DNA of 64,000 nt from positions 1-64,000 of the forward strand of contig JABHUV010000211.1 in the NCBI GenBank assembly GCA_018658605.1, in the 5' to 3' direction. Source of the DNA: Planctomycetaceae bacterium (GTDB taxonomy: Bacteria; Planctomycetota; Planctomycetia; Pirellulales; Pirellulaceae). The translations under genes and the position numbers were made by a program. The notes beneath the pieces are model-generated. The model worked only from the letters and a program-made list of their open reading frames with translations, was not told the origin of the DNA and searched no databases. Of the stretch, positions 1 through 64,000 are shown piece after piece; within the stretch, counting starts at the first letter, position 1, and every line of letters starts with the position of its first letter.

Positions 1-942
1 CAGCCAGCCTTCAGATCCGTCATGGTGATTACCCATCGCCGGTAAGATGTCGACGGTAAACTTATTGACCAAAGTACCCAGATCGGTCATAGCAAACAGC
101 CATGCTCCCAAACCCCATAAGATCGGCGTCCATTGCATTGGTGAATCAATTTGAGTGGGGTTACCGCTCGGCAGCCACTGTAGCCAAAACACGATAGCGG
201 TTGCAGTTCCAGCACCTACAGACCAGTAAAATAATTGGTTGGGTCGAATCTGTTTCCGATAGACCATCCACATCCAGGCAATTCCAAACGCGACGGCACT
301 TAGGCCAGCACTATATTTGCAGAAAATGAGGCATGGTGCACAAAATCCGGCTAACATCGCCAATACAATCGCACTGGTATTAGACGAGCGGTTCTTGATT
401 GCAGCGAGATTAACAAGAAGTACGGCTGGGAATACACACCAGTAGAAATATTCACCACCGTCAAACAGAAATAAATTGGCAGTGCTGTAGCGCGCGCACA
501 TCAGGATCGCAATTAACCAAGGGAGTGCATTGCGTGACGCTGACTGCCAAAAAAAACAGGTCCACAGGGAGATCGCTAGCAGCCAGCCCAAACTTACGAT
601 CCAACGCATTGTTTGGCCTTCATTTAAGTGGATACCAAAATACCCAACGACTTGCTTGGCAACTCGGGGAACGGACCCATAGCTACGAGGCCACCAAGTT
701 AATTTTGTTTCCCTGTTTAGGGAGATGTTTTGAGGGTCAACGGAAACCAAGACATTGGGATCATTCGTTTGACCAGCATCATATTGAGCATTCGCGAGTG
801 TATAAGTTGCAATATCGGTGGCGAGTCCCAAGGGCGTCAAAAACATCGAGAGAAGTGTCACTGCACTGACAAGCGAGACCAAGACCCAACCGGCGTATCG
901 GATTCGATTCGAGGCGGTATTAGGCGGAGAAGTCTGGACCAT
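1..942 (-). CDS. Multi-pass membrane protein, partial (C-terminus outside window)
   Basis: The reading frame opens with ATG at 942 and stays open for 314 codons to the window edge, so the C-terminus is missing. The translation has about eight hydrophobic segments: one near residues 16-35, then a roughly 75-residue polar loop, then closely spaced segments from about residue 113 onward. This pattern (first helix, large outside loop, many helices) resembles the GT-C glycosyltransferase or mannosyltransferase type of membrane protein, but I see no diagnostic motif and the family is not recognised. It starts 4 nt after the stop of the upstream acetyltransferase gene, so the two are very likely cotranscribed, and perhaps so are the BshC-like and glycosyltransferase genes further upstream. 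A glycosyltransferase role would fit the neighbour at 4036 but is only inference. Confidence 0.7.
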   Translation of the reverse strand, partial: MVQTSPPNTASNRIRYAGWVLVSLVSAVTLLSMFLTPLGLATDIATYTLANAQYDAGQTNDPNVLVSVDPQNISLNRETKLTWWPRSYGSVPRVAKQVVGYFGIHLNEGQTMRWIVSLGWLLAISLWTCFFWQSASRNALPWLIAILMCARYSTANLFLFDGGEYFYWCVFPAVLLVNLAAIKNRSSNTSAIVLAMLAGFCAPCLIFCKYSAGLSAVAFGIAWMWMVYRKQIRPNQLFYWSVGAGTATAIVFWLQWLPSGNPTQIDSPMQWTPILWGLGAWLFAMTDLGTLVNKFTVDILPAMGNHHDGSEGWL

Positions 943-946
943 GAAC

Positions 947-2326
947 TTAGGCCAAAAGGTCATCTAGTGGTGGCAGCCACACGGGTAATTGCGGGAAAAG
1001 GGTTTCGGCGAATTGCGCCGCAATTCTAGTGGACGCTTGGAGTTGCTCATTAGCTGCTGCTTCTTTGGCACTGATGACACCAATAAGCAATTGTGAAAAT
1101 AAAATTTTTGAAATGGAGATATAATTCCGTCCAATCTTACCACGAGTCACCTTTGCGGAACGTGGCGTAATGGTGAGTGTATATTTTTTCCCGTCGATGC
1201 AGAGTCCAAGTTCTAGTGGCAAATCCAACCCACTGGCTCGAACTCGGCTATTAAACTGATGCCGTAATTTTTTTGTCAGGGCAATCGGTTTAAGGACTTT
1301 GGCTAAGATCACTTCACCACCAATAACAGTCCGCTGATAATATTGTCCACCGGCATCCAGTAACATTTTATGCAAGGGGTTATGATGGGGTGCATCTAAC
1401 CGAATAGGCGTGTCAGTTTGTTCGATAACATCGCCGCAGATACGCTCTAAAAGTCTAGTCGCAATATCGTCACGGCTACCGTCTGTCATTAACTCAAGAA
1501 TTTGACCATCTTTGACAATGGCATAACCCGAAATGGCATCATATCCTCCTTGAATTGTCATTTTATTGGTGCCATTGATAGCAACATAGACTTGTTCGAA
1601 ACTATGTCGATTTAATAGCCACCGCCACGTAGCATCACTGCGAACAAACGCACCAAAGGTACCTTGCGTATTGACATAATAAAGTCGCATTAGCGCTTCT
1701 TGTTCCACTCGACGCCAAACACGAACATTCAAAGGTTGCTGAGGAGCTTGCAGCGGATTATTGGCTTGGTTAAGCAAAGCAGGATCTGGTGTCCGCAGCT
1801 GAGATAGTATATTTCGGGCCGTCGCGATGCTATAACTATGCCGCCCACCAACAAACCAGCCATTGTTTTGATAAAACCGAACCGCCGGTGTTTTGAGTAA
1901 TCCAATTGCTGCGCCCTGTTCTGCCATCAAACTATGAACCTGCTTCAAGATAGCGGCACCGATGCCGTGTTGGCGAAATTCCGGGTTGGTTGCCATTTCG
2001 CACACATAACCAATTGGCAATTGCAGATCTCCAAAGTGGATATCGCGCATTTGAACGCGAGCGTGACCAATAATTTGATTTCCCAGTCTGGCGACAATTC
2101 GATCACTCGGTTCGTATAGGGGATCTTCGAGCTGAGCCGCAAAATCCGTGGAGGTGGGTTTACGGAATATATTCTGCAGAAAGCGGTTAATCGGTCCATG
2201 ATCACCAGCTTGAGCTGGTGAAACGGTTACGGTGCCGCGCGAAGTCGGCAGCCCCTCAATCCGAATAATATTGGTTAGTAACCCGTCCAGCACTTTAGTG
2301 CGCTGAGTACTAATACTTGAACTCAT
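947..2326 (-). CDS. Eis-like GNAT N-acetyltransferase with C-terminal SCP2-like domain
   Basis: This 459-residue protein has an N-terminal GNAT domain (about residues 30-175). Its acetyl-CoA binding signature RQHGIGAAIL near residue 118 is followed by the expected FYQNNGW segment near the end of the domain. A second, more divergent GNAT-like region covers roughly residues 200-345, and the last 100 or so residues look like a sterol-carrier (SCP2-like) fold. GNAT-GNAT-SCP2 is the arrangement of Eis-type acetyltransferases, which transfer acetyl groups from CoA to amines. The substrate here is unknown. The gene lies 50 nt downstream of a BshC-like gene and 4 nt before a membrane protein gene, all in one direction. 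Mycothiol synthase MshD is also a tandem GNAT protein, so a thiol-related role is possible but unproven. Confidence 0.75.
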   Translation of the reverse strand: MSSSISTQRTKVLDGLLTNIIRIEGLPTSRGTVTVSPAQAGDHGPINRFLQNIFRKPTSTDFAAQLEDPLYEPSDRIVARLGNQIIGHARVQMRDIHFGDLQLPIGYVCEMATNPEFRQHGIGAAILKQVHSLMAEQGAAIGLLKTPAVRFYQNNGWFVGGRHSYSIATARNILSQLRTPDPALLNQANNPLQAPQQPLNVRVWRRVEQEALMRLYYVNTQGTFGAFVRSDATWRWLLNRHSFEQVYVAINGTNKMTIQGGYDAISGYAIVKDGQILELMTDGSRDDIATRLLERICGDVIEQTDTPIRLDAPHHNPLHKMLLDAGGQYYQRTVIGGEVILAKVLKPIALTKKLRHQFNSRVRASGLDLPLELGLCIDGKKYTLTITPRSAKVTRGKIGRNYISISKILFSQLLIGVISAKEAAANEQLQASTRIAAQFAETLFPQLPVWLPPLDDLLA

Positions 2327-2376
2327 CCCGAGCGAATCCCTCCCTGCGGTACCTTGGTTCCATCCACATGTGTACT

Positions 2377-3996
2377 CTAAGGCGTATTCAAACCAGTTTC
2401 TAGTAAGGTGGCCAAAGTTTTTAGAGGAAATAATAGAAACGGAAATTCACGAGATTGCAGCAAGGTCCGCTCATTTTGTGTTATTTCAAGTTGTTGTCGA
2501 TGTGACTTGAGTTGTGCAGCGGCATCAGGCAGTGTGTTACGGATGCCTTGATTTATTTTCTGGATCGCTTGATGCCACGCTTGTTTGTCAGTCATTGCCC
2601 GCGAGTCTTTCAGTAATTGTTGTTTTTCAATCAACAGAGCTGCTTGTTGAGAATCGAGCATTATTCCCAACTGTTCTAGTTTTCGCAGGTATTTGTCTGG
2701 CGCGAATTGTAGGTTTCGTAGATCTACCGTTGCAGCAGTAATAGCTGTTGAGCCATCATTGGGCACCGGCACCGGTAAGCCTAACGTGGCCGTAGCGATT
2801 GAAAACAGGGGCGGTTGCTGTCCAAAAAATTCGTATATGATCTGATCGGTAACCTGATCATATTTACCTCCACCGATACCATGAATGAATAGATCGCCCA
2901 AAAGCAAGCGTGAAAACATGGTGGTTAACAAAGCTCGCGGGCGAAATTGAAGGCCAGTTTGCTGCCATGCTTGTAGTTGCTCGACACATTCGCTTGACGA
3001 AGCAGCGAGGTCAAGTCGCAGTTCAAAGGAAGCAGGCAGGTCGGAGAGAATAAGTTGCTCAGCAGTGACTTGGCAAAAAAGCCGTTGCCGTTGAGCCGTT
3101 GAATTGGTCCAACTCCACAGCGGCAACTCAATACGATCGGATAAGATTTCTAATTCCGGCACTGGATGTCCGAGGTTGCGGATGCGATGGACTTTTCGAT
3201 ATTCACAAACGGCCGCATTATGAACTTTACGGAATCGAGCGGCATTTTTCATCAAATGTAGTAGCAAGCGTGCAAAGCTAGCACCGCGACACAACGTACT
3301 AAAAGGAACATCCAAACTATTCATACCGGCGCGGTGTTCCAACTGATGGCGCGCTTGAGAAAATTTATAACCAATAATATCCGTGGGGGCTTGTTGGACA
3401 AGTTTCCAAAATGATTCCAAGATTGGTTTTTTGACAAAAACGTTAAGTTGATCCGCAACGCGTTGTGGAAACGAATTAAACAGGTTCTCGTCTTGGATGC
3501 CGGTTGTTTCAATTCTGTTGGACGCAGTCGCCACATCATAGGCGATGGTTTTTAGTGTTATTGTATCGTGGGTTTGCGAAGGCACTTTAATCGACGTCGA
3601 TTTAACTATGTCATGGTCAATAATAAGGTTAATGGCAAGTGACTGAGTATGTTTAGCGATGTGATCTAAGCAAAAATTCTTAAACCAGACGCCTGCATGA
3701 AACAGTGTGGGTTGGTGACCGGTAAGAACGATCGATGTTTTCTCCGTGACTTTTGTGTTTGAGAGATCTAAATAGGTTTGCGTATATTCTCGTCCTGCGG
3801 AGATTAATTCGTCGCGTGCTTGTTGCCGCAAGGTTGTGAAACTTAGCCCCCCGATTTTGATGCCAGCGAAGGCCGTGAACCGCTGGTGGTTAGCATGAAT
3901 GCAACTCAGACTTTTAGAAATAGGTGGCTCGATAAAACAGTCACCATTGCCCGATGGGGCTTGCAACTTGCGGTAAGTAATACTGGCCTGATTCAT
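2377..3996 (-). CDS. Remote BshC-like protein (possible cysteine-adding enzyme)
   Basis: The protein has 539 residues, the usual length of BshC, which adds cysteine to glucosaminyl-malate in bacillithiol synthesis. The motif VLTGHQPTLFHAGVWFKNF aligns by eye with the BshC segment G-Q-Q-x-G-L-x-T-G-P-L-Y. A following IDHD segment sits where BshC has its GEDHD segment, and PRALLTTMFSRLLLGDLF then HGIGGGKYD resembles the later BshC TRPL...GPGEINYW region. The C-terminal 100 residues are charged and helical, like the BshC coiled coil. Identity is low, so this is a superfamily-level call. Close relatives in planctomycetes are, as far as I recall, only hypothetical proteins. It sits 39 nt downstream of the glycosyltransferase gene and 50 nt upstream of the acetyltransferase gene. 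Confidence 0.5.
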   Translation of the reverse strand: MNQASITYRKLQAPSGNGDCFIEPPISKSLSCIHANHQRFTAFAGIKIGGLSFTTLRQQARDELISAGREYTQTYLDLSNTKVTEKTSIVLTGHQPTLFHAGVWFKNFCLDHIAKHTQSLAINLIIDHDIVKSTSIKVPSQTHDTITLKTIAYDVATASNRIETTGIQDENLFNSFPQRVADQLNVFVKKPILESFWKLVQQAPTDIIGYKFSQARHQLEHRAGMNSLDVPFSTLCRGASFARLLLHLMKNAARFRKVHNAAVCEYRKVHRIRNLGHPVPELEILSDRIELPLWSWTNSTAQRQRLFCQVTAEQLILSDLPASFELRLDLAASSSECVEQLQAWQQTGLQFRPRALLTTMFSRLLLGDLFIHGIGGGKYDQVTDQIIYEFFGQQPPLFSIATATLGLPVPVPNDGSTAITAATVDLRNLQFAPDKYLRKLEQLGIMLDSQQAALLIEKQQLLKDSRAMTDKQAWHQAIQKINQGIRNTLPDAAAQLKSHRQQLEITQNERTLLQSREFPFLLFPLKTLATLLETGLNTP

Positions 3997-4035
3997 ATCA
4001 AGTCTAGTTTCGCTAGGAGAATCCTCGGGTTGCCG

Positions 4036-4749
4036 CTAAGCAAACATCTCACATTTGGCGATGCTACGGTCCAAGACCAAGTGATAGTATTCTAGTCGAG
4101 TGGCAGCGTCATCGAGGACACCGCCGAACGATCTAGCTTCATCGAGGTATATCAGGGGTACGGGTAATTCGATAATATGCAAGTTTGCTTCGGCAGCTTG
4201 GACCCAGAGCTCTAATGGCATCGCGTAACCATTTTCAGTTGGTGTAAGTTTATCGAGTGATGCTGTGCGGTAAGCCTTGAAGCCACAAAATGCATCCGTC
4301 AGTTTGATGTTTAAACGTCGGCTTAGTTCAATAGAGACGGTTTGATTGATTCTACGGCGTTGTTCAGGTGGTGCTGTGTCATCAGGGAATTGAGTGAGAT
4401 ACCGACTGCCGGAAACGATGTCGACGGATTTAGTGCATGCTGCCACAAATTCGGGTATGCGTTGTGGTTCATGCTGACCGTCACAATCAATCGTGACGAT
4501 GATCTCAAAATCATGCTCCATCGCGTATTCAAATGCGGTGCGAAGCGCTGCACCGTATCCTTGGTTTTCTGAGTGTGTAACGACGCGAACATCATCACGT
4601 CTTTGCAATTGTTCCGTTGTACCATCGGTTGAACCATCGTCGACGACCAAAATTTCATCGCTATATTGTTTAACGAGATTCAGTACTTCGTTAACGTATT
4701 GCACCTCGTTGAATACGGGTAAGGCAGTAAGAAAGCGTGGAGAGGACAT
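4036..4749 (-). CDS. Family 2 glycosyltransferase, DPM1-like
   Basis: The 237-residue product is a single GT-A domain. It begins with the typical ALPVFNE strand, followed by VVDDGSTDGT, and contains the DxD-type segment TIDCDGQHEP that binds the metal and nucleotide sugar. No transmembrane helix is visible, so it is cytosolic or peripheral, as in short dolichyl- or polyprenyl-phosphate sugar synthases. An upstream in-frame TTG at 4794 would add 15 residues, but the ATG at 4749 puts the protein start just before the conserved first strand, as is usual for the family, so I prefer it; neither has a clear ribosome site. The first gene of a minus-strand run with the BshC-like, Eis-like and membrane protein genes. 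The sugar and acceptor are unknown. Confidence 0.8.
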   Translation of the reverse strand: MSSPRFLTALPVFNEVQYVNEVLNLVKQYSDEILVVDDGSTDGTTEQLQRRDDVRVVTHSENQGYGAALRTAFEYAMEHDFEIIVTIDCDGQHEPQRIPEFVAACTKSVDIVSGSRYLTQFPDDTAPPEQRRRINQTVSIELSRRLNIKLTDAFCGFKAYRTASLDKLTPTENGYAMPLELWVQAAEANLHIIELPVPLIYLDEARSFGGVLDDAATRLEYYHLVLDRSIAKCEMFA

Positions 4750-4943
4750 GTGTTTATGTAGTGGGCGGAGTTTTGCGTGGTGTGAAGTAAACAATGTGAA
4801 TGAATAATAAGTTAACCGCGGATATTCAACATCACGTCGGTAACAAATTTTATTGTATCGCCTCAGAGGGACCTCTCACAGTCGGAGTTCGCAAAGTAAG
4901 ATAAAGAGGAACTTTAGAAATTACTTTATAAGGATGTTGTCCG

Positions 4944-5726
4944 TTGTTGAGAATTCGTCCCGCCGTTCGACTTGCTTGTTTCGGGCTCCCTTTTCGCAAG
5001 GCACTTATTCGAGCTGCCGAGTTAGGTGCGGAAGCAGTTGAGATCGATGCCCGACATGAACTTCAACTCGGGGAGATGAGCCAAACAGCGATTCGTCAAA
5101 TTAGTAAGTTGTTAAATGATCACGGGCTACATATAAGCGCGTTATCTTTTAATACTCGCCGTGGCTACAACGTTATGGCTGACCTTGATCGTCGCGTCGC
5201 AGCCACTCGACAAGCGATGTTATTAGCATCGAATTTAGGCTGCAATGTTGTTACGAATCGCATTGGAGTGGTTCCAGAGGATCAGGAAGATTCAAGCTTT
5301 ACATCGCTGCAACAAATAATGGTGGATTTAGGTGAGTATGGGCAACGAGTGGGTGCGCTGCTAGCCGCTCGGACGGGGTCGGAAGACGGAGAGGTATTAG
5401 CGGCCATGTTAGCAACTTTACCTGCTGGCTACGGGGCGGTTGATCTGGACCCTGGTAGCCTTGTAATGAATGGTTATTCCGCCACTGAATCGACTCAGAT
5501 TTTAGCACCTTATGTTGTTCACATGCGCATTCGTGATGGATTGAGAGATATTGCTCGAGGGCAAGGTGCGGTTGCTGCATTTGGAACAGGGGCTGTTGAT
5601 TTCGATCAGTTGTTTGCGATGCTTGAAGAGCAACATTATGCTGGGTGTTTCACGGTCGACCCAACGTCGTCGCGGAATGTTGTCGGTGAAGTGGCCACGG
5701 CGCTGCAACGTTTGCAATCCATATAG
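4944..5726 (+). CDS. Sugar phosphate isomerase/epimerase-like TIM-barrel protein
   Basis: The product has 260 residues and fits the xylose-isomerase-like TIM barrel family (AP endonuclease family 2). It shows the early GAEAVEIDARHEL strand, a central VDLDPGSLVMNG segment and a late GCFTVDP strand. Such proteins isomerise or epimerise sugars, or cleave DNA at abasic sites in the Nfo branch; the short length favours the sugar branch. The start is TTG at 4944. A purine-rich AAGGA ends at 4934, 9 nt upstream, and the nearby ATG at 4934 is in another frame. The gene is divergent from the glycosyltransferase gene and stands alone; no substrate can be proposed from context. Confidence 0.7.
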   Translation: MLRIRPAVRLACFGLPFRKALIRAAELGAEAVEIDARHELQLGEMSQTAIRQISKLLNDHGLHISALSFNTRRGYNVMADLDRRVAATRQAMLLASNLGCNVVTNRIGVVPEDQEDSSFTSLQQIMVDLGEYGQRVGALLAARTGSEDGEVLAAMLATLPAGYGAVDLDPGSLVMNGYSATESTQILAPYVVHMRIRDGLRDIARGQGAVAAFGTGAVDFDQLFAMLEEQHYAGCFTVDPTSSRNVVGEVATALQRLQSI

Positions 5727-5821
5727 AAGGCGCCATAGATTAATACGATTAATGAACGATGTAGCCCCAAAAAATGTCGTATGATGGATGGTTCAATACT
5801 AGCAATCCCTTAGGTGGTGTG

Positions 5822-6382
5822 ATGGAAAAGAATATTTTTAATAAAAGTTTAGCAATGATCATATGTTTGTTGTTTTTGCTTCCGTTAGCTGTAGCGCAAG
5901 GAGTTGATGAACCTCCCCAACCAACAGGTCCCCCACAAGTTTCTGTGGAGAAACAAAAGCTCTATGACTTGTTTGAAAAGAAAATGACAAACATAAAGTT
6001 CACCGGTAACTTTACAGTTTTAGGCAAGCAACAAAACAACCTGGCAAAGGAGTCTTACACAATTGTCAGTGTTAAGAAACTCACGGAAGGTGAATTGTGG
6101 ATGTTTACTGCCCGAGTGCAATTTGGTGGTCGTGATATAACCTTGCCAATGCCACTGCAAGTTCAGTGGGCAGGAACGACGCCAGTCATTACATTGACTA
6201 ATGTATTGATTCCGGGATTAGGGACGTTTAGTTCACGCGTGGTGATCTATAAAAATAAATACGCGGGCACTTGGACGCATGGGGATGTCGGCGGTCACTT
6301 GTTTGGTACGATCGGTCCCAATACAGATAGTAATCCTCAAAACGATGCAGACGATGCAACGGATAGCCCCAGTAAAAAATAG
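5822..6382 (+). CDS. Secreted protein of unknown function
   Basis: The 186-residue product begins MEKNIFNKS followed by a hydrophobic stretch ending LAVAQG, a convincing signal peptide, so it is exported. The mature part is predicted to be mostly beta strand, with the notable segment VQFGGRDITLPMPLQVQWAG and a later GTFSSRVVIY...GTWTHGDVGGHLFGTI segment. The tail is acidic and low complexity. An in-frame GTG or ATG upstream (5774) would extend it by 16 residues, but the ATG at 5822 places the signal peptide at the N-terminus and is preceded by a GGTGGTG stretch. I do not recognise a named family; similar proteins occur in planctomycetes as hypotheticals, to my knowledge. The Nif3-like gene follows after 17 nt. 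Confidence 0.7.
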   Translation: MEKNIFNKSLAMIICLLFLLPLAVAQGVDEPPQPTGPPQVSVEKQKLYDLFEKKMTNIKFTGNFTVLGKQQNNLAKESYTIVSVKKLTEGELWMFTARVQFGGRDITLPMPLQVQWAGTTPVITLTNVLIPGLGTFSSRVVIYKNKYAGTWTHGDVGGHLFGTIGPNTDSNPQNDADDATDSPSKK

Positions 6383-6399
6383 AAAAAACGAGTAACCCA

Positions 6400-7200
6400 A
6401 TGACAAGTGTTGGTGATATTTGCAAAGTACTAGGGCAGATTGCTCCAGTTTGTTTGGCGGCGGAGTGGGATAACGTCGGGCTATTGGTTGGCGACCGTAA
6501 ATCTGGCGTGACCCACATCATGACATGTTTAACAGTGACTCCGGAAACGGTAGCCGAAGCAATTGACAAGCAGGCTGGGTTGATCGTGACCCATCACCCC
6601 TTCCCCTTCTCGCCTGTGAAAACAATCACGACTGACACCAATATTGGAACGATGCTGTGGCAACTCGCTCAAGCAGGTATTTCGGTGTACAGCGCGCATA
6701 CTGCCTTTGACTCGGCAGCCGTAGGTATCAATCAGCAAATTGCCGAGGCCCTCAATCTGAAAGACATCAAACCGCTCGAACCTCTAGATGCTTCCCAGTC
6801 AGCGGCAACGGAAGGCTTAGGTACAGGTCGTTGTGGTACGGTTGAATTTGCTTCGTTAGCTGAGCTCATACCAAGCCTAAAATCCGTGTTCAATATTGAA
6901 TTGCTACACATCGTGGGAGACACCGAACGATCTTTGACAAAAATAGGGATTGCTTGTGGCAGCGCTGGTGAGTTTATTCGCTGTGCCTCGCGTCAAGGAT
7001 GTGACGTATTAATTACTGGGGAAGCGAGGTTTCACACGTGTCTGGAAGCGCGGGCGTTGGGAATCGCCATGATTTTGCTAGGACATTATGCAAGTGAACG
7101 GTTTGCATTAGATAATCTAGCAGCAAACCTAGCTGATCAGTTTCCGGAACTGGCGGTGTGGGCTAGCACAGATGAAGAAGACCCGCTGACATTGCACTGA
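6400..7200 (+). CDS. Nif3-like dinuclear metal-centre protein (YbgI/Nif3 family)
   Basis: The 266-residue protein has the signatures of the Nif3/YbgI family: WDNVGLLVGD near residue 26, VTHHPFPF near residue 63 and the C-terminal GHYASERFALDNLA. The histidines and acidic residues in these motifs bind two metal ions in the known structures, which are hexameric toroids. Length is close to the usual 250-270. Family members are nearly universal but have no agreed reaction; GTP cyclohydrolase-like activity has been proposed for some. Start ATG at 6400 gives the expected N-terminus right before the first conserved segment. It follows the secreted protein gene by 17 nt, probably in one transcript. 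Confidence 0.9.
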   Translation: MTSVGDICKVLGQIAPVCLAAEWDNVGLLVGDRKSGVTHIMTCLTVTPETVAEAIDKQAGLIVTHHPFPFSPVKTITTDTNIGTMLWQLAQAGISVYSAHTAFDSAAVGINQQIAEALNLKDIKPLEPLDASQSAATEGLGTGRCGTVEFASLAELIPSLKSVFNIELLHIVGDTERSLTKIGIACGSAGEFIRCASRQGCDVLITGEARFHTCLEARALGIAMILLGHYASERFALDNLAANLADQFPELAVWASTDEEDPLTLH

Positions 7201-7318
7201 TTGGGCATTTCCAAGTAGTTTGTTATTGACGCAGAGATAATTGGATTTGTACTATCTACGAACAATCCAAAGCAGTTCTTCTTCTCTGTAATTATTTTAA
7301 TTCTCGTCGAGTCAATTC

Positions 7319-8218
7319 ATGTACCGGTTGTACCCTAGTAGTATAAGCGCGCGAGTGCGTATTCTAACGACAGTATGGATATTGGTTGCGTTTACCGTGC
7401 CGAGCCTATTGGCCGATGGATCTTTGCAGGGACTGACTTCTGCCACGGGTCGGGTATCGCCACCACCGGCTAAAAGCATTAGCCTCAATCATCAAAATCA
7501 GCATCTACATCATCACCATTATTTTGATGATGGCGATGATTCTGCGAGTGAAGCGGATTTGTTTATTCTTTCAAGTATGGTCGCTGGGTGGGTTTTGTCA
7601 TTGCCTGTGACGGTGCCCCAAGCAATTTTTGGCGACGTTGATAGTCCAGGCGGATTCATCAAGTATCCATTTGCCCGAGCGCATGCAGGTAGTATGATGA
7701 TGAATCCGCAACCAGGAGATAAAGTCGAGAGCAGTCACTTGCGGGTGCGATTAGATTACGCAGATAATTTTATGGCACAACAAAAAATTAGCTCACATTT
7801 TATTTTCGAATCACGCAATCGCTTGGGAGTTGATGCAAGCTTTGATTATTTGCGGGAAAGTGTTGCGGTGGGTCAGCACGAACAATTGTGGATTGGCGAT
7901 GTTAATGTAGTTTGGCGTTTTGCTCAGATGGAAAACGCACAGATGCGGGTGGGCCTTGGGATGAATTGGCAGCGAGCCTCCGCCGGGGCCGAATCCGGAA
8001 TCAACTTTACGTATGGTGGTGACTTCTATTTGTCCGAACCGCAAGTTATATCGGCAGATCTCGATTGGGGTCGCCTTGGCAGTGCTGGATTATTTCGCAT
8101 ACGGACAACCTATGGACGACAGATTGGACGCGCAAAGGCCTATGTCGGTTACGAGTATCTTTCGATCGGGGATTTTAAAAAGAACTTTTTAGTCACCGGC
8201 ATGAGTTTCGATTTCTAA
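7319..8218 (+). CDS. Probable outer-membrane or surface beta-strand protein with His-rich stretch
   Basis: The 299-residue product starts with a hydrophobic segment at about residues 13-31 (ending SLLADG), consistent with a signal peptide. A histidine-rich, then acidic stretch (LHHHHYFDDGDD) follows at about residues 60-75. The rest is rich in alternating polar and hydrophobic residues and ends with phenylalanine (SFDF), as many outer-membrane barrels do. No enzyme motif is visible. Stop codon TAA at 8216-8218 overlaps the rsmE start by one base (TAATG), so translation of rsmE is probably coupled. I do not recognise a named family; an export or surface location is inferred only. Confidence 0.65.
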   Translation: MYRLYPSSISARVRILTTVWILVAFTVPSLLADGSLQGLTSATGRVSPPPAKSISLNHQNQHLHHHHYFDDGDDSASEADLFILSSMVAGWVLSLPVTVPQAIFGDVDSPGGFIKYPFARAHAGSMMMNPQPGDKVESSHLRVRLDYADNFMAQQKISSHFIFESRNRLGVDASFDYLRESVAVGQHEQLWIGDVNVVWRFAQMENAQMRVGLGMNWQRASAGAESGINFTYGGDFYLSEPQVISADLDWGRLGSAGLFRIRTTYGRQIGRAKAYVGYEYLSIGDFKKNFLVTGMSFDF

Positions 8219-8976
8219 TGGTTCAGCGATATTTTTTAGACACTCCGATTGGCCCAGCGACAAGTGTGGTATTGCAAGGCAGTGAAGCCCAACACTTAAC
8301 ACGCGTGATGCGCGGCAAGTGCGGTGATCGGGTCGAGTTGTTTGATGGCAGCGGCTGGCAATGGAGCGCTGAAATTGCTCAAATCGGTCGAAACGAAGCG
8401 ACCCTCGAGATACTTGCTGCAGCAGAAGTTGATCTCGAACCCGCGTTGGCATTAACTGTTGGTATTGCGCTTCCAAAAGGTGACCGACAAAAATGGATCA
8501 TTGAGAAATTGGTGGAATTAGGCGTAACCACCGTAATTCCATTAACCACGGCACGGGGTGTTGCTCAACCTGTCGACAAAGCACTTGTCCGCTTACGTAA
8601 TCATGTCATTAGCGCGAGCAAACAATGTGGCCGAAATCGGCTACTTGAAATTGGAAAAGTAGCTTCCTTCGAGGCGTTTTTACAGCGCTCAGGGGACAGA
8701 CGATTTATCGCGCATCCCAGATCAGCCCAGATTGGCGTCAGTAATGCCGCTGCTGAAACGCTAGGTGAACAAGAGGATTGCAGGATTAGTATTAGAGATA
8801 TTCAACTTGAATTTGGTGATGCTGTGGTGGCGATTGGTCCCGAAGGTGGATTTTCAGCTGAGGAAGCCGCCGCCGCCGCTCAATTGCAGTGGAAAATTGT
8901 TGACATGGGGCCTCGTATTTTACGTATTGAAACAGCCGCGTTGGCCTTTGCTGCCCGATTATTAGCAGGGATTTGA
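8218..8976 (+). CDS. rsmE: 16S rRNA (uracil-1498 N3)-methyltransferase RsmE
   Basis: The 252-residue product matches RsmE along its whole length. The N-terminal PUA-like part includes HLTRVMRGKCGDRVELFDG, and the C-terminal SPOUT methyltransferase domain holds the knot signatures AIGPEGGFSAEE and MGPRILRIETAAL. The enzyme methylates N3 of U1498 in 16S rRNA using S-adenosylmethionine. Start ATG at 8218 overlaps the stop of the upstream gene by one base. It is an ordinary housekeeping copy; nothing is missing from the known motifs. Confidence 0.95.
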   Translation: MVQRYFLDTPIGPATSVVLQGSEAQHLTRVMRGKCGDRVELFDGSGWQWSAEIAQIGRNEATLEILAAAEVDLEPALALTVGIALPKGDRQKWIIEKLVELGVTTVIPLTTARGVAQPVDKALVRLRNHVISASKQCGRNRLLEIGKVASFEAFLQRSGDRRFIAHPRSAQIGVSNAAAETLGEQEDCRISIRDIQLEFGDAVVAIGPEGGFSAEEAAAAAQLQWKIVDMGPRILRIETAALAFAARLLAGI

Positions 8977-9083
8977 ATAATTTAAACAATTGGCAACCAA
9001 TGTCATTGTGGAGTGTTCCTTGATTTGCTACTTGAGTACAATAAAACACCTGCAAGATTTGGTATAACGAAAATGGAAATTAG

Positions 9084-9662
9084 ATGACGATGGCAGATGA
9101 ACAAAGCGATGTGCTAAATGACGATTCTGGGATCGATCTCGATCTGAAGAATCCCTTTGTTGCTGCGCTATTGGCTTGGATCGTTCCAGGGCTAGGGCAT
9201 TTCTACCAAGGCCGCACGGCTAAGGCGATCACAATTTTCGTTGCGGTGACGATGTTGTTCATTAGCGGCTATCAAATGGGAGGTGGAAAAGTAGTTTATT
9301 GTTCTTTCACTTCGGAGGATTTGCGCTGGCAATTTGTCGGACAGTTCTTTTTAGGAGCAGCAGCGGTACCAGCTGTTATTCAGAATCGTTCATTACGCAG
9401 CCAGCAACAACTGAGTGCGAATGTGAATTTGTTATGGAACGGTTTTTTGGCTCCACCTACGAGTACCCGCGAGCTTAACAAATGGAATCGTGAATACCAT
9501 TCGTTTTTCCAAATGGGAACTCTATATACATTGGTCGCTGGACTGTTAAATCTTTTTGCTATCTACGATGCGTATGGTGGTCCAGGTGTTTGGCATGATC
9601 CGGTACAGCGCAAGAAACGACTTGCGGCTGTGGCCGAAGCAGCGGACGAGGAGGTCAGTTAG
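9084..9662 (+). CDS. Membrane protein, probably planctomycete DUF6677 family
   Basis: The 192-residue product has an acidic cytosolic start and then the segment NPFVAALLAWIVPGLGHFYQGR, which marks a family I recall as DUF6677, found in planctomycetes. It has about three hydrophobic segments (near residues 28-45, 50-66 and 150-165). The first resembles the TM2-type motif in which a Pro-Gly-x-Gly turn and aromatic residues sit at the membrane border. Function is unknown. Its stop codon directly abuts the ATG of a small membrane protein, so the pair is very likely made together and may interact. Confidence 0.75.
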   Translation: MTMADEQSDVLNDDSGIDLDLKNPFVAALLAWIVPGLGHFYQGRTAKAITIFVAVTMLFISGYQMGGGKVVYCSFTSEDLRWQFVGQFFLGAAAVPAVIQNRSLRSQQQLSANVNLLWNGFLAPPTSTRELNKWNREYHSFFQMGTLYTLVAGLLNLFAIYDAYGGPGVWHDPVQRKKRLAAVAEAADEEVS

Positions 9663-9893
9663 ATGTTTCCATGGAATCTTCTATTGGTCGCTGTCGAACG
9701 TGGCGCGATGTCAGGCATCGAACAACTGTTACTGTTTCTTCCGTTGGTTTTGATTGCTAGCTTGGTTTATGGTGCAACACGGCATGAGCGTTGGCCGGTG
9801 ATTTTCCGTGAAGCCGCGCGAATGGCTGTTTGGTTCGGATTTTTTACCGGCTGTATGTTTATCGTCGTTTTCGTGCTAAGTCAGTTCAATTAA
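9663..9893 (+). CDS. Small two-helix membrane protein
   Basis: The 76-residue product has two strong hydrophobic segments, about residues 20-36 and 53-72, separated by a basic loop (ATRHERWPVIFREAAR). By the positive-inside rule this loop faces the cytosol, so both ends lie outside. The ATG follows the stop of the previous membrane protein gene with no gap. No family is recognised. The tight placement and clean membrane topology support a real gene rather than chance. It may be a partner of the upstream protein. Confidence 0.7.
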   Translation: MFPWNLLLVAVERGAMSGIEQLLLFLPLVLIASLVYGATRHERWPVIFREAARMAVWFGFFTGCMFIVVFVLSQFN

Positions 9894-10065
9894 GCTGTTT
9901 TTAACTTTCTAGCGGTCGATTTAAATCTAATTTGACACAATCTATACTATTTACTGTCTAGTCATTTTGATTCGTTAGCTATTAAAATAGACATTCAAAA
10001 ATCTAATAGACACTTGAGATGGCTTTTCGTACAAATCTTTTCCTGGAGGTTGATATTTACCTCAA

Positions 10066-11454
10066 ATGAGAATTATTATTCTTGGTGCTGGCACTGTTGG
10101 TAGTTGGGTTGCTGAGACATTCTGCAAAGAACATGACGTGACGGTTGTTGACACAGACCTCGAGAGTATACGAGAGATGGACAGTAGTGACGTCCAAGTC
10201 TTGGAAGGCTCTGTTTGTGATCCCGCGGTTTTGTTTGCATCACACATATCCAACATGGAACTCTGTATTGCTGTTACCGGTGATGATGCAACAAATATTC
10301 TGGCGGCAAGCATGGCTAAGCACATGGGTGTTCCGACAGTCATTGCGCGAGTTCAGAACCCCATTCTGTTGGATACCACAACTTTTGATTGTCTAGAAAC
10401 TTTTGAAATTGATCGTTTGATCAGTCTTGAATCTCTTACGGCCGAGCACCTTGCCACGAAGATTAGGACACCAACTTCGGACTTTATTGAACACATTGCC
10501 CAAGGTTCCATTAAGGCAATTGAAGTTGAAATTAGTGGCAAAAATAAGATGATTGGCAAGACCATAGAAGAATCAGGGCTTCCTGAAGGTGTTCACATTG
10601 GGCTCATTCGTAGAAAGAATGCGGATACAGGTCAGCGGGAAGCGCCCCGAATTGCTGTCGCGGATGATGTGCTTTGTGATGGTGATAAAATAACCCTTAT
10701 TGGTGACGATGAGCGTGTAGATGCATTGATCGATGAGATTTATAAAAAACGCAAGAACCAACATGTGGTAATCGCCGGTGGAGGTCGAGTTGGGCGATGT
10801 TTGGCAAAAATACTCGAAGCAGGACCATTTAATGTATGTCTTATTGAAAAAAATGAAGATAAAGTTTTGGAGTTAGCTAACAAGTTAAATCGTGTGGAAG
10901 TAGTACATGGAGATGCGACAACTAATAAAACGCTAATCGCTTTGCGAATAGAAACGGCCGACTTCTTTGTGGCGTGTATCGGTGACGAAGAGAATAATAT
11001 TATGGCTTGCGTTGAAGTCGATCATATTTTTAACAAAACGGACAATGTAGTCCGTGAGGATAGAAGGGTGATGTGTGTTATTCATCGTAAGGACTATTCG
11101 GATATTGTTAAGAAATTGGGAATTGATGAGACCGTTAGTCCTCGCACCGCGATGAAAGACGAGGTACATAAGTACGTAGGTGACAGTGCCGTTCGCTATA
11201 GTCAACGCATCTCCAGTTCAGACATTAGTGTTTATGAAATATTGATAGAAGAAGATGCCCCAGCCATTGAGCACGTGCTTACTAATTTAGACTTGCCCGT
11301 CGGCAGATGGCGAGCAGCAACGCTGACACATAACGGTACCGTCCGAGTGCCACGCCCTGATGATCATTTTGAAGCGGGTGACTATATTGTTGCGCTGATC
11401 CACGATGATGCCGTCGACGAGGTCATCAAGATGTTTACTGGAACGGGACGATAG
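10066..11454 (+). CDS. trkA: Trk potassium uptake regulatory protein TrkA
   Basis: The 462-residue protein is a full-length TrkA with two RCK units. The first Rossmann motif is ILGAGTVGSWVAE at residues 4-16, and the second, VIAGGGRVGRCLAKIL, comes at about residue 230. Each is followed by a RCK-C (TrkA-C) regulatory region. TrkA binds NAD(H) on the inner face of the membrane and gates the TrkH channel subunit, whose gene follows after 3 nt. The 172-nt region upstream holds a TTGACA at 9932-9937 and a 10-bp palindrome GATTTAAATC at 9918-9927, but no convincing paired promoter box. A good purine-rich ribosome site (CCTGGAGG) lies about 20 nt upstream, which is rather far. Confidence 0.93.
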   Translation: MRIIILGAGTVGSWVAETFCKEHDVTVVDTDLESIREMDSSDVQVLEGSVCDPAVLFASHISNMELCIAVTGDDATNILAASMAKHMGVPTVIARVQNPILLDTTTFDCLETFEIDRLISLESLTAEHLATKIRTPTSDFIEHIAQGSIKAIEVEISGKNKMIGKTIEESGLPEGVHIGLIRRKNADTGQREAPRIAVADDVLCDGDKITLIGDDERVDALIDEIYKKRKNQHVVIAGGGRVGRCLAKILEAGPFNVCLIEKNEDKVLELANKLNRVEVVHGDATTNKTLIALRIETADFFVACIGDEENNIMACVEVDHIFNKTDNVVREDRRVMCVIHRKDYSDIVKKLGIDETVSPRTAMKDEVHKYVGDSAVRYSQRISSSDISVYEILIEEDAPAIEHVLTNLDLPVGRWRAATLTHNGTVRVPRPDDHFEAGDYIVALIHDDAVDEVIKMFTGTGR

Positions 11455-11457
11455 CGA

Positions 11458-13410
11458 ATGAATAAACGTCTGATTGCTTATTACCTCAGTACGGTTTGTG
11501 CATTTCTCGCAGCGGCGATGTGCACCTGTTTTCTATTTGCGTTTCCTTGGTTTGGTCATCGCACTGGAGATAATTGGCAATCACAATCGTTTGAAACCAG
11601 TGGATTTTTGGGCTTGCTCCTAAGCGTGATTGTAAGCTTTGCGATTGGTATGACGTTAAGACGGTATGCAGGTGATGACGTCAAATCGGAGATTCCTCGG
11701 CGTAAAGAAGCAATGGCAGTGGTTGGCTTGAGTTGGGTGATAGCTACGATTCTCGGAGCATTGCCGTTTTGGATTAGTGGCACTCGCTATGCAGCTCCTC
11801 TTCGGCTTGACGCGCAGGATCATATTGAAGTCTTTGATATGTCCGTTGCGCCGAGGAAGCAATGGAAAGAATTAGGTCAACCGGTTTCGGCAGGCCAATT
11901 CACAGTGCTCACCGCTTTGCTTGGTAATGACATGCTCGGCAATGACATAAAGAACTACTTGCCCTCACAGGGAATGACATATTTTGAATTGAATAGCGTC
12001 ACGGGCCGAGATGATTGTGTAAATATTGTTAAAAGTCTTGCTGCTATTCCAGGACTTAATCACTGGCTGGAGGTTCCCAATACATCCACTGGTTCGGTTC
12101 GACTTAAGTGGCTAACGATGGAATTTGCGAATTCTGTCTTTGAATCTCAATCCGGCTTTAGCACAACTGGGGCCACCGTCATTAATAAACTAGAAGACCC
12201 AGGGTTAGTACCATATTGCATTTTGTATTGGCGAAGCATGACGCACTTCTTGGGTGGTCTGGGGATTATTGTTTTGTTCGTTGTGCTGCTAGGTGGCGAT
12301 TCGGCTGGCAAAATGCTCATGAAAGCAGAAATGCCCGGACCGTCCAAAGATGGCGCAACCCCCAAGATGCAAGATACGGCTCGCCGATTTGGAATTTTCT
12401 ATCTGGTACTCAATGTCGTGCTAACGGTTTTTCTGATGTTTGCGGGCATGAATTTGTTTGATGCCATTTGTCACGCCTTTGGCACGATGGCCACTGGTGG
12501 CTTTAGTACTTACGACACCAGTGTTGGACATTTTGATAGTGCGACAATCGATTATATTATTACGCTCTTCATGATTGCTGCGGGTACGAACTTCGCCTTG
12601 TTTTACACCTTGGTAGTCTTGGATAAATCGGGAAAAGACTTTTGGGTGTGGATTAAAGATAAGTTCACAAGTATTTTCAGTGACATTGAATTTCGAGTTT
12701 ATTTAGGGATTATTGTTTTTTCAACGATTGTCATCATGGCATCGGGGATGGTCGCAGGGGATTGGGGTTTGACGTCGGCTGCAACCACAGAAGATTCCAT
12801 TGGGGCAACTTTACTGCGCAGTCTCCGATTTGGACTATTTCAGGTTGTGGCAATTGTGACCACAACAGGATTTGGGACAAATGATTTTGATTCGTGGAGC
12901 CAATTCGGCAGATGTCTGATGTTTGCCTTGATGTTCATCGGCGGTTGCGCTGGAAGTACCGGTGGTGGAATGAAAGTCATTAGGCACATTTTGTTTGTGA
13001 AAATATTGGGTCAAGAAATTGAACACGCTTATCATCCATCGGTAGTCCGCTCGTTGAGATTGGGTGGAGTGGTTTATGACCAACAGGAAATGCGACGAGG
13101 AATTTTGGTCTACTTTGGATTGGTTGCTATAATTTTTGCAGCGAGTTGGCTAGCTATCGTAGCGGTGGAACCCAACAGCACTTGGCCGATAGACGAAACA
13201 GAAAACAAACTCATTGATTCAGCCAGTGCGGTGGCGGCGACGTTAAATAATATTGGTCCAGGTTTGGGAATTGTTGGCGCGGCGAATAATTACAGTGACT
13301 TTAGTCCTGCGAGCAAATTGATTTTTACGTGGTTGATGATGCTTGGTCGATTGGAATTGTTCTCCATCCTCGTCATCTTTTCATGGCCTTTTTGGAAACG
13401 ACCGCGCTAA
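11458..13410 (+). CDS. trkH: Trk potassium transporter membrane subunit TrkH with large extra loop
   Basis: All four selectivity-filter repeats are visible: FSTTGATV near residues 234-241, MATGGFSTY, TTTGFGTNDF and GSTGGGMK. These place the product in the TrkH/KtrB family, which carries potassium across the inner membrane with TrkA. At 650 residues it is far longer than the usual 480-500. The excess is mainly at about residues 110-222, a hydrophilic stretch between an N-terminal helix (WVIATILGALPFWISG) and the first pore helix. By topology this insert should face the outside (periplasmic) side. A smaller enlargement lies in the third repeat (about residues 430-460). Translation is probably coupled to trkA. 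Confidence 0.93.
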   Translation: MNKRLIAYYLSTVCAFLAAAMCTCFLFAFPWFGHRTGDNWQSQSFETSGFLGLLLSVIVSFAIGMTLRRYAGDDVKSEIPRRKEAMAVVGLSWVIATILGALPFWISGTRYAAPLRLDAQDHIEVFDMSVAPRKQWKELGQPVSAGQFTVLTALLGNDMLGNDIKNYLPSQGMTYFELNSVTGRDDCVNIVKSLAAIPGLNHWLEVPNTSTGSVRLKWLTMEFANSVFESQSGFSTTGATVINKLEDPGLVPYCILYWRSMTHFLGGLGIIVLFVVLLGGDSAGKMLMKAEMPGPSKDGATPKMQDTARRFGIFYLVLNVVLTVFLMFAGMNLFDAICHAFGTMATGGFSTYDTSVGHFDSATIDYIITLFMIAAGTNFALFYTLVVLDKSGKDFWVWIKDKFTSIFSDIEFRVYLGIIVFSTIVIMASGMVAGDWGLTSAATTEDSIGATLLRSLRFGLFQVVAIVTTTGFGTNDFDSWSQFGRCLMFALMFIGGCAGSTGGGMKVIRHILFVKILGQEIEHAYHPSVVRSLRLGGVVYDQQEMRRGILVYFGLVAIIFAASWLAIVAVEPNSTWPIDETENKLIDSASAVAATLNNIGPGLGIVGAANNYSDFSPASKLIFTWLMMLGRLELFSILVIFSWPFWKRPR

Positions 13411-13432
13411 CAAGTTCTCGGCCTATTTGGAT

Positions 13433-13443
13433 GGAGAAGAGGA
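13433..13443 (+). promoter_or_regulatory. Ribosome binding site deciding the epimerase-like start
   Basis: The purine-rich GGAGAAGAGGA lies 4-14 nt upstream of the ATG at 13448. It supports this start over the upstream in-frame start that would overlap trkH. Confidence 0.6.
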
Positions 13444-13447
13444 ACTG

Positions 13448-14506
13448 ATGGCTGATGCCAATCTAACGGAATTACTATCCGGAGATTGCCCACAATCGGT
13501 GGAGCAATTGGAAGATGTATTGAGTACTCCAACCTCCGCCGTCGTTAATATGTTTTCCCGCCTCGAAGGGCATTTATTGATGGTTGGGGCCGCTGGCAAG
13601 ATGGGGCCAACGATGGTGCGAATGGCCCTCCGTGCGATTGCCGAATCGGGAAGTAAGATGCGACTAACAGCGGTGTCTCGTTTTAGTGATCCCAGCGTAC
13701 GGGGCCGTATGCAAGAGTGGGGGATTGAAACCATCGCTTGTGATTTATTGCAGCCGGCACTGGTGGCGGCGCTGCCCGATTGTACCCATTTGATTAATTT
13801 GACAGGATTCAAGTTTGGCGCTTCTGCTAATCCAGCACTCACTTGGGCAACCAACTGCGATATCCCAGCCACACTTTGTCGTCGCTTTTCAAAAAGTAAG
13901 ATTGTTGCGTTTTCGACCGGCAATGTCTATGCCATGGTGGCACCGGCCACGGGAGGAAGCTTGGAGTCGGATAGTTTGGAACCGTTAGGCGAGTATGCGA
14001 TGGCGGCGTTGGGTCGCGAGCGAATGTTTCAATATTATTGTGAACAACTCCAGATTCCGACGTTGCTCGTGCGTTTAAATTATGCAACAGAATTGCGATA
14101 TGGAGTCTTAGCTGACATTGCGACGTCGGTTTTGAACGATCAATCAATTGACGTGACCACCGGATTTGTCAATGTGATTTGGCAAGGAGATGCAAATGCG
14201 ATGACTTTGCGATGTTTGGAATTGCCGACCGTTCCCGCACGACCGATAAATCTCACCGGACCTGTTGGACTTAGCGTGAGAAGTGTTGCTCAACAGGTAG
14301 CCTCGCGGGTTGGTGTGGCGTTAGAAGTGACTGGAACCGAGAGAGGCGAGGCGTTGTTGAGTCAAGCGACGCATAATTATGAGCTATTAGGAGCTCCTCA
14401 AATGGATTTTGAAACTATGCTGCGGTGGACCGTGCAGTGGCTACAGCAAGGTGGTGAGTCGCTGGGAAAACCTACCAAGTTTAATGCTGCTGACGGTAAA
14501 TTTTGA
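13448..14506 (+). CDS. NAD-dependent epimerase/dehydratase-like protein, catalytic Lys not evident
   Basis: The 352-residue product has a Rossmann fold with nucleotide-binding segment LMVGAAGKMGPTM near residues 44-56 and the later FSTGNVYAM strand, as in extended short-chain dehydrogenases and epimerases. The usual YxxxK pair is not intact: the matching segment reads EYAMAALGRERMF, with alanine where lysine is expected. It may therefore act differently or only bind the cofactor. An upstream in-frame start (13343) would overlap trkH by 68 nt. The ATG at 13448 instead follows AGGA at 13440-13443 and GGAG at 13433-13436, so I choose it. The gene closes the plus-strand run before the palindromic element. 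Confidence 0.75.
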   Translation: MADANLTELLSGDCPQSVEQLEDVLSTPTSAVVNMFSRLEGHLLMVGAAGKMGPTMVRMALRAIAESGSKMRLTAVSRFSDPSVRGRMQEWGIETIACDLLQPALVAALPDCTHLINLTGFKFGASANPALTWATNCDIPATLCRRFSKSKIVAFSTGNVYAMVAPATGGSLESDSLEPLGEYAMAALGRERMFQYYCEQLQIPTLLVRLNYATELRYGVLADIATSVLNDQSIDVTTGFVNVIWQGDANAMTLRCLELPTVPARPINLTGPVGLSVRSVAQQVASRVGVALEVTGTERGEALLSQATHNYELLGAPQMDFETMLRWTVQWLQQGGESLGKPTKFNAADGKF

Positions 14507-14574
14507 GGTGGAGGTAAATTTAACTTCCCAGTCAACGCTTTACGTTGGCGTTTTTGGACTAGAAGTACTCGCTG

Positions 14575-14674
14575 CTCAAAAAGGGTATGTCGCTCTTTGG
14601 TCCCGCTTCTCACAGGCTCCCTCCAACAACACGCTTTTGCGTGATGAATAAACAGCGACATACCACATTTTGAG
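14575..14674. repeat. 100-bp imperfect palindromic element between convergent genes
   Basis: Two arms are near-perfect reverse complements. 14575-14581 pairs with 14668-14674 (CTCAAAA/TTTTGAG), and 14584-14594 pairs with 14654-14664 (GGTATGTCGCT/AGCGACATACC), with a 2 against 3 nt internal bulge. The 59-nt centre holds a second perfect hairpin, CACGC-TTTT-GCGTG, at 14630-14643. The element sits between the convergent ends of the epimerase-like gene (14506) and the regulator gene (14694). It could be a bidirectional terminator, a structured RNA, or a copy of a dispersed palindromic repeat. I found no second copy in this window. Confidence 0.6.
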
Positions 14675-14693
14675 ACTGGTACGGCCATTAGGC

Positions 14694-15521
14694 TTAGACT
14701 GAACTAGCCACCGTTCGGTTGTTTTGCCACTGTTGAATTCGTTCCGTCAGTGAATTAGTTTGTACTCGCTGCGACTGTGAAATAGTGGCGTTAGTTTGGT
14801 CACCACGCTTGGAAGTGAATGTATTGGTGGTAAGTTTTGCGTTGCTAACGCAAGCAATATTGAAACAAGAAATAGACTTCCCACCGTTACTCTGGCCGCT
14901 AACAAACCACGCTCCGTTTTCGTAGAAAATTGCGTGCGGTGAAAACTCAATCCATGTTTCTTCGCCCAACTGTTGAGGAGCACTCGACAGTTTCGAAATG
15001 TCCTTCGTGTCGTTAGCTACCAATAGCTCAATCCGATGGCGTTGCATAATACTGTCGGCCACCGCTTGTAGAATGTCTCGCTGCAGCGAGCAGGGAGTCT
15101 CTTGACTAGAAAAAAATCGACAGGCACGTTGCAAGCGACGGATACTCACACGTTGTGCTTCGTCGAGTTTATCGATGAGCAATTCGAGAGTTTTTTCGAT
15201 GATGGTCCTCGTGCCATCAATTTGGAACCAAGGACAGCAATATAGCCCCAGAACGCATTCACGTATTTGTTCGAGTGCTATTTGTCGGCGGATCGTAAAA
15301 CTGCCTGAAGTTGGCAAAATCCGATAACCGTCGGCGAGATTATCAAAACGAACAGGTAAACCAGAATTACGAATAACACTTAAGTCTCGATAAATAGTAC
15401 GTTTGCTTACTTGGAATCGATCTGCTAATTCAACGGCGTTCAGTCCAGCACCTTGTTGAATACAGGAAATGATTTCCAGAGTGCGAGTAATGTTTTTCTT
15501 GTCGGATGAATTGTGAGTCAT
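14694..15521 (-). CDS. YafY-type transcriptional regulator (HTH plus WYL-like domain)
   Basis: The 275-residue protein starts with a DeoR/HTH_11-type winged helix (about residues 10-60; LADRFQVSKRTIYRDLSVI is the recognition part). Its C-terminal half follows the WYL-domain pattern: SPHAIFYENGAWFVSGQ stands where the family has P-x-x-L-x-x-x-x-G-x-W-Y-L-x-G. The WYL tripeptide itself is WFV here. These proteins bind DNA and sense a small ligand or nucleic acid. The start is ATG at 15521, because GGAGG lies 10 nt upstream on this strand; the open frame runs 34 codons further upstream without support. It is divergent from the asparagine-synthetase-like operon, making it the obvious candidate regulator of that operon. 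Confidence 0.8.
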   Translation of the reverse strand: MTHNSSDKKNITRTLEIISCIQQGAGLNAVELADRFQVSKRTIYRDLSVIRNSGLPVRFDNLADGYRILPTSGSFTIRRQIALEQIRECVLGLYCCPWFQIDGTRTIIEKTLELLIDKLDEAQRVSIRRLQRACRFFSSQETPCSLQRDILQAVADSIMQRHRIELLVANDTKDISKLSSAPQQLGEETWIEFSPHAIFYENGAWFVSGQSNGGKSISCFNIACVSNAKLTTNTFTSKRGDQTNATISQSQRVQTNSLTERIQQWQNNRTVASSV

Positions 15522-15531
15522 GTGATTTTTG

Positions 15532-15536
15532 CCTCC
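15532..15536 (-). promoter_or_regulatory. Shine-Dalgarno site of the WYL-type regulator
   Basis: A perfect GGAGG on the minus strand ends 10 nt before the ATG at 15521. It favours that start over the longer open frame. Confidence 0.7.
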
Positions 15537-15695
15537 ATGCAAAATTCGTACATTGTGAAAAAGTTGCAAACGATTGCCGCAACAACAGTGAAGAACAACT
15601 GCTCTATATCCTTCAGTTGCCAACGAAGGTTAAAAGGCGCCCTTAAAAACGTCGAAAAGCCAAATAAAAAAGTAGGTTTATGATGAATCCCCAAA

Positions 15696-15729
15696 TAAGC
15701 CGCAATGCGTTAGAATACGGTGCGGCTTA
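15696..15729. promoter_or_regulatory. 9-bp inverted repeat in the divergent regulatory region
   Basis: TAAGCCGCA at 15696-15704 and TGCGGCTTA at 15721-15729 are perfect reverse complements separated by 16 nt. The site lies 48 nt before the ATG of the asparagine-synthetase-like gene and about 175 nt before that of the divergent WYL-type regulator. It may be an operator for that regulator or, as RNA, a hairpin in the operon leader. There is no U-rich tail, so it does not look like a classical terminator. Confidence 0.5.
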
Positions 15730-15765
15730 AAGTTGCCAAAATGAACTCTGTTATTAATGAAAATC

Positions 15766-15770
15766 AGGAG
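15766..15770 (+). promoter_or_regulatory. Shine-Dalgarno site of the asparagine-synthetase-like gene
   Basis: AGGAG ends 7 nt before the ATG at 15778. It lies inside the seven codons that the upstream in-frame ATG at 15757 would add, so the shorter protein is preferred. Confidence 0.7.
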
Positions 15771-15777
15771 AGCTTGT

Positions 15778-17109
15778 ATGCATCCGCACCGTTATGTTGA
15801 ACGTTTAGTTGATTTGATAGATCCCGCGGCAAACATATTGTTCAATGTAACCCACGAAGAAGCTGCGGAAGCCGTGGCTGCAGGTGATACACAGCGGGTT
15901 GGTGAAATCGACGGACAGTTTGCAATCATACAAAAACGTGGCAATATCGTACGCATGGCACGATCCATCGGGCGTCCGATGCGTTATTTTTTGGCAAAGC
16001 GGGCAGCAGGCCCATGCTTAATCGTGGCTGAGCGGATGGAAGAAATCCAGCAGGCATTATCCGAGGAAGGACTTGCTGATCAGTTTCATCCATCGTACAC
16101 ACGAATGGTTCCGGCACATTACATTGTCGAGATTACGTTGATCGGTTGCCCAGATCCAAATCCTGTGAACAAGCGATTCTTCACGCCGCAGCGTAATGAA
16201 CATTCCACAGACCTAGATGAAATAGGTCGGATGTATATGGGTAAAGTTGCTCAAGAATTGAATGATTGGCTTGATCACATTCCTGCTGATGAACCTCTGG
16301 GTGTGTTGTTCTCAGGTGGTATTGATAGTGGTGCAGTCTTACTATTGATACATCACTTATTGCTCCAACGCGGTGAGTCGCCGGCGAGACTTAAAGCATT
16401 CACGCTGAGTGTTGCTGGTACGTCTTCCGATGCCACCAACGCCAAACAGTTCTTAGACGAAACAGATTTAAGCATGTTGCTCGAAGTGATTGATGTTCCC
16501 GCCGAGCAAGTTGATTTCCGTGAAGCGATTCGGATAATTGAAGACTATAAGCCTTTGGACGTACAGTCCGCAACGATGGCCTGGGCCTTGATGAAACAAA
16601 TTCGCCAACAATATCCTGATTGGAAGTATCTTGTTGATGGTGATGGTGGGGACGAAAATTTAAAAGATTATCCCATTGAAGATAATCCTGAACTAACGAT
16701 CGTGAGTGTTTTGAATAATCTGATGCTGTATCAAGAAGGCTGGGGTGTTGATTCTATCAAGCATTCCTTGACGTATTCCGGTGGGCAGAGCCGGGGCCAT
16801 GTGAGATCTTATGCACCAGCGGCGAAACTTGGATTTTGTGGTTTTAGTCCGTTCGCGTTATCAAGTGTGATCGAAGTTGCCGAGGGGATTCCATTTATCG
16901 AATTGACCGATTGGGACCATGAACAGTTGTATCGCTTGAAAGGTGAAATTGTGAAACGCGGAGTGGAAGCGATCACAGGTGTTACGATGCCAGTTTTTGA
17001 GAAATGTCGATTTCAACACGGAGCAGTTTCTCCAGAACGATTTACTGAATTGTTCCCCGTTGACGAACAGGTTTATCGAGATACTTTTGCAGATATCTTT
17101 ATTCGCTAA
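15778..17109 (+). CDS. Asparagine-synthetase-like PP-loop protein lacking the glutaminase cysteine
   Basis: The C-terminal two thirds of this 443-residue protein form an asparagine-synthetase PP-loop domain. The ATP motif LFSGGIDSGA is at about residues 178-186 and DGDGGDEN at 287-294. The N-terminal 140 residues match only the second half of a class II glutamine amidotransferase domain (VGEIDGQFAI at 41-50). The first part, with the catalytic Cys1, is absent. Such enzymes adenylate a carboxylate and join it to an amine; beta-lactam synthetase is a known relative that also lost the cysteine. So it likely forms an amide from a non-glutamine amine. First gene of an operon with a radical SAM enzyme (1-nt overlap) and a flavoprotein. 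Start set by AGGAG at 15766-15770. Confidence 0.8.
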   Translation: MHPHRYVERLVDLIDPAANILFNVTHEEAAEAVAAGDTQRVGEIDGQFAIIQKRGNIVRMARSIGRPMRYFLAKRAAGPCLIVAERMEEIQQALSEEGLADQFHPSYTRMVPAHYIVEITLIGCPDPNPVNKRFFTPQRNEHSTDLDEIGRMYMGKVAQELNDWLDHIPADEPLGVLFSGGIDSGAVLLLIHHLLLQRGESPARLKAFTLSVAGTSSDATNAKQFLDETDLSMLLEVIDVPAEQVDFREAIRIIEDYKPLDVQSATMAWALMKQIRQQYPDWKYLVDGDGGDENLKDYPIEDNPELTIVSVLNNLMLYQEGWGVDSIKHSLTYSGGQSRGHVRSYAPAAKLGFCGFSPFALSSVIEVAEGIPFIELTDWDHEQLYRLKGEIVKRGVEAITGVTMPVFEKCRFQHGAVSPERFTELFPVDEQVYRDTFADIFIR

Positions 17110-18080
17110 TGGTTACAGATCTCCCAACTCTGTCGGACCAGCAGATTGTCAGTTTGCGACCTCAGCGCAATTCCGTTGATCCGTTGAAGCCGTATGCATA
17201 TATGGTGGAAGAAGAATGTTCAGCCAGTGGCGAACTCACAAAAGTTGCCACGGTGTTTTTGACTAGTAGTGAATGTGCGTTGCGGTGCACTATGTGTGAC
17301 CTCTGGAAAAATACGCTTGAGCAACCGGTAGAGCCAGAGGCAATAGCAAAACAGATCCGGTGGGTGTTGAACGAATTAGAGATTGATCTAGCCGCTCCTG
17401 AGCGACAAGGGATTACTGCAATCAAGCTCTATAACAGCGGTAACTTTTTCGATAACCGTGCGGTACCTCGCAGTGACTGGCCTGAAATTGCAGAGTTGGT
17501 TGCAGGATTTGAATCTGTAATCGTTGAAAACCACCCGCGGCTATGTAAGCAGAACTGCCTAGAGTTTAAAAGCTTGTTGTCGGGTCAGTTGGAAATCGCA
17601 ATGGGTCTGGAAACGGTGCATCCTCAAGTGTTGCAGTGGTTAAATAAACAGATGAGCATGGAGGATTTTAAAGAGGCCACTCAAAGGTTAATTTCGCATG
17701 ATATTAACGTCCGCGCGTTCGTCCTATTGAGACCACCTTTTTTAACGGAGAAACAAGGAGTGTACTGGGCCACAAAAACGATGGAATATGCCTTTGAATG
17801 TGGTGTGGAATGTTGTTCGGTGGTTCCCGTGCGAGGTGGTAATGGTGTGTTGGACCAGTTGCAAAAACAGGGAAATTTTACACCACCTAATCTGAAATCA
17901 ATGGAAAGTACGTTGGTCGCTGGACTAGGGATGAATCGTGGGCGCGTATTTATGGATTTATGGGATGTACAGCGATTTGTGACTTGCCACCGTTGTGCAA
18001 ACGACAGACAAAATCGGATTCTGCAAATGAACCAGACACAGACTGTTATCCAAGGGGATGATTGTGGCGACTGTGGGTGA
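17109..18080 (+). CDS. Radical SAM protein resembling archaeosine enzyme RaSEA (COG1244-like)
   Basis: The 323-residue protein has the radical SAM motif CALRCTMC (C56, C60, C63), which holds a [4Fe-4S] cluster and cleaves S-adenosylmethionine. Further segments fit the COG1244/RaSEA pattern better than general radical SAM enzymes: IKLYNSGNFFDNRAVP, VIVENHPRL, IAMGLETVHPQVL and LLRPPFLTE. RaSEA in archaea is the radical lyase that finishes archaeosine in tRNA. The C-terminus adds two cysteine pairs, CHRC at 293-296 and CGDC at 319-322, suggesting a second metal site. The gene starts within the stop of the upstream gene (TAATG) and overlaps the next by 23 nt. Here the substrate is unknown; tRNA is only one possibility. 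Confidence 0.8.
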   Translation: MVTDLPTLSDQQIVSLRPQRNSVDPLKPYAYMVEEECSASGELTKVATVFLTSSECALRCTMCDLWKNTLEQPVEPEAIAKQIRWVLNELEIDLAAPERQGITAIKLYNSGNFFDNRAVPRSDWPEIAELVAGFESVIVENHPRLCKQNCLEFKSLLSGQLEIAMGLETVHPQVLQWLNKQMSMEDFKEATQRLISHDINVRAFVLLRPPFLTEKQGVYWATKTMEYAFECGVECCSVVPVRGGNGVLDQLQKQGNFTPPNLKSMESTLVAGLGMNRGRVFMDLWDVQRFVTCHRCANDRQNRILQMNQTQTVIQGDDCGDCG

Positions 18081-19590
18081 GCAAGGTAAACGATTTCTTG
18101 TGATTGGTGCGGGCTTTTCTGGTTCGCTACTGAGCGCCATCCTTGCGCGGCATGGCAAACAGGTTACTTTGATTGATCGCGACGAGCATCCCCGTTTTGT
18201 AATTGGCGAATCCTCTACACCCGCAGCCGGTTTGATTTTGCGAACGTTGGTCAAACGCTATGGATTATCTGAACTGGCTCCGTTGACTAGATATGGCCGC
18301 TGGGTGAACGAACTAGAGAGTGTTCGGCGAGGAGCAAAACGAGGGTTTAGTTATTTCTTTCATCAAGCCGATGCGGATTTTCACGTTGCTGATTGTCATT
18401 CCAATGAATTATTAGTTGCCGCCAGTTCTTCACTCGAGTTAGCGGATACTCAGTGGTTGCGATCAGATGTAGATCAGTTTTTATGTGACTACGCTACGCA
18501 GCAAGGTGTTGTCCTGCGCGACCGCACAACTTTAATGTCATTGCAGCGTCATGAGGTGAGTCGTGAATGGGCGGCAACGGTCATCGATAGTGAGAGTGTG
18601 CAGGAAAGCTTGCAATTCGATTGGGTTGTGGATGCCTCGGGTCAAGGAGAAGTCGTCGCCGGGTTATTAGGTTTGCCCAGCGGTGATCCACATGGTCTAC
18701 AAACGAACACGGTTGCAGTTTTCAGCCATTTTGATGGTGTTAAGAGTTGGGACGCGATGCTGTCCGAACAGCGACAAGATACCAAGGACTTTCCGTTTCC
18801 GGCTGATGTGTCTGCGCAACATCATTTGCTTAAAGAAGGTTGGTTGTGGTGCTTGCGGTTTGATCATAACGTGACGAGTGCTGGGCTCGTACTGGACGCC
18901 CACGATCTCACCGATGATTGGCAGCAAATCACAGCTAAAGAAATGTGGTGTACACATGTTGATCGCTATCCAAGTTTGAGCCGAATGTTTCAAGATGCTC
19001 AACTGTCTGTTACGCCTAATCGTTTTATCAAGACGCAGCGATTACAACGTATCGCTGGGCAAGCGACAGGGCAAGGTTGGGTGAGTCTGCCTCATACCGT
19101 TGGATTTATCGATCCACTACATAGTACTGGCATTGCACATTCGATGAGCGGAGTTGAACGATTGGCGGGCATCTTCTTGAGTGCAGACAGTGCGCATCAA
19201 GCTGGAGTAGATACCTATGGAGAACAGGTACTAGAGGAACTAAAGTTAATTGATTTGCTGGTGGCAGGTTGCTACTTAGCGTTACCATCGAAACGTCATT
19301 TTGAAGCATATTGCATGCTTTATTTTGCGGCGGCTACGACTTATGAGAAAAGTCGCATGGATACCGATGGTCGTAATCTCAACAATGCGATGTTACTAGC
19401 AGATGACGCACAATGGGTAATGGCGGTGCAGGATGTGTTTTATCACTTGCGGGAATTAGCAATGTCCCAACATTGGGGGGAACCGGCAGAATTTGAAGCG
19501 ATTATTCGGGAAAAAATAAAACGGTACAATCATGCGGGATTGTGTGACGCTGAAGTGTCATCCATGTATAGATATACAGCGGCAATGTAG
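18058..19590 (+). CDS. FAD-dependent oxidoreductase related to flavin-dependent halogenases
   Basis: The 510-residue protein has the FAD-binding GAGFSG at residues 17-22, the halogenase-like GESSTP at 50-55, VVDASGQGE at 190-198 and a WLWCLRF segment at 262-268. That last segment keeps the two tryptophans of the halogenase WxWxIP motif but not the Ile-Pro. Late in the protein, GFIDPLHSTGIAHSMSG matches the FIDPLxSSG stretch of halogenases, but the preceding GDA that normally contacts FAD reads LPHTVG. It could halogenate, hydroxylate or oxidise the product of the operon. ATG at 18058 follows AAGGGG, and the gene overlaps the radical SAM gene by 23 nt. Reaction not assignable from sequence. 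Confidence 0.8.
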   Translation: MIVATVGEQGKRFLVIGAGFSGSLLSAILARHGKQVTLIDRDEHPRFVIGESSTPAAGLILRTLVKRYGLSELAPLTRYGRWVNELESVRRGAKRGFSYFFHQADADFHVADCHSNELLVAASSSLELADTQWLRSDVDQFLCDYATQQGVVLRDRTTLMSLQRHEVSREWAATVIDSESVQESLQFDWVVDASGQGEVVAGLLGLPSGDPHGLQTNTVAVFSHFDGVKSWDAMLSEQRQDTKDFPFPADVSAQHHLLKEGWLWCLRFDHNVTSAGLVLDAHDLTDDWQQITAKEMWCTHVDRYPSLSRMFQDAQLSVTPNRFIKTQRLQRIAGQATGQGWVSLPHTVGFIDPLHSTGIAHSMSGVERLAGIFLSADSAHQAGVDTYGEQVLEELKLIDLLVAGCYLALPSKRHFEAYCMLYFAAATTYEKSRMDTDGRNLNNAMLLADDAQWVMAVQDVFYHLRELAMSQHWGEPAEFEAIIREKIKRYNHAGLCDAEVSSMYRYTAAM

Positions 19591-19929
19591 TAAACCACCT
19601 AGTATTGAGGGTAGTGGTGGTGATACTATTGCGACGGTTTTCTAGGGTGAATACCGTCGCAGATCGAGTTTGACGTCGATATGATTCAATAGATATAATA
19701 CAGAGCAGAAAAGACGTGCAAAGGATGACAGTCTTTACGATTCTGAGCAGCAACGCCCATAAAAACCCAAAACAATCCCACCTAATGTTTGCTCGGTAAA
19801 CTTGAAGACCTACCAAGGTTGCGGTGATTTAGTCTGATGCCTTGGAATGACTTTAATATAAAAACGACACATCGATCAATGGGGTGATTGGTGTAATACA
19901 GAATCCCTCCTTTTTGTTCTGTGACATAC
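19591..19929. other. Gene-free region with two weak hairpins
   Basis: No supported gene. ACCACC at 19594-19599 pairs with GGTGGT at 19616-19621, and TGCGACGGT at 19630-19638 pairs perfectly with ACCGTCGCA at 19653-19661 (14-nt loop). Either may help end transcription of the halogenase-like operon, but neither has a U-rich tail. The second half, upstream of the DUF1549 gene, should hold its promoter; I see no clear -35/-10 pair. A short minus-strand frame here overlaps the flavoprotein gene and has no support. Confidence 0.5.
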
Positions 19930-22767
19930 ATGAAGCGATTAATCTATTCAGCACTGATTTGCATAATACTGTCGTCTCCAGCGATGGCTGAGAGTCCTCT
20001 GCACGAACAAATTGATACGGCGGTTTCTAAGTATCAGGCGCTGAACAATGAGAGCTTGGCTTCGGCTGCCGAGTTTCAGCGACGTGTTTACTTGGACCTG
20101 TTAGGAACCATTCCATCTGCCCAAGAAACGCGTTCATTTTTAGACGATGGGGCTGCGGATAAACGCGAACAACTGGTGAATCGAATCATCGCGGATCCTC
20201 GATTAAACCATCGCCTAGCCAATGTATTTGACGTCATGTTGATGGAGCGAATTGCCGATGGACAAGTCAAATCTGCACAGTGGCGTCAGTATTTGTATGA
20301 TTCATTCGTCGCTAATAAACCTTACAATGTTCTGGCTCGCGAGATATTAGCTTCCAATGGTTCTGACCCCGTCTCTCGACCAGCAGCAAGATTTTATTTG
20401 GATCGAGCAGGTGAAACAAATCGGCTGACACGGGACGTCGGCCGGATGTTCTTCGGTATGGACATGCAATGTGCACAATGTCACGATCACCCATTGATTG
20501 ATGGTTACTTTCAACGTGATTACTACGGGTTATTTGCATTTCTTAATCGCAGCCATATTTTTACAGATGCAGCCAAGAAAAACTACTTTGCGGAAAAATC
20601 GGTAGGCAACGTTTCCTTTAAAAGCGTGTTCACCGAGGAAGCGGGTGAGACAGGTCCTCATTTGCCCGGAGACGCTCCGATTGCCGAGCCAGTTCATAAG
20701 AAAATAGATGAATATAAAGTCCGACCTCGCGCGAACGTTGTGACTGTGCCGACATATAGTCGGCGCGAGCAATTGGCAGAGACAGCCACCAATGGCAATA
20801 ACAGAGCGTTCAATCGCAATATTGCCAATCGGCTTTGGGGATTAATGAACGGTCGCGCATTAGTCGCGCCTGTCGACTTACAACACGCTGGAAATCCTCC
20901 TCTCAATCCGGAATTAATGAGTGTTCTTGAATTGGGTATCGCGCAATTGAATTTTGACGTGAAGGCTTTCTTGCGTGAGGTTGCATTGTCAAAAACGTAT
21001 CAACGTGCCTATCAATTGGACCCCGGTGCCAAAGTAACGGCCGCACACATTCAAGAGAAACTTGAAAGCGTCGCAACTTTACAAAATGAGTTGAGCAAGC
21101 AAGTCGTCACCGCGTCTCAAGCCTGGGAGCAACAGCAACTTGTCGTTGCCAAACTCGATACGCAATGGTCTGAAATTAGAGCGGCTTACGTAAAGTCGGA
21201 TAAAGCGGCGTCGGTTCAGTTGGATAAATATTTAAAAGAGGATGGTAGTCGTGTAACAGTGTTGAATAGCATCGCACAACGGTCACCTAAACGAGATGTA
21301 TTAGCTGCCGCCACTGCAGAAATTAATGCGGTTCTAAAGCTGTTACCCGTCGAAAAAGGTGTTGTGGATGCCGCGGCAGCGTTCAAGAAAAAATTAGACG
21401 CAAGCAACGCTGAATTAACGAAGCTAGAAGCCACTCGCGTTAAAGCGGCGGGCAAAACCAAAGAGGAGTTAGATGGGCTTAGTCCATTACAAGTCGCTCT
21501 TGATACGGCTTGGCAAGCGTGGGAACCCGGCAAAATAGAATTGCAAGCGGCTGCAACCAAAGAGCAAGTACTGCGAAACGCTTATGAAAAAATACAAGAA
21601 GAGTTCTATGCAATAGACGCCCAACAACTTCGCTGGAAACGAATTCAGGCTGCGGCTGTACTCGACGAACAAGTTGCTTCTCAGCAGGCGCAGTTGGTGA
21701 ACCTGCAGCAAAATATTAAACAAAGCACAGATCAAATCAATGCCGACAAACAAAAATTAACCAAGTCCCAAAGTAATCAACAATCAGCGAAGCAAATCCA
21801 TCAACAAGTAATAAGTGCCCTAACGACCGCCGAAAAACAACGTGCCTCCAAGCAAGAGGCGGTTGAATTGATGGATGAATTAATTGCGACGACCAACGCT
21901 GCGATTCAATTAATCTCTACCGATGATGATGCCTTAGCCGTGGTTAGTCAATTGAAACAACAACAAAGTCGTTTAGGTTCGGAGATGGCGGAAGTGGAAA
22001 AGCAGGTCAAAATTTCCCAGACCGAAGTTTCCGAAAAATCGAAACAGTTGCAGTCAGCAGTTACTGCGATGACAAAAATGCAGAAGACGCTTGATACAAA
22101 GCTGGCCGCTTTGAAAACACAACAGCAGCAACTAGCGACGGAGCAACTGGCACTTGTGGCAAACCGCGAAAAACAGTCGGCAGCGCATGAAAAACTTTCG
22201 AGTGTGTTAGTGTACGAGTTCGTCGTCAGCGATCTTAAACCACTGACGCCGGAACAATTGGCAAACACGGTCATGGAATCTCTCGGCGTCACAGAGACGT
22301 ATCGTGTTCAAGTAGAAGCAGAAGTTGCTAAGGCTAATCCACTGACTGATATGGATAAACAAGATGCTGTGAAAATGGCAACTCGGCAACGAGAGATAAG
22401 TGAAAAAGTACAAGCCAAAATTGCCCCCCTAGAAAATGAATTCATAAAGCTATATGCGGCGGGAGCGGGACAAGTTCAAACGGACTTTTTCGCGACGATC
22501 GACCAGGCATTATATTTCACCAACGGCAGTCGAATTAAGGGTTGGGTGAACTCGAATTCGTATTTGTCCGGACGCTTGATCAAAACGGAATCTGCCTCAG
22601 AAATAGCGGAACAACTTTATATTAGTTTGTTGAATCGTCGACCAACGGCACAAGAAACTAAACAAGTAAGCGAGTACCTAACGGCTCGTGCAGATCAAAA
22701 AGCAGAGACTGTGCGTGAGATGATCTGGGCTTTGTTGGCGTCGACCGAGTTTAGATTTAATCACTAG
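19930..22767 (+). CDS. DUF1549/DUF1553 protein with long coiled-coil insert
   Basis: The 945-residue product has a signal peptide (MKRLIYSALICIILSSPAMA). A DUF1549 domain covers about residues 25-230, containing FQRRVYLDLLGTIPS and the CxxCH stretch CAQCHDHP. A DUF1553 part begins near residue 280 (AFNRNIANRLWGLMNGRALV). After about residue 360 the DUF1553 domain is interrupted by some 400 residues of Gln-, Lys- and Ala-rich coiled coil, and its end returns at EQLYISLLNRRPTAQE. An in-frame GTG at 19921 could add 3 residues. These planctomycete proteins are exported and of unproven role; they pair with DUF1501 proteins, as here (gene at 22814). The long coil is unusual and suggests a structural or surface function. 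Confidence 0.9.
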   Translation: MKRLIYSALICIILSSPAMAESPLHEQIDTAVSKYQALNNESLASAAEFQRRVYLDLLGTIPSAQETRSFLDDGAADKREQLVNRIIADPRLNHRLANVFDVMLMERIADGQVKSAQWRQYLYDSFVANKPYNVLAREILASNGSDPVSRPAARFYLDRAGETNRLTRDVGRMFFGMDMQCAQCHDHPLIDGYFQRDYYGLFAFLNRSHIFTDAAKKNYFAEKSVGNVSFKSVFTEEAGETGPHLPGDAPIAEPVHKKIDEYKVRPRANVVTVPTYSRREQLAETATNGNNRAFNRNIANRLWGLMNGRALVAPVDLQHAGNPPLNPELMSVLELGIAQLNFDVKAFLREVALSKTYQRAYQLDPGAKVTAAHIQEKLESVATLQNELSKQVVTASQAWEQQQLVVAKLDTQWSEIRAAYVKSDKAASVQLDKYLKEDGSRVTVLNSIAQRSPKRDVLAAATAEINAVLKLLPVEKGVVDAAAAFKKKLDASNAELTKLEATRVKAAGKTKEELDGLSPLQVALDTAWQAWEPGKIELQAAATKEQVLRNAYEKIQEEFYAIDAQQLRWKRIQAAAVLDEQVASQQAQLVNLQQNIKQSTDQINADKQKLTKSQSNQQSAKQIHQQVISALTTAEKQRASKQEAVELMDELIATTNAAIQLISTDDDALAVVSQLKQQQSRLGSEMAEVEKQVKISQTEVSEKSKQLQSAVTAMTKMQKTLDTKLAALKTQQQQLATEQLALVANREKQSAAHEKLSSVLVYEFVVSDLKPLTPEQLANTVMESLGVTETYRVQVEAEVAKANPLTDMDKQDAVKMATRQREISEKVQAKIAPLENEFIKLYAAGAGQVQTDFFATIDQALYFTNGSRIKGWVNSNSYLSGRLIKTESASEIAEQLYISLLNRRPTAQETKQVSEYLTARADQKAETVREMIWALLASTEFRFNH

Positions 22768-22813
22768 GATTTTCCATAACCACCAGTTTTAAACATTAGT
22801 TGTGAGTAAGCCC

Positions 22814-24097
22814 ATGAAAAGTAATTATGCATGTAGATCAAATGAGCACGAAATTGCGAGGCGGGGTTTTTTAGGCACCATGTTAGGGACGGCGGGGGTT
22901 GTCGGTGGTCTCGGTGCCTTCACAAATCCATCGATAGCCACCGAACTGGAAAGGAAGCAAAAACGAGTGGTAGTGTTTAACATGGCCGGCGGAATCAGTC
23001 AGCTTGAAACATGGGACCCTAAGCCAGGTACAGATACGGGTGGACCTTTTCGGGCAATACCGACATCGGTGCCAGGTGTACACATCTCAGAACTATTACC
23101 CAAAACCGCTAAGTTAATGCATCATTTGGCTTTGGTGCGAAGTATTAACATCAAGGAAAACGATCATGGCAAAGGTCGATATGCCATGTGGACTGGGCGT
23201 CGTCAAACACCCGCTCAAGAGTTTCCACAAATCGGTGCGGTGATGGCAAAATCATTAGGAGCCGATAAACATGCGTTGCCTGGACATATCCGTGTCTCCA
23301 GCAGTACGGGTGGTCGTAGCAATGATTCGGCTTACTTGGGGCCTGCGTTTGCGAGTATTTCCATTGCTAGCGGGAAGCCCCTCGCCAATTCCGCTCGACC
23401 CGAGGGCATGACTGAAAAACAAGATATATTACGAAACGAATTTCGTCGTAGTGCGGACAATCGATTTTCTTTGCGCCGCCGCAGTGCTCAGACTGACGCT
23501 TACGCACAGAGTTATGAACAAGCACAACAGCTCATGGCAAACCGTGATGTTTTTGATATCACCAAAGAGTCACCTAAAGATCATGATCGTTATGGAAAAC
23601 ACGAGCTTGGGCAACATAGCTTGTTAGCTCGACGATTGTTAGAAAAAGGTGTTACCTTTGTACAGGTCACGCACTCGAACTATGACACGCACAACGAAAA
23701 TTTCAATTTTCACTTAGAACAAGTTGGAGAGTTTGACAAAGCCTATTCAGCGTTGGTCGAGGACTTGGCAGTACGTGGGATGTTAGAGAGCACATTGATT
23801 ATTGTCATGAGCGAATTTGGCCGTACACCTCGTATCAATCAGTACTATGGCCGTGACCATTGGGGAACAGCGTGGTCGATTTGTCTAGGTGGGGCTGGGA
23901 TTCAACGTGGTGCGGTAATTGGTTCGACCAATGACAACGGTACAGCCGTGAAAGACCGAGAGGTTGATCATGGCCATTTGTTTCACACATACTTGCAGGC
24001 CGTGGGAGTTGATTCATTAGGCAGCTTTAGTATCGGTGGTCAAGACATTCCTGTGGCCGATCCTTCTCATGCCCCGATTGAGGAACTACTTGTATAA
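22814..24097 (+). CDS. DUF1501 protein with twin-arginine-like signal
   Basis: The 427-residue product begins with a region containing ARRGFLGTMLG, the typical twin-arginine (Tat) signal of DUF1501 proteins. The sulfatase/phosphatase-like fold follows: VFNMAGGISQLETWDPKP, then IIVMSEFGRTPRINQ and GRDHWGTAW, where aspartates and histidines could bind metal. Function is unproven; the family always occurs near DUF1549/DUF1553 genes, as here, and secretion in folded form is expected. ATG at 22814 matches the usual start; GTG at 22802 would add 4 residues. The stop overlaps the next start by one base (TAATG). Confidence 0.9.
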   Translation: MKSNYACRSNEHEIARRGFLGTMLGTAGVVGGLGAFTNPSIATELERKQKRVVVFNMAGGISQLETWDPKPGTDTGGPFRAIPTSVPGVHISELLPKTAKLMHHLALVRSINIKENDHGKGRYAMWTGRRQTPAQEFPQIGAVMAKSLGADKHALPGHIRVSSSTGGRSNDSAYLGPAFASISIASGKPLANSARPEGMTEKQDILRNEFRRSADNRFSLRRRSAQTDAYAQSYEQAQQLMANRDVFDITKESPKDHDRYGKHELGQHSLLARRLLEKGVTFVQVTHSNYDTHNENFNFHLEQVGEFDKAYSALVEDLAVRGMLESTLIIVMSEFGRTPRINQYYGRDHWGTAWSICLGGAGIQRGAVIGSTNDNGTAVKDREVDHGHLFHTYLQAVGVDSLGSFSIGGQDIPVADPSHAPIEELLV

Positions 24098-25134
24098 TGA
24101 CGTTCTTGAATACCACTGAAGTCACTGTTGACCCCACGGCTACTCATGTTGATAAGACATGGAAGTATGCGAGTCCGTTAATTACTTGTCGATTTGATCC
24201 AGCGGGAAAATATGTTTTTGCGACCGCTCAAGACAATGCTTTAATTCGCTGGACTTTGCAAGACGGTGCAATGAAGGTTTATCAGGGTCACGACTCTTGG
24301 ATTCGCGACATCGAATTTTCACAGGATGGCAAGACTGTTGTCACCAGCGGTTGTGATGATCGTTTGTTGTTTTGGGACGTTGAAGAAGTTGCTGAAGAGC
24401 CTAAACCAACGCGAGAGATTCATGCGCATAAAGGCTGGATTCGATCTATCGAACTGAGTCCCGATGGAAAATTGCTCGCAAGTGGTGGTAATGATCGCAT
24501 TGTTAAAATTTGGAATATGGCCGATGGCAAGTTAGTTAAAGAGCTTATCGGACATGAAATCGATGTCTATAGTGTGATGTGGCATCCCAACGATGGCACG
24601 CTATTTAGCGGTGATTTGACGGGTAAAATCTATCGTTGGGACACAGTTTCCGATAAACCAGCCTTAGTTTATGACGGCAAAGAACTCTATACCGCGAATA
24701 CTGGGCAAAAAGCTGGTTACGGTGGTATCCGCGGGATGGCTTTAAGTGAGGATAATAAAACGCTATATGCATGTGGTCTACACAAAGCGACCAATCCGTT
24801 TGGGGCAGTACAAGAACCGTTAATACTAGCTTTTGATTTGGAATCAAAAAAAGTAGTCAAAAAATGGGAAGTCGCTGGACTTAAAGCGATTGCTTGGGAA
24901 ATTAAACTCCATCCCCAAGGATTTTTATTTTGTGTTTGTGGCGGTGGCGCTGGTGGTTATTTGACGTTTATCAAGCCGAACGAAGATAAAGATTACCATC
25001 GTGCTAAATTGCCGAATGTTTCACGCGGTATGGATTTACATCCAGATGGTGTTCAAATCTGTGTAGCACATTATGATAAACAGCTAAGGATTTGCCGTTT
25101 AGTGGCTAAAATCGAAGAGCAAAAAGAAGGGTAG
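24097..25134 (+). CDS. WD40-repeat protein
   Basis: The 345-residue product lacks a signal peptide and contains about six WD40-type repeats. The clearest are LITCRFDPAGKYVFATAQDN, GHDSWIRDIEFSQDGKTVVTSGCDD, HKGWIRSIELSPDGKLLASGGND and GHEIDVYSVMWHPNDGTLFSGD. It should fold as a beta propeller and serve as a protein-binding platform. It is coupled to the DUF1501 gene by a TAATG overlap and is followed after 5 nt by a small secreted protein gene. WD40 genes are often found beside DUF1501/DUF1549 genes in planctomycetes. As it has no export signal of its own, its link to those exported partners is unclear. Confidence 0.88.
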   Translation: MTFLNTTEVTVDPTATHVDKTWKYASPLITCRFDPAGKYVFATAQDNALIRWTLQDGAMKVYQGHDSWIRDIEFSQDGKTVVTSGCDDRLLFWDVEEVAEEPKPTREIHAHKGWIRSIELSPDGKLLASGGNDRIVKIWNMADGKLVKELIGHEIDVYSVMWHPNDGTLFSGDLTGKIYRWDTVSDKPALVYDGKELYTANTGQKAGYGGIRGMALSEDNKTLYACGLHKATNPFGAVQEPLILAFDLESKKVVKKWEVAGLKAIAWEIKLHPQGFLFCVCGGGAGGYLTFIKPNEDKDYHRAKLPNVSRGMDLHPDGVQICVAHYDKQLRICRLVAKIEEQKEG

Positions 25135-25139
25135 CAACT

Positions 25140-25610
25140 ATGAATATTTGCAATACTCGCTGCTTATTGTGGTCGGTCGTGGTCTTGTCGGCCCTTGCTA
25201 TGATGAAGCCGATAGAAGTTCACGCTCAAGTAATTATTCTACCAACGACTCGTACCTTTTCGGTTGGAACCAGTGTTTCGGTACCAGATCGTGGGTTTAT
25301 CGGGTTAGGTGGAGTTCGGTATGGTGCGTTGGGAAGAACATCTTATGGTACACCGGGCATGGGTATGTTGCCATTGTTTGGAGTCTCACCGTTGTTTAAC
25401 CACCGAGGGGCTTCGCAAACCCTTGGTAGTACCCAATCTGTCTTAGGTGTTCAGATCATCGATCTCAAAGAACTTGATCGTCAGGTATTACAAATCGGCG
25501 GTAACATTGTGCGGGCCAAGCAAGCGACTGGTCTATTGTCGGCTCCCGAAAAAGAATTGCCCAACCGCATTCCATTGGCCCTGCGGAATTCATTCTCGTC
25601 ACCACGCTAA
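25140..25610 (+). CDS. Small secreted protein of unknown function
   Basis: The 156-residue product has an N-terminal hydrophobic segment (LLWSVVVLSALAMM, ending near VHAQ) consistent with a signal peptide. The mature part begins with a glycine-rich stretch (GFIGLGGVRYGALGRTSYGTPGMGM) and ends with a basic, partly helical tail. No family recognised. It starts 5 nt after the WD40 gene stop and is likely the last gene of the first DUF1549 operon. Confidence 0.6.
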   Translation: MNICNTRCLLWSVVVLSALAMMKPIEVHAQVIILPTTRTFSVGTSVSVPDRGFIGLGGVRYGALGRTSYGTPGMGMLPLFGVSPLFNHRGASQTLGSTQSVLGVQIIDLKELDRQVLQIGGNIVRAKQATGLLSAPEKELPNRIPLALRNSFSSPR

Positions 25611-25701
25611 CAAACGGTGACCGTAACGCGTGATCCACTGAATCGCGAAGCTATTCAAGGCGGAGTCATCGAGCAAACCGCTGTGAATTATGCAAGTTAG
25701 G

Positions 25702-25715
25702 GTTTATCGATAAAC
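25702..25715. promoter_or_regulatory. 14-bp perfect palindrome upstream of second DUF1549 gene
   Basis: GTTTATCGATAAAC is a perfect palindrome 46 nt before the ATG at 25762. A site like this could bind a dimeric regulator. AT-rich palindromes of this size also arise by chance, so it is only a candidate. Confidence 0.35.
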
Positions 25716-25761
25716 GTAACAATGTAACTGCGAATGAATATCGATAGAGTAGAATGCAGGT

Positions 25762-28110
25762 ATGAGATTATCCGAATGCAGAAACTTAATGTTAGTTTGC
25801 AGTTTGTTGTTGGCTGTAAAATCGAACACGTTGGCGGACGAGGTGCAATTCAATCGTGACATCCGCCCCATCTTGGCGAATCACTGTTTTGCTTGCCATG
25901 GCCCTGATGCTGCACAGCGGCAGGCGGAGCTGCGACTAGATCTGGAATCAGCGGCAAAAGCGGATCGCGACCCAAAGGTAATTATTGCCCACAATATTAA
26001 ATCTAGCGAATTAGTGAGCCGAATAAATACAGCGGATCATGATTTGGTAATGCCGCCAGTGGAGTTTAACAAACCATTGTCCGCTGAGCAAAAAGCATTG
26101 CTTACTCAATGGATTGAACAGGGCGCCCCATGGGACGATCATTGGGCTTTCGTATCTCCGACAAGCCCGCTCTTGCCCACCGCAAAACAAGAATGGATAA
26201 ACAACGCTGTCGATCAATTTGTAGTCACTCGCATGCGTGCGTTGAACAGCGGGCTTAAGCCTAGTCCGATAGCCAACCGTGCAACGTTGATTCGTCGTTT
26301 GAGTTTTGACTTACGAGGGCTCCCGCCAACACTAGAAGAGGTGACCGGTTTTGTAAATTCTGGAAATTATGAATCGGTAGTCGATGCAATGTTGGCGAGT
26401 GAACAATTTGGTGAACGATTAGGGATGCACTGGCTCGATTTAGTGCGCTACGCAGACTCGGGGGGCTATCACAGCGATGTGCCGATCCATATTTCTCCTT
26501 ACCGCGACTATGTCATCCAAGCGTTTAATGAGAACATGCCATTTGATCAATTTACTCGCGAACAGCTAGCTGGCGATTTATTACTACAACCTACACAACG
26601 CCAAATCATAGCAACAGGTTACAACCGTTTAAACAAAACGACTGAAGAGGGCGGTGCTCAACCAGGTGAGTATTTAACTAAATATGCCGCTGACCGAGTA
26701 CGGACGACAGCGGGAGCATGGCTCGGATTGACGCTGGGTTGCTGTGAATGTCACGATCATAAGTACGATCCATTTACCACCGAGGATTTTTATCGCTTCG
26801 TGGCGTGCTTTGCAGATATTGAAGAAAAAGGTGTTTACGGCGGTAGTAGACGTGACCCTGAAATCAAGGTGGCGACGGCCCCGCAAGCTAAACAACTTGC
26901 TGAACTAGAAAAACAACTTACACTGTTGCAAGCACAATTGAAGGATGTATCTCAGGGAGAGGCAGTTCAAAAGCAAATTGATACGATCAAAGCGAAGCAG
27001 GTTGCTATTGAAAAACGGTTTGTGCGGACGATGATTACTCGCAGCGTCGAGCCCAAAGTGATCCGTGTATTACCACGTGGTGATTGGCTAAACTCCAGCG
27101 GCACTGTTGTGGCTGCCGGTGTGCCCCAACACTTTGCAAAGAAGATGACTGCTCGCGAGCAACGGTTTACGCGACTTGACTTGGCCAATTGGATCGTTGC
27201 AAAGGAAAATCCGTTGACGAGTCGGGTCTTTGTAAATCGATTATGGAAAATATTTTTTGGTCGTGGGCTGTCGTCGCAACTTGATGACTTGGGCATCCAA
27301 GGTGAGTGGCCCACACATCCAGCACTATTGGATTATTTAGCGGTACGATTTGTGGATTCGGGTTGGAATATTAAGCAAATAATCAAATTGATTGTTATGT
27401 CGCGTACGTATCAACAATCATCGACATTACGTCCAATTGATGCTTCGGCGGATCCCACTAACTTGTATTTTGCTAGACAATCGCGTTGGCGTATCGAGGC
27501 CGAATTCATTCGCGACAATGTATTGTCAGTGAGCGGTTTGTTGGATTCAACCATTGGCGGTCCGAGTGTATTTCCCTATCAGCCATCAGGGTATTGGCGT
27601 TACTTGAATTTTCCTACGCGCACGTGGAAATCCGATAGTGGTACGAGTCAATATCGTCGTGGACTCTATACACATTGGCAGAGAACGTTAGTACATCCAG
27701 CGATGTTGGCCTTCGATGCTCCGACGCGGGAGGAATGTACTGCGATGCGTAGTATTTCTAATACTCCCGCTGCTGCATTGACTTTACTAAATGACCCAAC
27801 GTTTGTGGAAGCTGCGCGGGCGTTGGCTGCGCGAGTGGTTCAACAGGGGGGTGAACAGGAAAACGACAAAATCCGTTGGTTGTTTTTACAAGTGCTATCG
27901 CGCCCTGATACGCAACAAGAGCGAAAAGCTGTGATGCAAATATTGCAAACTGCGCGGGTACACTATGCAGACGATCCAATGGCAGCGGCCCAACTGCAGA
28001 CCAATGGGCTGTTTAAGTTGGAGTCGACGGTAGATGTGATTGAAGTCAGCGCGTGGGTTATGGCGTGTCGTGTGGTTTTGAATTTAAGCGAAACAATAAC
28101 TCGTAATTAA
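25762..28110 (+). CDS. PSCyt1-DUF1549-DUF1553 secreted protein
   Basis: The 782-residue product begins with a signal peptide (ending near TLAD). A planctomycete cytochrome-like PSCyt1 domain follows, with the heme-type CFACHG motif at about residues 42-47 and the VMPP segment near residue 96. Then come DUF1549 (about residues 150-360, with CCECHDHKYDPF) and DUF1553 (about residues 465-740, starting RLDLANWIVAKENPLTSRVFVNRLW). The CxxCH motifs suggest heme binding in the PSCyt1 part, but no oxidoreductase partner is nearby. The DUF1501 partner gene follows after 11 nt. Role unproven; such proteins are numerous in planctomycetes and some occur near sulfatases and glycan genes. This is the common form, without the long insert of the 19930 gene. 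Confidence 0.9.
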   Translation: MRLSECRNLMLVCSLLLAVKSNTLADEVQFNRDIRPILANHCFACHGPDAAQRQAELRLDLESAAKADRDPKVIIAHNIKSSELVSRINTADHDLVMPPVEFNKPLSAEQKALLTQWIEQGAPWDDHWAFVSPTSPLLPTAKQEWINNAVDQFVVTRMRALNSGLKPSPIANRATLIRRLSFDLRGLPPTLEEVTGFVNSGNYESVVDAMLASEQFGERLGMHWLDLVRYADSGGYHSDVPIHISPYRDYVIQAFNENMPFDQFTREQLAGDLLLQPTQRQIIATGYNRLNKTTEEGGAQPGEYLTKYAADRVRTTAGAWLGLTLGCCECHDHKYDPFTTEDFYRFVACFADIEEKGVYGGSRRDPEIKVATAPQAKQLAELEKQLTLLQAQLKDVSQGEAVQKQIDTIKAKQVAIEKRFVRTMITRSVEPKVIRVLPRGDWLNSSGTVVAAGVPQHFAKKMTAREQRFTRLDLANWIVAKENPLTSRVFVNRLWKIFFGRGLSSQLDDLGIQGEWPTHPALLDYLAVRFVDSGWNIKQIIKLIVMSRTYQQSSTLRPIDASADPTNLYFARQSRWRIEAEFIRDNVLSVSGLLDSTIGGPSVFPYQPSGYWRYLNFPTRTWKSDSGTSQYRRGLYTHWQRTLVHPAMLAFDAPTREECTAMRSISNTPAAALTLLNDPTFVEAARALAARVVQQGGEQENDKIRWLFLQVLSRPDTQQERKAVMQILQTARVHYADDPMAAAQLQTNGLFKLESTVDVIEVSAWVMACRVVLNLSETITRN

Positions 28111-28121
28111 TTAGGTTTTTT

Positions 28122-29576
28122 ATGCAACGTCATCAATTTGAAAACGGAATCAATAGGCCGATGTTAAATGTACCGGCGAATCGCCGTCAGTTCTTAGGTC
28201 GTGCGTCGGGTGGACTGGGCATGACCGCATTGGCTTCCTTGTTGGAGGCTGAAGAGCCGCAGAGTACGGGGTTGATGCCGGGTATTGAAGGTGGTCTTCA
28301 TTTTTCCGCACGAGCTAAACGAGTGATTTTTCTTTGTATGGCGGGTGGACCATCTCATCTGGAATCATTTGACTACAAACCGAAACTTGCTGAAATGCAT
28401 GGCAAACCGATGCCAGAAACATACACGTCCAATCAGCCTATTGCTCAGTTACAAGGTCAGAAGCTCGTTTGTCAACAACCAATGATCCCTTTTCGAAAAT
28501 ATGGCGATTCCGGCATTGAAATATCGGACGTGTTTCCGCACATTGGGAAAGTGGCAGATGAACTCTGTGTGATCAAGAGTATGCATACAGATCAGATCAA
28601 CCATGACCCAGCTCACACCGTGATGAATACTGGCACATCGATTTCAGGTCGTCCGAGTATGGGGTCATGGGTAACCTATGGACTCGGTAGCGTTGCGAGT
28701 GATTTACCTGGATTTGTCGTGCTGACTAGTAAAGGCGGTCGCAATCCCCAGCCGATTGCCACTCGACAATGGCACAGCGGTTTTTTACCCGGCCGTTATC
28801 AGGGTGTGCAGTTCCATTCATCCGGATCACCGGTTTATTATGTACAAAACCCCGCTGGAGTCAGTAAGGACTTGCAAGGTCAAGTTATTGATACTGTCAA
28901 TAAACTAAATGGATTACGTAATCGGGAGGTCAAAAACCCAGATATTTCGACACGCATTAAACAATACGAACTAGCATTTCAAATGCAGGACAGTGTTCCT
29001 CAGTTAATGGATATCGCGGACGAATCACAAGCGACTTTAGATCTGTATGGTGTAACAAAAGCCGATGGCAGTTTTGCATACAACTGTTTGCTAGCACGTC
29101 GCATGGCTGAACAAGGAGTTCGCTTTATTCAGCTATATCATCGAGGATGGGATCATCATAATGACTTGGTCAAGTACATGGGTATTTGTAGTGGACTGTG
29201 TGATCAAGCCACCTCTGCGTTGATTCAAGATCTTAAACAACGAGACATGCTAAAAGACACTCTCATAATATGGGGTGGGGAGTTTGGCCGTACGCCGATG
29301 GCTCAAACCAACAAAGGTGCGGTTGGGCGTGATCATCATATGCGAGCGTTTAGTATGTTCATGGCGGGCGGTGGTGTGAAAGGTGGAACAACTTATGGAA
29401 ATACAGACGAACTCGGATATGACGCAGTTGAGCATCCAGTCCATGTGAATGATTTACATGCGACGATGTTGCATCTGCTTGGTTTACAACACGATCGCTT
29501 AACCATCCGATATCAAGGGCGAGATTTTCGTCTAACCGATATTGCTGGAGAGGTTATTCAGGATATTATTGCTTAG
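28122..29576 (+). CDS. DUF1501 protein
   Basis: The 484-residue product has an N-terminal NRRQFLGRASGG stretch of Tat-signal type and the DUF1501 segments FLCMAGGPSHLESFDYKPKL, IIWGGEFGRTPM and GRDHH. The predicted fold belongs with the alkaline phosphatase/sulfatase group, but activity is unknown. It pairs with the PSCyt1-DUF1549-DUF1553 gene 11 nt upstream. The 3' end overlaps the convergent folC gene by 11 nt, so read-through would produce antisense RNA there. Confidence 0.9.
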   Translation: MQRHQFENGINRPMLNVPANRRQFLGRASGGLGMTALASLLEAEEPQSTGLMPGIEGGLHFSARAKRVIFLCMAGGPSHLESFDYKPKLAEMHGKPMPETYTSNQPIAQLQGQKLVCQQPMIPFRKYGDSGIEISDVFPHIGKVADELCVIKSMHTDQINHDPAHTVMNTGTSISGRPSMGSWVTYGLGSVASDLPGFVVLTSKGGRNPQPIATRQWHSGFLPGRYQGVQFHSSGSPVYYVQNPAGVSKDLQGQVIDTVNKLNGLRNREVKNPDISTRIKQYELAFQMQDSVPQLMDIADESQATLDLYGVTKADGSFAYNCLLARRMAEQGVRFIQLYHRGWDHHNDLVKYMGICSGLCDQATSALIQDLKQRDMLKDTLIIWGGEFGRTPMAQTNKGAVGRDHHMRAFSMFMAGGGVKGGTTYGNTDELGYDAVEHPVHVNDLHATMLHLLGLQHDRLTIRYQGRDFRLTDIAGEVIQDIIA

Positions 29577-30981
29577 TGTTGGACTTTGATTTTGCGATGA
29601 GTTGTTCTCGACATTCGGCAATTACGTAAAAGGAACCCGCGATGACGATAAGGTCTGCTGAATCTGCGTTTTGCTCGATATGCGCAATGGCGCTGACAGG
29701 ATCGGAATCGGCTTGCAGTATCCCAGTATCGTTCGATCTGTTTTGTGCTGCTGATTGCTGTGCCATTTCTAGTAATGTGTCACAGTCGACTGCTCGAGGG
29801 TTGTTGTGAAATTGCGTTAATGTGATGGATTTAAATTTGTCGATCAAAATATCCAGCATGTTGGCGACTTGTTTGTCTTGACTACAGCTGAAAACTAGAT
29901 GCCAATTTTTGTCGGCAAAGTGTTGCTGGAGGTATTCGGCTAGCTTGGTGATTGAATCTGGGTTATGCGCCACATCGAGCAATATTGCGGGCTGGCCAGT
30001 AATGTATTCCAAGCGGCCAGGGCAATTAGCATGGGCTAACCCCTCGGTAATCGCTTGGTCATCAATTTTAAATCCCTGCTCAATTAGGCAACCTATGATT
30101 CCCAACACGACTAAGGCATTGGTGATTTGGTGTTGTCCAGGTAATCCGATTTCAAGTACCGGCCATGTCTTGGTCGTTTGACCGATTATCATTGACACGT
30201 CCTGTAAAGTTGCACCCTGGGCTGATTGTGCGGCGATGGAATATTTGATGTCTTGAGTCGCGCGCGTTATATGGACACCAGTTTGCCGCGCTCGCGACTC
30301 AATTTCACCTTGTGGCCCAGCGGTACATCCATGCACAATTGGTACGTTGGGTTTAATGATACCAGCCTTTTCGGTAGCAATTAGTTCTACGGTATTACCG
30401 AGCAGAGAAGTGTGATCCAGACTGATGTTTGTAATCGCGGTGACGATACTGTGGCAGATGTTTGTGCTATCTAAACGGCCACCGAGTCCAACTTCGATGA
30501 CTGCAACATCTACTTGTTGTTGCTGAAACCATAAGAAAGCCAAAACCGTAGTCAATTCAAAGAACGTCGGTTTTAGATCTTGATCCGGTTGAACGTTGGC
30601 TTCAATATCCATAGCTTGCACAACCGGCACCAGTTGATTTACTAATTTGACAAATTCCAATTCGCTACACAATTCCCCATTAATTTGAAAACGTTGCCTT
30701 AGATTTTCGAGATGAGGTGACGTGAATAGGCCGGTTTTGTGTTGAGCAGCAGTGAGGATGGTGGCCGTCATTGCTGCCGTCGAACCCTTGCCTTTAGTGC
30801 CTGCGATATGTACGGCGGGAATCTCTTGTTGAGGGGTGCCTAATCGAGCAGCGAGATTTCGCATCCGGTCAAGTTTAAATGGAACCGTTGGCTGAGCGAC
30901 CATGGTCCGTTCGAAGTCGAAACGGCGATAGAGAAACGCCTGAGCTTCAGCGAAAGTCGCAATGGTCACATTGGTATGCAT
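29566..30981 (-). CDS. folC: Folylpolyglutamate synthase / dihydrofolate synthase FolC
   Basis: The 471-residue protein has the FolC ATP loop GTKGKGST at residues 61-68, the nearby FTSPHLENLRQRFQINGE substrate segment, VIEVGLGGRLDSTN and the C-terminal Mur-ligase domain segment ILDVAHNPDS. It adds glutamate to dihydropteroate and lengthens the glutamate tail of folates in the cytosol. Length is a little above the usual 420-440. The gene stands alone on this strand and overlaps the end of the DUF1501 gene by 11 nt. Confidence 0.93.
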   Translation of the reverse strand: MHTNVTIATFAEAQAFLYRRFDFERTMVAQPTVPFKLDRMRNLAARLGTPQQEIPAVHIAGTKGKGSTAAMTATILTAAQHKTGLFTSPHLENLRQRFQINGELCSELEFVKLVNQLVPVVQAMDIEANVQPDQDLKPTFFELTTVLAFLWFQQQQVDVAVIEVGLGGRLDSTNICHSIVTAITNISLDHTSLLGNTVELIATEKAGIIKPNVPIVHGCTAGPQGEIESRARQTGVHITRATQDIKYSIAAQSAQGATLQDVSMIIGQTTKTWPVLEIGLPGQHQITNALVVLGIIGCLIEQGFKIDDQAITEGLAHANCPGRLEYITGQPAILLDVAHNPDSITKLAEYLQQHFADKNWHLVFSCSQDKQVANMLDILIDKFKSITLTQFHNNPRAVDCDTLLEMAQQSAAQNRSNDTGILQADSDPVSAIAHIEQNADSADLIVIAGSFYVIAECREQLIAKSKSNTKQ

Positions 30982-31405
30982 GTTTGTGAATAATCGCAGA
31001 TGGAAGGGTGAAATTTAGCTTGGTGGTTAACGTGGCGTCGGCATTGGGCTGAATAATCCGTACAATCGTCAACACCAACGAGTGTCTGGAAAGGTTTCGA
31101 CTTTGCAGAGCAAGGCAAACCTTATTTATAGCGACCACACGCCATACTTTAAGACCTATCCTATATGAATTTATTGAATTATCCGTGGTATCGCTGCGAT
31201 GGATGTGTCGGTAGGTCCTAGATCAGAAGGGTGTTTACTGCGTATTGGTGGATGAACATCTGCATAGACTCGTGCGTACAAAACAGACGCACCGAACTAG
31301 TAATCTAGAATGCAATAGCACAAATTATATGACGAACAAATACGCGCTCTCTGATAGTTGTCGCGAGAGCAGCAGAGTTTAACGAAACGCGAAAGAGGAT
31401 AATCT
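30982..31405. other. Divergent gene-free region between folC and ABC operon
   Basis: No supported gene in 424 nt. A 6-bp stem (GTGCGT at 31272-31277 with ACGCAC at 31287-31292) is the only clear structure. It should hold promoters for both folC and the ABC genes, but I see no clear boxes. Purine-rich GAGGA lies before the ATG at 31406. Confidence 0.5.
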
Positions 31406-32365
31406 ATGTCAACGTCTACTGGCCAAAAGGGCGAAGTCATTGTTGAAACCCGTAACCTGACAAAGACCTACAAGGATTTCTGGGGTCGTAGTAAGGTGCA
31501 TGCACTCAAGGCACTGGACTTAAACGTTCGACGTGGTGAAATATTTGGTTTGCTTGGTCCTAATGGTTCCGGTAAATCGACAACGATTAAACTGTTATTA
31601 GGGTTGTTATTTCCCACCAGTGGCGAAGCATTAGTGTTTGGCAAAGATGCTGCGGATGTATCCAAAAATGAACGTATTGGATATTTGCCAGAAGAATCTT
31701 ATTTATACAAGTTCCTCAACGCCGAGGAAACGCTTGATTTTTATGGCCGGCTGTTTAATATGTCGGCGGCCCGTCGTAAAAGCCGTATTCGAGATTTGAT
31801 TAATCTAATCGATCTTGATTGGGCCAAGCGGCGTCAGTTGAAGGAATACTCCAAAGGGATGACCCGAAGAATTGGATTAGCCCAAGCGTTGATTAATGAT
31901 CCAGAGCTCATTGTATTGGACGAACCGACCACTGGCCTAGATCCTATTGGTACGCGTGACATGAAAGATCTCATTGTTCGCTTACGCGACCAAGGTAAAA
32001 CGATTCTCATGTGCAGTCACTTGCTCGCAGATGTTCAAGATGTTTGCGATCGAATCGCAATTTTACATCAAGGTGAACTGAAGGAACTCGGTGCCGTTGA
32101 TAATTTATTGAGCGTGCAAGATATTACGCAAATCCAGGCCAAGAATCTTACGCCTGACACAGAGGAAGCAATACGTAAGTTGATTGCTGAGAGCCAAGGC
32201 GAGTTGGTTTCGATGGAGAATCCGACGTCAACGTTAGAAGATTTGTTCCTTAGTATTGTACGCGATAGTGACTCACGTCCAGGTTTTGTTAGTCACAAGG
32301 AAGACACGCCGGCAGAGCCAAAGGAAGAGGCAGAGCAGCAAGAGGAAACGGCTACTACAGAGTAA
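31406..32365 (+). CDS. ABC transporter ATP-binding protein (ABC-2 type)
   Basis: The 319-residue protein has all ABC ATPase motifs: Walker [10 protein letters not shown] at residues 51-59, signature [10 protein letters not shown], and Walker [14 protein letters not shown]. The C-terminal tail (about 290-319) is acidic and low complexity. The motif order and the permease neighbour fit an ABC-2 exporter of the CcmA/GldA/DrrA type. It hydrolyses ATP at the inner face of the membrane for the permease encoded 85 nt downstream. AAAGAGGA before the ATG is a reasonable ribosome site. The exported substrate is unknown. Confidence 0.92.
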
Positions 32366-32450
32366 GAATTTATGAGATGCTCGACACAAAAATATATACA
32401 TATAAATTATGGAGTTAGCACTCCTACGGTAACGCAGGATAATTAGTTAA

Positions 32451-34307
32451 ATGGTTGTAGATCAAAGCGAATTCGAATCTTTTGGATTTTGGTTTTCCAG
32501 TTACATGGTCGATTTTGCCATGCTAGCATTGTTTATGCTGGTTGGCTGGGCGATTTTGGCATTTGCTTTAGCAGCTATTCGCAATAGCCCAAGCCGAGCG
32601 GCTAAGATGATTGCGGGAACGATTAAGCGAGCGTTCATTGTTGATTTTCCGCGCACCTCAGGTCGCCGTATTATGGCGATGTCACGTTTAGCGATTCAGG
32701 AAGCGATTCGTAATAAAGTACTTATTATTTTTGTACTATTTGTTGCCTTGCTATTGTTTGCCGGATGGTTTCTTGATGTTGAAAACGACCACCCAGCTCG
32801 GCTATATCTGGGATTTGTTTTGTCGGCGAGTACTTATTTGTTGTTGGCGCTTGCTATGTTTCTTAGTGCCTTTAGTTTGCCGAATGATATAAAAAATCGC
32901 ACGATTTACACGATTACGACGAAACCAGTCCGCGCACATGAAATATTTTTAGGTCGGGTGTTTGGATTCGCAGCCGTGGGTACATTGCTGTTGGTTTTAA
33001 TGGCATCGGTGAGTTATGGATTTGTTGTGCGTGGTTTGGATCACAAACATTCGATCGACAAAACGGCGATCGAATGGGATGAATCAACCGGGTTAGGTAC
33101 AGGTAAGACTTCATTAGACGCTTATCATCGTCATGATTTTACTATCAATCGAAACTTGGAGAAGGCAGATGGCTTAGATGTGTTAGTTGGTACGACTGAA
33201 TTAGCCAAAGGGCATTCTCATAATATCTATTTACGTGATGGTGATTACATTGTTGGACCACCGACAGGCGACTTGCTGGCACGAGTACCGGTATATGGTG
33301 AATTGAGTTTCTTAGATCGCTATGGGCTACCGAGTGCAGAAGGTGGATTGAATGTAGGTAAAGAGTGGACCTATCGCTCTTATATCGAAGGTAATACGCT
33401 GAATACCGCTATTTGGGAATTTAAAAATCTAACCGAAGACATGTTTGTTGCCAGTGACAATAAAGGTGTGTTACCGTTGGAATTAAACTTGCGTGTGTTC
33501 AGATCGACTAAAGGGAAAATCGAAAGTCGTATTCGTGGTGAGATCTTGTTGGTAAATCCCGAAGAAACATTGCTCAAGGAAGAACGTTTTAGCGCTCCAA
33601 TTCCCTTTGAAGCAGATGAGTTCGTAACCACACAAGTCAATATAAAATTTAGCGACATCCGCCGCCAGAACCCAACGACTGGGGAACTAGAAAGTATAGA
33701 TTTGTTTAAAGATTTAGTTGATAGCGGAAAACTACAAGTTCATATCCGCTGTAAGGAACACGCACAGTTTTTTGGGATGGCTCAAGCCGACGTGTATATC
33801 CGAGCTCCTGAAGGTTCATTTGAAGCCAATCTCATTAAATGCTATTTAGGTATTTGGATGCAGATGTTGCTGGTAATTTTACTAGGCGTGTTCTTTAGTA
33901 CATTCTTAAATGGTATTGTTGCGTTGATTTCAGCAGTCGCGATTGTCGCGATGGGAATGTTCGCCGGCTTTATTGGCGACATCCAAACGGGTGAAGCCCC
34001 AGGTGGTGGTCCGATCGAATCGATTGTACGAAACATTTCGCAACAGGGTGCGACCTTGGAATTAGAAATGGGTGATACAGCTATTAAAGTCATCAAATCG
34101 CTCGATGGATTTTACCTTAACACCATGGAGAGCTTAGCAAAACTAGCCCCAGATTTTTCAAAATTTAATATGTCATCGAAAGTTGCCTATGGGTATGACA
34201 TTCATATGGATTTGATATTAAGACAATTGGTCACCACCATGGTTTACTTTTTCGTATTGGTGCTTGCCGGTTATTTTATTCTCACATCGCGGGAGATTGC
34301 AGCGTGA
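32451..34307 (+). CDS. ABC-2 type permease with large extracytoplasmic domain
   Basis: The 618-residue product has hydrophobic segments near residues 19-44, 90-108, 118-143 and 170-191. A polar domain of about 270 residues follows, then further hydrophobic segments near 465-510 and 588-612. This split-membrane layout with a large outside domain is seen in ABC-2 permeases such as the gliding (Gld) type. No close family is recognised. It ends in GTGA, overlapping the start of the next gene by 4 nt. The pair of ATPase and permease probably exports a substrate or acts on the envelope. Confidence 0.75.
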   Translation: MVVDQSEFESFGFWFSSYMVDFAMLALFMLVGWAILAFALAAIRNSPSRAAKMIAGTIKRAFIVDFPRTSGRRIMAMSRLAIQEAIRNKVLIIFVLFVALLLFAGWFLDVENDHPARLYLGFVLSASTYLLLALAMFLSAFSLPNDIKNRTIYTITTKPVRAHEIFLGRVFGFAAVGTLLLVLMASVSYGFVVRGLDHKHSIDKTAIEWDESTGLGTGKTSLDAYHRHDFTINRNLEKADGLDVLVGTTELAKGHSHNIYLRDGDYIVGPPTGDLLARVPVYGELSFLDRYGLPSAEGGLNVGKEWTYRSYIEGNTLNTAIWEFKNLTEDMFVASDNKGVLPLELNLRVFRSTKGKIESRIRGEILLVNPEETLLKEERFSAPIPFEADEFVTTQVNIKFSDIRRQNPTTGELESIDLFKDLVDSGKLQVHIRCKEHAQFFGMAQADVYIRAPEGSFEANLIKCYLGIWMQMLLVILLGVFFSTFLNGIVALISAVAIVAMGMFAGFIGDIQTGEAPGGGPIESIVRNISQQGATLELEMGDTAIKVIKSLDGFYLNTMESLAKLAPDFSKFNMSSKVAYGYDIHMDLILRQLVTTMVYFFVLVLAGYFILTSREIAA

Positions 34308-35944
34308 ACCTAAACTCGACATTTAAGCGTAAAGTTGCCTACATCACAGGTATCGTTCTCTTGCTGTTTCCTTTGTTCTTTTTAGGGCAACCGGCGACGA
34401 GTGGACGCAATGGTAGCGGTGAGGTAGGCGGTAAGTTAGCACAATTGCGAGCTGAAAGCGAGTTGGCACAATCAAATTTAGGTGAGATTAATCCTGTAAG
34501 TTCGTCGATGCAATTGGCAACGTTTGGTCTTCGCCCAGTGGCCGTCATTGTTCTTTGGGAAAAAGCAACCAAGTTCCAAAAGATGGAAGATTACGACAAC
34601 GTAACGGCGACGATTAATCAAATTTCGAAGCTACAGCCTAATTTTATTTCAATCTGGAAATTTCAAGCTCACAATCTTGCTTATAATATCTCTGTTGATT
34701 TCGATAATTATCGCCACCGATATCAATGGGTTCGCCGTGGGATACAGTTTTTGATGGAGGGTACTCGATATAATTCTCGCAACGCCAAGCTTGTACAGGA
34801 AGTAGCGTTTTATACTGGATCGAAGATTGGCTACTCGGACGAAAAGGTGCAGTTCCGCAGTCTCTTCTCAGAAGATGAGATGTTTCACGGTCAGATGTCT
34901 GATGAAGGCATTGATTTGGCTTCAAATCGAGCACTAGGCGCTAACGGAAAACCAGATAACTGGAAGGCAAGTTACCTGTGGTACGAAGAGAGTGAAAATG
35001 TTGCGAGTTTGAACGAGCACCACGTGCATCGTGATCCGATTCGATTCTTTGAGAAAAAACCACAGGCGTTGGTTTATTACGCGATGGCGCTTGAAGATGA
35101 CGGCTATTTAGATGCGGAAGCACAACAGGCGTTTGCGGCTGCTCATGCTGCGTTAATCAAGCTAGGTAACAGAGACTTATCTACGCAGTTTGGTTTTAAC
35201 GTAAGATTGAATCAATATGGTGACTTTCAGCAGGATTTAAAGGACTTGCGCGAAAAAATGGACGCGTTGGCTCCGGAGTTGCGTCAAGAGTTGATAGCGG
35301 CGCGATTTGCAGGACTCAGTAAACCGCAGCAAGATGCTTATAACATGGAAGTTGGATTGCGTTCGGAGTATCACCGTCAGTTAGCGAATGAAGCGAGTCA
35401 GGCTTTAATTATTCCTGAAATACAGATTGCTGAAGCGATGCCTCTCGCTATTCGTAATCAGGCACGCAGCATTGCAATGGCTGCTGAGGATGTTGCGATG
35501 AAAGTGGATGGCATCAGCTATTTGCGCGAGATGATCAACTACGACTACTGGCTTAAACGTTGCGAAATGGAGCAGATGACATTGGCAATCACGGCCCGTA
35601 AAACAGTAAAACAAGCGGATGATTTTTTTGTAAAAGCGAGGTTAGAAGAAGCGCGGAAGTTGTATGAGGTCGCTTGGGTAGATTGGCGAAAAATTTTTGA
35701 CAGGTACCCATCGATGATTACGCGTGACACCGGCAAGAACTTGGAATCTTCTATTTCAAATTATATTGAATTGTTACAGCAATTTGACGAGGAACTGCCG
35801 GAGGATTTTGTGTTGCGGAACTTGGTTGCCACGTTGGAATTTGCTCCCAAGAATCTACCCACTCCGAATATTCAGTTTCCTTCTCCCTCGCAACCCAATC
35901 GCATCAGGGGCTCTGTTCCCAATACGGATTATTTGGATAAGTAA
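34304..35944 (+). CDS. Membrane-anchored partner protein of the ABC operon
   Basis: The 546-residue product starts with GTG at 34304, in a 4-nt overlap with the permease gene and after a GGGAG. It has one N-terminal hydrophobic helix (about residues 11-29) and then a long, mostly helical soluble part, probably outside the membrane, with TPR-like helical character (FISIWKFQAHNLAYNI, KLVQEVAFYTG). I recall similar planctomycete proteins mislabelled as iron-responsive-element proteins; that label has no support here. The close coupling suggests that ATPase, permease and this protein form one complex. Confidence 0.7.
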   Translation: MNLNSTFKRKVAYITGIVLLLFPLFFLGQPATSGRNGSGEVGGKLAQLRAESELAQSNLGEINPVSSSMQLATFGLRPVAVIVLWEKATKFQKMEDYDNVTATINQISKLQPNFISIWKFQAHNLAYNISVDFDNYRHRYQWVRRGIQFLMEGTRYNSRNAKLVQEVAFYTGSKIGYSDEKVQFRSLFSEDEMFHGQMSDEGIDLASNRALGANGKPDNWKASYLWYEESENVASLNEHHVHRDPIRFFEKKPQALVYYAMALEDDGYLDAEAQQAFAAAHAALIKLGNRDLSTQFGFNVRLNQYGDFQQDLKDLREKMDALAPELRQELIAARFAGLSKPQQDAYNMEVGLRSEYHRQLANEASQALIIPEIQIAEAMPLAIRNQARSIAMAAEDVAMKVDGISYLREMINYDYWLKRCEMEQMTLAITARKTVKQADDFFVKARLEEARKLYEVAWVDWRKIFDRYPSMITRDTGKNLESSISNYIELLQQFDEELPEDFVLRNLVATLEFAPKNLPTPNIQFPSPSQPNRIRGSVPNTDYLDK

Positions 35945-36010
35945 GAGTGTTTGGTTGACGGTCCGTTCTTACAACATCAGCCACGCATGTGAAAAATGGA
36001 TCGGTTCCAG

Positions 36011-37039
36011 CTATTTAATCGTTTGCAATGCTTGGTAGTGTGAGCGCACAGCTTTTAAGAATTTGGCATGCGGTTTTATTGGCTGGTAAACAGCTCGCAT
36101 GACCATTTGATATCGCTTGCCAACTTGGTAATTTTCCACGATGAATTGAAAATCCCAGGCCGGATTACCCTGCCCTCCACCAGACGGTGATTGAGTGATA
36201 CGGATGTTGTCGCTGGTGCGGAAAATTTGCGCAAAACCCATGCCATTACTAATACCATAATACCAAGGGTCACTATAGCGATGATCTGAATGGCCAAAAA
36301 CGAGTGACAGCGGAAAGTTTTCATCGTGTTCCAATTGCCTACTGTCCTGCAGCGAACGATGCGTTGCCTTGAGTCCATGTTGTGAGGTGACACCACGAAT
36401 TTTTGTTGGTGGCGGCAACTCAATCTCTTTGATTCGGCTACCAATATTTGCCCACCCCGGAAAATGGATGTCTAGCGATTCAGGTTGGTGAATATAACTC
36501 GCCCAAAACAAACCGATATAACCATTAGAAAAAGTATCTTTGTGGGCAATGCACTCCAACGTCATTTGAATAACGCCTGCTGGTAACAATTCGTACCGCA
36601 AGCAACTCTCTAGTTGAAAGTGAGGTGTCGGTGGTTGGTATAAATCGACGCAATGCTTGTTGATTAAACGCAATTCCATTGGAGCTCGTCGTGGTTCGAA
36701 TAACACATCTCGTGATTGCGTAGTCCCGTCATGGATATGTTCATAGTTGATACCAGCATAACTTGGCACAAACAGGTTCGATTGACGCTGGGAGTGGCGT
36801 AGTTGTGCAATGCCACTATAACCGGCGCGATGACCGGGCAGTTGTTCATCGTCAACGGCTTGATTTGTAACGACAGTCATTTCCACATCCTGTCTTTTAA
36901 GGACGGCATAGGCACTTGTGGATTTCGTCCAATCACCTTTTCCTTGACTCAGCGATGTTCGCGGGGGGGGGGCCTGAGCCAAGGTAGCTACAGGCAAACT
37001 TATTAACAGAAAAAGAAGTACGGCTGTTAGGTGTTTCAT
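36011..37039 (-). CDS. Secreted protein of unknown function with C10 tract
   Basis: The 342-residue product has a clear signal peptide (MKHLTAVLLFLLISLPVATLAQA) and a mature part with many beta-strand-like stretches and conserved-looking aromatic residues. No family is recognised. Directly after the signal peptide, the codons for Ala-Pro-Pro-Pro form a run of ten C on the coding strand (36963-36972 as G on the plus strand). Slippage there would shift the frame at the start of the mature protein. It is the last gene of the minus-strand sigma/kinase island and ends close to the convergent gene at 35944, with only 66 nt between. Confidence 0.7.
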   Translation of the reverse strand: MKHLTAVLLFLLISLPVATLAQAPPPRTSLSQGKGDWTKSTSAYAVLKRQDVEMTVVTNQAVDDEQLPGHRAGYSGIAQLRHSQRQSNLFVPSYAGINYEHIHDGTTQSRDVLFEPRRAPMELRLINKHCVDLYQPPTPHFQLESCLRYELLPAGVIQMTLECIAHKDTFSNGYIGLFWASYIHQPESLDIHFPGWANIGSRIKEIELPPPTKIRGVTSQHGLKATHRSLQDSRQLEHDENFPLSLVFGHSDHRYSDPWYYGISNGMGFAQIFRTSDNIRITQSPSGGGQGNPAWDFQFIVENYQVGKRYQMVMRAVYQPIKPHAKFLKAVRSHYQALQTIK

Positions 37040-37069
37040 TGGTAGCTTATGTGTTTGTTGGGGAAGGGA

Positions 37070-37465
37070 CTATTGTTGACTTAAGAATCCCGCACTGGAC
37101 TGGAAGTATCGCTGGCGGCGGTCATGGGCTAACGGACGGGCTTCCGATTGTTGTTGCAGGTCATCTACATTTGCTTGGCATTGGCGACACCCGTTGATTT
37201 CAAGATGGGTTTTTACAAAGGCTTTTTGATCTGGCGGCATGATACCAAGTAAAAAATTCCCCAAGTCTTCTCGGTTAGGACAACTGACATGGTGGCTGTG
37301 CCAAATAGTACCGAGTGAATGGTTTCCAGCGTTGGTGTCTGCCCTTAGGGCCGTCAAGCGTTCAAGCAGAGTGGGATCAGCGCGTAATTCGTGTTCAATG
37401 TCTGCCATCCGCCCAGCTTCTAGATCTTCATCCAGGTATGCATATAATTCTGCATTACTAAACAT
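37070..37465 (-). CDS. Anti-sigma-factor-like protein
   Basis: The 131-residue product begins with ELYAYLDEDLEAGRMADIEHEL, which resembles the helical start of anti-sigma and zinc-finger (zf-HC2) proteins. A later THLEINGCRQCQ contains an H-x5-C-x2-C set that could bind zinc. No transmembrane segment is visible, so it would be cytosolic. Start ATG at 37465 is chosen because GAGGA lies 8 nt upstream on this strand; it overlaps the sigma factor gene by 8 nt. Immediate position after an ECF sigma gene supports an anti-sigma role. The gene for the secreted protein at 36011 follows. Confidence 0.6.
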   Translation of the reverse strand: MFSNAELYAYLDEDLEAGRMADIEHELRADPTLLERLTALRADTNAGNHSLGTIWHSHHVSCPNREDLGNFLLGIMPPDQKAFVKTHLEINGCRQCQANVDDLQQQSEARPLAHDRRQRYFQSSAGFLSQQ

Positions 37466-38117
37466 GATTGGTATCCTCTTTGGAACGCGGTTCATTAAGC
37501 TCGGGGAAAATGTCTTTATTGAGCCCTTGCTTTCGCAACTGTTTCTTTATTTTGTCGACGAACTCAAATTTAGTACTAGCCACAACTTGTTGGCTAATTT
37601 CTAATTTGTCCGCAACGTCCTTGTTTTTCATGCCTCGTAAAAACAGCAACTCCAAGGTGCTAATTTTGAGCCAGTCCTGCTGAGTTTTATAGGATCGAAT
37701 AAGTTGTGCGATGATTTCGGCTATTACATCCGTTTCCATTCCTTTACGCTCTTTGCTACGGAAAATCGTGGATGGTTTACGGCCCCCTCCCGCTAATTGC
37801 ATCGCACCATCGGAAGAGTTGTTGGCGTTGATTGGAATCGTTGGACGACGACTTTCTCGCCGCAGGTGATCGGTCAGTTTAAAAGCGCAGATTGTAAACA
37901 AGAATCCTTGGATAGGTCGGCTATCATCGAAATTAGGGATGCTCGTGAGAAAACCAATGAAAGTATCTTGGACAATATCCTCAACAGCGCTGGCTTGTGT
38001 CAGTCGTCGCCTAACGAAAGCGGTAAGCCGACCTTCGTAGGTATCGATGAGGGTTTTCCAAGCGTCTTCGCTGCCAGCGCGAATTTGTTGGACGAGTAAT
38101 TTATCTGGTGACGTCAT
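37458..38117 (-). CDS. ECF-type RNA polymerase sigma factor
   Basis: The 219-residue product has sigma region 2 (AVEDIVQDTFIGFLTSI, then PIQGFLFTICAFKLTDHLRRESRR) and region 4 (LKISTLELLFLRGMKNKDVADKLEISQQVVASTKFEFVDK). Regions 1 and 3 are absent, as expected for ECF sigma factors. A charged linker of about 35 residues joins the two. It directs RNA polymerase to stress or envelope promoters. Its gene sits between a kinase/FHA/coil group and the anti-sigma-like gene, so phosphorylation or signal input through the kinase is plausible. Confidence 0.88.
   Translation of the reverse strand: MTSPDKLLVQQIRAGSEDAWKTLIDTYEGRLTAFVRRRLTQASAVEDIVQDTFIGFLTSIPNFDDSRPIQGFLFTICAFKLTDHLRRESRRPTIPINANNSSDGAMQLAGGGRKPSTIFRSKERKGMETDVIAEIIAQLIRSYKTQQDWLKISTLELLFLRGMKNKDVADKLEISQQVVASTKFEFVDKIKKQLRKQGLNKDIFPELNEPRSKEDTNHV
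37474..37478 (-). promoter_or_regulatory. Shine-Dalgarno site of the anti-sigma-like gene
   Basis: GAGGA on the minus strand, 8 nt before the ATG at 37465, decides this start against the longer open frame reaching 37495. Confidence 0.55.
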
Positions 38118-38194
38118 ACGGACCCTTGGAACAAAAAACTTCCGTTACTGAGATTTTAATCAAGTTATGCGTCGCTGTACAAGTAAATCATGCA

Positions 38195-38989
38195 TTAGAA
38201 ATAGTTGGCGGCCAAGAATGCCAACGCGGAAACACTAGCCGTCCATGCGGTGATATTGAAGACGAGCCGTTTTGTTGTTGATGTTTTCTGCGCTGTCATG
38301 ATTTGGTTTCCACGATACACCAGTAGCGTCACGACAGTTGTACCTGCTACGGCAAAAAACTTAATTAACCGTCGTAAAATATGAGAGTCGCGCCAGGCTT
38401 GCTGCATTTGCAAATGCAGTGGCGACACATCAACGACAGTAAACAATCGATATTGAGTGATATCCGAAGGTTGACCCTCGACCACGGGCGTATATTCTGC
38501 TGCGTAAACGTTAGACTGCAACAAGGAGTGACGAGGATCCAATTTCATTCCTTGAGAATGGAAGAACTTGAGCGCCATAGGGTCCAATGTGATGTCATTA
38601 GCAGCAGTGGTTATTAATTCGGTTGTCTGTTTTTCGAGTTCTTTAATCGCCGTGGTGAATTCGACTTTGGCTGTCGTTTCTATCCGCCGAGCGTAGCGAT
38701 TATTGATTGGCAATACGAGTTGTGGTTGTTCAACGATCTCTCCTTTTTCTCCCGTTACGAGATTAAAATCATAGAAAGTCGAACCAGCGGGGCTAGCACT
38801 GGTCGGGTTTGTTGGTTTGCGTTGTTCCGTTGTTACACTACTACTGTTGGTGAAACTTGGCGCAGGTGCAAGTGAAGTGACAACGAGCACCACAGCAAAA
38901 AGGATCGGTGACGCCAAAGCAGCTTTGGCAAGTTTGTTTTTAGTTGGTATTACGTTATTCGGTTTTGTTGACGGTTGGCTATTATTCAT
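38195..38989 (-). CDS. Membrane protein of unknown function, three helices
   Basis: The 264-residue product has one hydrophobic segment near residues 24-43 and two more in the C-terminal part (about 208-228 and 242-262). Between them is a polar domain with EFTTAIKELEKQTTEL, a helical stretch. The first segment could be a signal anchor. No family is recognised. It lies between the sigma factor and kinase genes on the same strand, 4 nt after the kinase stop, so it is probably part of the same regulatory operon and may be a sensor or effector. Confidence 0.65.
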   Translation of the reverse strand: MNNSQPSTKPNNVIPTKNKLAKAALASPILFAVVLVVTSLAPAPSFTNSSSVTTEQRKPTNPTSASPAGSTFYDFNLVTGEKGEIVEQPQLVLPINNRYARRIETTAKVEFTTAIKELEKQTTELITTAANDITLDPMALKFFHSQGMKLDPRHSLLQSNVYAAEYTPVVEGQPSDITQYRLFTVVDVSPLHLQMQQAWRDSHILRRLIKFFAVAGTTVVTLLVYRGNQIMTAQKTSTTKRLVFNITAWTASVSALAFLAANYF

Positions 38990-38993
38990 GATA

Positions 38994-40712
38994 CTACCCT
39001 AACCTCGCTATTCGCTTAAACTCTTGACGCTGGGCTCCGTTGATTTGTGGTGCACTGAATTGGATAGTGAGTACAGTGGCGCCCATGATGGCAGGCATCC
39101 AAGGCTGGGGCGCAACAGGAATCAACCACGCTACGAGCGCCACCATCAATGCACTGATGATGTCCATTCGAAAAGCACGCATGGGACTAGCTTGTTTCCA
39201 CCAACGGCATGCTGTAAACAAAATAGCGACGAATACAACATAGTGCTGATAGACAGGCGCCGGTTGACCATCTAGCCGCCAGTCTTTTCCTGCTTTCCAT
39301 TGCTCCAATACCCATGGAAACCAGGCATCTTCAGTGTGTAGAACCATGAGATCGAGTTGCAGAAAGTTGGCGAGGCCAAACATAAACAGCCCGAGCGCCG
39401 CACCGGCTGGGAACATTATAAAGCGCTTCACTGTATTGTTTTCGAGATCCGTTTCCCAGTATTTACTGATGCTTAGTACAGTCCAACTGCTGACTGTAAT
39501 GACAGACGTCATCCAAGCGTACCATTGCAACATTTCATTTGAGGAAAATGGCGAAGCGTGTGTAGAAAGAGACAAAATAACAAACCCGAAGGCCAATGCG
39601 GCCACCAGTGATTTGACCAGCGACGCAGTTAGTTCCGTGAGTAAGTCGCTGCGAGAGCGAAGTGATAAATGTTCGATCGCGACGTCCTTCCAGTGTCGCA
39701 TGGAAACTGGTGAATGTGCTATTTTGGGAGGAACGTATCTAGTCGCTGGAATATATAGTGGAGTAACAGGCGGTTGTGTGACGGGGACAACGGCATTAGG
39801 GGATTCGTTACCACTGAGGTCAATTGGAGGCCGATTTGGTTTGGCAACCGTTTCGAGGTCTTCAGGCAACTGGGGTCGTTGAACTTCGCGAACATTTCCA
39901 TAATCGGGCGCAGGAATGTCGCGTAACATATCGACGACATGCTGATACCTTTTTGTCTTGTCTTTCTGTAGCGCCTTCTCGATCGCTTTTCTAAATTCCA
40001 GCGGTACGTTCGACAGATCGGGCTTAGCGGAGAGTTGCTTCACCAATATTTCCTGGTCGGTTTCACCGGTAAACGGCACATTGCCGGTCAGTAATTCAAA
40101 CAGCATGATTCCTAAAGCATAGACATCAATTTCGCGACCATAATTGCCGTCGCCAATTTCTGGTGCCATGTAGTGGAGTGTGCCAATACTGCGAGTATGC
40201 CCGCCACGTTGACTACTAGAAATGAACTTGGATAAACCATAATCTCCAACTTTGACATTTCCATCACTGATGAAAATATTCCCAGGTTTCAAATCTCGGT
40301 GGACTATCCCTTTGTTGTGCAGAAACTCAACGCCACTGGCAATACTATAAAACCAAGCGGCAGCATTATCGGTGCTAAGACCAGTCGGGTTTTTATCGAG
40401 AATATGCCGCAAGCTATTGCCCGCCATGTATTCCATGATGATCCAAGTATCATCATCGACACCTTCTTTAATATCAAACAGTGACACTAAATTTGCATGG
40501 CTGACATTTAAAACAAGATGATCTCCCCGTTGTTTTTCTGTGGGGATTGTCGCTTCAGCCTTGCTGGCAATCATTCCCACTTGTTTCAAGGCGACTTCTT
40601 TTTTCCCGTCACTGATAGCGAAGTAGACTTCACCAAAACCACCTTTGCCCAAACCTCGCTTGATCGTATAACCATCAAGTGGTCGATCGCCGCTGGAATA
40701 GGTAAATTTCAT
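38994..40712 (-). CDS. Membrane-bound Ser/Thr protein kinase (PknB type)
   Basis: The 572-residue product has a kinase domain at about residues 14-270. The glycine loop GLGKGGFGEVY is at 20-30, Lys43 sits in ALKQV, the catalytic HRDLKPGN is at 138-145 and the metal motif DYG at 157-159 (DFG in most kinases; the Asp is kept). The MAPE segment and APE-like GREIDVYALGIMLFELLTG follow. A proline-rich linker leads to several C-terminal hydrophobic segments, so it is membrane-anchored. It likely phosphorylates Ser/Thr of partners such as the FHA protein or sigma factor encoded next to it. Confidence 0.9.
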   Translation of the reverse strand: MKFTYSSGDRPLDGYTIKRGLGKGGFGEVYFAISDGKKEVALKQVGMIASKAEATIPTEKQRGDHLVLNVSHANLVSLFDIKEGVDDDTWIIMEYMAGNSLRHILDKNPTGLSTDNAAAWFYSIASGVEFLHNKGIVHRDLKPGNIFISDGNVKVGDYGLSKFISSSQRGGHTRSIGTLHYMAPEIGDGNYGREIDVYALGIMLFELLTGNVPFTGETDQEILVKQLSAKPDLSNVPLEFRKAIEKALQKDKTKRYQHVVDMLRDIPAPDYGNVREVQRPQLPEDLETVAKPNRPPIDLSGNESPNAVVPVTQPPVTPLYIPATRYVPPKIAHSPVSMRHWKDVAIEHLSLRSRSDLLTELTASLVKSLVAALAFGFVILSLSTHASPFSSNEMLQWYAWMTSVITVSSWTVLSISKYWETDLENNTVKRFIMFPAGAALGLFMFGLANFLQLDLMVLHTEDAWFPWVLEQWKAGKDWRLDGQPAPVYQHYVVFVAILFTACRWWKQASPMRAFRMDIISALMVALVAWLIPVAPQPWMPAIMGATVLTIQFSAPQINGAQRQEFKRIARLG

Positions 40713-40807
40713 GGTTTCAATCCTACAAATAGGAGTACGAATTACTGAGGGCTAACTGATAGGTTAATGGTCACTTATGGGGTTTGTCTAGTTTCTTAGT
40801 TGAGTTT

Positions 40808-41476
40808 CTATAATGCTTCGATACCGAGTGATATGTAATCGCTTTTTATTTTGGAACCAAGAAAAACAGGACCTACGGATTGCTCGTGTTTTTCATCCAG
40901 ATCGATTGGTTGGTCGGAGCGGCAAGCGACGCCTTGTTCGCTGCGATACAATACGATTTGATGTTCATCATAGGGGTAAACAACATGATCATGGTTACGA
41001 TTACCAATAATGAGTGAATCGGCCATGAGTAGAATGCCATCGGTGCGTGGATGTGTACGGTGGCCTGTAGTGAACTCTAATTTTGCAGTTGCGCTGAGTG
41101 GATGGGGCTTGTGAAACAGTAGTTCCACGTTGCCGAACTGAATTTGATCACCATTGTGTAGTGGAGTTTCAGTGGTTATTTCACTACCACGAACCCGAAC
41201 TGTTGAAATCGGTTCCAGAATATACTGGTCATCAATTCGCCGAATTCTGGCATGGTTACGCGATACATCGCCTAGCAATGGAATATCGACGGTCGACCCT
41301 GCAATGGCTTGTCCCAAAGTAATAACATCTTGGAGACATACGAAGTAGCCACCGACGGCATCGACCCAGAGGATAAATCGCTGAGTGTGAGTGATCGGTT
41401 TCATGATGCGATCCTGGAAAAAATGTTGCTCACCTAGTGTTATCTTGGGAGCGGTTTGTGAGAGTGCGTTTTGCAT
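40808..41476 (-). CDS. FHA-domain protein
   Basis: The 222-residue product contains one forkhead-associated domain at about residues 50-120, with the signature DVSRNHARI and the later LHNGDQIQFGNVEL strand. FHA domains bind phosphothreonine, so this protein is a likely partner of the adjacent Ser/Thr kinase. A second, weaker FHA-like stretch covers about residues 125-222 (LEFTTGHRTHPRTDGILLMADSLIIGN). No catalytic motif. It is the second gene after the coiled-coil protein, with a strong terminator hairpin between them. Confidence 0.85.
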   Translation of the reverse strand: MQNALSQTAPKITLGEQHFFQDRIMKPITHTQRFILWVDAVGGYFVCLQDVITLGQAIAGSTVDIPLLGDVSRNHARIRRIDDQYILEPISTVRVRGSEITTETPLHNGDQIQFGNVELLFHKPHPLSATAKLEFTTGHRTHPRTDGILLMADSLIIGNRNHDHVVYPYDEHQIVLYRSEQGVACRSDQPIDLDEKHEQSVGPVFLGSKIKSDYISLGIEAL

Positions 41477-41602
41477 GGGGTTGTAAGTTAACTGAGTTCT
41501 TATTTACTATACTCTTGATTTTGACACTTTAGTTTACGTTTGGATAAGATTAGAGCTGTCATGTCGTATTGACATGGAATTTCATACTATCCGCGCAAGA
41601 AT

Positions 41603-41631
41603 GGAGCTCACACAAATAATGTGTGAGCTCC
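41603..41631. terminator. Strong 12-bp hairpin after the coiled-coil gene
   Basis: GGAGCTCACACA at 41603-41614 and TGTGTGAGCTCC at 41620-41631 are perfect reverse complements around a 5-nt loop. It lies 20 nt past the stop codon of the minus-strand gene at 41651 and about 125 nt upstream of the FHA gene start. On the minus strand it is followed by ATTCTTG, a modest U tract. It is the strongest hairpin I found in the window and probably separates the coiled-coil gene from the kinase/sigma operon. Confidence 0.75.
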
Positions 41632-41650
41632 GATCTAAGAGCGATCAACG

Positions 41651-42469
41651 CTAGTTTTTAACTACTTGCGTTGAAACTTCGTCACCATTCTCGTTGGTTC
41701 CAAAATAGTTCGTGATTTCATCCATCAGATCTACTTGGGATTCACTATCCTGAACTGGGATACGATCAAACGAGCGGCTTTCAGAGTTGGCCATGCGTTC
41801 TTCGGCGCTGAGACGAGAATCGATTTCGTCAATCAATTGAGTCGTCTTAGCGAGTTGGCTATCATCGAAGACAAATTGACTGCTTGATTTAGCAACTTCA
41901 ATCATGCGATTACGAGCAGCTAAATTGTCAATTTGCACACGCAATTTACGTTGCACACCTTGCATGTCTGCCAACTTAGTACGGGCAGTGCGAAGATTAC
42001 TCATACGTGTGGTGAGCAATCTCTTGAGGTTCTTTAAAGTCGATTCGTCGGTTTTGTATTCTTCAAACCGATTTTCCAAATCTCGTTTTACCTCTTGAGC
42101 AGTATAAGCATTCCCGGTGTAGACAAAGTTTTCAGTACCAGAGGCCAGATCCGCGTTGAGCTGGATGATGGCTTTTTGGTCAGTCGTTAACTTTGTTTCA
42201 AAGTCCTGGATGTGCTCTTCGAGCTTTTCAATTTCGACTTCTTCTCCAGTGATCAATTCCATGTTCTTGCGAACTTCGGGAGTGATTTCTGAGATATGTT
42301 GTCGAGCTCGTTCTAGTTCAAAGTTCACAGGAACTGAGCTTTTAACGGAATCGCGAACACTGGCAACCGAAGTGGTCAGATAGCTGGTTGCGTCGCTACC
42401 AAAGAGGAGAGCTAAAAGCATTAATACTGCAGTGGCACCACCTCCAAAATATAATACTCTTTTCTTCAT
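41651..42469 (-). CDS. Membrane-anchored coiled-coil protein
   Basis: The 272-residue product begins with a short basic start and a hydrophobic helix (about residues 6-22: YFGGGATAVLMLLALLF), then a long coiled coil (about residues 45-200) rich in Glu, Lys, Leu and Arg, and an acidic tail. Single-helix anchor plus coil resembles PspA/YhcB-like or envelope-stress proteins, but no family is recognised. Start ATG at 42469 is chosen because AAAGGA (42479-42484 on this strand) lies 9 nt upstream, inside the codons of a longer in-frame ORF. It belongs by position to the sigma-factor island. Confidence 0.65.
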   Translation of the reverse strand: MKKRVLYFGGGATAVLMLLALLFGSDATSYLTTSVASVRDSVKSSVPVNFELERARQHISEITPEVRKNMELITGEEVEIEKLEEHIQDFETKLTTDQKAIIQLNADLASGTENFVYTGNAYTAQEVKRDLENRFEEYKTDESTLKNLKRLLTTRMSNLRTARTKLADMQGVQRKLRVQIDNLAARNRMIEVAKSSSQFVFDDSQLAKTTQLIDEIDSRLSAEERMANSESRSFDRIPVQDSESQVDLMDEITNYFGTNENGDEVSTQVVKN

Positions 42470-42478
42470 AACTAGATG

Positions 42479-42484
42479 TCCTTT
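42479..42484 (-). promoter_or_regulatory. Shine-Dalgarno site of the coiled-coil gene
   Basis: AAAGGA on the minus strand, 9 nt before the ATG at 42469, supports the shorter start. Confidence 0.6.
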
Positions 42485-42554
42485 CATAAGACATTTTGAT
42501 TGAGGGCCATGTATTTTGGCCCGTTGGTGCTTTCCGAAGCATTTTTCGTTTTGA

Positions 42555-42569
42555 GAACCACAGTGGTTC
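42555..42569. promoter_or_regulatory. 15-bp palindrome, possible operator
   Basis: GAACCAC and GTGGTTC flank one central A, a perfect 7-1-7 inverted repeat. It lies 85 nt upstream of the coiled-coil gene start, in the divergent region with the HEAT-like gene. On the minus strand it also begins with GGAACC, similar to ECF -35 elements, but no fitting -10 is placed at the right distance. It could be an operator. Confidence 0.4.
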
Positions 42570-42827
42570 CAAACGTGGCCGAAAATCGTTTTCTGCCAAC
42601 CTTTACCTATCTGTTCGCACAGCGAGTCCGAAAATTAGCGATGGTAAGTAAAAAAATGGAAAAAACTTAGCTGATGCGATATTTCACTAAAAAATAGGTG
42701 CTATTCATTATTTACGAACATCGTAGTCTGACATTGTTGCCCTATAATCAAACTACAGCAGTAGCGAAGTCGAGCAACGATGCGATCGTTATATTGCTTA
42801 GATATTCCCAATGTGTGAGATGGAAAC

Positions 42828-44048
42828 ATGACCCAAAATTCTAGGACAATTCGTAATAAATTGTTCGTAGCGACAGTTGGAATATGGATTTTATTGTGCC
42901 TGAATTCTTCAGTACTCGTAGCTCAAGATTCACCAACAACTGCGGAGCAGGCAAAAATTGTGGAATTGATCAAACAACTGGGATCGGAGTCGTTCCAAAT
43001 TAGGGAACAAGCCCAATCGCAGCTATTAGCAACAGGTCTAGCCGCTCAGGACGAACTAAGCAAAGCACTGAAAAGCGCTGATTTAGAAATACGATTTCGC
43101 GTTCGTCGTATATATGTTGAGTTGCTACAGATGGATTTTCAGCGACGTCTGACGTTATTCGTCAACGACGTTGATGGCAAGTTGAAACATGATTTGCCCG
43201 CTTGGAAAATGTATCGAGAAAAAGTTGGCAGTAGCTTGGAGCACCGCAAGTTATTTGCTGCGATGGTTCGAGTTGAGGCGCCGTTTCTAATAGCGATTGA
43301 AACAAAAACGAATATTTATTCTACGCTCAACACTCGCTTAAAAGATTTGCAACCCTATGGCAGCACGCCGAGTAACGGTCCGAAGGTTGCGCGGCTGGAA
43401 AGCATTGCGGCTATTCTGCTGGCGTCGATGCAATTAGATAACACACAACTCAATCGTATCATTTCGCCGATGTATAACTTGTTGAATTTCCAAGAAACTA
43501 AGAATGGTATTCGAGGCGGTGACAACTCGGGGATTATTAAAGGCATGATAGCGTCATACATCGAACAAAATATTGAGACGGCCAATAGTCAGTTGCCGTT
43601 GACGTTGGTGCTGGAATATGGATTTGAAGATGTTGGTTTACGAATTGGTCGAAAACTAATTGCTGATTCTAAAATGTCTTCACTCGTACGAGAATATGCT
43701 GCAATCTGCTTAATCCGTTTTGGTACCGCTGCTGAAATTCCTAAGTTATTACCAATGTTGACGGAAAAGAGTGTCATCCATTCATGGAGCACATCTCAAG
43801 CCAAAGGGAAGATCATCAAGACGCAAGTTCGCGATGCGATCCTAGTCTTGCTATTACATCAGACAAAGCAAGACGCTGCGGACTATGGCTTCCGATTTGT
43901 ACAGCCTAATCCCATTACGGTATTCCGAGTTTATTCGGCGGGGTTTATTGAAGATGCTGAGCGTGAAGCGGCACATTCTCAATGGAATAAATGGTGGGAT
44001 GAAAACAAGGAAATGGTTCTTAAGTCATCCGTAGTGGAAGAAAAGTAA
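42828..44048 (+). CDS. Exported HEAT-like helical-repeat protein
   Basis: The 406-residue product has a signal peptide (about residues 10-32, ending VLVAQD). It then has repeated helical stretches such as IVELIKQLGSESFQIREQAQSQLLATG and LVREYAAICLIRFGTAAEIPKLLPMLT, which fit HEAT-type repeats. It should be exported and act in protein binding. No enzyme motif is present and no family name is assigned. The PncC-like fusion gene starts 5 nt after its stop, so they are probably cotranscribed, though a functional link is not obvious. Confidence 0.7.
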   Translation: MTQNSRTIRNKLFVATVGIWILLCLNSSVLVAQDSPTTAEQAKIVELIKQLGSESFQIREQAQSQLLATGLAAQDELSKALKSADLEIRFRVRRIYVELLQMDFQRRLTLFVNDVDGKLKHDLPAWKMYREKVGSSLEHRKLFAAMVRVEAPFLIAIETKTNIYSTLNTRLKDLQPYGSTPSNGPKVARLESIAAILLASMQLDNTQLNRIISPMYNLLNFQETKNGIRGGDNSGIIKGMIASYIEQNIETANSQLPLTLVLEYGFEDVGLRIGRKLIADSKMSSLVREYAAICLIRFGTAAEIPKLLPMLTEKSVIHSWSTSQAKGKIIKTQVRDAILVLLLHQTKQDAADYGFRFVQPNPITVFRVYSAGFIEDAEREAAHSQWNKWWDENKEMVLKSSVVEEK

Positions 44049-44053
44049 CACTC

Positions 44054-45196
44054 GTGGCCAACACAGAATTTTCCGTGAAATTGCGAGATGCAGTTGAGTC
44101 GATTTATTGTTATTGCACAGATAGATCACTTCGATTTGTTTTTGCTGAAAGCTGTACGTCAGGCTTAGTGGCAGCTGTACTGGGACGCAAAGCGGGCATC
44201 TCAGCGTATTTTTGCGGTTCGTTGGTAACCTATCGCAACCAATCCAAACAGGATTGGTTGGGGGTTGAGCATGGGCTTTTGCAAGACGATGGCCCCGTTA
44301 GCGAAGTTGTGGCAAAAGCAATGGCCGTCGGCGCGTTGACGAAAACCGAGGAAGCAGATTTGGCAATCTCTATTACGGGACATCTCGGACCAGATGCGCC
44401 ATCTAAGCTTGATGGATTAGTCATCATTGGTATTGCGATTCGTAATGAAGATGGAAAAATATCGACCGTTTCACATCCTTTTCAGCTTAGTAGCGAGTTT
44501 CGAGAGCAACGGCAACAGGAAGCGACGTTACTGGCCCTTAAGGTGTTAGCTCATGCACTACAAATATTTAACGGAATCGCAGAAGTGATGTCCGCGAAGA
44601 AATCTTGGGTTCAGTTAGGGGACGGTGACATTCAGACGGTTTTTCCTGGTTCGTTTGATCCTTGGCACGCTGGTCACGGTGCAATGGCGCAGTATGTAGA
44701 AAATAAATATGGACATACCCCTTTCTATGAGCTGTCTATTACCAATGTGGACAAAACGCAAGTGAAACGGTATTCGGCACGGATTCGTACATTACCATTT
44801 TGCTTTTCTAGGAAATTAATAGTTTCCCAAGCAGCAACGTTTGTGGAAAAGGCTCGCCTTTATGGGGGGGTTCAATTCATTACTGGTGTAGATACTATCG
44901 CGAGGATTGGTAACAGTCGGTACTATGGTGACGAAAAAGAAAATACCGCTAGCAGTGATAAACAAAGGGACACAGCTTTACAAGAACTAAGTGATCGTGG
45001 ATGTCGATTTATTGTTTTTGGTCGTGAGATGAGTACGGATTTTCGAACGGGTGCTGAAGATGTCAAAATCTATATGGAGTTGGAGCAGCTAAATTTGCCA
45101 CCGCTGCTGCAGCAAATGTGTGAGGGAGTCTTAGAGAGTGAATTTCGATATGATCAATCGTCAAGAGATTTACGCCAAAGGAATGAGACAAGTTGA
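44054..45196 (+). CDS. NMN deamidase (PncC/CinA-like) fused to nucleotidyltransferase
   Basis: The 380-residue product joins two domains. Residues 1-175 match the PncC/CinA C-terminal domain: AESCTSGLVAAVLG at 31-44 with the catalytic Ser33, then GLVTYRNQSK-like segment LVTYRNQSK and ITGHLGPDAPSKLDG. Residues 190-370 show the nucleotidyltransferase motif GSFDPWHAGH at 199-208, as in NadD/NadM-type adenylyltransferases, and a late FGREMSTDFRTG where NadD has its ISSTxxR. PncC deamidates NMN to NaMN, and the second domain could adenylate that product to NaAD. Start is GTG at 44054. It is coupled to the EamA transporter gene by a TTGA overlap. Confidence 0.8.
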   Translation: MANTEFSVKLRDAVESIYCYCTDRSLRFVFAESCTSGLVAAVLGRKAGISAYFCGSLVTYRNQSKQDWLGVEHGLLQDDGPVSEVVAKAMAVGALTKTEEADLAISITGHLGPDAPSKLDGLVIIGIAIRNEDGKISTVSHPFQLSSEFREQRQQEATLLALKVLAHALQIFNGIAEVMSAKKSWVQLGDGDIQTVFPGSFDPWHAGHGAMAQYVENKYGHTPFYELSITNVDKTQVKRYSARIRTLPFCFSRKLIVSQAATFVEKARLYGGVQFITGVDTIARIGNSRYYGDEKENTASSDKQRDTALQELSDRGCRFIVFGREMSTDFRTGAEDVKIYMELEQLNLPPLLQQMCEGVLESEFRYDQSSRDLRQRNETS

Positions 45197-46152
45197 CGAC
45201 TGATACACCGCCCGTGAGTGATGGGATTTCAACGGAGCTATATACAAAAGGATTCATCTTGGGATCCATTTCGTCGATAGCCTATTCAGCGGCGAATGTT
45301 TTTCTGCGTTCGGTCGATCATTGTGATGCTGTGTGGGTATCGTGTGTAAAAGCGATGCCGACGTTTGCCATTATGATTCCATGGTTAATGATTCGCTATT
45401 GCAACGGGCATCGGAAAATGCCTTCAGTAAAAGCGATTGCGATCTTGAGCTTTGTGGCAGTGGTCACCCATTTATTTGGTAATGTAGGCTTTCAATGGTC
45501 GCTAGATAAAATCGGTATTGGTATTGCAGTTCCGCTCTGTTTAGGCATGGCAATTATTAGTGGTGCTGTTATTGATGGCTTGTTTATGGACGCTAAACCA
45601 AGCGGACGCACGATTGTGTCCATGTGTTTTTTAATTGCGGCAGTTATCGTTTTGTCGCTTGGTGGCGAAACAGCATTCGAAGCGTTGAAAAATGAGATCA
45701 CAGCAGTCGACGTCTCTCGGTCTTTATTGGGACTGGGAATCGGATCTGTTGCGGTGGCTGGGATTGTCTACGGGGCATTTGGTGCAGTGATAAAAACTGC
45801 TGGTCGTCGAGGCATATCTCAACCGATGATGATGTTGATTATATCGACTGCCGGAATTGTATTTTTGTTTGTTCTTAGTTACCAACAGGGTGTGTTTAAT
45901 GTTCCAGAAAACTTAAGTGTTTGGAATATCGGCCGGATGTTGTTAGCTGGATTGTGTAATACGATTGCCTTTGTTGCCTTGGTAGCTGCATTACAGTTGT
46001 TGCCGGTAACCAATGTTAATTTGTTTAACGCTTCTCAAGCAGCATTTGGTGCGATTGCTGGTGTTTTAATTTTTGCTGAACCGGCATCGTCATGGATGAT
46101 TGCTGGTATCCTGCTGACAGTTGTTGGTTTGGTGATCATGAAACGTAAATAA
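45193..46152 (+). CDS. EamA/DMT family transporter
   Basis: The 319-residue product has about ten hydrophobic segments in two five-helix halves, and the second half ends with AAFGAIAGVLIFAEPASSWMIAGILLTVVGLVIM, the typical EamA (drug/metabolite transporter) finish. It probably moves a metabolite across the inner membrane. The start is TTG at 45193, overlapping the TGA of the upstream gene (TTGA). A link to nicotinamide nucleotide or related salvage is possible from context but there is no direct evidence for a substrate. Confidence 0.8.
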   Translation: MTTDTPPVSDGISTELYTKGFILGSISSIAYSAANVFLRSVDHCDAVWVSCVKAMPTFAIMIPWLMIRYCNGHRKMPSVKAIAILSFVAVVTHLFGNVGFQWSLDKIGIGIAVPLCLGMAIISGAVIDGLFMDAKPSGRTIVSMCFLIAAVIVLSLGGETAFEALKNEITAVDVSRSLLGLGIGSVAVAGIVYGAFGAVIKTAGRRGISQPMMMLIISTAGIVFLFVLSYQQGVFNVPENLSVWNIGRMLLAGLCNTIAFVALVAALQLLPVTNVNLFNASQAAFGAIAGVLIFAEPASSWMIAGILLTVVGLVIMKRK

Positions 46153-46194
46153 ACCATCGTCTTCAACGATAAACGGCAATGACATCAAGGAGAC

Positions 46195-46236
46195 ATGTCG
46201 ATTAGACTGTTTACTAAGAAGTTACAATTACATTGA
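46195..46236 (+). CDS. Possible 13-codon leader ORF coupled to the ROK kinase
   Basis: ATG at 46195 opens 13 codons (MSIRLFTKKLQLH) ending in TGA at 46234-46236, whose last base is the A of the ROK kinase ATG (TGATG). An AAGGAG lies at 46187-46192, only 2 nt before the ATG, which is a tighter spacing than usual. If translated it would couple initiation of the kinase gene; no attenuation-type codon run is seen. Chance origin is quite possible. Confidence 0.3.
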   Translation: MSIRLFTKKLQLH

Positions 46237-47279
46237 TGGGAATTGTGCAAACGATGGCAATAACGACTGAAAGTTCAATACCAACTCGTCGACGCTACTT
46301 AGGTATCGACGTAGGAGGAACCGGCATCAAATTGGGTGTTGTCGACGATTCAGGTGTTGCGCTGGGACATGTACAAATTAACACAGAGCACGAGCGTGGT
46401 GCTGCTGATGGAGTAAACCGAATTTTAGTCGCCGCGAGAGGGATCGTTGATGAATTGAATTTAAGTTGGGATGATATTGATGCATTAGGTATTGGCACAC
46501 CTGGGACGATGGATATCCGCGCAGGTCAACTGTTACACATGCCCAACATGAGTGGTTGGGATGACTTTCCAATACAATCCTATTTAGAAGAGCAAGCTGG
46601 TAAGCCGGTTGCTTTTATGAACGACGGTACAGCCGCGGCATACGGTGAATTTTGGGCTGGTCGTGGTAAGGAATGCAGTAGTATTGTCATGCTGACGCTT
46701 GGTACAGGCGTTGGCGGTGGGATTATAATCTCGGGTCGTTCGCTCGACGGCGAACATAGCCATGGTAGTGAATGCGGTCATATAATCATTGATGGCAGTC
46801 CAAACGCTCGACGCTGCCCATGCGGCCAACTGGGACATCTCGAAGCATATGTCAGCGCGACGAGTGTTGCTCAACGAACGTTAGAGGGATTACGCGATGG
46901 CGTCGACTCATCGCTAGCAGAGTTCCTAGAAAACGAAACGGCGCTATCTGCGTTTTCGGTATTCGAGCACGCTGAATCAAATGATGCATTTGCGATTCGT
47001 GTCATTGAGGAAACGGCGGTTTACTTGTCTATTGGGATTACTTCCATCATGCATATCCTTGACCCAGACATGGTGATTTTAGGTGGTGCCATGAATTTCG
47101 GAGCCCATGACACGGATTCGGGGCGCATGTTTATTAAGACGATTCGCGATAAGGTTGCCATGGCTACTTTTCCCGTGTTAGTTGAACAGACGATTATTGA
47201 TTTTGCGAGTTTAGGGAACCACTGCGGCTTTATTGGCGCAGCAGGCATAGCGCGGGCGCAATTTGGAACCAGAAATTGA
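46236..47279 (+). CDS. ROK family sugar kinase (glucokinase-like)
   Basis: The 347-residue product has the phosphate-binding LGIDVGGTGIKLGVV near residue 22, the LTLGTGVGGGIII loop and the ROK zinc motif CGHIIIDGSPNARRCPCGQLGHLEAY. These identify an ATP-dependent sugar kinase, most likely glucokinase or a related hexosamine or N-acetylmannosamine kinase. No HTH domain is present, so it is not a ROK repressor. The ATG at 46236 overlaps the stop of a possible leader ORF; an ATG at 46254 or TTG at 46233 are alternatives. lepA follows after 46 nt. Confidence 0.9.
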   Translation: MGIVQTMAITTESSIPTRRRYLGIDVGGTGIKLGVVDDSGVALGHVQINTEHERGAADGVNRILVAARGIVDELNLSWDDIDALGIGTPGTMDIRAGQLLHMPNMSGWDDFPIQSYLEEQAGKPVAFMNDGTAAAYGEFWAGRGKECSSIVMLTLGTGVGGGIIISGRSLDGEHSHGSECGHIIIDGSPNARRCPCGQLGHLEAYVSATSVAQRTLEGLRDGVDSSLAEFLENETALSAFSVFEHAESNDAFAIRVIEETAVYLSIGITSIMHILDPDMVILGGAMNFGAHDTDSGRMFIKTIRDKVAMATFPVLVEQTIIDFASLGNHCGFIGAAGIARAQFGTRN

Positions 47280-47325
47280 CGCAAGCGAATTGACAAAGAA
47301 TTAACACACAATTAAGACGGACATT

Positions 47326-49128
47326 ATGGATTGTCGTAACATTAGAAACTTTAGCATCATCGCCCACATCGATCATGGGAAGAGTACGCTTGCTGATCGC
47401 ATCTTGGAATATACCGGGACGGTTGCTCAGCGCGAACTCAAAGATCAGATGCTTGATGATATGGAGCTTGAGCGGGCGCGCGGGATTACGATCAAGGCTC
47501 GCAGTGTGAGCCTAAAATATTGCTTTGAGGGAACAGACTATCAGCTCAACTTAATCGACACTCCAGGGCATGTTGACTTTCAGTACGAGGTATCACGAGC
47601 GCTAACTTGTTGTGAAGGTGCATTGTTATTAGTGGATGCTTTTCAGGGTGTCGAAGCGCAAACGGTAGCCAACGCTTACAGTGCTATTGAGCACAATTTG
47701 ACCATTATTCCGGTCATTAATAAAATCGATTTGGATTACGCGCGAGTTGATGAAGTGACGGAAGAGATCGAACAGCAATTTGGTCTCGGTGGGGATGAAA
47801 TTCAATGTGTTAGCGCCAAAGAAGGCATTGGCATAGCAGGATTGCTAGAGTCCATAATCAACACGATTCCTCCGCCCAATGGTGCCCACGAGGCGGAGCT
47901 GCAGGCAATGGTCTTTGATTCTCATTACGATGAATTCCGAGGAGCTATTACTTATATCCGTATCATGAATGGAACGATTTGTAAGGGTGACAAAATTACG
48001 TTCATGCGAGCATCGTCATCTCACGAGGTTATTGAAATTGGTCAGTTTGTGCCACAACCGCAGGCTTGTGAAAGTTTAAAGGCTGGCCAAGTGGGATATG
48101 TGATCTGTAACATCAAGTCATTAGACATGATTCATGTTGGTGATACGTTGTGCCGACATAATTCTGACGTCGAGGCGTTGCAAGGTTATCAAGAGCCTAA
48201 ACGCATGGTGTACTGTGGATTATATCCGTCCGATGGACAGGATTTCAAAGAACTACGAGACGCTCTGGGTCGATTGAAAATAAATGATCCAAGTTTCGTA
48301 TTTGAGCCAGAGACTAGCAAAGCACTAGGCTTTGGTTTTCGGTGTGGTTTTTTGGGTCTACTGCATATGGAAATTGTACAACAGCGGTTGGAGCAAGAGT
48401 CAGATGTGGATCTTATCCAAACGGCGCCGAATGTGACTTATGAATTGACTACGAAAAAAGGTGAAGAGCTGGTTATTCATCGTCCACAAGAAGTTCCGGA
48501 TAGTGGTGAAATCGAAGAATTCCGACAACCAATTGTGCGTGTGAATTTTATTGCGCCGGCTGAGTACATCGGTGCCATTATGAAATTATGTAACGATCGC
48601 CGTGGAGTTCAGCAATCACAAGAGTATCTCTCGACGACACGGATGATGTTGACCTACGACTTACCGTTGGCTGAAGTTATTTATGACCTACACGACAAAC
48701 TGAAAAGCGCAACTCGCGGTTATGGAACGATGGACTATGAGCTATTAGGGTATTACCCAGCAGATTTAGTGCGCATGGATATTCTGGTTAATGGGAATCG
48801 TGTGGATGCCTTGAGTATTATTTGTGATCGCATTGATTCTCAACGGCGGGGCAGAGCCGTTTGCAAAAAATTAAAAATCGAGATCAACCGACACATGTTC
48901 GAGGTGGCAGTACAGGCAGCTATTGGTGGCAAGGTGATTGCTCGGGAGACCGTACGGGCATTACGAAAGAATGTTACCGCTAAATGTTATGGTGGTGATA
49001 TTTCTCGCAAAAAGAAACTCTGGGCAAAACAAAAAGAAGGCAAGAAGCGGATGAAAAGTGTGGGGAGTGTTGATATTCCTCAAAAGGCCTTCATGGCAGT
49101 ATTAGAATCGGGACAGGACCAGAAATAA
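47326..49128 (+). CDS. lepA: Elongation factor 4 (LepA)
   Basis: The 600-residue product matches LepA along its length: GTPase motifs AHIDHGKSTLADRILEYTG near residue 12, DTPGHVDF, NKIDLDYARV, EF-G-like domains, and the LepA-specific C-terminal domain ending KKRMKSVGSVDIPQKAF. It back-translocates stalled ribosomes and protects translation under stress. Length is standard. The gene after it (signal peptidase-like) starts 2 nt past its stop; lepA followed by signal peptidase is a common order in bacteria (lepA-lepB), which supports the assignment of both. Confidence 0.97.
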   Translation: MDCRNIRNFSIIAHIDHGKSTLADRILEYTGTVAQRELKDQMLDDMELERARGITIKARSVSLKYCFEGTDYQLNLIDTPGHVDFQYEVSRALTCCEGALLLVDAFQGVEAQTVANAYSAIEHNLTIIPVINKIDLDYARVDEVTEEIEQQFGLGGDEIQCVSAKEGIGIAGLLESIINTIPPPNGAHEAELQAMVFDSHYDEFRGAITYIRIMNGTICKGDKITFMRASSSHEVIEIGQFVPQPQACESLKAGQVGYVICNIKSLDMIHVGDTLCRHNSDVEALQGYQEPKRMVYCGLYPSDGQDFKELRDALGRLKINDPSFVFEPETSKALGFGFRCGFLGLLHMEIVQQRLEQESDVDLIQTAPNVTYELTTKKGEELVIHRPQEVPDSGEIEEFRQPIVRVNFIAPAEYIGAIMKLCNDRRGVQQSQEYLSTTRMMLTYDLPLAEVIYDLHDKLKSATRGYGTMDYELLGYYPADLVRMDILVNGNRVDALSIICDRIDSQRRGRAVCKKLKIEINRHMFEVAVQAAIGGKVIARETVRALRKNVTAKCYGGDISRKKKLWAKQKEGKKRMKSVGSVDIPQKAFMAVLESGQDQK

Positions 49129-49130
49129 AC

Positions 49131-50441
49131 GTGGATAAACAACCGCATCACGTCAAAGGGGTCACCATGCTGTGCCTCGTGATTGTTGCTATCGGTGGAG
49201 TTATCGGTTGGTTGTTATCACGGTCTTCGGAGTTGGTGGAAGTCCATACGGTTCGCCCAATTGCGTCGGGGAGCATGGCTAACGCCGCCCCTGGACCCCA
49301 TCTGCAAATCCAATGTCACGATTGCGGCATTGCTTATCGCTGTGATATCACGACTGTCGGCGATGACCATTTACCGGTTTGCTACAACTGTGGTGCGATA
49401 AATGCTATTGAGGGTCGCCGTGGTCACACTGGGCAAGTTGCGTATGCAGAAGGCGATATTCAGCGGTGGTCGAAGGTTGTCTTTACCGCTCCGGAATCAG
49501 CCGACGATCAAGGAATGTTTCTAAAACGCATTGTGGCTTTACCTGGAGAGCAATTGGGATTTGTGGATGGTGATTTGTGGATTAATGGCACCCGCTATCA
49601 AAAGTCCTTACAAGAGTTTGATTTATTGCAGGTTCCTGTTTTCGACAGCCAATATCGCCCGCGGGATTCGCAGCATTCATTTCTGGAACGATTTGCGGTT
49701 GGAATGAATGAACAGGCATGGTTGATCACCATGGCTGGTGAATTTGCATTTGATGCTGCGGCCGACAAATCTCAACAATGGCTTGAATATATTCACTGGA
49801 ATGTTATTGCAGGATTTGTACCTCAAGTGCAACGAGGCTCGCCCGATGCGATTTTAGATTACCATCCCTATAACCAATATATCTCACGGCCACAGTTGAA
49901 TTTTGTTGATGATTATGTCGTGGACCTTTGGTTGACGACGCATACGACGCCGGTATTGCAATTTAGATTATTGGATGTTGACGTGACTGTTGACTGTGAA
50001 AGACACGAGGTCAGCGCGTCTCAAGGCACTCGATTCTGGGGGCAGCAATCGATTGACAAAGCGACAGTACCAATAAAGCAACCTTGGAAGATTCGAGTTG
50101 GACGTTTAGATGGTCGAGTGGTTGTGCAGATCAATTCACAGCAATGGGCCTTCGATTTTGAACCAACGCTACCGACCGGCAATTACATCGATGACCGATT
50201 GTTGCGACAACGACCGTTTGCCGTCGCCGCCTCAGTGGGCATACTGGACATTAAGCGGATTTTAATTGCTCGAGATATTTATTGGTTAGCACCTAACGGG
50301 ATGGACAATCGATGGCAGTTTTCGTCAGTGTTACCACCAGATATTTTTTTCCTAGTCGGAGACAATCAGCCTGTCTCACGAGATTCTCGTCATTGGAATC
50401 AAGGTATTCATCGTTCACGGATTCAAGGCGTTGTGCAGTAA
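49131..50441 (+). CDS. Signal peptidase I-like protein with zinc ribbon and beta-sandwich insert
   Basis: The 436-residue product has an N-terminal membrane helix (about 12-29), the nucleophile segment SGSM (Ser48), the catalytic-lysine segment FLKRIVALPGE (Lys132) and a C-terminal VGDNQPVSRDSRHW box. These are boxes of the S26 signal peptidase family, which cut signal peptides on the outer side of the inner membrane. Two features are unusual. C62-x2-C65 with C84-x2-C87 sits between box B and box D and looks like a zinc ribbon, and about 250 residues, including a LamG-like beta sandwich (about 260-345), separate the lysine box from the GDN box. GTG start at 49131. It may be specialised or regulatory. 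Confidence 0.75.
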   Translation: MDKQPHHVKGVTMLCLVIVAIGGVIGWLLSRSSELVEVHTVRPIASGSMANAAPGPHLQIQCHDCGIAYRCDITTVGDDHLPVCYNCGAINAIEGRRGHTGQVAYAEGDIQRWSKVVFTAPESADDQGMFLKRIVALPGEQLGFVDGDLWINGTRYQKSLQEFDLLQVPVFDSQYRPRDSQHSFLERFAVGMNEQAWLITMAGEFAFDAAADKSQQWLEYIHWNVIAGFVPQVQRGSPDAILDYHPYNQYISRPQLNFVDDYVVDLWLTTHTTPVLQFRLLDVDVTVDCERHEVSASQGTRFWGQQSIDKATVPIKQPWKIRVGRLDGRVVVQINSQQWAFDFEPTLPTGNYIDDRLLRQRPFAVAASVGILDIKRILIARDIYWLAPNGMDNRWQFSSVLPPDIFFLVGDNQPVSRDSRHWNQGIHRSRIQGVVQ

Positions 50442-50678
50442 AAGGCACAGGGGTCGATCTGTGAGATGGCTGCCCGTTTTTGTGGCTTGCAGTAAAATCA
50501 ACCACGAATTTTCGAGAATTAACGCGAATGCTAAACTTGAACCTCGCGTGACTCTGCCCTCGTTATAAATAGATGGATAGAGTATATTTGCAACCAACGG
50601 AACCTTTTCCCTCGGGTTACCGTAGAATCCTCTATACAACCCAGTGCAATTTAATTTCCGACGGAGAGATTTTGATAA

Positions 50679-52733
50679 ATGAAGGACAAAAACCAACTTG
50701 AGCGATACCGCAAGTTACCTTTGATGCAGTATCGTGATTTATTGGAAGGTTTTGCTGCTGCGGTAATCTTGGCGTTTATTTTCCGTGGATTTGTTGCTGA
50801 AGCCTATGTTATTCCGACGGGCTCGATGGCTCACGGTTTACAAGGTCGCCATATGGATCACGAATGCTCAAAGTGTGATTTTCCATACCGCTCGGGCGCG
50901 AGTGAAGAGAATGATGGCGCGGGAGAAGTGATTGCGACGACGTGCCCCCAGTGTGGTTTCATTGATGTATTAGACAAAGTAAATCAGATTAACGAGCGAT
51001 CCTTCTCGGGTGATCGTATTTTGGTTAATAAGTTTGCCTATTCATTTAACGATCCAGAGAGATGGGATGTGATTGTTTTCAAGTATCCCTACGAGGCGAC
51101 AACCAACTACATCAAACGATTGATCGGGCTACCTGGTGAGGTTGTGCGATTATCCAACGGCGATGTTTATACGCGACCAGTGGATAATATAAATGCGGTC
51201 TTTGAAATTGCTCGAAAACCGATAAATAAGCAGCTTTCGATGATGCAGCTTGTGCATGACACACAATATCGTTCAAGAGCGTTGGATGAAGTTATGTGGC
51301 CGCAACCGTGGCGGATGGTCGGTGAGTACGAATCACGGTATCACCCTAGTCCGCAGGAAGGCCTCACGGGGTACTGGGCAATGTCCACACAGGGATTCAA
51401 AGCTACGATTGATGGCAGTCGTAAAGAAGAAGCAGTTGAATTGCGATATCACCACACCATCCCAGATTCAACATTTTGGATTGATTACAATCAGCATCGC
51501 GTTAGCGCAAATCTAGCAGAAGAATCAGGAGACGCTACTCGAGCGCAAGAAATTCGTGATGAGATGAAAGTTCGCTGGTGGCCTCTCCCAAATCTCATTA
51601 CAGACGCCTATGCATACAATAGAGTGATCAAGGATGATGTATCCTATTTTGGTGAAGTTGTTTTTGCATCGTGGGACAAAGCCACACTCCCCGTCGACAA
51701 CTCGGATGATGCCAAACTAGCAGCCTTTATCTCGAACTTTCGCGAGCATTTAGAAGGTGATCAAATCATCGAAGGGCAATCTCGTGATTTACTAATACAA
51801 AATTTAAAAATTAAATGGCCCAGCGGAAGTGATCGCGGCAACTATTGGGTTGGTGATTTAGTAGTTGAATTTGAAATCAGTGTTGCCAATGAAAGTGGAA
51901 CGATTGGTTTTGATATTGTTGAATCTGGTGTTTATTACCAAGGCAGCATTGACATTGCAACTGGTGAACTAACGTTGTCAATTGATGATGGAGACGAATT
52001 GTTTACAGGTGAAGGTTCTGAAGTTGCAGCGATCAATGGCGCGACCAATTTAAAAGGGGCCGGTAAATATAAAATTAGATTCTCGAATTGTGATAATGAA
52101 TTGCGAGTTTGGCTTGACGGTGAACTAATAGAGTTATCGCAAAAGGCGACTTATGTAACAGCTCAAATGCTTGGACCTAAATGGTCCGAGCGCGATCCAG
52201 GTGACTTAATGCCTGCGGGGATTAGTTCCAAAGGTGTTGCTATGACGGTAGAAAATGCGCGAGTTTTTCGTGATGGTTATTATATCGCCACTAATCAAGC
52301 AGGATTTCCAATGGGAACGGAATACAACGATTGGTACATGAACGAATTGGAATCCATGCGACATTTGGTGGGTGGTATCGAACCATTTTGGATGGAAGTG
52401 GAAAATTGGGATTCGAGTAATATTTACAAGATCGCTAAACTGCAACTACACTTGGACTTTTTTCAATCTTGGAATCAGACGAAATTCTTTACAGACCGAG
52501 CGACCGTTGAATTTGAAATAGGCCAAGAAGAATTTCTGCCGATGGGCGATAACAGTCCAGCGAGCAGTGATGGTCGTGGTTGGTATCCGATTCTAGGTAA
52601 AAACAGTTTTCATCGTAGCCTATTAATCGGGGAAGCGCTTATGATTTATTGGCCCCATGCGTGGTACGTCGATATATACGGCAAAGCGATTCCAGCAATT
52701 CCGAACTTTTCGAAAATCAAGGTAATACAGTAA
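50679..52733 (+). CDS. lepB: Signal peptidase I with zinc ribbon and LamG-like insert
   Basis: The 684-residue product shows the S26 boxes: N-terminal helix, nucleophile PTGSM (Ser49), lysine segment YIKRLIGLPGE (Lys146) and a C-terminal LPMGDNSPASSDGRGW. Cysteine pairs CSKC (63-66) and CPQC (89-92) form a likely zinc ribbon at the same place as in the previous gene. About 450 residues separate the lysine and GDN boxes and include a LamG-like sandwich (about residues 395-500, EFEISVANESGTIGFDIVES). It probably cleaves signal peptides outside the inner membrane. ATG at 50679 follows GGAG at 50663-50666. It is longer than the usual 200-320 residues. Confidence 0.85.
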   Translation: MKDKNQLERYRKLPLMQYRDLLEGFAAAVILAFIFRGFVAEAYVIPTGSMAHGLQGRHMDHECSKCDFPYRSGASEENDGAGEVIATTCPQCGFIDVLDKVNQINERSFSGDRILVNKFAYSFNDPERWDVIVFKYPYEATTNYIKRLIGLPGEVVRLSNGDVYTRPVDNINAVFEIARKPINKQLSMMQLVHDTQYRSRALDEVMWPQPWRMVGEYESRYHPSPQEGLTGYWAMSTQGFKATIDGSRKEEAVELRYHHTIPDSTFWIDYNQHRVSANLAEESGDATRAQEIRDEMKVRWWPLPNLITDAYAYNRVIKDDVSYFGEVVFASWDKATLPVDNSDDAKLAAFISNFREHLEGDQIIEGQSRDLLIQNLKIKWPSGSDRGNYWVGDLVVEFEISVANESGTIGFDIVESGVYYQGSIDIATGELTLSIDDGDELFTGEGSEVAAINGATNLKGAGKYKIRFSNCDNELRVWLDGELIELSQKATYVTAQMLGPKWSERDPGDLMPAGISSKGVAMTVENARVFRDGYYIATNQAGFPMGTEYNDWYMNELESMRHLVGGIEPFWMEVENWDSSNIYKIAKLQLHLDFFQSWNQTKFFTDRATVEFEIGQEEFLPMGDNSPASSDGRGWYPILGKNSFHRSLLIGEALMIYWPHAWYVDIYGKAIPAIPNFSKIKVIQ

Positions 52734-52790
52734 GATATGCCTGCGGGATAACTTATCGTTTAACCGGTCACCATTAATTCGGATACACAC

Positions 52791-53525
52791 ATGCCTATTT
52801 TAGAAGCTAAGGGCTTGGTCAAATCATTTCGTCGTCGGCGAGTGGTCAACGGGATCAGTTTGCGTGTCGAGACGGGGGAGATCATAGGTCTACTCGGTGT
52901 GAATGGTGCTGGTAAGACGACGAGTTTCAAAATGATATGTGGCATGTTGCCTCCAGACTCAGGCCAAGTGTTCCTCAAAGGGCAGGACGTTACTAATTGG
53001 CCGATGCACAAACGATCTCGTGAGTGTGGCATGGGGTATTTAGCTCAAGAATCAAGTGTCTTTCAAAATCTTTCTGTTGAGCAGAATTTGATCATGATGA
53101 TCGAAATGCAAGAAATCAAAGGGAAAAAGAAAAAAGAGATTTGTAACAAACTGCTCGATCGATTCAACATCGCTAAAATCCGCAAAACCAAAGCGGGTAA
53201 GATATCGGGCGGCGAGCGACGGCGTTTAGAGATTGCGAGATGTTTGGTTTCCAAACCGAAGATCGTGATGTTAGACGAGCCTTTTTCGGGAGTGGATCCA
53301 ATTACGGTGCAGAGCATACAGGTCACGATTGAATTATTACGTAACGAGGGCATCTCAATTTTGATTACTGACCACGCTGTTCGTGAAATGCTTGATATTG
53401 TTGATCGGGGATATGTGATTGCTGCGGGTGAAGTGATGTTCGAAGGAACGCCCCCAGAAATTTGGAACAACGAAGATGTGCGCCGCAAATATTTGGGCAA
53501 TATGGGAAACCGAAAAATCGCTTGA
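52791..53525 (+). CDS. lptB: Lipopolysaccharide export ATPase LptB
   Basis: The 244-residue product has Walker A GVNGAGKTT, the Q-loop segment GYLAQESSVFQNLSVEQNL that marks LptB, signature ISGGERRRLEIAR and Walker B IVMLDEPFSGVDP. LptB powers LPS transport from the inner membrane with LptF/LptG, which are not in this window. Presence of this gene fits an outer membrane with LPS, as in planctomycetes. The gene is 58 nt after lepB-like gene; dapL ends 21 nt beyond its stop, convergent. Confidence 0.92.
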   Translation: MPILEAKGLVKSFRRRRVVNGISLRVETGEIIGLLGVNGAGKTTSFKMICGMLPPDSGQVFLKGQDVTNWPMHKRSRECGMGYLAQESSVFQNLSVEQNLIMMIEMQEIKGKKKKEICNKLLDRFNIAKIRKTKAGKISGGERRRLEIARCLVSKPKIVMLDEPFSGVDPITVQSIQVTIELLRNEGISILITDHAVREMLDIVDRGYVIAAGEVMFEGTPPEIWNNEDVRRKYLGNMGNRKIA

Positions 53526-53546
53526 TGTTCGTCGGAGATCCGCCGT

Positions 53547-54779
53547 TTAAAATGTGAACGGGATGTTCCCCAAACGTTCGAGTGTTTCTTGCAACAATGC
53601 CTGCTCTGCTTCTTCTCCATCAGCAACATAGGTGACAGAGAATCGCAAATAGCTGCCAGCATTATCCCAGGGCACAGTCACGATCCCGTGTTCGGTAATT
53701 AAATATTGACACGCTTCTTCGGCATTGGCAAAAGAGGGCCCATTTTCAACACCTGTAGGAGAAGAAGTATAAAGGAAATACGAACCACCGGGCATCGAGC
53801 ATTGAAAGCCACAAGTACTCAGTGCGGTGACTAGATTCGTCATTCGCCGCCGATATTTCTCGCGGACGCTCGAAGGGATGGTTTCATCGTCGAGCGCAGC
53901 TGCGGCCGCTTTTTGGATGGCAATAAACTGACCGCTATCACAGTTGTCTTTCACGTCGGCAAACGCTCGGACTAACAAAGGATTCCCGCAGACCCAGCCT
54001 ATTCTCCAGCCGATCATGTCAAACCCTTTGGACATAGAATGGATTTCGATACCAACGTCGCGTGCTCCTGGTGTTTCTAGGAAGCTAGTTGGCTTACCGG
54101 TAAACGTTAACATTATATGAGCAGCGTCTTGGACAACGACGATTTGATGTTGCTTTGCAAATTCAACCACTTCGGCATAAAACGCTGCGGTCGCAAGTTT
54201 ACCAGTAGGACTATTGGGATAGTTTATGACGAGCAATTTGGCCCGCTGTAAAATATCAACTGGAATTGATTGCAGATCGGGTAAAAAGTCGTTTTCCACA
54301 AGCAGTGGTAATTCATGAACTTCGCCGCCGTAGTATTTTGTATGCGTCCCTGCAACTGGATAGCCAGGTACGGTCATTAACGTGATATCGCCTGGGTTAA
54401 TAAAGCAGGTTGGGATCATCGAAAGTGCCGTTTTAGAACCGATGCAGTGATTAATTTCTGAATCAGGATCTAGTCTTACATCAAATTCACGTTGCATGAA
54501 ACGTGCGACTGCTGCTTTGAATTCTGGAACACCGTTGTCCGCGTACCCTCTATTTTCGAGCAGGTGGATTTCTTCCCCCATGACTTGCCGGACAGATTGT
54601 GCTGCAATATTATCGTTTTCGCCGATGCCAAAATCGAGCAATTTACGGTCTGGTCGATCCGCCATTGCTTGTCGTTTAGCCCGTTTTATTTTTTCAAACT
54701 TATAGATTTCGGTATCTTTGCCATAGTGAATACCGCCAATGCGGTCGGCAAATAATTGTTGAAAGTAGGGGTCGCTCAT
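53547..54779 (-). CDS. dapL: LL-diaminopimelate aminotransferase DapL
   Basis: The 410-residue product has the class I/II aminotransferase fold with HSMSKGFDMIGWRIGW (PLP lysine in SMSKG) and the early YADNGVPEFKAAVARFM. The N-terminal GENDNIAAQSVRQ and the VENDFLPDL and NYPNSPTG stretches fit DapL, which makes LL-diaminopimelate directly from tetrahydrodipicolinate. DapL is typical of Planctomycetes, Chlamydiae, Spirochaetes and plants. DAP then feeds peptidoglycan and lysine synthesis. ATG at 54779. Gene convergent with lptB. Confidence 0.92.
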   Translation of the reverse strand: MSDPYFQQLFADRIGGIHYGKDTEIYKFEKIKRAKRQAMADRPDRKLLDFGIGENDNIAAQSVRQVMGEEIHLLENRGYADNGVPEFKAAVARFMQREFDVRLDPDSEINHCIGSKTALSMIPTCFINPGDITLMTVPGYPVAGTHTKYYGGEVHELPLLVENDFLPDLQSIPVDILQRAKLLVINYPNSPTGKLATAAFYAEVVEFAKQHQIVVVQDAAHIMLTFTGKPTSFLETPGARDVGIEIHSMSKGFDMIGWRIGWVCGNPLLVRAFADVKDNCDSGQFIAIQKAAAAALDDETIPSSVREKYRRRMTNLVTALSTCGFQCSMPGGSYFLYTSSPTGVENGPSFANAEEACQYLITEHGIVTVPWDNAGSYLRFSVTYVADGEEAEQALLQETLERLGNIPFTF

Positions 54780-54896
54780 GATTTAGTTTCAAAGTAACAA
54801 ACAAAAGTTGCAAAAGGAAAATCGTATATTTACCCTAATGTAAAAAAGACGAATCGACAACCGTTTGGCGATTGATCTGCAAGGCATTAGAAACCT

Positions 54897-56327
54897 CTAT
54901 AATAGATGGCGAGCTTTTATTTCGAGATATTGATTAATGATCGGTGTGGTCATATCTTCTGGGAAGACATCCATCGCAAACGCACCGCGATGGGTGAGCG
55001 TATTTAAAACATCATGCCGCCAATTTAAAATCTGTGCGGCTGCCGCGGCGTTGTAGAGACTCTTTGTTTGCTCGGCTTCATCAAAGATATGATGGTCTCG
55101 TAGCATCACGCTAATGGCCAAGTGACGTCGTGAAACCGTTTGCATATATTGAACAACTTGCTGAGAATTAACTTCGTCCACGACGTTCGTAATTAAGACA
55201 ACGAGAGCTCGTTTGTTGCAACGGTTTGCCAAATAAAGGAATGCTTCATCATAGCGTGATTCCACCATACGGGGAAATTGATTAAACGAGGCGTGTAACA
55301 GTTGATTCATTTGACTCATACCTGACCGCGGCGGCACAAAGCAGTGAATTTTATCAGAGAAGCAAATTAATCCAACGGAATCCCCTTTGGATAATGCTAC
55401 GTGACTAAGCATCAACATGGAGTTCAACGCATGGTCGACGAAAGTCATGTCGGCGGATTCATTTGTCATCATGCGGCCACAGTCAATCAGAAATATGATT
55501 CGTTGACTTTGTGTGTTTTGATAATCTTGCACGATCAACTTGTTGTGTCGTGCGGTGCTACGCCAATTGATATTTCGATAATGGTCATCGCGGGTATATT
55601 CACGGAGTCGTTCAAATTCGTTGTCTTGCCCAACTTTTCGAGTACGACGGACGCCCAAAAGATTTAAACGATTTGTCCGAGCTAGCAGTGCGTAATGTGA
55701 AAGCTGATGTAAGTCTGGGTAGACGTGGATTTGAGTTTTTATGGGGACGGTTAAATGTCGCACCCAAAAACCAAATAGACTGCGACTACGGACATGAATG
55801 CACTGTAAATTGAACTGTCCGCGTTTCGTTGGTTTGAACGAATAGTGAAATTCTTTTGTTTCGCGACTGCCAATGGAGGTGCGAAAAATTGACTCTGCGA
55901 CTTCGAACGTCTCGGGTAAATCATCCAAAAGTGTTAATCGTAAACGACGAGTTGATTCATTAATCATACGAAAGGCAACGTCGGAGTTCTTGACGATGGA
56001 AGCAACCTTGTTGTGGTGCCGCTCGGCTCGTAAGGTAGAAGTTGACGGCAAGGTGAACAAGTCTAATAGTGAGCAAACTAAAATTAAAGCGTCGGCTACC
56101 AAGGCAGGCACAAGCCAAGAAGCATTAAACATGATGCCTGCAGTTAGGACGGTCGGAATTAGAAGTGCCATCGGATAGACAACGTATGGGTATACTTTGC
56201 GGCGAGCCACAATAATTAACGGTATAGTGAGCGCAACAAGCACTAGCCAAGGAAACATCTGGATGAACTCCAATTGTTCCTGTAGTTGTTCGGCTTGTTG
56301 TTGAGTAGTTTCCAATGGTTTTTTCAA
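54897..56327 (-). CDS. DUF58 / von Willebrand factor-A-like protein
   Basis: The 476-residue product has an N-terminal pair of hydrophobic helices (about residues 27-45 and 51-90) and then a soluble domain. The DUF58 signature is GQDNEFERLREYTRDDHYRNINWRSTARHNKLIVQDYQ, with the vWA-like strand RIIFLIDCGRMM further on. DUF58 proteins usually pair with MoxR ATPases, as here (gene at 56378). The start is TTG at 56327 with no clear ribosome site. It is the last gene of the minus-strand MoxR cluster. Confidence 0.85.
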   Translation of the reverse strand: MKKPLETTQQQAEQLQEQLEFIQMFPWLVLVALTIPLIIVARRKVYPYVVYPMALLIPTVLTAGIMFNASWLVPALVADALILVCSLLDLFTLPSTSTLRAERHHNKVASIVKNSDVAFRMINESTRRLRLTLLDDLPETFEVAESIFRTSIGSRETKEFHYSFKPTKRGQFNLQCIHVRSRSLFGFWVRHLTVPIKTQIHVYPDLHQLSHYALLARTNRLNLLGVRRTRKVGQDNEFERLREYTRDDHYRNINWRSTARHNKLIVQDYQNTQSQRIIFLIDCGRMMTNESADMTFVDHALNSMLMLSHVALSKGDSVGLICFSDKIHCFVPPRSGMSQMNQLLHASFNQFPRMVESRYDEAFLYLANRCNKRALVVLITNVVDEVNSQQVVQYMQTVSRRHLAISVMLRDHHIFDEAEQTKSLYNAAAAAQILNWRHDVLNTLTHRGAFAMDVFPEDMTTPIINQYLEIKARHLL

Positions 56328-56377
56328 AAGTGTGTGTGGTTAGCGTTGCTTTTACTATTGGCGCTGTCGGCAATGAT

Positions 56378-57610
56378 CTATATGCGAGGTACTTCGACAG
56401 TGCGAATCATATCCGTGAGTATTTGATCGACTTCCTGCCCTTCGACTTCGGCTTCGGCTGTTAAGATGACTCGGTGTCTTAAAACAGGTAACGTGATTTG
56501 TACAACATCATCGGGAATGGCGTAGTCTCGACCCTGGAACGCGGCTAACGTCCGTGCACCTTGCATTAGTGCGAGCCCCGCTCGAGGTGAAGCTCCCATA
56601 TAGATTTGAGGCCAATTCCTCGTTACTCGCACAATTCGATTGATGTAATCCACCAAAGCATCGTCAATCGTTACTGCGCCATTTTGTTTAATCGCCTCGT
56701 TGATTTCCTCAGGTGTTGTTACCGTTTCGATTTCAGTTTGTAACCGATCAGAAATGTTTTCTTGCCGACTATGCATTTTCAATATGTCTGCCTCTTGAGC
56801 AGCGCTAGGATAATTAACGATTAGTTTCATCATGAATCGATCGAGCTGAGCTTCTGGCAGGTTATAAGTTCCCTCTTGCTCAACGGGGTTTTGTGTAGCA
56901 ATGACGATAAATGGGGGCGCGATTGGATAGCTAGTACCGTCGACTGTGACACGATGCTCTTGCATGATTTCTAGTAATGCGGCATGCGTTTTAGCAGGCG
57001 AGCGATTGATTTCATCGGCGAGCAGCAATTGAGTGAAAACGGGGCCGGGGTGGAACTTGAATTCCTGTGTTTTCATATTAAAAACAGGCGCTCCGGTCAC
57101 GTCCGATGGCATCAAGTCAGCGGTAAATTGAATTCGGCCAAAGTCACAGCCCAAGGCATGACCAAGCACGCGCACGAACAACGTCTTTCCAAGTCCAGGC
57201 ACACTTTCTATCAATACATGGCCGCTGGAGAAAAGTGATACCAGTGTCCCTAGTACCAACTCATCCTGCCCAATAAATATTTTGCTCACTTGCTCGGTCA
57301 ATTTGAGAAACAACTTTCGCGTGGGCGTCATTTCACCGGTATGTTCCGTTGTTTCAATAGACATCTTGCCGATGGACTGTTCAATGTCCTTGTCCACCAC
57401 AACTGCGGGTGGCGCCATCGAGACAGCCGCCGCCGCGGCTGCAGGTGCTAACGGCTGGGCGGCCAGCGGTGTAAGTGCCATGGTTTGAGGTGCGTTAGGC
57501 AGGGGAATTACCGTTTGGCAACTGGGACACTGTACTTGAGGTCCCGCAAATGCAGGGGGCAGGCTCAACGGCTGAGAACAAGATGGGCAGTTGAAGGTCA
57601 TGGAATTCAT
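56378..57610 (-). CDS. MoxR-type AAA+ ATPase with N-terminal zinc ribbon
   Basis: The 410-residue product begins with a zinc ribbon (C8/C11 in FNCPSC and C28/C31 in VQCPSC) and an alanine- and proline-rich linker. The MoxR ATPase follows: Walker A SVPGLGKT, Walker B LLLADEINRSPAKTHAALLEIMQEHRV and the sensor NPVEQEGTYNLPEAQLDRFM. MoxR proteins act as chaperones for maturation of vWA-containing partners; the DUF58 gene beside it is the expected partner. The zinc ribbon is an addition to the usual 320-residue form. An ATG at 57601 is an alternative start. Confidence 0.9.
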   Translation of the reverse strand: MNSMTFNCPSCSQPLSLPPAFAGPQVQCPSCQTVIPLPNAPQTMALTPLAAQPLAPAAAAAAVSMAPPAVVVDKDIEQSIGKMSIETTEHTGEMTPTRKLFLKLTEQVSKIFIGQDELVLGTLVSLFSSGHVLIESVPGLGKTLFVRVLGHALGCDFGRIQFTADLMPSDVTGAPVFNMKTQEFKFHPGPVFTQLLLADEINRSPAKTHAALLEIMQEHRVTVDGTSYPIAPPFIVIATQNPVEQEGTYNLPEAQLDRFMMKLIVNYPSAAQEADILKMHSRQENISDRLQTEIETVTTPEEINEAIKQNGAVTIDDALVDYINRIVRVTRNWPQIYMGASPRAGLALMQGARTLAAFQGRDYAIPDDVVQITLPVLRHRVILTAEAEVEGQEVDQILTDMIRTVEVPRI

Positions 57611-57637
57611 AGTGGTCTTTCTCTATAGTCGCCGAAG

Positions 57638-58912
57638 TTAGTACGGTTTCTTCTTCTGTTGTTGAGGTTTGTAGGTTTCGCTTTGATGTGCTCGCTGTTG
57701 GTATTGAGATACACAATTGCGGGCGTATGTTTCATTGCCGCTGCGTCGCATCAGGTTGCCTAATGCATGAATATGTCGCCCAAAGTTTGCGACGGATTGT
57801 TTTCTGGTTTTGTCGTTAATCGTTGTTGTTAGTCCAAAAGCCGTTTTGGCTTTTCCGAAAATTGGATATCTAAAAAAACAATACACAATTCCGACTACGA
57901 TGAGGTGCATGAGGATGAAGCCAAACGGCCATGACTGCAAGATAGTGAGAATGCTTGGTGGTAAAGGTGGAGCTGGATCATTCGTTATCACCGGAACGTT
58001 TTCTGAATCGTCGTAATCGCTTTCAAGAAAACAGACAACGCGTTTTTTTGGGCATTGTCGTATCATGGTGGCCGCAAGTTTGCGGTGTTCATGATTTACG
58101 AGCGGCACGTTTAGTAAGAACGAACCATTAACGACAGCATAGATTTTACTTCGATAAAAAATCTGACTCGTTATCTCCGTTACGATTGGGATGCCGTTGC
58201 TGTGTAGTTTAATATCGTAGTCGTACGTTGAAGATACTGCTGGCTGATCGATTGTTCCTGTGAAGTCCAAAAACCCTTGGACGCGCAGATGGAATTTTCC
58301 ATTTTCCGTTCCAGCCAGCCACGCAGGATCGCCCTCGAGGCTTTTAATTGTCTTGACCGTTGAGTCGGCGTTCATTGTGAACCAGCCACAATCTTCCCCA
58401 TCTTCGAGTTGCATTCGTTTTACTTGAAAAGCTCCCCACACATCGAGCATTTTGAGAGCGAGCAATATCTTTTCATCGTCAGTGGCATCCTTGGTGACTT
58501 CGACCCAATAGTCCATTGTCGCATCGTAATCGCGACCAATAAAAATAAAGGTGCGATCTGGTTTAGCACTTAACCATTGCTCAATCGCTTCGACTTCTGC
58601 TTCGCCGGGCAAGCGGTAGCTATCCGGTGCCCAAACAATTACGTCCGCTCGACGAGTAGGTGTACCGAGGATGCGAGAATAAAAAATTTCCGACCCCGCA
58701 TTCCTAAACATATCCGCCAATACTCCTGTACCATTTATGCTGTACGCACCCTCGGATTGATTGCCTTCGCCATAAGTGCGGTCAATATCGTCTTCATCCT
58801 GAGCGATAGTGATACTGGTGAAGATGTTGATTGTTAAAATGACCAATACGATCGAGAGTCGATTTTTAATATTGCTGCGATTGATAAAACTGGTGCGGGG
58901 ATATTGATTCAT
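57638..58912 (-). CDS. DUF4350 domain membrane protein
   Basis: The 424-residue product has a signal-type segment (about 22-38) and then the DUF4350-like region beginning GVLADMFRNAGSEIFYSRIL and WAPDSYRLPGEAEVEAIEQWL, where DUF4350 has its small Rossmann-like fold. A hydrophobic segment lies near residue 335 (WPFGFILMHLIVVGIVYCFF). ATG at 58912 is chosen because it overlaps the stop of the DUF4129 gene by 4 nt (ATGA). The DUF4350 family is found with MoxR/DUF58/DUF4129 genes, as here. Function unproven. Confidence 0.8.
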   Translation of the reverse strand: MNQYPRTSFINRSNIKNRLSIVLVILTINIFTSITIAQDEDDIDRTYGEGNQSEGAYSINGTGVLADMFRNAGSEIFYSRILGTPTRRADVIVWAPDSYRLPGEAEVEAIEQWLSAKPDRTFIFIGRDYDATMDYWVEVTKDATDDEKILLALKMLDVWGAFQVKRMQLEDGEDCGWFTMNADSTVKTIKSLEGDPAWLAGTENGKFHLRVQGFLDFTGTIDQPAVSSTYDYDIKLHSNGIPIVTEITSQIFYRSKIYAVVNGSFLLNVPLVNHEHRKLAATMIRQCPKKRVVCFLESDYDDSENVPVITNDPAPPLPPSILTILQSWPFGFILMHLIVVGIVYCFFRYPIFGKAKTAFGLTTTINDKTRKQSVANFGRHIHALGNLMRRSGNETYARNCVSQYQQRAHQSETYKPQQQKKKPY

Positions 58913-59991
58913 GCTCGCACTCCTGTGGTCGGAGTGGGTTGACTGAGAGCGCGGAAAATATCGACATTGCCCCAGCATTGTTGGAATTGAGATTGGGTCA
59001 GATCGTGGTTCCCGAAAAAGACATCCTCAAAAGCGCGGACGGTCAGTCGCAGAGTATCCTGCAGTTGATTGTGGCCGGTTACTTCGCGCAGATATTGATG
59101 ATTTGTTTTGCCTCGCGTCAGTCGTATAAGATTGTTTTTGTCGAGTTGAATAAGCTTGTAGCTGAACAAATAGATGATTGCTTGATTGTAGTCGCCGTTG
59201 TCATAGCATTCTCGGACACGATCGAGCAAGTTCTTAAATGCTGGATTAAGTTGGACCGGTAGTTCCTCTAAGCGGTCTTCCTCGGATAAATCGCTCGGTC
59301 TCGAAGGTAAACCAGGGTCTTTATTTGTTTGTTCACGGTTGATAATAGCCCAGACGATTAAGCCAATAACACCAATGACGAGTACAGCAAGGATTCCCCA
59401 AAAAATAACTTCAACAAGCCCGGCAGCACCTTCAAAAAAGTCGAGATCAGGAGTCCATTCGCTACTGCGTTGCGCCGGAGGCGATGCAGATGAATTTCCG
59501 CTAGAGGGGTCGAGTCCACCATCAGAGGAAGAACCGTTGCCCTGCGGGCTATTCGGATTGGCTTGGCCATTACCCCCAGAATTTGCCTCGGCCTCCTCAC
59601 CTAATTTGTTAATGTATTCTTCCCATTTATCTAAAAACGATTCGGAGTCAAAGTCTGCATCGAATTCTCCCATATCCGGTGCTGGCATATCACCGAAATC
59701 CATATCGCCAAAATCCATGTCTTCGAGGCCTTTAAGCATTTCCTCGATGTTCTGTTCACTTTGTTCTAAGCGTTCTCGTAGTCGCTGCATCCACTCAGTA
59801 TCAAGTGGGATTCGCTTTAATACGTCATGTTGTTCGTCATACCAAGGAAAAGGTGTCTCGCGTTGCAAAGCACGCTTTCCAGATTCGACGGATGTATCGT
59901 GTTGAGCTAGGGAGTCGTGAGGGTGTCCTAAGGCAATGAATACGTAGACTGATAGGATGCAGAGAGGTGACAGCATTGAATGTAGTTTCAT
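58909..59991 (-). CDS. DUF4129 membrane protein
   Basis: The 360-residue product has a signal peptide (about 1-29), a long acidic and low-complexity stretch (about 90-185), one hydrophobic segment (near 195-216) and the C-terminal DUF4129 domain. That domain contains LLDRVRECYDNGDYNQAIIYLFSYKLIQLDK and LTRGKTNHQYLREVTG. The helical DUF4129 domain often sits near transglutaminase, MoxR and DUF58 genes. Function unproven. ATGA overlap with the DUF4350 gene. The next gene upstream begins after a 17-nt gap. Confidence 0.82.
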   Translation of the reverse strand: MKLHSMLSPLCILSVYVFIALGHPHDSLAQHDTSVESGKRALQRETPFPWYDEQHDVLKRIPLDTEWMQRLRERLEQSEQNIEEMLKGLEDMDFGDMDFGDMPAPDMGEFDADFDSESFLDKWEEYINKLGEEAEANSGGNGQANPNSPQGNGSSSDGGLDPSSGNSSASPPAQRSSEWTPDLDFFEGAAGLVEVIFWGILAVLVIGVIGLIVWAIINREQTNKDPGLPSRPSDLSEEDRLEELPVQLNPAFKNLLDRVRECYDNGDYNQAIIYLFSYKLIQLDKNNLIRLTRGKTNHQYLREVTGHNQLQDTLRLTVRAFEDVFFGNHDLTQSQFQQCWGNVDIFRALSQPTPTTGVRA

Positions 59992-60008
59992 AATTACCCG
60001 CCTTTCCG

Positions 60009-60965
60009 TTACCAGTTTGTGCCCAGTGGTTGCCGTTGTTTGATCCGCATAGCTTCACTGCGAATTTTTAATTCCGCTTCCCATCCCTCTAATAATATAC
60101 GGGTGTCGAGGTAGTTGAGAAATCGTACGACCGATGTGTAGAGTACCGCAAGCCAGCAAGCAATTGGAAAGATCCAGCGAGCGGTTAAATCGAGATGTTC
60201 CATGGTTCCTGTTTCGGTAAACAGGTTAACAGAAAGGAAGGTTAGACAGCCGTGCAAGCAAATTGCCAAACAACAGCCAACGACTAATCCGTATATTGAC
60301 CGCCCAAATACATTACCACCAACGGTTGTATGAAGCATGCGACTGCGTTGTTTTAAGGACATTTTGCTAGTCGACTCAGCAGCGGATTGTTCGAGCAGAA
60401 TGATTTCCAAAATGAACGGTCTAGCAGCACGCACCCAAATAAATACGAAGAATGTGATCATTATGCCCGCTAAAATAAATCCGCGGGTTATGCTGTCCGG
60501 TGTCTTCATTAATGCGGTGAGCAGGACGATAAATAGAACACCACGTTTCAGCCCTAGGCTACCAAAAATGGTCCCAGTGTTTTTAAGGCCTATTTTAATA
60601 ATACTTGAGAGGGTTGGCGCTTCGTTAAAAATTAACTTACCTAACATGACGGTCGACAAGATTGAGGCTAAAGGAGCCTCAATAATGATCAAAATTACTT
60701 GTAAGACGAGAAACGTTTTGTAGCTAATGTCTGACGACGTATAGGTTTCTTCGACGATCGAAGTCCGCATTTGGAAAGCTAGGTTGTAGTCCAATGTGAG
60801 GATATGTCCGATTAGCAGATTGTTAAGCACCAGCAGTGGTATGGCTATCATCGCAAAAGACAAAAAAATCTGGACGGGAAATCTGCAAATGACGTGTAGT
60901 GCAATATCAAGCAACTCGTTTTCATTGCGGTTGCGAATTTGAATATGAGTCTTATCTAATTGCAT
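60009..60965 (-). CDS. Multi-pass membrane protein of the MoxR cluster
   Basis: The 318-residue product has about six hydrophobic segments and no recognised family. Start ATG at 60965 is set by AAAGGAG (60972-60978 on this strand) 6 nt upstream. A longer frame to 61028 has no ribosome site. The gene overlaps the end of the SpoIIM-like gene by 14 nt. Between SpoIIM-like and DUF4129 genes it is a constant-looking part of the cluster; a channel or envelope role is possible. Confidence 0.7.
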   Translation of the reverse strand: MQLDKTHIQIRNRNENELLDIALHVICRFPVQIFLSFAMIAIPLLVLNNLLIGHILTLDYNLAFQMRTSIVEETYTSSDISYKTFLVLQVILIIIEAPLASILSTVMLGKLIFNEAPTLSSIIKIGLKNTGTIFGSLGLKRGVLFIVLLTALMKTPDSITRGFILAGIMITFFVFIWVRAARPFILEIILLEQSAAESTSKMSLKQRSRMLHTTVGGNVFGRSIYGLVVGCCLAICLHGCLTFLSVNLFTETGTMEHLDLTARWIFPIACWLAVLYTSVVRFLNYLDTRILLEGWEAELKIRSEAMRIKQRQPLGTNW

Positions 60966-61962
60966 ATTGTTCTCCTTTGACGATCCCCAAAGCAGATAGG
61001 AGACCCAAGACAATAATGTAAAATACAATAAAGACTGTCGAACTGATTGCTACTGTTGCTTTAAAAGAGTATGGAAGATCTGAGGGTGAAATAAAACCTT
61101 CGATAATCGCCGCAAAGAAAAAGAACAGAATTGATAATCCGATGACCGGAATGCAGCGGTGGCCAGCTTTTTGAAGCGAGGCTTTTCTAGTTAACCCATT
61201 GGTGTTGACCCAGGACAATCCAAGCCGCAAACCACCGGCCGCTGCGAGCACAATGGCCGTCAATTCAAAAGGTCCGTGTGCGGTTACGAATTCAAAGAAG
61301 TTATCAGTCATGAGAACATCCGGCCGAGCCATATAGCCGAAGATAGCACCTAGGAAGGCGGCATTAAACAACGTAGTCACGATGCCTGGGATTATTAGGA
61401 TGCCCGTGACAAAACAGACTAATCCGATTCCTGTATTGTGGTTGATGTAGAATCCAGCCATATCGGATTTCATTCCGATTCCGGATTCGGTTGACCCAAT
61501 CGGATTGGTATACATCGCTTCCAAACTAAGCAAAGCCTCTTCACCTACGATTTCCGTGTGATAATCTGGGAAATAGGTAGATTCAAAAGCGAGAAATGCG
61601 GACAACAAAAATGTGCCATAGAAAAATATTAACATAAACCAAAAATAGCGGTCCAGCAAAATCTGCCGCGGAGCATCAAATGTTAATACCATGATCCAAG
61701 CGGTGATTTGAAAACGACGAGTGCGGTAAAGTCGGCTATGTGCACGACCAACGAGCCGGTGCAAATATTCTACTGTGTCGGGTGGCAAATTATAGGAATC
61801 GGCTAAAGCCAAATCCGCACAAGCGCTGCGATACAGAGTGGCAAAGTCTGAAAGCCGCTCGGCTCCCAATTTTTTTGCAGATCTCCAATTGACTGTATCA
61901 CAGAGCTCGTCAAGTGCTTGCCATTGATGTTGTCGCTGGGCTAATAGGTCCGCTACTTTCAT
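60952..61962 (-). CDS. SpoIIM-like (DUF95) membrane protein
   Basis: The 336-residue product begins with the charged, helical MKVADLLAQRQHQWQALDELCD typical of the stage II sporulation protein M family, followed by about six hydrophobic segments. The middle GIGLVCFVTGILIIPGIVTTLFNAAFLGAIFGY and HGPFELTAIVLAAAGGLRLG are characteristic of the family. Sporulation is not implied; the family is widespread in non-spore-formers next to RDD and MoxR genes, as here. Four-nt overlap (ATGA) with the RDD gene. Confidence 0.85.
   Translation of the reverse strand: MKVADLLAQRQHQWQALDELCDTVNWRSAKKLGAERLSDFATLYRSACADLALADSYNLPPDTVEYLHRLVGRAHSRLYRTRRFQITAWIMVLTFDAPRQILLDRYFWFMLIFFYGTFLLSAFLAFESTYFPDYHTEIVGEEALLSLEAMYTNPIGSTESGIGMKSDMAGFYINHNTGIGLVCFVTGILIIPGIVTTLFNAAFLGAIFGYMARPDVLMTDNFFEFVTAHGPFELTAIVLAAAGGLRLGLSWVNTNGLTRKASLQKAGHRCIPVIGLSILFFFFAAIIEGFISPSDLPYSFKATVAISSTVFIVFYIIVLGLLSALGIVKGEQYAIR
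60972..60978 (-). promoter_or_regulatory. Shine-Dalgarno site deciding the membrane protein start
   Basis: AAAGGAG on the minus strand ends 6 nt before the ATG at 60965, the best ribosome site seen in this cluster. Confidence 0.7.
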
Positions 61963-62975
61963 AGAATATTACCTCGCGTTGGTGGCCTAGACGGAGGTGT
62001 TTGTCTGGGTGTAATTTGGGGAGCCAGAGGTTGAGTGATAGGTTGAGCCACGTTCTGTGGATAAGGGGATTGAGCGAATCCGAGGGGGTTGGTAGGTGCG
62101 ATGACTGCTAATGGAGATGTTAGTGGAACTTCGTCTTGGGCGTCTGAAACGAAGGCTCGGTAATATAATGCCTGTAGTAGCAGATCAGGGTTAATGTTTG
62201 GGTCAAGTTTGAGTTGTTTACATAATGGCTCAGCAAGATGGTTAGCAATTTCATTGCGCCGTTGTTGGGCCAAACGATTGCGTTGGTCGATAAAGTGAGC
62301 AAGCGCTTGAGACATGCCTTGGTCTGGTTTGAAATTTGCGGGTAACAGCGAAGCAATATGCAGTACGTTGGGGTGTCGCACATCATGCAACCCTTGCGTC
62401 GGTTGTTTTTGATCGACAATAACCATTGTGCCGGCAACGAGGTCCCCGAGCCGTTGGAAACGTTTGTTCAAACTCATGACGAGCAATCCAACCATAAATG
62501 TTGGGATGAACGACAATTGGAAAACCGGCGAGTTCCCCCAATTGATACCAAAGGCAGCGGGAGCAACTAAAGGAAACGTGTCGGCCATTCGCAGCATATT
62601 ACGTAGAACGGCTTGCATCGCATTCATCGGCTTGCCGTCGACCGTGACTGATCGTAAGCCGAGCATGCGTTTACCAGGAGTTTGGCCGTTCATGTAAATT
62701 TCGAATAGTATTCCATACATCCAGATGACAATGAGCTGGATAACTTGGAACATCGCGTGGCCAATCCCCCCCAATTGGTGATCGATGATGAGCGAAAGTA
62801 TATATAAGCCAAAGAGGATGGCAGTACGAATACCAATATCAATTAGAAAAGCAAAAGCTCGTTGAAATGGCCCTGCTACGTGATAGTCAAATGTGATGTT
62901 TTCGGGCGTGACGATTGAGATGGTGCCATCAATCGGATCAATGGCGTCTCGGATACCTCGGCTATCTTGCGTCAT
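61959..62975 (-). CDS. RDD family membrane protein
   Basis: The 338-residue product has the RDD domain at about residues 30-190: AGPFQRAFAFLIDIGIRTAILFG, NGQTPGKRMLGLRSVTVDGKPM and FQRLGDLVAGTMVIVDQK, with about three to four membrane helices. The C-terminal part is soluble, ending in a proline-rich tail (QPLAPQITPRQTPPSRPPTR). RDD proteins may be ion or small-molecule transporters; function is unproven. First gene of the minus-strand cluster that continues to DUF58. Confidence 0.85.
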   Translation of the reverse strand: MTQDSRGIRDAIDPIDGTISIVTPENITFDYHVAGPFQRAFAFLIDIGIRTAILFGLYILSLIIDHQLGGIGHAMFQVIQLIVIWMYGILFEIYMNGQTPGKRMLGLRSVTVDGKPMNAMQAVLRNMLRMADTFPLVAPAAFGINWGNSPVFQLSFIPTFMVGLLVMSLNKRFQRLGDLVAGTMVIVDQKQPTQGLHDVRHPNVLHIASLLPANFKPDQGMSQALAHFIDQRNRLAQQRRNEIANHLAEPLCKQLKLDPNINPDLLLQALYYRAFVSDAQDEVPLTSPLAVIAPTNPLGFAQSPYPQNVAQPITQPLAPQITPRQTPPSRPPTRGNIL

Positions 62976-63554
62976 GGATGCCTAGCGAGTGTGTATTATC
63001 GAAAAAACGATTTGATAAAGGGGAAATCAGTTAAATAATAACTGTCTAACTTCTATTAAATCATAACCAAAAAACAGCAATAGTTGGTTATCTTCTTACG
63101 ATAGCACATAATATTTATAGACACTAAAAAAGTCCTTTATGATTAGGCTACCGCAGATATCACGAGGTGTATAACATTATTGATTTGGCTCCGCTGGCAT
63201 AGTATTAGATTGCCTTATTTTAGAGCGATGCTGGCTACTTAAAGCCGACATTAGTGCCGGAAAAATATCGCAGAGAAAAGTTGGTTTTTATGATGAATAT
63301 GTGGTTCAACGAGTCGAGTTGAGGTGGTAGATTTCAAGTATTCATGTGTAAAATTTGCATTAGTTTAGTTTATATTTTTTAATGGATGCTAACTGCAAAA
63401 CAAAAAATAGAAATTGTCGATTGCTGACTTGAGATTGCGATGATTGTAAGCATTACTAATTCTATTTCCCACCTCTATTATCTCTAATTTTGAATTGCGT
63501 ATTCTGTTCGTACTAACACCTCACGTTCAATAATAATCTAAGAGCTCAGCAAAA
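62976..63554. other. Divergent gene-free AT-rich region
   Basis: 579 nt between the RDD gene (minus) and korA (plus). I see no gene. ATAACCAA at 63063-63070 and TTGGTTAT at 63084-63091 form a perfect 8-bp inverted repeat with a 13-nt loop, and the rest is AT rich. Promoters for both sides should lie here, but no clear -35/-10 pair was found. Confidence 0.5.
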
Positions 63555-64000
63555 ATGTCTACAACGACTACTCCGGAAAAAGTAACAGGCGCAACAATTA
63601 GATTTGCTGGTGACTCAGGCGACGGAATGCAACTGTCTGGGACTCAACTCACCAACACGTCGGCTCTAGCGGGAAACGACGTCGCGACTTTTCCAGACTA
63701 CCCAGCAGAGATTCGCGCACCTCGAGGAACTCGGGCAGGTGTCTCTGGGTTTCAAGTGCAGATTGCTGCGGAAGATATTTTTACGCCTGGCGACCAACTT
63801 GATACACTTGTCGTGATGAATCCAGCGGCGTTAGTTACGAACATCGGAGACCTCAAAACGGGTGGCACACTGATTGTCAATGAAGATAGCTTCCAAGACA
63901 AAGATCTACGGTTAGCTAAACTCGATGAGAATCCTCTAGATGGCGCAGGCCTAGATGAATATCGAGTCATCAAAATTAAAATGACACTGCTCACTCGAAC
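63555..64000 (+). CDS. korA: 2-oxoglutarate:ferredoxin oxidoreductase alpha subunit, partial (KorA)
   Basis: ATG at 63555 opens a frame that continues past the window end (148 complete codons seen). The translation [20 protein letters not shown] and then [25 protein letters not shown] is the gamma-type start of KorA proteins, which fuse gamma and alpha units of 2-oxoacid:ferredoxin oxidoreductase. The enzyme converts 2-oxoglutarate and CoA to succinyl-CoA, reducing ferredoxin. The alpha part and the beta subunit gene (korB) should lie beyond the window. Confidence 0.9.

Follow-up and report, generated by a model that had tools for sequence, protein, structure and literature searches.

Organisation of the locus

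Do three overlapping genes coding for homologues of an amide-forming enzyme, a radical SAM enzyme and a flavin-dependent halogenase make up one pathway, and what might such a pathway serve? The genes, here called ASN, RSAM and HAL, are three ORFs on the forward strand between positions 15778 and 19590 of the window, i.e. the whole 64,000-nucleotide stretch of planctomycete DNA that was analysed. ASN (15778..17109, +) codes for an asparagine-synthetase-like, ATP-dependent amide-forming enzyme of 443 residues without the N-terminal nucleophile Cys. The longest possible ORF extends from 15757 to 17109, and most relatives in the ASN alignment begin at the counterpart of the ATG at 15778, the start proposed by the first-pass annotation. 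RSAM (17109..18080, +) codes for a RaSEA-like radical SAM enzyme of 323 residues, and HAL (18058..19590, +) for a homologue of the PltM/CtcP-like flavin-dependent halogenases of 510 residues. The ORFs bear out the row of three genes described earlier, with an overlap of 1 nt between ASN and RSAM (TAA/ATG) and one of 23 nt between RSAM and HAL.

A divergent gene (14694..15623, -) codes for an HTH_11-type regulator (PF08279, 34.3 bits). The intergenic stretch between this gene and ASN (15624..15777) is a predicted promoter region that likely holds the promoter of the operon. Among the 80 loci compared below, the regulator family is present only in the close relatives (L001-L008), where it adjoins the operon, and the protein is thus a candidate regulator of the three genes.

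Features of the three enzymes

ASN matches PF00733 at 53.9 bits and TIGR01536 at 51.6 bits, the latter far from the cut-off of 267.1 for glutamine-dependent asparagine synthetase. A Cys after the start Met was found in none of 61 ASN proteins; the window protein has other cysteines, none of them directly after the start Met, and the earlier description of ASN as "Cys-less" is right in this meaning. S186, D190, E300 and K416 are kept in 61/61 proteins, as are G188 and S191, which with S186 and D190 belong to the SGGxDS ATP loop; position 187 is Gly or Ala. This loop and the catalytic Lys, K416, which by our own motif reading would be the counterpart of AsnB Lys449, identify ASN as a member of the asparagine-synthetase superfamily. 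The predicted ASN model is nearest to beta-lactam synthetase, and carbapenam synthetase and TsnB9 are likewise among its nearest folds, at 15-18% identity at best. Beta-lactam synthetase has a Tyr (Tyr348) at the position of AsnB Glu348. ASN D296 aligns with Glu348 of 1ct9 and is Asp in 59/61 and Glu in 2/61 proteins, so that none of the 61 has the Tyr of beta-lactam synthetase.

The best NCBIfam match of RSAM is TIGR01210 (RaSEA), at 107.3 bits, about half of the 212.15 that the family cut-off demands. This cut-off was reached in 0/23 genomes, the best match per genome ranging from 79 to 119 bits, and RSAM is therefore a relative of RaSEA judged by these scores, not RaSEA itself, in line with its earlier description as RaSEA-like. 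TIGR01212 (MnmL/YtqA) matches weakly, at 18.7 bits against a cut-off of 180. The possibility raised in the first-pass annotation that RSAM belongs at high identity to a known, different family was checked, and no close match to any solved structure or curated family was found. C56, C60 and C63 of the CxxxCxxC motif are present in 75/75 proteins, and the model (pLDDT 93.4) has the radical SAM fold, motif and fold together assigning RSAM to the superfamily. Elp3 and queuine lyase are among its structural neighbours, the top rows of one comparison being tied.

The halogenase-like nature of HAL was confirmed by PF04820 (60.9 bits) and by the best solved structures, PltM (6bza, E 1e-40) and the tetracycline 7-halogenase CtcP (E about 1e-40). 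The WxWxIP motif is typical of flavin-dependent halogenases; HAL has W262-x-W264, followed in the window protein by C-L-R instead of x-I-P. The best NCBIfam profile is QhpG, at 60.8 bits and thus below its cut-off of 240, and the maturases GoxB and LodB match too. The catalytic Lys of halogenases is present: HAL Lys94, invariant in the 23 rows of the HAL alignment, is matched in PltM by the Lys of GIKLGFSF (K87). The K87A mutant of PltM has no activity (PMC6424973).

Conservation of the gene set across genomes

Of 443 confirmed RSAM loci, 80 were retained for a comparison of gene neighbourhoods, with gene calls from a simple longest-ORF script. ASN lies directly upstream of RSAM in 64/80 loci and HAL directly downstream in 33/80, so that the genes adjoin in many related genomes, as the earlier proposal had anticipated, and their adjacency is not due to chance. 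The absence of ASN at some loci depends on contig ends, with fewer than 500 bases upstream of RSAM in L027 and L071.

Presence was then scored in 394 genomes, 147 from the planctomycete phylum and 247 from Bacteroidota, for which a completeness of at least 85 had been requested, the output not showing the values. The genomes with ASN and those with RSAM are the same 22/394, namely 5/147 and 17/247, with one extra weak RSAM match beyond these; ASN was found in 23/23 RSAM genomes, including 14/14 with an RSAM locus lacking ASN. HAL was detected at full-length score (at least 418 bits) in 21/22 ASN+RSAM genomes and 0/372 others, scoring being limited to the 10 or 6 top candidates from a first look at each genome. 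All co-occurrence counts are raw, the sampled genomes not being independent of each other, and the probe alignments include rows from three members of the samples (G003, G005 and G013). In G066, G085 and G100 HAL is unlinked, separate contigs in draft genomes being no proof of distance. It is not present in 25/26 Bacteroidota-labelled loci, was not found in genomes G011, G013 and G021, and is dispensable in G011 and G013. Culturable carriers of the set include Rhodopirellula rubra (L049) and Maribacter luteus (L060), with no HAL found in the latter. The single functional unit originally proposed is supported; HAL is not universal in it. The near all-or-none presence in 394 genomes agrees with the claim that the genes act together, and ASN, RSAM and HAL very probably form one functional unit.

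A probably exported protein as fourth partner

CRT1188 had no place in the first-pass annotation and emerged here as a fourth partner. It is a TPR/FG-GAP/UnbV_ASPIC protein of ~1,200 residues with a C-terminal domain matching no assigned family, and is probably exported. With a line of at least 420 bits, set after the scores were seen, it is present in 22/22 ASN+RSAM genomes and in 10/372 others. At E 1e-10, the figures are 5/5 vs 49/142 in the planctomycete phylum, where scores grade into those of paralogues and the 49 genomes without ASN have some match, and 17/17 vs 10/230 in Bacteroidota. The C-terminal domain occurs in 22/23 RSAM genomes. The CRT1188 gene lies within the operon in most Bacteroidota loci, in L034 of Gemmatimonadota and in L063 of Acidobacteriota, and is divergent and adjoins ASN in three Planctomycetota loci (L157, L158 and L159). 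Neither HAL nor CRT1188 was found in G021, a 3.2-Mb MAG in which ASN and RSAM are present. Since 10 of the 32 carriers at 420 bits or above have CRT1188 without the enzymes, CRT1188 does not need them. The enzyme set, for its part, is probably tied functionally to CRT1188: distant bacteria have or lack the enzymes and CRT1188 nearly as one set, and a single product or modification working with CRT1188 would account for this.

Proposed pathway and alternatives

We favour, with a probability of about 0.45, a reading in which ASN, RSAM and HAL are cytoplasmic enzymes of an accessory pathway that ends at the exported, envelope-anchored CRT1188, its product being a bound small molecule or cofactor. 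The layout of the genes, the retained catalytic motifs and the joint occurrence of the four genes are observed; in the scheme that follows, we infer the substrates, the order of the steps, the C-N cleavage, the halogenation, the export and any physical link to CRT1188. ASN would adenylate a carboxylate using ATP and, because it has no glutaminase nucleophile, couple it to an amine-bearing partner. RSAM would generate a 5'-deoxyadenosyl radical and, in the manner of its relatives RaSEA and MnmL, cleave a C-N bond in the portion derived from an amino acid; the nitrogen would be retained in a primary amide or similar group. Where HAL exists, an electron-rich ring would gain a halogen or a hydroxyl group at the expense of reduced FAD, O2 and perhaps a halide. 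The product, which on the best reading carries an amide, is oxidised or halogenated and is used by CRT1188, would work with this protein, its likeliest form being a small molecule or cofactor bound to it.

The same set of genes would also be expected if CRT1188, or the smaller CRT554, were itself modified by the three enzymes before export. Maturation of this sort takes place in quinohemoprotein amine dehydrogenase, one subunit of which is processed by QhpD, a radical SAM enzyme, and QhpG, a flavin monooxygenase, and such a role is favoured by the protein-modifying QhpG being the top NCBIfam match of HAL, with GoxB and LodB behind it. G021 is the one genome in which the enzymes were seen without CRT1188, which itself does occur without them, a pattern expected of a target, and CRT genes directly adjoin ASN in Bacteroidota loci and L034. 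However, no residue distinguishes 37 CRT1188 proteins from ASN genomes from 9 of ASN-free genomes, the best solved relatives of HAL, PltM and CtcP, have small-molecule substrates, and a protein of ~1,200 residues would need to be modified before export; we consider modification of the protein unlikely, if the most serious of the competing explanations.

Halogenase and amide synthetase homologues are frequent in specialised metabolism, and the patchy presence (22/394 genomes) and occasional lack of HAL would suit an ordinary metabolite, amide-bearing and in most carriers halogenated, that acts extracellularly, CRT1188 merely sharing lifestyle or hosts. The identity of ASN across phyla, 55-77% in the alignment, is nevertheless high for such pathways, CRT genes share the operon in several phyla, and CRT1188 co-occurs in 22/22, all of which makes this origin improbable. 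Most doubtful of all is the modification of tRNA or another nucleoside by a ligase-then-lyase pair like ArcS-RaSEA with another ligase, as first suggested. RaSEA is the sole strong curated-family match of RSAM, and Elp3 and queuine lyase are among its structural neighbours, albeit with tied top rows. Yet no genome of 23 exceeds the RaSEA cut-off, the Pfam matches of ASN, RSAM and HAL include no RNA-binding domain, and the genes, unlike a typical tRNA-modification gene, are sporadic and track a probably exported protein; it is this distribution together with the exported partner that argues against the suggestion.

An accessory pathway ending at CRT1188 would belong to a four-part system spanning several phyla, in which three cytoplasmic enzymes make an undescribed cofactor or modification for an exported TPR/FG-GAP/UnbV_ASPIC family, a generalisation that we put forward still more tentatively. 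No paper describing the gene set was found in the literature searched, which leaves out most subscription papers. ASN and RSAM co-occur strictly, and HAL and CRT1188 with them almost so, a pattern that makes three misleading annotations and a large, probably exported protein readable as one pathway that can be tested. Should this be borne out, RaSEA-type radical chemistry would reach beyond the tRNA of archaea and the RaSEA clade would gain a new, non-RNA chemistry. It would also point to a function for one subfamily of bacterial UnbV_ASPIC proteins and a biochemical role for this CRTAC1-like branch, and make a four-gene marker set available for tracing the product.

Comparison with known systems

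Beta-lactam synthetase, carbapenam synthetase and TsnB9 belong to the asparagine-synthetase superfamily and are without glutaminase function or have other nucleophiles. ASN shares with this group the lack of the glutaminase Cys and, presumably, ATP-dependent amide-type bond formation, but differs from the group in its low identity and from beta-lactam synthetase in the Asp or Glu in place of Tyr348. PltM and CtcP share the catalytic Lys with HAL, which differs from them in the C-L-R after W-x-W and in its linkage to ASN and RSAM. QhpD and QhpG likewise pair a radical SAM enzyme with a flavin monooxygenase resembling halogenases, in the service of a protein that is exported; the radical SAM family and the target are others, HAL scores far under the QhpG cut-off, and to our knowledge no amide-forming enzyme takes part in that system.

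MnmL/YtqA is a radical SAM enzyme of tRNA modification acting on a glycine adduct of tRNA; it is a weakly matching relative, RSAM lying far under the TIGR01212 cut-off, and we know of no ASN-type ligase partner for it. The ArcS-RaSEA pair of archaeosine synthesis in Euryarchaeota has the nearest curated radical SAM family and a ligase attaching an amino-bearing partner. The earlier view of a RaSEA-related enzyme beside a different ligase family is supported. RaSEA is reported to use as substrate the lysine adduct that its partner ligase makes, and the two enzymes to form a complex (PMC11298593). The present set differs from this pair in that ASN is of the asparagine-synthetase family whereas ArcS is TGT-like, in that RSAM scores at half the RaSEA cut-off, and in its additional flavoenzyme and exported partner.

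Organization of the operon and its conservation

The three genes lie where the first-pass annotation had placed a three-gene operon. They encode an asparagine-synthetase-like enzyme (ASN, 15778-17109; the longest ORF runs from 15757, but most relatives use the start equivalent to 15778), a RaSEA-like radical SAM enzyme directly after it with a 1-nt overlap (RSAM, 17109-18080) and, after a 23-nt overlap, a PltM/CtcP-like flavin halogenase homologue (HAL, 18058-19590). In a tree of 61 ASN rows, the window protein clusters with those of the planctomycete MAGs L001, L002, L004, L006, L007 and L008 (support 100/98). A divergent HTH_11-type regulator gene is located upstream (14694-15623). The operon is followed by two planctomycete gene pairs, each of a DUF1549/DUF1553 and a DUF1501 gene (19921-24097 and 25762-29576); in the first pair, the DUF1553 match ends at profile position 92 of 244, ahead of a long Gln/Lys/Ala-rich stretch.

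GTDB species genomes were scanned with an RSAM alignment, which gave 443 confirmed stretches, the best 80 of which were kept as loci; most of these are MAGs, whose bins may be wrong. The operon genes are neighbours elsewhere too, as ASN is directly upstream of RSAM in 64 of these best 80 loci (anywhere in 66) and HAL directly downstream in 33 (anywhere in 37). The regulator family was found among them only in the close clade L001-L008. According to the submitters' titles, the 80 loci belong to Planctomycetota (44), Bacteroidota (26), Rhodothermota (2), Gemmatimonadota (2), Nitrospinota, Acidobacteriota, Balneolota and Verrucomicrobiota (1 each), and 2 are unplaced. In each of the 14 cases where a locus lacks ASN, the genome carries it elsewhere. 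Among 23 RSAM genomes tested, ASN was present in all and HAL in 20; HAL was not found in G011 (Bacteroidales), G013 (Maribacter) and G021 (a 3.2-Mb MAG). In addition to the RSAM of L027, G021 has a further, partial RSAM match (44.7 bits) beside ASN, at the end of contig C367.

Within the planctomycete phylum, RSAM and ASN occur in the same 5 of 147 genomes (G005, G066, G085, G100 and G144), where HAL scores 565-658 bits, versus just 244-265 bits in three other genomes. Linkage alone does not account for this co-occurrence, since HAL shows no linkage to ASN-RSAM in G066, G085 and G100, and ASN and RSAM lie on separate contigs in G100. In the Bacteroidota phylum as drawn by GTDB, which takes in Rhodothermia (G003), ASN was detected in 17 of 247 genomes. 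RSAM accompanies it in every one of them and has a single further match, a weak one of 82 bits, in G216; 16 of the ASN genomes also have HAL (418-674 bits), which none of the remaining 230 has. Over both samples (394 genomes), ASN and RSAM are in step in 22/22 genomes, and HAL reaches at least 418 bits in 21 of these 22 versus 0 of 372 others.

Sequence features of the three enzymes

ASN matches PF00733, and its match to TIGR01536 is far under the family cut-off. It had been described as Cys-less, which holds for the glutaminase nucleophile: none of the 61 ASN proteins compared has that Cys following its start Met. S186, D190 and K416 are found in 61/61, and AsnB Glu348 aligns with an Asp in 59 proteins and with a Glu in the other 2. 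The nearest folds to the ASN model (pLDDT 85.0) are beta-lactam synthetase, then AsnB, carbapenam synthetase and TsnB9. Given the missing Cys, the retained superfamily motifs and these fold neighbours, ASN is predicted to activate a carboxylate and to join it to an amine rather than to ammonia released from glutamine. Some source databases label ASN relatives 'asparagine synthase (glutamine-hydrolysing)', a name against which the missing Cys speaks.

The best NCBIfam match of RSAM is TIGR01210 (RaSEA), at 107.3 bits for a cut-off of 212.15; this score speaks against the name 'archaeosine synthase beta-subunit' given to RSAM relatives in some source databases. RaSEA itself is reported to convert a lysine adduct into archaeosine (PMC11298593). 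The RSAM model shows a confident radical SAM fold (pLDDT 93.4). All three cluster cysteines are present in 75/75 proteins, and the C-terminal C293, C296, C319 and C322 in 65, 67, 69 and 35 of the 75, respectively.

HAL matches the tryptophan-halogenase family; its best hits with a solved structure are PltM and tetracycline 7-halogenase (E ~1e-40). The Lys aligned with PltM K87, whose K87A mutant is reported to be inactive (PMC6424973), is shared by all 23 rows of the HAL alignment. The W-x-W pair is present, followed by C-L-R in the window protein.

A probable fourth partner, CRT1188

Upstream of ASN, most Bacteroidota-labelled loci carry genes for a TPR/FG-GAP/UnbV_ASPIC protein of ~1,190 residues (CRT1188) and an FG-GAP/UnbV protein of ~554 residues (CRT554), often together with a Peripla_BP_6 protein gene. 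Some CRT gene is present in 24 of the 26 loci and a CRT1188-type match in 22; 20 of these matches lie upstream, some of them truncated where the contig ends, and two are downstream and partial (L055 and L074). The two loci without CRT genes are L079, which is truncated 642 bases upstream of RSAM, and L013, which has HAL and clusters with the Rhodothermota locus L011 in the ASN tree. One Gemmatimonadota locus (L034) has CRT554, ASN, RSAM, HAL and CRT1188 in one row; the second (L040) has CRT554 and ends after RSAM. In the Acidobacteriota locus (L063), a small ORF separates ASN and RSAM from HAL and a CRT1188 relative. In three Planctomycetota genomes with ASN apart from RSAM and HAL (loci L157, L158 and L159), an opposite-strand CRT1188 gene adjoins ASN.

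Past the UnbV part, CRT1188 has a conserved stretch of ~440 residues with many invariant Trp, Asp and Gly (e.g. L048 5445-6761, L060 5621-6949 and L034 8579-9889), in which no Pfam match was found. The alignment of this C-terminal part was used as the genome probe. It matched 22 of the 23 RSAM genomes (456-790 bits), with no match found in G021. In the planctomycete sample, it matched 5/5 enzyme genomes (465-569 bits), with CRT1188 on a different contig from the enzymes or megabases off, and 49 of 142 genomes without the three enzymes, of which G041, G045 and G159 reach 420 bits. In the Bacteroidota sample, it matched 17/17 ASN genomes (423-776 bits) and 10 of 230 others, seven of them at 420 bits or more. 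In these samples, the enzymes were thus seen without CRT1188 only in G021, and CRT1188 also occurs without the enzymes. A lipobox-like pattern in 24 of 46 CRT1188 proteins (a crude scan with some spurious matches) and a hydrophobic N-terminal stretch in several planctomycete ones suggest that CRT1188 is likely to be exported.

The CRT1188 neighbourhood of G045 (L106), a genome without ASN, RSAM and full-score HAL, resembles that of G144 (L108); G045 may have lost the enzymes and retained CRT1188. The CRT genes of L053, titled Nitrospinaceae, share 49-64% identity with those of Bacteroidota and Gemmatimonadota, near which L053 also lies in the ASN tree, reflecting either transfer or a wrongly binned contig. 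In two Bacteroidota loci (L074 11129-18501 and L055 3386-10904), a second CRT554-type gene, Peripla_BP_6 genes and genes for two beta-propeller proteins, one hydrazine-synthase-alpha-like and one containing cytochrome c/MauG-like parts, lie downstream of ASN-RSAM. Rhodopirellula relatives (L049 13703-20923 and L103 238-9135) have CRT1188-type, multihaem cytochrome (5 CxxCH in L103) and CRT554-type genes in a row, which in L103 is on a different contig from the three enzyme genes.

Proposed pathway and comparison with known systems

From the observed gene anatomy, motifs and co-occurrence, a pathway may be proposed in which ASN would form an amide-type bond and RSAM, as a relative of RaSEA and MnmL, would cut a C-N bond. 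HAL would act next, by halogenation or hydroxylation, and the product would serve CRT1188. A role in tRNA modification, one form of the nucleoside-modifying role that had been considered for the operon, is unlikely, given the occurrence of ASN and RSAM in 22 of 394 genomes and the CRT1188 partner.

The product is preferably seen as a bound small molecule or cofactor, because small molecules are the substrates of the nearest solved HAL relatives, and a comparison of 46 CRT1188 proteins gave no sign of a modified site. The same two observations make it less probable that the three enzymes modify a protein; however, the best curated profile for HAL is QhpG, which favours protein modification and leaves the preference for a small molecule a weak one.

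No description of the ASN-RSAM-HAL gene set was found in the one open-access library searched. None of the three proteins passed the membership test of its nearest named family. The ASN and RSAM families are large, with at least 8000 relatives (8000 of 8000 scored) and 6562 relatives at E <= 0.001 (from 7853 candidates), respectively, and ASN, RSAM and HAL each belong to a known superfamily.
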